Shown here piece by piece: positions 1 to 26,132 of a stretch of DNA of 26,132 nt. Source of the DNA: a virus. Each line of letters starts with the position of its first letter. Position 1 is the first letter of the stretch. Location: positions 1 through 26,132 of IMG/VR virus record IMGVR_UViG_3300010391_000090. One strand, written 5' to 3'. A program made the translations under genes and the position numbers. The notes under the pieces are model-generated. The model ran no database searches, was not told where the DNA came from, and worked only from the letters and a program-made list of their open reading frames with translations.

Positions 1-8
1 GGAGCCTT

Positions 9-1115
9 ATGATTCCAATTTATAGTCCGTATCTACCAAAGGGGTCATTAGATTACGCTCATGATGCTCTAGACTCTACTTGGATTTCTTCAAAAGGGCC
101 TTATTTAAATAAAGCAAAGGATATGCTGTCAAAGATTTATGAGACAGATTTTGTTTTATTAACTAATAACGGGACCGCTTCTAATCATATTATGGCTAGG
201 GTAACAAAATTACAATTTCTGGACCGGCATAATTTAATTGTACCAAATAATGTTTATGTAGCCGCTTGGAATCCTTTTGTCTTGGAGGGGTTTCATTTGT
301 GGCCTAAAGATGCAGATATCAATACTTGGAATATGGACTTTTCAGATTATCAAGCTCATCGAACAGATTTATTATTAGTTGTTCATAATCTAGGTAATAT
401 AATAAATGTTCCAGAATTAAGAAAAAGATTTCCAGGCACACCTATTATTGAGGATAATTGTGAAGGGTTCGGGGGAATGTATGACTATAAACCAAGTGGT
501 TATTTCTCGGATAGTTTTACTCTTTCTTTTTTTGGAAACAAGAATGTTACGTCTGGCGAAGGCGGAGCCTTCATCACTTACAATAAAGATGCCTATGAAT
601 ATGCGTTTAGGTTCCACGGACAGGGGCAGACCAATATAAAATATATACACAATATGGTTGGTTATAACTATAGAATGACAAATGTACAAGCAGCAATTCT
701 TTGTGGGCAGCTTGAACTAAGAGAAAAAATCGCTGATAAGAAGAGAAGGATATTTGGTTACTATGCTACTAAATTTGATTATCCTTGCTTTAGAACGCAA
801 CATACAGAGGTAGGAACGCATCCTTCTAACTGGATGTTTGGATTAAGAATAGTGGGTAATAAGAGATATTTTGATACTGAACGATTTATGACTGAGGCTG
901 GAATAGAAGTTCGCCCTCTTTTTTATCCCATTCGTTATCATAAACATCTTCACCATATAACTAATTTTTCAGTAAATAAAGAACCAGATAAAGTGGCTAC
1001 TCAATTAAGTCAAGAAGTAGTAATACTACCCTGCTATCCTGATTTAGATATAAATGAACAGGCCTATATTATAGATAAGGTAAAGGAATATGCTAGAGAA
1101 AGTAATCTTCTATAA
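9..1115 (+). CDS. DegT/DnrJ/EryC1/StrS-family PLP-dependent sugar aminotransferase
   Basis: 368 aa, full length for the family. Such enzymes transfer an amino group, usually from glutamate, to a 4-keto or 3-keto nucleotide sugar to give an amino sugar. Visible hallmarks are TNNGTAS near residue 52 (cofactor phosphate region), IIEDN around 146-150 with D149 placed to bind the PLP pyridine nitrogen, SFFGNK at 173-178 with K178 as the Schiff-base lysine followed by TSGEGG, and GYNYRMTNVQAA near 218-229. The retained lysine argues for a transaminase and against the ColD-type dehydratases, which have histidine there. The start at 9 has GGAG at 1-4. The 3' end overlaps the next gene by 26 bases. 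The exact sugar substrate cannot be told, and no dehydratase or epimerase partner is in the window; the locus may continue upstream or use host nucleotide sugars. Confidence 0.9.
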   Translation: MIPIYSPYLPKGSLDYAHDALDSTWISSKGPYLNKAKDMLSKIYETDFVLLTNNGTASNHIMARVTKLQFLDRHNLIVPNNVYVAAWNPFVLEGFHLWPKDADINTWNMDFSDYQAHRTDLLLVVHNLGNIINVPELRKRFPGTPIIEDNCEGFGGMYDYKPSGYFSDSFTLSFFGNKNVTSGEGGAFITYNKDAYEYAFRFHGQGQTNIKYIHNMVGYNYRMTNVQAAILCGQLELREKIADKKRRIFGYYATKFDYPCFRTQHTEVGTHPSNWMFGLRIVGNKRYFDTERFMTEAGIEVRPLFYPIRYHKHLHHITNFSVNKEPDKVATQLSQEVVILPCYPDLDINEQAYIIDKVKEYARESNLL

Positions 1116-1965
1116 CTATTACGGGCACGGCGATCTATTTACTTCTAGAGAATTTGTAAAGGAGCTTATGGAAAAAATTCCCGCTGAGGAGTATTTCTTT
1201 GCTCATCTTAGAAATCCTAGGGTTTTACTGGATATAGAAAATCTTCAATATATGCATCCTACAGATGAAATGGAAAATGGAAAGGCATGGAAACAGACTG
1301 ATGGAACCCTGTATATTAATACTTGGATAGGTAGAGATTCCAAGTATGTTCTACCAGGAATAGGTTGTACGGTAGAGCAGTTTCATTTAATGTATACACA
1401 TTATGCTCAAGAAATGAATATTCCTCCCTTTACAAAAGGGATGAGAGAGTATATCCCTAGCATAAATTATGGATATTTTCATATAGCAGCCGAAGAATAT
1501 TTTTTACTTCGTCACCCAGGACCAAGAGTCTTAATATGTAACGAATGGGTGGGTTCTAGTCAGGCAGATAACTTTGATATGGCTCCTATTATATCTCGTA
1601 TAGCGAGAGCTTATCCAAAAATACAATTCTTTATGACAAAAGATATAGGTTATAGGTTTGATAATCTACGTTATACAGGAGATTTAATAGAAGCTCCTGA
1701 TGGATTTGATCTTGTAGAGATATCTTATCTCAGTAGATACTGTGATTTAATTATAGGTAAATGCTCGGGCCCGCACGTTCATACAATGGTTCGAGAGAAT
1801 TGTATGGATAGTAAAAAAACAAACCTTTCCTTTACTTATAATCGAAATGCTGAACACTTCGTAAAACTAACAGATATTCCAATGCGAAAGATATGGAGTC
1901 CTGCTGTCAAAGAAGGCCCGGTGTATTCTATAATAAAAGGGACAATAGAACAATGTCTACAATGA
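1090..1965 (+). CDS. GT9-like (heptosyltransferase-type) glycosyltransferase, putative
   Basis: 291 aa. The N-terminus (FYNYYGHGDLF, residues 7-17) resembles the glycine-rich opening loop of GT-B enzymes. The C-terminal half carries YLSRYCDLIIGKCSGPHVHT at 213-232, which matches the shape of the GT9 signature (a short helix, D-hydrophobic-G-x-x-SGP-x-H) that contacts the sugar nucleotide. A Rossmann-like stretch precedes it (RVLICNEW near 146-153, IQFFMTKD near 178-185). The start is inside the aminotransferase gene, preceded by AAAGG, and the end overlaps the next gene, so translation is probably coupled. Family assignment rests on these short motifs only, and the overall sequence is divergent. 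Donor and acceptor are unknown. Its place between an aminotransferase and a GT2-like gene supports a role in using the sugar made by the first gene. Confidence 0.6.
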   Translation: MLEKVIFYNYYGHGDLFTSREFVKELMEKIPAEEYFFAHLRNPRVLLDIENLQYMHPTDEMENGKAWKQTDGTLYINTWIGRDSKYVLPGIGCTVEQFHLMYTHYAQEMNIPPFTKGMREYIPSINYGYFHIAAEEYFLLRHPGPRVLICNEWVGSSQADNFDMAPIISRIARAYPKIQFFMTKDIGYRFDNLRYTGDLIEAPDGFDLVEISYLSRYCDLIIGKCSGPHVHTMVRENCMDSKKTNLSFTYNRNAEHFVKLTDIPMRKIWSPAVKEGPVYSIIKGTIEQCLQ

Positions 1966-2858
1966 TTGGAATAGTAACTTATGGGAATGCTTCTTTTACA
2001 AAGATGGCTATTGAATCTATTTTTGAGACAACTAAACAAATAACCGAACGAGATATTGTTATAATAGTTGGATTGCCTGGGGATGGAGAGACATCGGGAC
2101 TTGCTGCTCATTATGGAATCCCACACTTTACTCATGGTGAAAATCGTGGATTTCCCGCTTCACTAAATGATATTTATGATTATTGTTGGGGCGAAAGGAA
2201 AGTAGATAATATTATAATGATGGGAAATGATGTAATGGCTTATCCTTATTCTATAGACTCATTAATAAAAGTAGCTGAAACTACTAATTTTGAGTGGATT
2301 TGTTCTAAAGAATATAGTGTAAAAGCTTTTATTCGTGATTTTCCTCATATTGCAAAATATTTTCAAGGAGGTAGTAAGCTAATATATAGGGCTTTTAATG
2401 AAAAACTTTGGCTATTAGCAAAACCTTATGCAGAAACAGTAGTTATACATCCTGGTGGATTAAGTGATGTACATAATCTTGCTTTATTCAAGAAATCTGT
2501 TTTCGACAAGATAGGATATATAGATGTAAATTTCTATCCAGCTTATTTTGAAGATAATGATTACGCAAGACGGGGAGTAAATGCTGGAATACTGTCTTGT
2601 ACATTAGTTAACTCTATATATTTTCATTTTTGGAGCAGAACAATCCATCAAGGAAAAGGTTCTTCTACCAAACAATTTAAAAATAATTCTAACTTTTATA
2701 AATTAAAATGGGGCGGAGAGTTTGGGTCAGAAGCATATTCATTACCCTTTAATGGACATGAATATAGTTTAGCGGGAGCAAAATTACAGCCTTCATTAAA
2801 GATAGATACCAGAATAGATGAGGATGCCCTCATAAAATATTGGCGGCACAAGTCATAA
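1953..2858 (+). CDS. GT2-family glycosyltransferase, putative
   Basis: 301 aa from the ATG at 1953; an upstream in-frame ATG at 1893 would add 20 residues read inside the previous gene and has no ribosome site, while AAAGGG lies at 1936-1941 before the chosen start. The N-terminus (MIGIVTYGNASFTKMAIESIF) is the usual first beta strand and helix of a GT-A fold. ENRGFPASLND at 63-73 matches the ENxGfaxxxN element of GT2 enzymes, and NIIMMGNDV near 86-94 sits where the metal-binding DxD lies, here in the form GND. A later FEDNDYARR resembles the ED(x)D catalytic-base region. It overlaps the preceding gene by 13 bases and ends in a TAATG overlap with the terminase gene, so sugar genes and packaging genes share one transcript. 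Substrate is unknown. Confidence 0.75.
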   Translation: MSTMIGIVTYGNASFTKMAIESIFETTKQITERDIVIIVGLPGDGETSGLAAHYGIPHFTHGENRGFPASLNDIYDYCWGERKVDNIIMMGNDVMAYPYSIDSLIKVAETTNFEWICSKEYSVKAFIRDFPHIAKYFQGGSKLIYRAFNEKLWLLAKPYAETVVIHPGGLSDVHNLALFKKSVFDKIGYIDVNFYPAYFEDNDYARRGVNAGILSCTLVNSIYFHFWSRTIHQGKGSSTKQFKNNSNFYKLKWGGEFGSEAYSLPFNGHEYSLAGAKLQPSLKIDTRIDEDALIKYWRHKS

Positions 2859-4411
2859 TGATTATTGAAAAGATAACAAAAGATGATTTAGAGCTTTATG
2901 AGATTATTAGGCATCCAATTTTATTTGGAGAGTTCTATAGAAATCTAGACATTCCTACATGGAGCGATGAAGTATGGGAATACTCTCTATATCAAAAGGA
3001 ATATCTTGGAGACTTTAGCCCTTACCAATCTTTATGTTGTGCTCGTTCTGTTGGTAAGACGGTTACTCTGACTGACTTTATTCTTTGGATAATGATAAAT
3101 AATCTTTTTCCAGGGGAATATATTCTATATACTGTACCAAATAAGGTACATTTAGAACCAGTATTTACAAATTTAATAAGAGGTTTTAGAACTAACACTT
3201 TATTAAAACACTTTATAGAACCAAAAAAGGGGATCAACTCATCAACTCATACTATAGGTCTTTTAAATAGCGCTCTTCTTATGTGTCGTATCGCTGGAAC
3301 AAGTGGAACAGGCGCTAACGTAGTTGGTCTGCATACTCCTATTGTAATTTTAGATGAGGCTGGATATTATCCCTGGGGAACATGGTCTGAACTACAGCCC
3401 GTTCTAAATACTTTCCAACCAGGGGCAAAACTGTGGGTTGCAGGCGTACCAACAGGACTTAGAGAAAATAATGTTCTTTATTATTCTGATGAAGTGGAAG
3501 ATTCATTTTCTAGACATCAGACATCTGCCCACGATAACCCAAGATACTCTGAAAAGGATGAGATTAGAAATCTAGCACAATATGGTGGGGTAGACAGCGA
3601 GGACTATATCCATTTTGTTCTAGGAAGACACGGCTCTCCTACCTTTGCTGTATTTGATAGACGTTTGATGGAAATAAAGACGTATCCTACTTATAGAATT
3701 AAGTTTTCTGGTATGGATTTAGTAACTTATAAAGAAATGAGAACTCGGATGACTCTCATTCCCCCCGTACCAGATAACGAGTTTGTTGTATTGGGTATAG
3801 ACTTAGGGTACACCGAAGATACGGCCATTATGGTATTATATGAGAAGGACGGTCATTTATATGAGCATGTTCGTATAAATTTGGTGAAGGTAGAGTATCC
3901 AGATCAAGAAAAACTTATTGATTTCTTGGACACTAGACTACAACCCTCTATTATTGGTATAGATGAAAGCGGTCCCGGTAAGGGTTTAGTACAGAATATG
4001 CTTTCACACGAAGACTATGCTCATAAGGAATACTATAAACGAATGTTTCCCGTAGATTTTAGCTCATCAGTAGTCTTAGGTTTAGACGAAGATGGTAAAG
4101 AAATAAAGGTAAAGACAAAACAACAAAGTGTAACTTTATTACAAGAATATTCTAACTCTCATAAGATAATCTATTCTACAACTGATATGGAGTTGATTAC
4201 TGAAATGGAGAGAATGACTTATACTAAAAATCCGACAGGTATGATAACCTATAAAACTCTTACTCCGAGAGGAGGAGAGAGAGGAGACGACCATAATACT
4301 GCTGCGATGCTATGTGCGGCAATGGCTTATTATATGAAGATGGACCATATCTTGATTGGTCCAAGAAAGAAGCCATTACTGAAATCAAAGTGGATTATGG
4401 GAGGAATATAA
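2858..4411 (+). CDS. terL: Terminase large subunit (packaging ATPase and nuclease)
   Basis: 517 aa from the ATG at 2858, which overlaps the previous stop as TAATG; an upstream TTG at 2840 in the same frame is less likely. The protein drives DNA into the prohead through the portal and cuts the concatemer. ATPase motifs are CARSVGKT at about 61-68 (Walker A, arginine form), VILDEA at 163-168 (Walker B plus catalytic Glu) and a coupling-type segment WVAGVPTG near 193-200. The RNase H-like nuclease has its acidic residues in LGIDLGYTEDTA (D315), IIGIDESG (D369) and GDDHNTAAML (D477/D478). All key residues are present, so it should be active. No small terminase gene lies next to it in the window; the upstream neighbours are sugar genes, so TerS must be elsewhere or absent. 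A purine-rich stretch near 4268-4285 lies just before the last nuclease motif. Confidence 0.95.
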   Translation: MIIEKITKDDLELYEIIRHPILFGEFYRNLDIPTWSDEVWEYSLYQKEYLGDFSPYQSLCCARSVGKTVTLTDFILWIMINNLFPGEYILYTVPNKVHLEPVFTNLIRGFRTNTLLKHFIEPKKGINSSTHTIGLLNSALLMCRIAGTSGTGANVVGLHTPIVILDEAGYYPWGTWSELQPVLNTFQPGAKLWVAGVPTGLRENNVLYYSDEVEDSFSRHQTSAHDNPRYSEKDEIRNLAQYGGVDSEDYIHFVLGRHGSPTFAVFDRRLMEIKTYPTYRIKFSGMDLVTYKEMRTRMTLIPPVPDNEFVVLGIDLGYTEDTAIMVLYEKDGHLYEHVRINLVKVEYPDQEKLIDFLDTRLQPSIIGIDESGPGKGLVQNMLSHEDYAHKEYYKRMFPVDFSSSVVLGLDEDGKEIKVKTKQQSVTLLQEYSNSHKIIYSTTDMELITEMERMTYTKNPTGMITYKTLTPRGGERGDDHNTAAMLCAAMAYYMKMDHILIGPRKKPLLKSKWIMGGI

Positions 4412-4412
4412 A

Positions 4413-5927
4413 ATGGCAGAAACCAAACCAGTAAGATTAGCTAAAGCACATATGGTCAGAAGACGAGCTACAGTTTTTAGTCCAACTGGACATACTTCTC
4501 AGGGCATTTATGCTGAATTAGTAGATAAACTATCATATGTTAAGCATGAGGATTTTGAAAGTGTAATAAAGAACTGTAGATTTTTCTTTAGACACGATCC
4601 TTTAGCTGCTACAGTAATAAATAAAGTAGTAGATTTTGCTATTAATGATATTGTTGTAGATACAGGCGGCAGAGCCAAAACCACAGAAGTTGAAATCTAC
4701 GACGCTTTAAGTACTGATTTAAAACCCTTTCTTAGAAAAGCAGCTTATGAATATTTACTTACAGGATTAGTTGTTCCAGAAATCAGACTTACAAGGATTA
4801 GAAAGGCTGAACTAAGGGGTAAAGGCATAAAAAGATTAGAGAGCCTACTTTATCCAACAAGCATGTGGGTACGGGATTCTGCTACAATTAATATCAAGAA
4901 GCCACGAATTTCTGAGAAAGAATCCTATTTTGTCGTAATAGACGACGATCTTTACTTCTTTATTAAATCAAAGGGTCAATATCCAGATGGAACAGAAGAC
5001 CCAGAGTTATATACAGAAATCCTAAGACTTTATCCAGATTTCATTACCGAAGTTTTAGCTAATCCAAATAGAGAAGTTCTTTTAGAGAATCCACTAATCG
5101 TTAAGGGAACAACAACAGAGGATTCTCCATATCCAATTCCCTATTTATACCCTGCTCTTGAAGCGCTAAAACATAAAAGAAATCTTAGACGAATGGATTA
5201 TTCAATAGCCGCTAGAGTTATTGGTGCTATTCTTCATGTAAAGGTAGGTAGTGACGAGTATCCTCTGACAGAAGATCAAGAAGATATTATGACAGATTTG
5301 GAACAGAAATTCCAATGGAGAAGTGGAATTACTCCCGCAGAGTTAGAAAGGGTATTTGCTCTATTTACCAATCATACAGTAGAACTAGAGTGGATACTTC
5401 CTGATGTTACTGCTATGTTGGATAGCGATAAATATAAGTCAATTAATGAAGATATTATGGTAGCCCTTGGCTTTCCTAGAATTTTAATTACAGGAGAGAC
5501 AGAGAGATCGTTTGCTTCTGATCCTCAGATTGCCACAATATCTCCGCTACATACAATGGAAAAGATACGGGATTCTCTTCTTCCTATTGTGAAACATATC
5601 TTCCGTGAAATGCAAGATCATAATAGGATTATAGAAGAATACCCTATTATCAAATTTAAGCCTTTGAATCTAATGAGTATGTCAATCTTCTTTGAAGGAC
5701 TGGCTGCTCTATATGAAGCAGGCAATTTGTCAAGAGAATCACACATGGAAGCATTTGGTTATGACTTTACAACAGAACAGAATAAGAGAAAGACCAACGA
5801 AGAATATATGAAAGAACTTGGTGTGGAACCTGTTGCTCCATCTAATAAACCTGGGGCTGTAGGACCAGATGGTAAGCCGGTTACTAAACCGGGCGCTCCA
5901 ACAAAGCCGCCAGAAGGTAAGAAATAA
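4413..5927 (+). CDS. Portal protein
   Basis: 504 aa, within the usual portal range, and placed directly after the large terminase and before the protease. The dodecameric portal forms the DNA channel at one capsid vertex and docks the terminase and neck. Supporting features: an N-terminal basic segment, FRHDPLAATVINKVVDFA (typical of the portal wing/clip opening region), a conserved core with KHKRNLRRMDYSIAARVIGAIL, and the late segment EDIMVALGFPRILITGE, a common portal pattern (model/asp-x-hydrophobic-GlyFP followed by a tunnel helix). The C-terminus is a flexible tail rich in Pro, Lys and Gly (about residues 470-504). One base separates it from the terminase stop, and its own stop overlaps the protease start as TAATG. 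The assignment is by these patterns plus gene order. Confidence 0.9.
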   Translation: MAETKPVRLAKAHMVRRRATVFSPTGHTSQGIYAELVDKLSYVKHEDFESVIKNCRFFFRHDPLAATVINKVVDFAINDIVVDTGGRAKTTEVEIYDALSTDLKPFLRKAAYEYLLTGLVVPEIRLTRIRKAELRGKGIKRLESLLYPTSMWVRDSATINIKKPRISEKESYFVVIDDDLYFFIKSKGQYPDGTEDPELYTEILRLYPDFITEVLANPNREVLLENPLIVKGTTTEDSPYPIPYLYPALEALKHKRNLRRMDYSIAARVIGAILHVKVGSDEYPLTEDQEDIMTDLEQKFQWRSGITPAELERVFALFTNHTVELEWILPDVTAMLDSDKYKSINEDIMVALGFPRILITGETERSFASDPQIATISPLHTMEKIRDSLLPIVKHIFREMQDHNRIIEEYPIIKFKPLNLMSMSIFFEGLAALYEAGNLSRESHMEAFGYDFTTEQNKRKTNEEYMKELGVEPVAPSNKPGAVGPDGKPVTKPGAPTKPPEGKK

Positions 5928-7225
5928 TGCCAGCAGAGTATGAAGCATGTGTTCGTTCGGAAATAAAGAGTGGAAAATCGAAGCAAGATGCTCAACGAAT
6001 ATGTGCTATAAGTTTTATTAAACGACATGGAGTGCATCCAAGTAAGATGCATAAAGCTGTCCATGAAATGTCTGAACAAGAGATTATGGAGCTAATTTAC
6101 GGAAAAACCGACCATAATGAGGCAGTTAACATAATGAAAAACAGCATATTTACTACGAAAGATGTACAATTCTTATTAGAAAGTAAAGATTTAAAGGAAT
6201 TTGAAGCCCATGCTGCTATTTCTTTAAACCCTAATATCACATGGATGAAGTTTGTTCTAACAGATGATAGAGCAAACTTAAACAGACAAAGAATTCCTCA
6301 GACAGAGTTCGCTAATGTTATTCGAACTGGTGTCCATATGCCCTTAAAAATGGCCGCTGGAACAATTAGTGAAGGCCATGAGGATACAGTTCCTCTAGGA
6401 ACAATGGCTCACCTGCTTCAAAAAGATAACGAGATAGTAGTTCTTGCTGCTCGTTGGGGCCATGAACGTGAGGCAGATGTAGCTCTTCTAAAGCAAAGAT
6501 TTAGTGAAGGTAAGCCGATTGATATTTCATGGGAGCTTACTCACTCTGATTCAACCCTTGATGATGAAGGAGTTGAAGATTTTGTAGATGTATCCATGAA
6601 CGCAGCGACCATAGTTGGTATGCCTGCGTATGGTGGTAGAACAACCGTAGAGGTCATTGCCTCTAAAAACGATTTAGGAGACGATATCATGGAATTAAGT
6701 GAGCATGAAAAACTAATGACTGAAATGAAAACAGTCGTAGAAGCTCCTCTTAACACTAAGATTACGGAGCTTACAGCTTCCCTAGAAGCAGCAAATACCG
6801 AACTTACAGCACTAAAGACAGCAAGTGAAGCATCAGTAGCCGAACTAGCGGGTCTTCGTGAGTTCAAGACTGGTGTTGAAGCTGCGGAAGCACTTGCAAC
6901 CAGAATAGGTACTCTTCGTGCCAAGTTAGTTGCAGCAGGTTTGGAAGTAACAGATGAGTATTTTGCAGAACGTCAAGAGAAGTTACTTGCTATGTCAGAT
7001 GAACAACTAGACTTCTTTATTCAGGAACTTGTTGCTTTTGAAGCCGCAGCAAAAGCTGAGGCAACACAAGAAATAGAGGAAGCTAGTATTCTTCTAGGTA
7101 GCAAGAGAATTCCTGTAATTCGTGCAAAGAACGTAGAAGCAGTAGATGAAGATAGTCTACTTAAGCATTTGAAGTCACTTGATCCTGAAAGAACACCTTT
7201 GACTTTTAAAAAGAAGCAAAGTTAA
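5927..7225 (+). CDS. Prohead maturation protease fused to C-terminal scaffold
   Basis: 432 aa in three parts. Residues 1-35 form a small basic module with two cysteines (C8, C26) in the pattern Cys-Val ... Asp-Ala-Gln-Arg-Ile-Cys. Residues about 100-247 look like a phage head-maturation serine protease: ITWMKFVLTDDRANLN, then GHEDTVPLGT (candidate catalytic H151) and GKPIDISWEL (candidate nucleophile S201), the H/S arrangement seen in HK97-type prohead proteases. Residues about 255-330 are rich in Ala, Glu, Leu and Thr with heptad-like spacing, as in a coiled-coil scaffold, ending in a basic tail that could bind capsid protein. Gene order portal-protease/scaffold-capsid agrees. A strong internal ribosome site at 6676-6680 probably yields the scaffold alone. 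The start is coupled to the portal stop by TAATG. The catalytic residue choice is by pattern, not proven. Confidence 0.82.
   Translation: MPAEYEACVRSEIKSGKSKQDAQRICAISFIKRHGVHPSKMHKAVHEMSEQEIMELIYGKTDHNEAVNIMKNSIFTTKDVQFLLESKDLKEFEAHAAISLNPNITWMKFVLTDDRANLNRQRIPQTEFANVIRTGVHMPLKMAAGTISEGHEDTVPLGTMAHLLQKDNEIVVLAARWGHEREADVALLKQRFSEGKPIDISWELTHSDSTLDDEGVEDFVDVSMNAATIVGMPAYGGRTTVEVIASKNDLGDDIMELSEHEKLMTEMKTVVEAPLNTKITELTASLEAANTELTALKTASEASVAELAGLREFKTGVEAAEALATRIGTLRAKLVAAGLEVTDEYFAERQEKLLAMSDEQLDFFIQELVAFEAAAKAEATQEIEEASILLGSKRIPVIRAKNVEAVDEDSLLKHLKSLDPERTPLTFKKKQS
6676..6680 (+). promoter_or_regulatory. Internal Shine-Dalgarno site for the nested scaffold
   Basis: AGGAG coded by the Leu-Gly-Asp codons of the protease gene, with 8 bases to the ATG at 6689. 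It decides the internal start of the scaffold product. Confidence 0.7.
6689..7225 (+). CDS. Nested in-frame scaffold protein (internal start in the protease gene)
   Basis: 178 aa starting at Met255 of the protease-scaffold gene. The ATG at 6689 is in the same frame as the long gene and sits exactly at the change from the protease domain to the Ala/Glu-rich coiled-coil segment. AGGAG at 6676-6680 lies 8 bases upstream, which is optimal spacing and as strong as the sites of separate genes here. Known precedents are lambda C/Nu3 and other phages where the scaffold is made in excess from an internal start, while the fused protease form is minor. The product would assemble with capsid protein into the prohead and then be cut and expelled. 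Seen: start, SD, frame, domain boundary. Inferred: that it is used in vivo. Confidence 0.72.
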   Translation: MELSEHEKLMTEMKTVVEAPLNTKITELTASLEAANTELTALKTASEASVAELAGLREFKTGVEAAEALATRIGTLRAKLVAAGLEVTDEYFAERQEKLLAMSDEQLDFFIQELVAFEAAAKAEATQEIEEASILLGSKRIPVIRAKNVEAVDEDSLLKHLKSLDPERTPLTFKKKQS

Positions 7226-7252
7226 TTACTCCAAATTGGAGGAGCTTAAATC

Positions 7253-7855
7253 ATGGAAATTAGAAAATATTTAGATATCGTAGGTGTAGTTTGTACAGAA
7301 GCGATCCAAGAGGGTCGTATGGTTCGTTTAACTGCCAGAGGCACTGCTGGTTTGGTGAACTTTGGTGGTGGTGATGATCTTCCTGGTGTAGAATATCCAA
7401 ATACAGAAGCAGAAGCTAACCAAGCTACATATTGTGTGACTTGGCCGGTTTATAACCAGAACTTTGAGGGCGGTATCCGTATGGTCGTTCCTCAGCCTGG
7501 ACAAGATGATGAACTATTTGCTCTAAGACGGGGCTTTGGTGGAAGTGGTTCAGATACTCCTCCTCTTGACCCAACAGCAGTTTATTTGACATACCCTGGT
7601 CATACTAATGGTGTTACTATTCCAATGGGTAATCAGGCACTTGCTTTTGCCCGTGGTGTTTTCAAGGTCTTCTCAGGCCAATATCTTTATCAACCACTTA
7701 TGGAACAGGTAGGACAGGCACTATCAGTTGCTAATTCAGATGATGATGGTGGCGATGCAGGTAAGCTACAAGTACAGTCTGGTTCAGAAACAGTTATTGC
7801 TTACGTTGAGCACTTTGATGGAAGCGATAGTTCGTTAACATTTAGAACTCTATAA
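7253..7855 (+). CDS. Putative capsid decoration/stabilisation protein
   Basis: 200 aa, preceded by a very strong ribosome site (GGAGGAG at 7238-7244, 8 bases before the ATG), which implies high expression. It lies between the protease-scaffold and the major capsid gene, the position of lambda gpD-like decoration proteins. The sequence is rich in Gly, Val and Thr with few Lys, opens with VGVVCTEAIQEGRMVRLTARG (a beta-rich opening common in small capsid-associated proteins) and has a Gly/Asp-rich segment in the middle (FGGSGSDTPPLDP). No signal peptide or membrane segment is seen. I do not recognise a specific family; the function is inferred from position, expression signal and beta-rich composition. 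It could alternatively be a minor head protein or a head fibre base. Confidence 0.55.
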   Translation: MEIRKYLDIVGVVCTEAIQEGRMVRLTARGTAGLVNFGGGDDLPGVEYPNTEAEANQATYCVTWPVYNQNFEGGIRMVVPQPGQDDELFALRRGFGGSGSDTPPLDPTAVYLTYPGHTNGVTIPMGNQALAFARGVFKVFSGQYLYQPLMEQVGQALSVANSDDDGGDAGKLQVQSGSETVIAYVEHFDGSDSSLTFRTL

Positions 7856-7868
7856 CAAAAAATCTTAA

Positions 7869-7902
7869 TATAGAGGGATAAAGTAAAAGGATATTCTCTA
7901 TA
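7869..7902 (+). promoter_or_regulatory. Stem-loop in the leader of the capsid gene
   Basis: In the 67-base gap before the capsid gene, TATAGAG (7869-7875) is complementary to CTCTATA (7896-7902), with a loop of 20 bases in which two further G-U pairs are possible at the base. It may be a weak terminator, an RNase processing site, or a leader element separating the capsid message from upstream genes. There is no U-tract after it. A TATAAT sequence at 7913-7918 is too close to the start codon to serve as a normal -10 box. Confidence 0.3.
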
Positions 7903-7922
7903 AAAAATGAGGTATAATTCCT

Positions 7923-8831
7923 ATGGATGAGAAGAAAGTACAAGAAGCAGTAGCATCTATGTTAGCTGATTCGTCTCAACGTGATGCTCTAGCCGAATTA
8001 ATTGTTGAGTTTGTTGAACCAAATCATCTAACAACAGAGTTCATTAGTGATATTCTGGATAGCCGTGCTCTAAAGCCGGGCGATTCTCTAGTAAAGAAAA
8101 TCCGTAGAGGTATTGAAGTTCGTACCTTAGTTCCGGGTTCTATCGCTTTGGCTAGTGAGATTACTGTTGAAGAGCGTATCGCTTACGTTCTAGATACAGC
8201 AGTTGTTAAGGTAACTTACAACGAATGGGAGTTACTAGCAGGCGATATTGGAACAGTACAAAGTATTCGTGCAGAAATGGCCGCAAGACTTCGTGAGCAT
8301 TTCGTAAATAGACTATACACAGCTATTTCTACAGTCTGGACAGCCGGTAATACACCAAATAACTTTGTTTCAGTTGGTGGTGCAGTTACAGCCACAGCCC
8401 TAGAAGATGCTATTGACCAGATCAATCTAAGAGGCAAAGCTAAAGTTGTTCTTGGTTCAAGAACAGCTATGACCCCGATTTCTAAGTTTGGTGCTTTTTG
8501 GGACAATGCCGCAGGTGATACCGTGGGTTCACAGAATGCCATTGATGAAGTTCGTCAGAGCGGATTCCTTGGTAGATATTACGGTGTTCCTTTGATGATT
8601 GTTGAGCAGGTTTATGATAATCCTGTAGACAATGTTGCCCTAGTACCAGAAGATTTTATTTTGGTTATAGGCGAAAAAGCTGGTAGTTTCATTACATATG
8701 GCCCAACTAATTCAAGCCAGTGGAGTGATCCAGCAGTTATTCCGCCACAATGGTTCCTACAGTTATGGACACAGTGGGGACTTTTAATTGATAACGCAGA
8801 AAAGATTTACGTTATTGGCGGTCTGAGCTAA
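7923..8831 (+). CDS. Major capsid protein (HK97-fold, predicted)
   Basis: 302 aa. It builds the icosahedral shell. Support: position after portal, protease-scaffold and decoration genes; GAGGT at 7909-7913 before the start; a strong hairpin directly after the gene, as often seen for the most abundant product; and sequence features of HK97-type capsid proteins. The N-terminal 50 residues are helical and acidic (possible N-arm), followed by a charged segment with paired basic residues (VKKIRRGIEVRTLVPGS). The C-terminal half contains KVVLGSRTAMTPISKFGAF, GFLGRYYGVPLMIVEQV and ALVPEDFILVIGEKAGSF, the usual A-domain order of a loop, a Gly-x-x-Gly-Val-Pro turn and a late beta strand. It lacks a long N-terminal delta domain, in agreement with a separate scaffold. 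Closest family not determinable here. Confidence 0.87.
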   Translation: MDEKKVQEAVASMLADSSQRDALAELIVEFVEPNHLTTEFISDILDSRALKPGDSLVKKIRRGIEVRTLVPGSIALASEITVEERIAYVLDTAVVKVTYNEWELLAGDIGTVQSIRAEMAARLREHFVNRLYTAISTVWTAGNTPNNFVSVGGAVTATALEDAIDQINLRGKAKVVLGSRTAMTPISKFGAFWDNAAGDTVGSQNAIDEVRQSGFLGRYYGVPLMIVEQVYDNPVDNVALVPEDFILVIGEKAGSFITYGPTNSSQWSDPAVIPPQWFLQLWTQWGLLIDNAEKIYVIGGLS

Positions 8832-8839
8832 AAGTAAAC

Positions 8840-8855
8840 CCTACTTAACCGTAGG
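8840..8855 (+). other. Small hairpin after the capsid stop codon
   Basis: CCTAC (8840-8844) pairs with GTAGG (8851-8855) around the loop TTAACC, 8 bases after the capsid stop. The string CTTAACCGTAGG here is close to CCTAACCGCAGG in the loop of the hairpin after the tail tube gene. Confidence 0.35.
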
Positions 8856-8858
8856 CCT

Positions 8859-8894
8859 GAAGGGAGGTCTATCCGAGAAGATGGACCTCCCTTC
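8859..8894 (+). terminator. Strong hairpin after the capsid gene (terminator or mRNA stabiliser)
   Basis: A 15-base-pair stem, GAAGGGAGGTCTATC (8859-8873) with its complement at 8880-8894, contains one G-U pair and closes on the loop CGAGAA. It lies 27 bases after the capsid stop. What follows (TAAAATAATTTAATTT) is AT-rich but not a clean U-tract, so termination is probably partial and the structure may also protect the 3' end of the capsid message. The next gene has its own ribosome site downstream. Confidence 0.75.
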
Positions 8895-8926
8895 TAAAAT
8901 AATTTAATTTATAGGAGGAATTTGAT

Positions 8927-9484
8927 ATGGTTGATGTAAGGATATCAGGCGCACGGATGGAAGGTGAACCATTTGCACGGTACAAGAAAACGATTGTAGG
9001 AAAAGTTTATGTAACTATTCTCGATCCGTTTTTAGACCAACCAGTAGGTGTAATTTTAGAAGGTGTTCCAGAAAAAGGTGCAATAGTACAACGTAAGTTT
9101 CGTGGTCCTGACCCTCTAGACACTCAGATCGTTGAGGTCTGGGATGCTCGTCAGGATTCTTTTTTTAGAAAGGTAAATAAGAAGCATTTTGACGCAGGTA
9201 GATTAATGCTAATTGAAGGCGAATTACCTGTTGCTCCTGTTTCTCCAAATGCCCTTTCTGATGCAGAGTTAGACGTGATTTTGAGTAGTCGTTTTCTGGC
9301 TCTTCAGAACCGTTTAAACGCACTTACTGATGAAGCGCCACTATTTAGACTACTTAATAGAGCTAGAGAGCTTGAGAAGTCTGAAAAGATCATTAAGCAT
9401 ATTGAAGAAAGACTAGCAGAAGTACAGCTAGAATCATATGGTGGAGTAGCTCCTGATACAAATTTAGTTATAGCAGGACAATAA
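8927..9484 (+). CDS. Hypothetical structural-region protein after the capsid gene
   Basis: 185 aa, not recognised. AGGAGGA at 8913-8919 gives a strong start. The N-terminal 95 residues look like a small beta domain (TIVGKVYVTILDPFLDQPVGVILEG), then a Pro/Val linker (LPVAPVSPNALSDAEL), then about 70 residues of predicted helix with many charged residues (FLALQNRLNAL, ARELEKSEKIIKHIEERL). No signal peptide, membrane segment or catalytic motif is seen. It sits between the capsid gene and a head-tail adaptor, a site where siphoviruses often encode small head or neck proteins, so a virion or assembly role is likely. It could be an accessory capsid protein, a neck component or a non-structural assembly factor; the sequence does not decide. 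Confidence 0.6.
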   Translation: MVDVRISGARMEGEPFARYKKTIVGKVYVTILDPFLDQPVGVILEGVPEKGAIVQRKFRGPDPLDTQIVEVWDARQDSFFRKVNKKHFDAGRLMLIEGELPVAPVSPNALSDAELDVILSSRFLALQNRLNALTDEAPLFRLLNRARELEKSEKIIKHIEERLAEVQLESYGGVAPDTNLVIAGQ

Positions 9485-9490
9485 AGATTA

Positions 9491-9979
9491 ATGGCAACCG
9501 TTTCCCTAGAATTTCTTAGAGAAAGATTAAGGCTTCATATAGGGGACATGGATAGTACCCAGTATATTGATTCATGGTTAAACTTAGCGCTTATAGTATC
9601 TGTAGAAAGTCTCCAGACGTGGTGGAATTATAAGTATCTACTTAATGACGACGACGAGGCATATAGAAATCCTGAAATAAGATTCTTATTTGATGAGCCT
9701 CCGGTAATAGAAAGAGGTGACCATAAGCCGATCATTTTAATGGCTTCAATTATCCTAAAAACAGGTGATCTCCAAAGCATGTCTTGGAGTATCGGTTCTT
9801 GGCGGGATGCCGAAATATCATACTCTAATATACAAGGGGGTAAGGCGAAAGATGATCTGATATTAGGAGATTGGAAAGAGCTTACTAGCATCTTAAAGCC
9901 TCCTCAGAAACGATTATCTGCACCGGGAAAGAAACATCTACATGGATTCAAACAGAATCCATACGAAACAAAGAGCTAA
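9491..9979 (+). CDS. Putative head-tail adaptor (head completion) protein
   Basis: 162 aa. The N-terminal pattern FLRERLRLHIGDMDSTQYIDSWLNLALIVSVESLQTWWNYKYLL (given here by position: residues 7-50, with L-R-L-H-I-G-D at 13-19 and paired Trp at 43-44) fits the helical-bundle opening of gp6/gp15-type adaptors that bind under the portal ring. The C-terminal 35 residues are basic and rich in Pro and Lys, as in adaptor tails that insert into the portal. Gene position, the second gene after the capsid gene, agrees. The ribosome site is weaker than its neighbours' (AGGA about 12 bases upstream). Assignment is by pattern and gene order, not by a recognised specific homologue. Confidence 0.6.
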   Translation: MATVSLEFLRERLRLHIGDMDSTQYIDSWLNLALIVSVESLQTWWNYKYLLNDDDEAYRNPEIRFLFDEPPVIERGDHKPIILMASIILKTGDLQSMSWSIGSWRDAEISYSNIQGGKAKDDLILGDWKELTSILKPPQKRLSAPGKKHLHGFKQNPYETKS

Positions 9980-9994
9980 CTTGGAGGAATTACT

Positions 9995-11206
9995 ATGGCA
10001 GGGAGAGGTAAGAAAAGGGTATTTTGGATTTCCGATGCTGTTGCTACTACAGGATTTTCTAGGGTCGCTCATAATATAATAAAAAATCTACCTACTGAGA
10101 GATATGAAGTTCATCATTTAGGTATAAATTACTTAGGCGATCCTCATGGATATAAGCACTATATTTATCCTGCCCTTTTGGGCGGAGATTTATATGGTGT
10201 GAGAAGAATGCAAGAGTTGATCGGGGCTATAAAACCCGATCTAATTTTTCTATTCAATGATGCCTGGATGATAAATCAGTATTTACAACAGCTAGAAAAA
10301 CTTCACATACAGGATATTCCGGTAGTAGTTTATTTTCCGATAGATTCAGAAGGCTCGGATGCTCTATGGTTTGAAAGATTTAAAATGGTAGAAGATGTCT
10401 GTGTCTATACTGAATTCGCAAAGAAGGATGTTATAGCTACGGGCGCTTTTCCTGAGCCTCCAAAGATACATATAATACCTCACGGTGTGGATACCCGTAA
10501 ATTTTTTCCTTTCAAGGATATGGGGGAACTTCGTGGAATAGATATAGCTAAAAGAAAACTATATCCAAAGAAAAAAACCCTTATAAACTCATTTATTGTC
10601 TTGAATGCCAATAGAAATCAACCGAGAAAAAGGATAGATATTACTTTGATGGCATTTGATGAGTTCCAAAAGGATAAAGAAGATGTAATGCTTTACTGCC
10701 ATATGGGTGTGGAAGATGCTGGAGTAAATGTTCTTAAAGTAGCTAATAGATTTAAGTGGGATAAGAAATTAGTCTTATCTACTTTGAAGGATCAAATCCC
10801 CGGCGTTCCTGATAGCAGATTAAATCTAATCTACAACGCTTGTGATGTAGGCTTGAATACTTCTACAGGCGAAGGTTGGGGTCTAACCGCCTTTGAACAC
10901 GCTGCTACGAGAAGAGCACAGATAGTTCCAGATCACTCAGCTAATTCTGAGATATGGAATGATAGTAATGCTCTTATGATTGAAGCGGGCGATAGAATAA
11001 TGTACGAACATACCAATAATATTGCCCGCATTCCTAAGTTTGACTCAGTAGTAGAGTGTTTAGAAAGGGCATATGATATGTGGCATAAGGGCACTTTAGG
11101 AGAACTGGCCCAAGCTGCTTATGAGAATGTAACACAAGAGAAGTACAATTGGAAAGTTATTACTAATCAATTCGAGGCGATATTCGCACGAATTCTAGGT
11201 GACTAA
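9995..11206 (+). CDS. GT4-family (group 1) glycosyltransferase
   Basis: 403 aa, full length for a GT-B retaining glycosyltransferase. N-terminal Rossmann domain begins KRVFWISDAVATTGFSRVA (donor-side glycine region). The inter-domain segment IPHGVDTRKFFP (161-172) is a standard GT4 feature. The C-terminal domain has VLNANRNQPRKRID (about 202-215, phosphate contact by basic residues) and STGEGWGLTAFEHAA, in which E293 and E301 form the E-x7-E motif. It should transfer a sugar from a nucleotide donor, probably retaining, in the cytoplasm. The start has GGAGG at 9983-9987, and the stop overlaps the next neck gene as TAATG. Its position among head-tail connector genes is unusual and suggests that the acceptor is a virion protein, but host glycan is also possible. 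Confidence 0.9.
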   Translation: MAGRGKKRVFWISDAVATTGFSRVAHNIIKNLPTERYEVHHLGINYLGDPHGYKHYIYPALLGGDLYGVRRMQELIGAIKPDLIFLFNDAWMINQYLQQLEKLHIQDIPVVVYFPIDSEGSDALWFERFKMVEDVCVYTEFAKKDVIATGAFPEPPKIHIIPHGVDTRKFFPFKDMGELRGIDIAKRKLYPKKKTLINSFIVLNANRNQPRKRIDITLMAFDEFQKDKEDVMLYCHMGVEDAGVNVLKVANRFKWDKKLVLSTLKDQIPGVPDSRLNLIYNACDVGLNTSTGEGWGLTAFEHAATRRAQIVPDHSANSEIWNDSNALMIEAGDRIMYEHTNNIARIPKFDSVVECLERAYDMWHKGTLGELAQAAYENVTQEKYNWKVITNQFEAIFARILGD

Positions 11207-11655
11207 TGATAATTACGTGGCCTGGGAATACACCAGAAATTATAGATGATATTCGAGAGGCCATCGGGCGAGAAATTACAATTTATGTAACAGTAAGTGG
11301 TATAGAATGTGACGATGTATCGGATAGTTTTGATCCCGTAACTGGCTTATCAACCAATCAATTCTGCCCTACTTGTGGTGGAAAATGGTACTTAAATACA
11401 ACTTCGGGTTTTGTAACTAAGGCTCATATTACTGAACTAAATAATTTAGATTTACCAGTATGGGTAGCCGGTGGAACTATAGTAGATGGTGACTCAAGAG
11501 TTCAGTTTAAACTAACAGCAAGTTCAGTATTTGCTGTAGAAAATGCAGACTACTATCTTGTTGATGATAAAGAGTACATACAAAAAACGGTATCCTATAG
11601 AGGGGTTCCAGAGTTAAATAGAGTAATAGTAACTCTGATAGAAAGGGAGGAATAA
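11206..11655 (+). CDS. Putative head closure/stopper-type neck protein with cysteine motif
   Basis: 149 aa, predicted beta-rich, with TAATG coupling to both neighbours. A cluster of cysteines (C35, and CPTCGG at about 54-59) resembles a zinc-ribbon knuckle, a feature of a group of small phage neck proteins in which a Cys-containing loop is inserted in a beta barrel. The position after the adaptor and before a gp10-like and a tail-completion gene matches the head-closure protein that seals the portal after packaging. Only three cysteines are obvious, so full zinc binding would need another ligand such as H75 or shared sites between subunits. The function is inferred from position and size. Confidence 0.5.
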   Translation: MIITWPGNTPEIIDDIREAIGREITIYVTVSGIECDDVSDSFDPVTGLSTNQFCPTCGGKWYLNTTSGFVTKAHITELNNLDLPVWVAGGTIVDGDSRVQFKLTASSVFAVENADYYLVDDKEYIQKTVSYRGVPELNRVIVTLIEREE

Positions 11656-11948
11656 TGTCTTTTGAAGAGGTAGATCATAGTATTCCAGTAAAAGATGAGG
11701 ATAATGAATATTTTCCTAATCCAAGTATTACTATTGATGGTCTTGATGTTCTTGATGTGCTCGATTTTTTCACAAAGAAAAAGGACAAATTCATAGCCAT
11801 TGCTCTTTCTGAGTTAGAAGAGTATATGGATAAAGATAGTAATGAATATAAGTTTATCAGAAAAGTCTTACTAGACGCTACGAATGATTACACAAGATCA
11901 CTTCTAAGAATTCTATTTGGTAATATTGAAGGCTTGGTTATGAAGTAA
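11655..11948 (+). CDS. Small hypothetical neck-region protein
   Basis: 97 aa, acidic at the N-terminus and mostly helical afterwards (FFTKKKDKFIAIALSELEEYM, then NDYTRSLLRILFG). A strong ribosome site (GGGAGG at 11644-11649) precedes the start, which overlaps the previous stop as TAATG, and the end overlaps the next gene in the same way. No family is recognised. The tight coupling on both sides in the neck module argues for a real gene with a structural or assembly role. Repeated Leu-Asp-Val (GLDVLDVLDF) near residues 29-38 is the only distinct sequence pattern. Confidence 0.6.
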   Translation: MSFEEVDHSIPVKDEDNEYFPNPSITIDGLDVLDVLDFFTKKKDKFIAIALSELEEYMDKDSNEYKFIRKVLLDATNDYTRSLLRILFGNIEGLVMK

Positions 11949-12808
11949 TGGCACTACCAGTTGAACAAATTGATCTAAAAAATTTATCAGTCAATGCTAA
12001 AGCTTTATTAGCTCAAATAGATAAAGGTGCTTTAGTAACAGATGAAGATATTGTATCAACAGCTTTAGGAAGAGTTTTTAATCAGATACAAGGAATCCTA
12101 CTTAATAATCTTAGAAGAGCAATTAATACTACCAAAGAATTTAATACTCCTGAATTATCAGGACATTTAGAAATTGTTTTCTCTAATCCAGATATAATCA
12201 GGGTTAATTCTTCTGATGGAAGATTAAACTTATTTGCTAGTGCTTCTGCTGTAGCTGGAGATTGGAATGATATGGAAGCGGGTATTATTGTGGCTAGAGA
12301 TACTCTAGGTTTTAAAGGAACTAATACTCCCGAAGAACGCTCTAAGTACTGGAAAGAAATAATTTATGCTCCTGCAAGAGAAGGAGCGGCTGCTCCAGAA
12401 GAAGTATCTAGAGGTAAGAAACAATCTTTTAGAAGTAAAGCTAAAGATGCATATAGTAGAACTATAGAAGCACGATTGGATATTTGGGGAGAACTTGCTC
12501 CTTATTGGTTAATACTTAATTATGGTAATGCTGAAGCTCCTTTTAGTACAGGTGGAGAGCCATACCCTAATAGACCCCCTACTTATTTTATAGAAGCTAC
12601 TGAAAAGGCAGCAAATGTAATCTTACGAGCAGCCATACAACAAGTAAATCAAGAAGCAGAAAATGTTATTCTTCAAGAATTAGAAAAGTTTGAAAGAAAA
12701 AGAGTAATAAATTTAGGGGAAGTAATAAGAAGAATTTTTGTAGCTGGACAACCATACAAAATATATATCACACCCAGACGTGGTATCTTGGGAGTTAGAA
12801 GAGGCTAA
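11948..12808 (+). CDS. Putative gp10-like neck/tail completion protein
   Basis: 286 aa. Helical with several basic segments and a central Gly/Asn/Pro-rich region (APYWLILNYGNAEAPFSTGGEPYPNRPPTYFIEAT by position, residues about 180-214), ending in a basic tail (PRRGILGVRRG). In many siphophages a protein between the head-closure and tail-terminator genes contains such a tyrosine/proline-rich 'lie in the interface' segment followed by a long C-terminal helix (HK97 gp10-like). The arrangement ELAPYWLILNYG followed by PTYFI and EATEKAANVI is consistent with this. TAATG overlaps on both sides. Function is inferred from position and shape; alternative roles are a minor head or tail-joining protein. 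Confidence 0.5.
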   Translation: MALPVEQIDLKNLSVNAKALLAQIDKGALVTDEDIVSTALGRVFNQIQGILLNNLRRAINTTKEFNTPELSGHLEIVFSNPDIIRVNSSDGRLNLFASASAVAGDWNDMEAGIIVARDTLGFKGTNTPEERSKYWKEIIYAPAREGAAAPEEVSRGKKQSFRSKAKDAYSRTIEARLDIWGELAPYWLILNYGNAEAPFSTGGEPYPNRPPTYFIEATEKAANVILRAAIQQVNQEAENVILQELEKFERKRVINLGEVIRRIFVAGQPYKIYITPRRGILGVRRG

Positions 12809-13263
12809 TGTTTTTAGAGAGAAAGCAGGACCTAAGTATTTTTTATTGGTTACAGGATGAGGTCTTAGTCTCTCCCTATAATACTGTTCTAGTTGTTGAT
12901 GGTTTCCCTGAACAAAATTTAGTTATTCCTTCCGTAGCGATAGTAAATCAAACGCTTAGTATAGACCCTTTTGAACTAGGTAATAGAAGAGGGCAAAGAA
13001 CAAGGGCATGGAGTATTGAAGTATTTGCGGCTAATAAAGCGCAACGGGATGAAATTTCGTCTATAATTATTAATGAGCTAGAAGATAATAGAGTAGCTGT
13101 TCGTGATTATGATGAGGGTTTCCCGCCCGTAGCTGCTACGCAGTTGGGAACTTTAATTCCCTCAGATATTGAAATAGTAACAATTAGAATATTTCCAGAA
13201 TTAGTTGAAAAGCTTTACTGGAGAAGTTCTATACGATTTATTACTGAGTATAGCGAATTATAA
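12808..13263 (+). CDS. Putative tail terminator/completion protein
   Basis: 151 aa, directly before the tail tube gene, where siphoviruses encode the tail terminator that caps the growing tube and joins it to the head. The central motif FELGNRRGQRTRAWSIEVFAANKAQRDEISSII (residues about 51-83, with N-R-R-G and W-S-I-E-V) fits the loop and strand-helix pattern of the terminator family. C-terminal beta strands end in WRSSIRFITEY, a typical closing strand. It has TAATG coupling to the preceding gene and a 16-base gap with its own strong ribosome site before the tube gene. No specific family member recognised with certainty. Confidence 0.65.
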   Translation: MFLERKQDLSIFYWLQDEVLVSPYNTVLVVDGFPEQNLVIPSVAIVNQTLSIDPFELGNRRGQRTRAWSIEVFAANKAQRDEISSIIINELEDNRVAVRDYDEGFPPVAATQLGTLIPSDIEIVTIRIFPELVEKLYWRSSIRFITEYSEL

Positions 13264-13279
13264 TTGGAGGTAATACATA

Positions 13280-14470
13280 ATGGCTAGACGAATTGCCGTT
13301 CCATCTAAGCATGTTCAAGTCAAGCTAGTAGGCGTTAGAGACGCATTAATCCTACCTAGAATTCAGCGTTTAACTTTGAATGCTGATCGTCCATCAACAG
13401 ATATTGATGAACTAGGTAATCGTTTACACGCTGGAACTGTAGAAGATGTTCCTGCCGTTACTCTTACATTTCAGTCTATGGATGTTGGTGTTAAGTTATT
13501 TTCTATTCTAACAGGAACTAACTTTTTAGCGTATCCCGCAGACGGTGTAAGTATCACTGAAATGAAGGAAGTTGACGTTGTTGTAAATGTTAGAGACGAT
13601 AATTCTGATGATTATGTTAAAATGGCACATGCTCGTAAATGTACCGTAAGAGATTTTTCTTTCAACTATTCAGTTGACGGGGAATCAACAGAAGAATATA
13701 CGATCATTGGAACAGAAAAGCGTTGGTTTATAAATGATCTTATTGTAGAGAAGTTTACTACAGCGGGTCCTTATACTCTAGCTGAGACTCCTGAAGTTCT
13801 AAAGAGTGGTAATGATGCTCTTTCAGTTATCCAAGATGGTGTTTATTTAGAGGAAGTTACAGCCGCTCCTGCTGCTGGTGAGTACGAGATTACTGGTACT
13901 ACTTTAACAGTAGGATCAGTAACCGTTAATCAGCTATTAATTGTCTATCAATCTACTACTTCATCAGAAGTTTGGGGAGATACTGGGGATAACTCAATGC
14001 CCGCTGCTATTAGAGGACTTGATGTTCCAGTAACTATCGCAGCTAACGGTATTGATAGAGTACAATCAGTTACTTTAAATGGTACTTTCAATCCAGAAAC
14101 AGTTCGTGAAATGGGTAACAGAAACGTAGTTGGCTATCAATTACAGGTTCCTGCTGTTACAGGAACAATCACTGTTCTTGATACGGATGAGGAATTGATC
14201 GAACTATTTACAACAGGTACTCTAGCATCTGGTGATACAGAGTGGGGTATTGATGAGTTAACTGCTACAGGTCTTGATCTAGTTATTGAACTAAGAGACC
14301 CGGCAGATAAGATCGCTCCTATTGCTGTTCTAAAGAGTTTGGAAGTTCCATCATTAATCGTAACAAGTGAAGGCTTTACTTCAAATGTAAACGCTAACGC
14401 ACAACAGACATTTGATATCAAATCACGTACTGGAGACTTGATCGTTTACTCTGGTGTGATCCCAAGCTAA
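13280..14470 (+). CDS. Major tail tube protein with duplicated tube domain
   Basis: 396 aa, large for a tube protein, preceded by GGAGG at 13266-13270 and followed by a strong hairpin. It contains the same domain twice: residues about 28-152 and 261-392. Matching pairs are IQRLTLN/VQSVTLN, DELGNR/REMGNR, VPAVTLTF/VPAVTGTITV, KLFSILTG/ELFTTG, DVVVNVRDD/DLVIELRDP and EEYTIIGTEKRWF/QQTFDIKSRTGDL. Between the copies lies an inserted beta domain (about 165-240) starting DALSVIQDGVYLEE. The only well-known tube with a duplicated tube domain is T5 pb6, which forms trimeric rings; by analogy this tube may use trimers with pseudo-sixfold symmetry. No sheath gene is adjacent, so the tail is non-contractile. 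Position between tail terminator and tail chaperones confirms the role. Confidence 0.85.
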   Translation: MARRIAVPSKHVQVKLVGVRDALILPRIQRLTLNADRPSTDIDELGNRLHAGTVEDVPAVTLTFQSMDVGVKLFSILTGTNFLAYPADGVSITEMKEVDVVVNVRDDNSDDYVKMAHARKCTVRDFSFNYSVDGESTEEYTIIGTEKRWFINDLIVEKFTTAGPYTLAETPEVLKSGNDALSVIQDGVYLEEVTAAPAAGEYEITGTTLTVGSVTVNQLLIVYQSTTSSEVWGDTGDNSMPAAIRGLDVPVTIAANGIDRVQSVTLNGTFNPETVREMGNRNVVGYQLQVPAVTGTITVLDTDEELIELFTTGTLASGDTEWGIDELTATGLDLVIELRDPADKIAPIAVLKSLEVPSLIVTSEGFTSNVNANAQQTFDIKSRTGDLIVYSGVIPS

Positions 14471-14497
14471 AGTAAGTTAGTTAAAAGGATAAGACCA

Positions 14498-14542
14498 AAG
14501 GGGCTACATACTCAGCCTAACCGCAGGTGTATGTAGCCCTTT
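14498..14542 (+). terminator. Strong hairpin after the tail tube gene
   Basis: AAGGGGCTACATAC (14498-14511) pairs with 14529-14542 (14 pairs, one G-U). Inside, after a bulge of three bases, GCCT (14515-14518) pairs with AGGT (14525-14528) around the loop AACCGC, making one long imperfect hairpin. It ends in TTT then AACTTT, so it may terminate transcription partially or protect the tube message. The next gene, 25 bases on, has its own ribosome site (AGGAG at 14556-14560). Confidence 0.72.
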
Positions 14543-14566
14543 AACTTTAATAAACAGGAGAGGAAG

Positions 14567-15307
14567 ATGAGAGATATTGAGAAGAACGATGTAGATATCG
14601 AGCAGCTATTTAGATGGAAAAAGGAAGTAATAATTGAGGATGTTATTTCTAATCAATCAGCTACTCTATATCTAAAATTAATTGGTGACTCAGATGTAGG
14701 AAGGGCGAGAACATATGCTCTTAGAAAGTCTAGTGATCTTAGGAGAGCACTTAAGACCCCTGATTCTGATGAGAGAGTGTCTTTACTTTCTGAATTTAGT
14801 GAATTTCACGAACAACCTAAAGAAACTCTAATTAGCCTTGCCCTTTTACTAAAACTAGAAGACTTACAGGGGCAGGCTATTAGAAGTGTAGATATGGACC
14901 AGCCAGTTCCTCCTGCAAGTGATTCTGAATTAGAAGAACAGGAAGAATATCAGAAACGAATAGATGAATTTCCGAAGAAGTTCTCTGAAGCTGTAACCAA
15001 GAGAATGACTAAATTAGAAGAGTTAGAAAAAGAGAGATTAAATAGTTTAGATTTAGAAATTTTATATAAAGAGTATGAACAACTTATGATCGGACGACTT
15101 TGTATAGAAGAAATGTCCAATCGGTTTTATGAAATGGTAATTTACTATGCTACATTTAGGGATAAGAACTATAGGAAACTTGCCTTTAAATCTTTTGCGG
15201 ATTTTCAGAATGCGTCATTTAATCTAAAGGATAAATTAGTCCAAGAATATAAGAACTTAGAGCTTGGAATGGGTGTCCTAAAAAAATTGCCCGAAGTAAC
15301 GGAATAA
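14567..15307 (+). CDS. Tail assembly chaperone (G-type, frame-0 product)
   Basis: 246 aa, mostly helical, acidic and basic in alternation, with no membrane segment. It lies between the tube gene and the tape measure gene, the invariant site of the lambda gpG/gpGT chaperones, which coat the tape measure and recruit tube subunits but are absent from the mature virion. The strongest evidence is an A7 slippery run at codons 238-240, seven codons before the stop, followed by an open -1 frame of 97 codons with no convincing ribosome site of its own. Good ribosome site GGAG at 14557-14560. The protein is longer than lambda gpG; the central segment SDSELEEQEEYQKRIDEF is highly charged. Confidence 0.85.
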   Translation: MRDIEKNDVDIEQLFRWKKEVIIEDVISNQSATLYLKLIGDSDVGRARTYALRKSSDLRRALKTPDSDERVSLLSEFSEFHEQPKETLISLALLLKLEDLQGQAIRSVDMDQPVPPASDSELEEQEEYQKRIDEFPKKFSEAVTKRMTKLEELEKERLNSLDLEILYKEYEQLMIGRLCIEEMSNRFYEMVIYYATFRDKNYRKLAFKSFADFQNASFNLKDKLVQEYKNLELGMGVLKKLPEVTE

Positions 15308-15579
15308 GGACCGCTTGGACATTAAGTAGTGGCACTAATCTGCCTTTTGTAAGAGATTTACCAAAAGATTCTTTAGATTTTCCTTGGACTATTAGTTATG
15401 TAGTCCGAAAACAAATGCAGCTAGACTCATATCAAGAAGTTCCTAAAGATAAAAGACCCCCTGATAATCTTATTTGGTGGGGCACTACAGAAGATGTTGA
15501 AGGATGGTTTGATATGGTCTTTAGTAGTAAAGGCAAAGAAGAAGCCATAATGGATATAGACCCTAGAGATATAGGATAA
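14567..15579 (+). CDS. Tail assembly chaperone GT fusion (made by -1 ribosomal frameshift)
   Basis: 337 aa predicted: residues 1-240 in frame 0, then a -1 slip on A AAA AAA (15280-15286) and 97 codons from the ATT at 15286 to a double stop TAA TAA (15577-15582). The second TAA overlaps the tape measure ATG at 15582. The extension begins IARSNGIRTAWTLSSG and includes PFVRDLPKDSLDFPWTISY, LIWWGTTEDVEGWFDMVF and ends DPRDIG; its Trp/aromatic-rich coding content looks like real protein. It fills the whole 274-base stretch that otherwise has no gene. In lambda-like phages the GT form is a minor product that binds the tape measure through the T part. Frame, slippery site and open frame are seen; actual frameshifting is inferred from this very conserved arrangement. 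Confidence 0.8.
15280..15286 (+). promoter_or_regulatory. Slippery A7 site for -1 frameshift
   Basis: Seven A residues read as CTA AAA AAA TTG in frame 0, an A_AAA_AAA heptamer that allows both tRNA(Lys) to re-pair after slipping back one base. GGAATGGG about 10 bases upstream could act as a weak Shine-Dalgarno-like stimulator. No convincing downstream pseudoknot was found by eye. Transcriptional slippage on the A run is an alternative route to the same fusion. Confidence 0.75.
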
Positions 15580-15581
15580 TA

Positions 15582-18500
15582 ATGCCTGAATTAAATGAAC
15601 GATTAAAAAATATACGACTTGAGTTAGCCCTATTGGTTAATAGTCTAGATAGGACTGATCCCGCATTTAAGAAACTCATTATATCCTTAGAACAATTTGG
15701 AAATATTCCTAGATTTGCTTCCATTAAAGAGGATATTCTTCTAATTGATAAACTTACTCAAGGACTTCATAAGGCAGGTGTAGAAACTGAGGGAATACAT
15801 CAACTTTCTACTCGTTTAAGAGAACTTGTTGGAGCTTTGAGATTATTAGGTGGTCAAAAGCCACAAGCAATTTTTGGTGAATTAAAAGCAAAAGGTATCT
15901 CTCAGTTTCAGAGAGCAGATATTGTCGCTGGAGTTAGACAAGGACAAGGTGCCCAATTAGAAGAAAAAGTAAATGCAAACCTTAAACTACAAATAGCTAA
16001 AGAACAGCAATTATTTGCTTTTAGAATAGCTGCGGATAATAAACGTGGCATAGCAATGAATCAACTCTTTGATATGCTAAAGAGAGAGCTTGCGGTTAAT
16101 GAAAGACTTGCAGGTGTTGATGCTAGAAGAAATCAATTATTTACAGAAAGAAGACAACTTCTTAGTGATCTAAGAGGAGGGGAAGAAGATGATCGTGGTC
16201 TTCCATTGCCGCTAGTTAAGGGTCAGGGTCGTAATATAGGTGCTAGAATAGCAAGTGGAGAAGATATCGGTATTCCAGGCGGAGACAGAGGGCTTGCTAA
16301 TTTTAATCAACAACTAAAAGAACTAGAACTAACAAATGCTAAACTTACTGGTCAGTTTGATGATGTTGCTACAGGCGTTCGTAGATTTACATTTGAACAA
16401 AAACTATCTAATGGGGTAGTTCGTACTGGTGAAATAGCTGTAGATAGATTAGGAAATGTATTAACTCGTACAAGTGGAAGCTTCAGAGGATTTACTGACT
16501 CACTGATTAGAAACATAGGAAAATTTACTCAATGGTCACTTGCTATTGGATTAGTTTTCCTTCCTCTAAGAGCCTTACAGGGTTTGATGGAGAAATCTAA
16601 AGCTACACAGGAAGCATTAGCTAAAGCTGCCGTTTCTGTTGGATCAGCAACCGCCAATCTTAATGACATACTACAAGCATCTGCTACTATAGCACAACAA
16701 ACAGGATCAAGCCTACAAGGAGTTATAGAAGGATACGGACAAGCCTATGCTGCTACTGGTGGTCTTGGATCACAGGCAGCAAGGGCGGCAGTAGCTCAAA
16801 ACTTATTATTAGAATCTATGGTTCTTTCTAAATTAGCTGGTATTGAACAGGGACAAGCTCTTGATACATTAGTTGGTATCTTAAGACAAACAGGTAAAGA
16901 ACTAACAGACGGAAGAAGTGTAATAGATAGTTTCGTTGCTGTTTCAAGACAGGCTAACGTATCTATCAACTCACTTGCTTCCGCTTTTGCTATTGTAGGT
17001 ACTGCTGCTGAAGATGCGGGTATTGACTTCGATCATCTAAATGGTTTAGCTGCCGCACTTGCCGAATCAACTAAACTATCTGCTGATGAAACAGGTAATG
17101 CTATTCGAGGTTTTATTTCTGGTTTTCAATCAGCTAAAGCTGAGGATGTCTTAGCTAAATATGGTATTGCTGTTCGTACAGCCAATGGAGAAGTTAGAGA
17201 CTTCATTGATGTATTTAGAGAATTGGCTCGTCTAAAGCAGGGCGGTGCAAATGGAGAAGAACTTCTTAATCCAGATGCTATTCGTGAAATTACAAATGCT
17301 GTGGGTGGTGGTTTCCGAAGAGGCGCTCAATTTGCTACACTATTGGAAAACTTTAGTAGATATGACCAACTTGCTGCTGTTTCTGAAAATGCTACAGGCG
17401 AAGCTGCTGCTGCTCTTGAAACTAGACTTGATACTTTAGAGACAGCAACAACTAGATTAGGAAACTCATTAACAAATCTGGCTGCATCTATGGGACAAGA
17501 GGGCGGTATTCTTGGAACATTCACGGGTCTTGCAAATCTATTCTCTAAGATTATTGATCTTCTAGCTGGTATTACAAGAACAGCGGGTCCTGCCCTTACT
17601 GCTTTATTAGCATTCCAAGCTGTAAGTCTTATATCTTCAAGAACAGATATTGGACAAAAGATTGCTGGTCTTACTGTAAGTAGTAAGTTAGGAGGTTTAT
17701 TAGGTGGAGCAGGCCGATTACAACAAGTACGAGCAGTAGGTGGAATTGGCGGTCAATTAAACTTTGCTCAATTTTTAGCTGCTGCAAACCAAGGAGGAGG
17801 CGCTCAATTAGGAAGAATTCCTGGTCTTGAAAGATTGACAAGAGGTTTAGGACGGGCAGGACTTCTAGGATTAGGAACAACTGCCATTACAGCAGGTTCA
17901 GCGTTAGCTAGAGGAAAACCAGATGAAGCCGCAGGAGCTTTAGTAGGTGCTCTTATTGGAGGTTTAATTGGAAGTGCTACAATTATTGGTACTCCTATAG
18001 GCGCTGCCATTGGTTCTATTGCAGGACAACAGTTTATTGCTACGGTAGGTGGTCCTGCTGGCACAGGTCTTCAGGCTTATTTTGCTGATCTTGGAAGAGA
18101 AAGAGCAGATACAAAGAAGCCTCCTGAAGATGAAACAGCTACAGAAAGAGCAGAAAGAATTGCTAAGGCATTTGATGATGCGGCTACATTTGCAGATAAA
18201 TTTGATGCTACCGTTCAGGCCGCTCTTGGATTATTGGACAAAGATGTAGCTGAACTTCCTTTTAAACAGAGAAGAGATATAGCCTTAGTTGGGCAATTAA
18301 CAGGACCAGATGCTACAGAAGAGGCAAAGAAAGCTGCTGAATTGTTTTTGGAATTATTAATTGAAGGTCAAATAGCGGCTGGTGAACCAATAGCTGCTAC
18401 TTATTCAGAAGCTTTTGCAGATAATATGGTTGGTGAAGTAAGACCTATTGGAGAAGCTATAGCTAAAGCCTTTGTAGATGAAATGTTAGTTCGTCTAGGA

Positions 18501-20087
18501 AGAGGAACTGCAACTGTAGCAGAATTTGAGACAGCTAAAGAACAAGCCCCAGGCTTCGATGAGAAGTTAAGAACGGTCGCAGCCGCTTTGAGATTGGCTG
18601 GAGATCAAAGAGACATTGCAACATTTGGTAAAGCTTTTATTGAGTTTGATAAAGCATCTAGTGAGTTTTTACTTAAATTAGCTAATGAAGCAAATCAATT
18701 AACAGACGCAGCACGTTCTGACCCTTCACAGCTTGACGAAAGAAATGAAAAATATCGGGAATTAATAGACGCTGCTTCTGCTATTCAACTGTCTCAACAA
18801 GCATCTGATGTAGATTTATTAGGAATTCTTAATCTTGGAGAAGTCAGTGCTTCTGAAGCAGATAAGATTCTTAAGCGTGGGCAAGAATTATATGAGGAAT
18901 ATCTTAATGAGTTTGTTCAGGACCCCGCAGTTATAGCTGAAATACAAGCTAGACTAGCAGAACAATTAGTTGCAGTAGTATCAGGGGGCGAAGCTAAATA
19001 TATTGGTAGAACTAGAACTCCTTCTCAATTTATAAATCAAGCCGCAGCGGAATCTGGTTTTGGACAACCAGTTTCTCGTAAGTTACTTGATGAGAGAGGC
19101 AAGTTAAGTCTCGCAGATATGCCTGCTTTGTTAGGTAGAATGGAAGCAATCCGAAAGAGTCTAGAGTTACAATTTCCTCTATATTATGCCACATTAGATC
19201 AGAATGAAGAGAATAATCTAATTTTATCAGATGGTTTTACACAAATTATTGGAAATGGCGATATTCTAAATCTTGCTATGGAAGATTTGATTGAAGTGAA
19301 TGAGAAGCAGTTAGAAGGTATAATCAATATACCAGATGGTGTAACTGCTGCAATTCCATTTACAGGAGCACTTACATTTGGTGGTAGAGGGGGCGGTACT
19401 ACGGGAGTAGGAGATAATGCTCCATTTGGTCCTTCTGAACCTATGCAATCAGGCCTTCCAGTTCCAGGTGGAGGAGTTACATTTGGTGGAGCGCCCCCAT
19501 CTATGGTTGAAGATATGCGAAATTTCTTAGCAAAAGGTTTTGCAATTGAAGAAACAGGTGAGCTTATAGCTGCAATGAATAGACTAACGGGTGCTATACA
19601 AGGAGATATTGATGAGGCTAGAGGAGTAAGAAGAACAGGTGAATACCCAAGAGGAGAACCAATTAGACGAGCAATTGGAGCAGGTGCAGATACCGGAGGT
19701 AGAGGAGATATCGCATACGAAAGTTATGGAGAACAGAGACTAAGGGCTGAACGTGATAGATTACTTCAACTTCAAAGTCAATTAACACCACCAGCAAGTG
19801 ATGATTTAGGAAGTAGAATTGAAAAAGCTCTTAGTCCTGAAGCCTGGGGTGATTGGTTTTCACGAATTGGTAGCGCCATAGGAAGTTTTGATCCACAAAG
19901 TCTATTGCAGACTCTAGGTTCTATATTTCCAGAATCAATTCCTGTTAGTGTAAAATTTAATCTAACTACGCAAAACTTGGTTACTCTTGATGGTCGAGCA
20001 ATTAGTCAAGCACTCCAGAGTAGAGAGTATAGTGAATTTGCTAACGCTACAAGACGTTCTGGTGCTGTAGGATATGAGGTAGCATAA
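15582..20087 (+). CDS. Tape measure protein
   Basis: 1501 aa, the longest gene here, directly after the frameshifted chaperones. It sets tail length and is ejected with the DNA. The N-terminal third is helical with charged residues. Residues about 340-560 match the TP901-type minor tail domain (QASATIAQQTGSSLQGVIEGYGQAYAATGG by position, then VSRQANVSINSLASAFAIVGTAAEDAGI and KYGIAVRT). A hydrophobic helix lies at 315-332, others near 668-685, and a strongly Gly/Ala/Ile-rich segment at 757-830 (ALVGALIGGLIGS) could insert into membrane during ejection. Later residues are helical, with Gly-rich linkers near 1265-1310. No lysozyme or peptidase domain is evident. With the usual ratio near 0.15 nm per residue, a tail of roughly 220 nm is expected. 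Confidence 0.93.
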   Translation: MPELNERLKNIRLELALLVNSLDRTDPAFKKLIISLEQFGNIPRFASIKEDILLIDKLTQGLHKAGVETEGIHQLSTRLRELVGALRLLGGQKPQAIFGELKAKGISQFQRADIVAGVRQGQGAQLEEKVNANLKLQIAKEQQLFAFRIAADNKRGIAMNQLFDMLKRELAVNERLAGVDARRNQLFTERRQLLSDLRGGEEDDRGLPLPLVKGQGRNIGARIASGEDIGIPGGDRGLANFNQQLKELELTNAKLTGQFDDVATGVRRFTFEQKLSNGVVRTGEIAVDRLGNVLTRTSGSFRGFTDSLIRNIGKFTQWSLAIGLVFLPLRALQGLMEKSKATQEALAKAAVSVGSATANLNDILQASATIAQQTGSSLQGVIEGYGQAYAATGGLGSQAARAAVAQNLLLESMVLSKLAGIEQGQALDTLVGILRQTGKELTDGRSVIDSFVAVSRQANVSINSLASAFAIVGTAAEDAGIDFDHLNGLAAALAESTKLSADETGNAIRGFISGFQSAKAEDVLAKYGIAVRTANGEVRDFIDVFRELARLKQGGANGEELLNPDAIREITNAVGGGFRRGAQFATLLENFSRYDQLAAVSENATGEAAAALETRLDTLETATTRLGNSLTNLAASMGQEGGILGTFTGLANLFSKIIDLLAGITRTAGPALTALLAFQAVSLISSRTDIGQKIAGLTVSSKLGGLLGGAGRLQQVRAVGGIGGQLNFAQFLAAANQGGGAQLGRIPGLERLTRGLGRAGLLGLGTTAITAGSALARGKPDEAAGALVGALIGGLIGSATIIGTPIGAAIGSIAGQQFIATVGGPAGTGLQAYFADLGRERADTKKPPEDETATERAERIAKAFDDAATFADKFDATVQAALGLLDKDVAELPFKQRRDIALVGQLTGPDATEEAKKAAELFLELLIEGQIAAGEPIAATYSEAFADNMVGEVRPIGEAIAKAFVDEMLVRLGRGTATVAEFETAKEQAPGFDEKLRTVAAALRLAGDQRDIATFGKAFIEFDKASSEFLLKLANEANQLTDAARSDPSQLDERNEKYRELIDAASAIQLSQQASDVDLLGILNLGEVSASEADKILKRGQELYEEYLNEFVQDPAVIAEIQARLAEQLVAVVSGGEAKYIGRTRTPSQFINQAAAESGFGQPVSRKLLDERGKLSLADMPALLGRMEAIRKSLELQFPLYYATLDQNEENNLILSDGFTQIIGNGDILNLAMEDLIEVNEKQLEGIINIPDGVTAAIPFTGALTFGGRGGGTTGVGDNAPFGPSEPMQSGLPVPGGGVTFGGAPPSMVEDMRNFLAKGFAIEETGELIAAMNRLTGAIQGDIDEARGVRRTGEYPRGEPIRRAIGAGADTGGRGDIAYESYGEQRLRAERDRLLQLQSQLTPPASDDLGSRIEKALSPEAWGDWFSRIGSAIGSFDPQSLLQTLGSIFPESIPVSVKFNLTTQNLVTLDGRAISQALQSREYSEFANATRRSGAVGYEVA

Positions 20088-20452
20088 TGGCATCTATTTG
20101 GTCATTAGACGATTTTGATATCTATGTGGATCAGTTCCAAGAAGCGGCTCCTGGTACTTCAGCCGAACTTAATCCTGTAGACTCTTCTTCATCTATTTTT
20201 CATATTTTATTTGAACCAACTGCTACATATCAATTAAGTGGAACAGTTATTGGTAAAACAAATATGAATGGTATTAAAGCTACAAGAAATTCTGTAGTAT
20301 CTTTAATTTCCGACTTTGAACCCGGTGGAGTTAGCGTGTTCGTACAAGATATAAATATAACAAGAGCACTTGCATTTGGACAAACAGTAGATCAACTTCA
20401 AGCTATAGATGCGCCTGTATTTAGAATAAACTTAACTGTAAGGCCTCAGTAA
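20087..20452 (+). CDS. Small tail-tip protein, hypothetical
   Basis: 121 aa, predicted all-beta, with TAATG overlaps on both sides and GAGGT at 20076-20080. It sits between the tape measure and the first hub protein, where distal tail or tail-tip adaptor proteins are coded. The sequence has SIFHILFEPTATYQLSGTVIGK and a final strand VFRINLTVRPQ, in line with a small beta barrel or sandwich. I do not recognise a defined family; candidates are a minor tail protein linking tube and hub, or a reduced distal tail (Dit-like) protein. The gene is well supported by its coupling and coding character, the function only by position. Confidence 0.6.
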   Translation: MASIWSLDDFDIYVDQFQEAAPGTSAELNPVDSSSSIFHILFEPTATYQLSGTVIGKTNMNGIKATRNSVVSLISDFEPGGVSVFVQDINITRALAFGQTVDQLQAIDAPVFRINLTVRPQ

Positions 20453-21426
20453 TGACTATAAGAACCTTAGCTCATACAATCCCTAGTATAACAGGGCTTA
20501 TTAGTTGTTCATTAACTGAAGGATATAATAGCTCATTAACTCAAGCTGTTATTGAATGTAGAAGTACTACATTGGACCTTGGTGATGCTATAACATTTAA
20601 TTTGGGTTATTCAACTGGGACAGTAAAAGTATTCACAGGCTTTGTAAGACAAATTAGTAAGGATTTAGTTGGTGGAACAACTCAAGTAGTTTGTGAGGAT
20701 GAGTTATCTAAGGCAGTAGATTTCTTTATTGCCGCAGACGATCCTTTGGACCCATTCACACGCTCAGAGATTAGTACTGAGGATTTGATTGGGGATATAC
20801 TAGCATTGGCAGATATAACTAACTACGCTCCTAATCCTCCATTGAGTGTGACTTGGGGAACAAGTGGGACAGAGATAGAGTTAAATCTTGTTATGGTTTG
20901 GAGCGCAGTAAAACAATTTGCTGATGCCTTAGCTTGGACTGTTTATGCTGATAGGGACGGAACAGTTATATTAGAAGATAGAAAACCCTATGATATGGGT
21001 GGGGATGTATCTTCTTTTACTTGGACATTAGGAACTAATAATATTCTTACAGTGAATAGATCGGAGTCAGCAGAAAATCTTAGAAATAAGGTGGTGGTTT
21101 ATGGCACCGAAGGAATCTCAGCATCAGCCGAAGCATCAAGCCCATTCTTACCACCAGGCTTTTTTAAGACTGCCGTTCTTGCGTCCCCTATATTTACTGA
21201 TAGCGGGTTGGCTCAGACTGTTGCAGACTTCAACTTAGCCCTATTCAATAGATTAACAGAGTCAGCTTCAATAACAATTGAGGGTGATCCAAATGTAAAA
21301 CCAAGGCTATTCGCAACAATTACAGAGCCTTTTACTGGTATGAGTGGAATGTGGTTTATATTTCAAGTAGAACATAATTTCAATAATACAAGTGGATACC
21401 AACAAAATATTGTTTTGACGAGGTAA
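20452..21426 (+). CDS. Tail hub/baseplate protein (gp27/Tal N-terminal-like), first paralogue
   Basis: 324 aa. The opening (ISCSLTEGYNSSLTQAVIECRS, then LDLGDAITFNLGY and VFTGFVRQISKDL) is the beta-barrel pattern of hub proteins of the T4 gp27 / Mu gp44 / GPD type, where a 'G-D-x-I-x-F' strand pair is followed by 'F-x-G-F-V-x-x-I'. Later parts, WSAVKQFADALAWTVYADRDGTVILEDRKPY and SESAENLRNKVVVYG, correspond to the middle domain ('x-x-L-x-D-L-A-x-x-x-G' then 'N-x-V-x-V-x-G') and the end IEGDPNVKPRLFATITEPFTGMSGMWFIFQVEH to the closing barrel. The trimeric hub closes the tube and carries tip proteins. TAATG coupled to the gene before. The next gene starts with the same architecture. Confidence 0.75.
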   Translation: MTIRTLAHTIPSITGLISCSLTEGYNSSLTQAVIECRSTTLDLGDAITFNLGYSTGTVKVFTGFVRQISKDLVGGTTQVVCEDELSKAVDFFIAADDPLDPFTRSEISTEDLIGDILALADITNYAPNPPLSVTWGTSGTEIELNLVMVWSAVKQFADALAWTVYADRDGTVILEDRKPYDMGGDVSSFTWTLGTNNILTVNRSESAENLRNKVVVYGTEGISASAEASSPFLPPGFFKTAVLASPIFTDSGLAQTVADFNLALFNRLTESASITIEGDPNVKPRLFATITEPFTGMSGMWFIFQVEHNFNNTSGYQQNIVLTR

Positions 21427-21429
21427 GGA

Positions 21430-24237
21430 ATGAGTGTTTTTGCTCCAGACTATGTAACAGTAATAATAGATGGTGTGGATAGAACTGATTTTGTCATAAA
21501 CTATCATAGATATGATAGTATATGCGAACTTGGTCAAGAATTCACTTTATCTATGTCTCCTGATATGCCAGATACGCTGTCTCCCTATCAGGATGTTATT
21601 ATTACTGAAACGTATAATGGAGATAGTGGTAATGTATTACGAGGATACATTATCTCTTTCAATAAGGATTTTACGACTTCTAACTGGACTATACAAGGTC
21701 ACGATAAGTCAATTCTTTTATTTGATTATTTTGTAGGCGAACAGGTATTCTCTAATGGCGAGAATGTTGATTTTTGGATACAGTACTTTGCTGATTTAGT
21801 TGGCCTTGATCTAGAATTCCAAGCTACAGCGAGCAGTCAATCCATCGTTCCAGATGAGACCCCATTAGGAATGCAACACGCAGGCGATGCTATTTTATCT
21901 CTTGAGAGAATAGCGGGCTACTTTACCAAGTATGATTCTATTATAGATAAATTAGTTACATATAGATTAGGTTCTTCAGAACCAGTATTGACTATTAGTA
22001 GTGCTTTAGAAGCTACTAGAGAAATAGGAACAGAGAAGACTAGAAATGTGGTAAAGGTTTATGGTGGATATAGATTTAACCCTGATGATTTGGGCACAAC
22101 ACAGATTTTTGCTAAGGCCAGAAGTAATATACCTGAATTATTAGTTGATAAAACAGTAGTTATTGCTAATCCTAATCTTAATAGACAGACATATGCTTTT
22201 ATTGTGGCCCATAGGTTATTGAATGTAGTCAATAGTTTAGATGATGTTCAATTTTATACTCTACCTGGATTTTATCCTGATTTACAAGTAGGACAGGTAG
22301 TTTATATAAATCTTCCAAATAATTATTATATTCAATACGAGGGAGATAGATATATCACTTCTATTGAAGCCCAATTGGACCCAAGTGGGGCTACAACAAT
22401 AATAGGGATTGGAGATAAATGTCCTAGAATATCAATTCAGTTACCAGTTCCACCTGTATATGCTACAACAGAACAAGATGGTGTAGCAGTATCCTTTGAT
22501 GGGGGCGATAATTTCAAACCATCAAATATTGGACTTACAGGTAACTCTGGATATATGGATGGACGATCAATAGCCGTAAATAGTTTTGGACAACAAATGG
22601 TTGTTACAGCTAGTGGATTATTTAGAAGAGCGAGTTCATTAGCTGCTTGGATTAATATTAGTGCTAATTTAGGTAATCCCGTAAATGATGCGGGTGATGA
22701 TCCCCCATTTTCTGTTCCATTTACTGCTAGTGGAATAGAAGTTATAAGAGTAGCAGATGAAACAACTCATCGAAATATTTTTCATTTACTAGCTAATTCT
22801 GGAACTGATCCTGAAAGATGTTGGGTCTATACAACAAGAAATTTTGGTAATACATGGGCATCTAAAGAACTAACAGTAGAGGAGGATTTTACTGCTACTG
22901 GTATAGATATGGAAGCAGATATTTCAAATAGAGCTTATGTATTAGTTAAAGGTTTGGAATCTACTCTTGAATCTTATTATTATATAAGAGCAAATCCACC
23001 AGGAAGCTTTGCTGGATATGTAGTTAGTGGTATAGCAAATGATTCTTTATCTTTTTCTAATACTATTGGAAGTCAAGTTTTAACACATCGCTTATACTCA
23101 TTACCAAATAATAGAGAGATTTGTTATATAGTTTCTAGAACTATATCTGGTTCTCCAGAAAAAATTAGAATCATTGTAACTAAAGATGCAGGAGAAACTT
23201 GGACAAATATTTATCAAGCAAATGTAGGAACATCCATCGCTCCATATACAAATGGAATTTTAATTGATCCTGCTAGTGGAGGAGGGTCTGGGTTTAGTAG
23301 GATAGCATTACTAGGAACTAGAATAGTTGGAGTACCTATTACTGGTGGAACAAGAACAGATATATATGCTACTGTCTCACTTTATACGCATGAAATTGGT
23401 CCTAATACTATTGTTGAAACTTATTCCGAAACAAAAGTACATGCATTATTTACTTATGAGAATCTTTTTGATGCATATTCTTGGGAAAGAGTAGCTTTTG
23501 GAAGTTCACTTATAGGTATAAATAAATATTCTATTACTCGTAGAACCAGTGGTAATAATCTAGGAAAATGGGGAGTCATACTTGATAATGCTTTAACAGA
23601 TCAGGGCCCAGCTCAAATTCCTCCATATGATTCTGCTCTTTATGATGTACTACATGCTGTAATAGTTAGTTATAATTTTACTACTGAAGCATTGGGATTA
23701 TCTGATGATATAATCTTTTCACCCGAATTTGGATTTATATATGGTGGTGGTAGTAAAAATGCTAAGGGAACTTTTTCTAGTACTGTAACAACAGTAAGTT
23801 CTGATAATGAAGCCACTACTTTTATAAATGAAACAGTTTCTCCAAATAGTAGACTTAGTTGGTATAAAGATTCTTCTATTATATTTGGAGGTCTAAATCC
23901 AGCATACGGTAGTGGTGGTGGACTTCCTAGAGCCACACTTTTATCTGCGGCAGTAGATATTTTAACAAAAACGAGTGATTCTACTAGAGAATATTTGGAC
24001 CCAGATGGAAGCATATCTTCTTCAGTTACTTATTTAGGAACTCCTATTACTGTTCCTACTTCTGTATTTTGGTATAAAGGAATTTATTATTGGCCTTTTG
24101 GCACTGGTTCTTTTCCTACTTTTACTATATCTTTAAAGAAATCATCCAAAACATCAAGAATTATCTTAGAAGATTCAGATATCGAAGATGTAGTTTTTAC
24201 TAATACGACTCCATCACAATATGAACCTAGATTATGA
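21430..24237 (+). CDS. Second hub-like domain fused to an Asp-box beta-propeller (tail tip, possible receptor or glycan binder)
   Basis: 935 aa. Residues 1-335 repeat the hub layout of the preceding gene: VTVIIDGVDRTDFVINY, EFTLSMSPD, NVLRGYIISFNKDF, the ILSLERIAGYFTKYDS helix, TRNVVKVYGGY and a closing LQVGQVVYINLPNNYY ... YITSIEAQLDPSG. From about 345 the protein becomes beta-rich, with three Asp-box (BNR) motifs: SFDGGDNF at 355-362, TRNFGNTW at 469-476 and TKDAGETW at 584-591, the last a canonical S/T-x-D-x-G-x-T-W. Such motifs mark sialidase/sortilin-type propellers, which often bind or cleave glycans or proteins. No clear catalytic Arg triad or FRIP-type motif was identified, so binding is more likely than hydrolysis. 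Start has AGGTAAGGA just upstream; the stop overlaps the next gene by four bases. Confidence 0.72.
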   Translation: MSVFAPDYVTVIIDGVDRTDFVINYHRYDSICELGQEFTLSMSPDMPDTLSPYQDVIITETYNGDSGNVLRGYIISFNKDFTTSNWTIQGHDKSILLFDYFVGEQVFSNGENVDFWIQYFADLVGLDLEFQATASSQSIVPDETPLGMQHAGDAILSLERIAGYFTKYDSIIDKLVTYRLGSSEPVLTISSALEATREIGTEKTRNVVKVYGGYRFNPDDLGTTQIFAKARSNIPELLVDKTVVIANPNLNRQTYAFIVAHRLLNVVNSLDDVQFYTLPGFYPDLQVGQVVYINLPNNYYIQYEGDRYITSIEAQLDPSGATTIIGIGDKCPRISIQLPVPPVYATTEQDGVAVSFDGGDNFKPSNIGLTGNSGYMDGRSIAVNSFGQQMVVTASGLFRRASSLAAWINISANLGNPVNDAGDDPPFSVPFTASGIEVIRVADETTHRNIFHLLANSGTDPERCWVYTTRNFGNTWASKELTVEEDFTATGIDMEADISNRAYVLVKGLESTLESYYYIRANPPGSFAGYVVSGIANDSLSFSNTIGSQVLTHRLYSLPNNREICYIVSRTISGSPEKIRIIVTKDAGETWTNIYQANVGTSIAPYTNGILIDPASGGGSGFSRIALLGTRIVGVPITGGTRTDIYATVSLYTHEIGPNTIVETYSETKVHALFTYENLFDAYSWERVAFGSSLIGINKYSITRRTSGNNLGKWGVILDNALTDQGPAQIPPYDSALYDVLHAVIVSYNFTTEALGLSDDIIFSPEFGFIYGGGSKNAKGTFSSTVTTVSSDNEATTFINETVSPNSRLSWYKDSSIIFGGLNPAYGSGGGLPRATLLSAAVDILTKTSDSTREYLDPDGSISSSVTYLGTPITVPTSVFWYKGIYYWPFGTGSFPTFTISLKKSSKTSRIILEDSDIEDVVFTNTTPSQYEPRL

Positions 24238-24803
24238 TAGTATTATTTGTCACCGAAGATTCATTTAATTCAATAAGTACTATTTATACAGGTTCCAATC
24301 CAATACTTAGTACAATTGGTCTAAGAGTTTATCCAGATGTATATGACGTATATATTACAGGACAACATTCTATTTTTAGCGATCTTACTAGGATCACAGT
24401 TAGTGAAACGCCTGAAATAACAAACATAGATGTTTCTAATCCAGAAGCAGATTCTCGTCTTTTATATATGGCACATATAGATGATGGATTTATAAGAAGC
24501 GCCATTGTAGTTGAAGGGGCTAATGAGCCAAATGATCTATTTCATTCCGCATACCCTGAATTGGGCAACTGGACTACTGTTAGTGGTATAGATAGACGAA
24601 CGATTGATGTAATAAATGTGGATATGCCACAAAGTCCTAGATTTCTTATAGGCTTACCTGATAATATAGATGAAAAAGTATTAGTAGTACTAGTAGGATT
24701 TTTAACTGATTTTGATTTCTCAGTAAGGTATCCTACAATTTGGGGAGCGGGACTAAGTGATGTTGCTTCCGTTACTGATTTGGAAACTGTTCGCATAATT
24801 TGA
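24234..24803 (+). CDS. Hypothetical beta-rich tail-tip protein
   Basis: 189 aa. Its ATG overlaps the stop of the propeller gene (ATGA). Composition is beta-rich with many Ile, Val, Asp and Thr, and few Lys; no signal peptide or membrane helix is apparent (the stretch VLVVLVGFLTDF near 148-159 is hydrophobic but short). The patterns IYTGSNPILSTIGLRVYPDVYDVYI and RYPTIWGAGLSD by position are suggestive of fibre or tip proteins but identify no family. Location between the hub-propeller protein and the fibre genes argues for a tail-tip part. Function not assigned. Confidence 0.6.
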   Translation: MIVLFVTEDSFNSISTIYTGSNPILSTIGLRVYPDVYDVYITGQHSIFSDLTRITVSETPEITNIDVSNPEADSRLLYMAHIDDGFIRSAIVVEGANEPNDLFHSAYPELGNWTTVSGIDRRTIDVINVDMPQSPRFLIGLPDNIDEKVLVVLVGFLTDFDFSVRYPTIWGAGLSDVASVTDLETVRII

Positions 24804-24818
24804 TAGGAAAAAAGAATA

Positions 24819-25658
24819 ATGCCAGTTATTATTCGTGATTATCATATTCAATTAATCCAGACTATGAAAGATTTAGCCCGCCATAATAAATGGTGGTCTG
24901 CTCCTATTAATTTGGGTGGAGTAACTGGAGCAAATGGTGGAAGTGGAATACCAATCGGAGGTATATTTCAACGGCTAATACAACAACGAATAACTTATGA
25001 TACAACTGAAGCAGCATATTCAGGTATATTAACAAATGTACCAAGTGGAACTCTTGTTGATAATTTAGCACATATTCGTTATAATATTAGTGGGTTAGAT
25101 GATAGAGTTACAGTACTTGAAGATGAAAGTGATCCTCTTCAAGTAGAAGATGAGAGTATATTAGTATGGAGTGGGGTTACGGTTCTTGACTTTCAAGGAG
25201 ACGGAGTTATTGCTACCTCTCCCTCTATTGGAAGAGTTACAGTTACAATTACTTCAAGTAGTGGTCTTGAAGTAGAAGATGAAAATATATCTATAGAAAC
25301 AGGTGTTACAGTTCTTGATTTTCAAGGAGACGGAGTTACTGCCACTTCACCTTCTCCTGGTAGAGTTACGGTTACAATTAGTGGTAATGACGAAGTACTT
25401 CATATCTATAATGAGTTGGTATCTGGTATTCCTGCCACAAGTGGATATGTTTATCCAACAGCAAATTCATTCCTGCCAGATACATTAAGAGTATACTTCA
25501 ACGGACTGAGACAATCTCCAACATATTTTGATGAGGAACCTACATTAAGTGGCTTTACAACTACATTCGCAACCGAGACAGGGGATGAACTACTTGTGGA
25601 TTATAATATCTTAGGGGGATATGGCGATGCTGGTTGGGGCAATGAATGGGGTTCATAA
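24819..25658 (+). CDS. Tail fibre protein with a 43-residue tandem repeat
   Basis: 279 aa, preceded by AGGA at 24806-24809. It starts with an amphipathic helical segment (YHIQLIQTMKDLARHNKWW), followed by a Gly-rich stretch (GGVTGANGGSGIPIGG) and a short heptad segment near 87-105 (ISGLDDRVTVLEDE) that could trimerise. Residues 109-151 and 152-194 are two copies of one unit, each with VEDE, GVTVLDFQGDGV, ATSPS and GRVTVTI. The C-terminal 80 residues (DTLRVYFNGLRQSPTYF ... GDELLVDYNI) form a small beta domain common at ends of phage fibre proteins. The role is probably a short fibre or a connector holding an adhesin. The closing residues GGYGDAGWGNEWGS are Gly/Trp-rich. Confidence 0.75.
   Translation: MPVIIRDYHIQLIQTMKDLARHNKWWSAPINLGGVTGANGGSGIPIGGIFQRLIQQRITYDTTEAAYSGILTNVPSGTLVDNLAHIRYNISGLDDRVTVLEDESDPLQVEDESILVWSGVTVLDFQGDGVIATSPSIGRVTVTITSSSGLEVEDENISIETGVTVLDFQGDGVTATSPSPGRVTVTISGNDEVLHIYNELVSGIPATSGYVYPTANSFLPDTLRVYFNGLRQSPTYFDEEPTLSGFTTTFATETGDELLVDYNILGGYGDAGWGNEWGS
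25143..25400 (+). repeat. Two tandem 129-base repeats in the fibre gene
   Basis: Unit 1 at 25143-25271 and unit 2 at 25272-25400 both begin GTAGAAGATGA and share CTTTCAAGGAGACGGAGTTA-type sequence (TTTCAAGGAGACGGAGTTA in both) and GAGTTAC(A/G)GTTACAATTA. They code for two 43-residue beta repeats. First halves differ more than second halves. Confidence 0.85.
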
Positions 25659-25667
25659 GAGGTAACT

Positions 25668-26132
25668 ATGGGAACATATACACCAATTAGAAGTTTTTAT
25701 AAACCAGATGTAGGAGAAACTGGATGGGGCCTCCTAGTCAATGCTATCTTTAATGAAATAGATGGCGATATTGATTTTGAAGGTAAATGTAAGGTTTGGC
25801 CTTCTGGTGGTATTTCCTTTGCTAATACACCAGGAGGACATTCTGATCCTGGTGATGATGTTATGCGTATATTCCAAGGCTATCTTGATGTTACAAATCT
25901 TAATGTATTTGGTCAACTTCGGATTCAGACTGGAGCTTCCTTTTTTGGTGAATATGAAACAATAACATTAGCAACTCCTGGCGTACCAACCGCTGCTGAA
26001 ATCGCATCTTTGTTTGGCTCTCCTGATACAGCACGTATGGCTATTATGGAAGACGATGCTGGTCCCGATCTATATTTGGTTATTAGTAGTTCTGTATCTT
26101 GGTTTTATACACAATTAACAGAGGCAGTATAA
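25668..26132 (+). CDS. Short tail fibre/appendage protein with conserved fibre N-terminus
   Basis: 154 aa, with AGAGGT shortly before the start; the TAA stop is the last codon of the window, so the gene is complete. The N-terminal segment (RSFYKPDVGETGWGLLVNAIFNEID by position, residues 8-32) matches the Lys-Pro-x-x-Gly-Glu-Thr-x-Trp-Gly-x-x-x-N motif found at the start of many phage fibre and capsid-fibre proteins, and is thought to mediate attachment to the tail tip. The rest is beta-rich with a segment (LDVTNLNVFGQLRIQTGASFFG) like a beta-helix or triple-beta-spiral repeat. The C-terminus reads ARMAIMEDDAGPDLYLVISSSVSWFYTQLTEA, similar to a domain that closes fibre modules. Further fibre genes probably follow outside the window. 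Confidence 0.7.
   Translation: MGTYTPIRSFYKPDVGETGWGLLVNAIFNEIDGDIDFEGKCKVWPSGGISFANTPGGHSDPGDDVMRIFQGYLDVTNLNVFGQLRIQTGASFFGEYETITLATPGVPTAAEIASLFGSPDTARMAIMEDDAGPDLYLVISSSVSWFYTQLTEAV

Follow-up and report, generated by a model that had tools for sequence, protein, structure and literature searches.

The three genes that precede the terminase large subunit gene (TerL) in this phage appear to form the 3′ end of a glycan cassette that is exchangeable and lodged between a presumed TerS gene and TerL, and the sugar that they make and attach would most likely end up on a surface protein of the virion; for these two statements taken jointly, we see about an even chance that they are right. The sugar chemistry of the cassette, which combines sugar-making and sugar-attaching genes, is well supported, and one widespread uncultured phage family (75 non-redundant groups) has the same backbone.

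The window analyzed here, 26,132 bases long, covers the viral contig in full. It begins at the ribosome-binding site (GGAG) of an aminotransferase gene, 8 bases ahead of the ATG, so that the 5′ part of the cassette is cut off. The aminotransferase gene (9–1115, 368 aa), g2 (1090–1965, 291 aa), and g3 (1953–2858, 301 aa) all lie on the plus strand, just where the first-pass annotation had placed them, and are followed on the same strand by TerL (2858–4411; PHROG terminase, E = 1.3e-21), which forms the 3′ boundary of the cassette slot, and by the portal, MCP, and other structural genes. The aminotransferase gene and g2 overlap by 26 bases, g2 and g3 by 13 bases, and g3 and TerL by one base, the g3 stop codon TAA (2856–2858) sharing a base with the TerL ATG (2858–2860) in a TAATG at 2856–2860. 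The cassette had been described as fused to the packaging operon; the overlaps and the coupling to packaging genes hold, but the genes are not fused and are probably coupled in translation by their overlaps. In base composition, the cassette is like the remaining phage sequence.

The first of the three genes encodes a member of the DegT/DnrJ/EryC1/StrS family (full-length match to PF01041, E = 1e-55, 189.9 bits against a cut-off of 19.8), and its PLP lysine K178 is, with D149 and S173, invariant in eight aligned aminotransferase sequences, in agreement with the earlier call of a DegT-type enzyme with an intact PLP lysine. The perosamine synthetases 3bn1/3dr7 are its closest solved relatives (E = 4e-61 in a profile search, 4e-37 when one sequence was used alone); in the single-sequence comparison they scored 131 bits and the next solved sugar aminotransferase 105 bits, a margin of 26 bits. 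PerA is thus its closest characterized relative; in an NCBIfam search the best family was LegC, with a score far under the LegC cut-off. Judged from its sequence, the enzyme fits a 4-aminotransferase of 4-keto-6-deoxy sugars.

Neither Pfam, PHROG, nor NCBIfam gave an accepted match for g2. Its AF2 model (pLDDT 94.4) has a GT-B fold nearest to GT9, with GT9/WaaC/TibC as the best Foldseek matches, a VIA Z of 16.6 against the GT9 structure 3tov (251 aligned residues, rmsd 3.7), and Z values of 14–15 against WaaC/WaaF; residues G14-D15 are invariant in 23 aligned sequences. Because g2 has no match to a GT9 sequence profile, we name it a GT9-like glycosyltransferase on the basis of its predicted fold, and not a member of GT9. 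For g3, the match to Pfam GT2 (E = 0.004, 17.5 bits) was under the cut-off of 23.3 bits, and the match to a PHROG galactosyl transferase had an E value of 3.5e-11. The AF2 model of g3 (pLDDT 77.5) matched TarP and GalNAc-T2 in Foldseek with E values of about 1e-10, and an acidic EDND motif is invariant in eight aligned sequences. The modeled fold of g3 is clearly GT-A, within which we call it GT2-like only. The structure search thus gave a GT-B/GT9-like and a GT-A/GT2-like identity to what the first-pass annotation had listed as two glycosyltransferase-like genes. No membrane segment was predicted in the aminotransferase, g2, g3, or the GT4-family enzyme encoded further downstream. A scan of 84,980 species genomes, which reaches relatives having the conserved peptides of g2, placed g2 on two phage contigs binned with MAGs and nowhere else; a tblastn search of the phage collection with g3 gave no match.

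The established GDP-perosamine route consists of GDP-mannose 4,6-dehydratase (GMD) and PerA. The present cassette is like it in that the aminotransferase matches perosamine synthetases best and in that one relative, G001 (locus L036), has both enzymes. The GMD of G001 (472.8 bits against an NCBIfam equivalog cut-off of 415) is encoded at 33678–34589 of its contig, 3′ of the TerS-like gene and about 13 kb upstream of the aminotransferase gene at 47640, and the two enzymes may complete a GDP-perosamine-type route, which we take as supportive only. The cassette differs from that pathway in that most members searched have no GMD of their own and in that the substrate here is a prediction only. Among nine long relative records, G001 alone gave a GMD-level match, so the hosts of the others would have to supply the substrate. 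Possible capping enzymes adjoin the aminotransferase gene in relatives, namely a GNAT (L013), ATP-grasp enzymes (L005, L014, L015, and L036), and an FkbM methyltransferase, and these could cap the new amine or the hydroxyls. Dehydratase and epimerase genes, which the first-pass annotation had advised looking for upstream, were sought in relatives, where an epimerase was found in addition to the GMD of G001. Its interpretation is supported in part: its reading of the three genes as a cassette for amino-sugar synthesis and glycosyl transfer, tied to the packaging genes, is upheld, with GNAT, ATP-grasp, FkbM methyltransferase, and epimerase present as upstream steps in relatives.

Scans with TerL and MCP yielded 130 loci in the 75 groups (79 loci from the TerL scan); a TerL scan of species genomes found no relative, and a single-sequence aminotransferase scan of viral contigs found none, whereas scans of viral contigs with TerL and g2 gave relatives. 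The order aminotransferase–g2–g3–TerL is repeated in independent contigs, with aminotransferase identities of 41–86%, and is therefore beyond chance; identities of the aminotransferase, g2, and g3 are 86, 71, and 84% in the nearest contig and 41, 35, and 52% in distant contigs. The presumed TerS gene is conserved, encodes about 225 residues with a zinc ribbon at the C terminus, and was named by position and conservation, Pfam and PHROG giving only weak zinc-ribbon-type matches. Among relatives whose contigs extend far enough, the slot is empty in about ten groups and this gene lies directly before TerL (4–52 bases); in occupied slots, the two are separated by genes spanning 0.6 to about 9.7 kb. 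Locus L037 is an exception, with its cassette directly upstream of TerS. Since the aminotransferase, g2, and g3 are missing in part of the family, they are not essential.

A census of 50 occupied loci gave 294 slot proteins in 84 families, many of them singletons. The commonest were GT2-like g3 (37 loci), g2 (22), and DUF4254-like proteins (19), followed by a family labeled 'GT9like' (16, unconfirmed), FkbM methyltransferases (13), epimerases (13), and aminotransferases (11). Some slots also hold GNAT, ATP-grasp, sulfotransferase, TylF, and other methyltransferase genes. We found no account of a function for DUF4254 in the literature. The label of the 'GT9like' family (slot family 4) came from an N-terminal motif only and was not upheld, as the family matched nothing in Pfam or PHROG and could not be linked to g2 by profile. 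In L005 and L036, fibre-like genes lie between the cassette and TerS; they matched no Pfam or PHROG family, and we do not count them as structural. A membrane segment was predicted in only 6 of the 294 slot proteins, and hence we see no sign of a flippase, a polymerase, or a membrane transferase of the Gtr type.

The last cassette gene ends 10 bases or less from the TerL start in 37 of 50 measurable loci, and the junction is exactly −1 in 18 of them. In 29 of the 50 occupied loci, the gene immediately preceding TerL belongs to the GT2-like g3 family, and 19 of the 22 g2 genes are directly followed by a g3-family gene. Shuffled sequences had more promoter-like sites than positions 1–12000 of the window, and the number of terminator-like sites there was close to the shuffle mean; with no such signal above chance, no operon boundary could be set. 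Linkage to TerL by itself would suggest, but does not prove, that the cassette is expressed late, as the first-pass annotation held.

On a TerL tree with 58 rows, cassette type, scored in five states, requires 26 or more changes, which argues that cassettes have been exchanged often, and the presence of g2 alone among occupied slots requires 13 changes. The 26 changes are fewer than for shuffled labels (mean 34.8). The dN/dS values of the aminotransferase, g2, and g3 (0.05–0.14, two pairs) indicate purifying selection and fall within the range of TerL, GT4, and MCP (0.02–0.20), so that the three genes are functional.

The GT4-family glycosyltransferase gene at 9995–11206 on the plus strand (phrog_2170, E = 2.4e-41) had been suggested as a partner of the cassette but is not specifically part of it. 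It is present in all 29 groups that span g9491–g11206, including phages with an empty TerS–TerL slot (for example, L080, L115, and L121), and is therefore a head-tail core gene outside the cassette. Its relatives in S-CBS4, TJE1, and Mae-JY09 also lie among or near structural genes. It is plausible that GT4 primes a constant acceptor that the cassette then extends.

In the pathway that we propose, a host or phage GMD would yield a 4-keto-6-deoxy nucleotide sugar, which the aminotransferase would convert into a 4-amino-4,6-dideoxy sugar of the GDP-perosamine type. Enzymes encoded upstream, as seen in relatives, would cap this sugar with an acetyl group (GNAT), an acyl or aminoacyl group (ATP-grasp), or an O-methyl group (FkbM), and the soluble, cytoplasmic g2 and g3 enzymes would attach it. 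The acceptor would most likely be a virion surface protein that the same cluster encodes and that the core GT4 may have primed beforehand, and the exchangeable cassette would set the outer glycan of the particle as an O-antigen island sets a serotype. In its strongest form, this is an O-antigen-like locus for a 'virion serotype', in which whole pathways are swapped at one slot, with the core GT4 priming an acceptor that stays constant and recombination switching the coat; we put this forward as a tentative possibility.

We infer that the cassette may glycosylate the virion, with a virion acceptor as the best single reading, one that may equally well prove right or wrong, a host surface acceptor as the second, and DNA as an unlikely one. 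Mycobacteriophages use transferases of their own to glycosylate proteins of the capsid and the tail tube (PMC12363180, citing Freeman et al. 2023; PMC12619734). This precedent, the linkage to TerL and the head-tail genes, and the soluble nature of the enzymes favor a virion acceptor in our analysis. Against it stands the fact that soluble enzymes of the GT9, GT2, and GT4 types also work at the cytoplasmic face in building host LPS or capsule, that the aminotransferase, g2, and g3 are missing in some members and GMD is confined to one of nine records, and that the proven mycobacteriophage virion transferases are not, as compared by sequence, close homologues.

The cassette might instead remodel the host surface polysaccharide, its transferases feeding the LPS or capsule export of the host for superinfection exclusion or receptor release, which we consider possible but rather doubtful. 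Epimerases and FkbM methyltransferases are, like GT9 and GT2 enzymes and perosamine-type sugars, typical of O-antigen loci, and frequent exchange of cassettes would fit host-specific O-antigens. Sugar clusters of pelagimyophages have been interpreted as modifying the host O-antigen or LPS (PMC7029224), and Chlorobium phage contigs carry gmd, fcl, and the perosamine synthetase gene rfbE, listed as auxiliary metabolic genes (PMC8226683). However, lipid-carrier transferases, flippases, polymerases, and membrane proteins like GtrABC were not seen with the cassette, in keeping with the few hydrophobic segments among slot proteins. Coupling to TerL would moreover place the enzymes late in the cycle, when remodeling of the host would be least useful, and g2 was absent from cellular loci in the genome scan, within its reach of relatives having the conserved peptides of g2.

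Glycosylation of the phage DNA itself, giving hypermodified bases that evade restriction, seems very improbable. Phage glycosyltransferases that act on DNA exist, one relative (G002) encodes a C5 DNA methylase, and L013 has a type II methyltransferase upstream of its slot, but the top fold matches of g2 and g3 included no known DNA glucosyltransferase, and the variability of the slot is hard to reconcile with a single base modification. Thymidylate synthase/dCMP hydroxymethylase (PF00303) was absent in nine relatives, whose records may be incomplete, with a positive control; a search of 15 records for TET/JBP gave no match and, having no positive control, is uninformative. It is also improbable, if less so, that the TerS–TerL gap is a cargo hotspot tolerant of insertions, its cassettes being metabolic passengers whose acceptors are diverse and unrelated. 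This would account for the varied, often singleton content of the slot and for the groups in which it is empty. The content is strongly biased to glycan enzymes, however, a GT2-like gene often stands directly before TerL and a g3-family gene mostly follows g2, and the genes are under purifying selection.

Among known systems, the mycobacteriophages Che8, Corndog, and Myrna have phage-encoded glycosyltransferases as here, with virion acceptors that are proven there, according to the papers cited, and proposed here. The transferases of Che8 (gp108–110) are also clustered, but they lie at the right genome end, distant from TerL, and the Che8 stretches viewed have no annotated aminotransferase. 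The g3 profile scored 13.5 bits against Che8 gp109 and 17.6 bits against Myrna gp234, indicating no close homology, and neither g2 nor GT4 matched the Che8 and Myrna enzymes. The cassette resembles phage virion glycosylation, and we only propose its membership, its transferases being, by sequence, not close homologues of the proven ones. The host-recognition or hyperplastic region of pelagi- and cyanomyophages (PMC7029224) is similarly hypervariable, with sugar-synthesis enzymes and glycosyltransferases beside virion genes; it is an island with tail-fibre genes on a T4-like backbone, whereas the present slot abuts TerL. Synechococcus phage S-CBS4 (gp14–16) has a GT4, a galactosyltransferase, and a methyltransferase among its head genes, between portal and protease, and is close in its GT4 (38% identity over 98%) and its g3-family transferase (101 bits), but no aminotransferase adjoins them, TerL is on the other strand, and they are not in a TerS–TerL slot. 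A literature search on the S-CBS4 glycosyltransferases found nothing useful. In Tetrasphaera phage TJE1, a nucleotidyltransferase, an epimerase, a methyltransferase, and a GT4 (28% identical) lie upstream of TerS–TerL, with the cassette before TerS, as in L037, and not between TerS and TerL. Phage O-antigen conversion of the GtrABC type differs in its flippase and membrane-spanning transferases, neither of which is apparent here.

The first-pass annotation had suggested an undescribed virion glycosylation system. Virion-modifying glycosyltransferases are known in mycobacteriophages, so this kind of system is not undescribed; for the locus architecture, we found no description in the literature. 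What appears to be new within phage-encoded glycosylation is a variable, pathway-encoding slot that abuts TerL. Virion glycosylation is proven in few mycobacteriophages only, according to the literature surveyed. If the virion is indeed the acceptor, the family of 75 groups in public contigs would show that particle glycans can be modular and rapidly exchanged, and it would offer a test bed for the reasons behind phage self-glycosylation, besides supplying compact, soluble enzymes for unusual amino sugars. Even if the acceptor is the host surface, the TerS–TerL slot is a defined site for mining glycan enzymes, including DUF4254 and g2.

Similar genes and arrangements also occur beyond this family. 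The huge phage LR756504 (636 kb) encodes an aminotransferase (44% identity); in the same cluster, a DUF4254 protein (51%) and a g2 homologue (30%) come before it, so the gene set occurs in very different phages. The Manatee Spring podovirus (H5/L003) has its own DegT gene overlapping TerL (25% identity), which suggests that such an arrangement arose more than once.

Among the exchangeable genes that occupy the slot between the presumed TerS and TerL, a DUF4254-like gene was one of the commonest, being present in 19 of the 50 occupied loci. It encodes a short protein (for example, 94 residues at 7953-8237 of relative L013) with a weak match to Pfam DUF4254 and an invariant N..RN core, and a literature search for the function of DUF4254 gave nothing useful. 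Five slot cassettes contained B12-binding radical SAM proteins (slot-protein family 12; 5056-6345 of L043 and similar), which are unusual in a phage glycan cluster.

Gene clusters with a DegT-type aminotransferase were also found in other phages. An unrelated Manatee Spring podovirus (MW202713, locus L003) has its own glycosyltransferase/methyltransferase/DegT cluster, in which the DegT gene (5592-6581) overlaps TerL, and this position against TerL suggests convergent placement. In the 636 kb huge phage LR756504 (8177-11116 of locus L002), a g2 homologue is grouped with a NeuD/PglD-like acyltransferase, DUF4254, and the aminotransferase, adjoining fucosyltransferase-like genes, where gene names other than g2, DUF4254, and the aminotransferase were assigned by eye. 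The best viral structural match of the g2 model (m093cb3bccf30; window 1090-1965) was an uncharacterised protein from the giant virus Solumvirus, with 26% identity and a TM score of 0.85.

Other genes flank the presumed TerS or GMD in the relatives. The two nearest, L013 and L014, carry a type II DNA methyltransferase gene upstream of the presumed TerS (5106-6068 and 2032-3000, respectively), and in the G001 phage genome the GMD gene is directly followed by a gene for a 646-residue FtsH-like protein with AAA and Peptidase_M41 domains (L143, 10724-12664). Loci L048, L066/L075, L099, L104, L116, L119, and L131 have a second zone of insertions, several kb long, between MCP, g8927, g9491, and the core glycosyltransferase GT4, and its long proteins look like fibre or decoration proteins. 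In some relatives TerL itself is interrupted by in-frame inserts: L008/L009 have a single insert, and L012 has two that lie elsewhere in the gene. These look like inteins; tblastn breaks TerL at the insert positions, and the gene is a single long open frame in both L008 (8642-11356, 904 residues) and L012 (8327-12286, 1319 residues).
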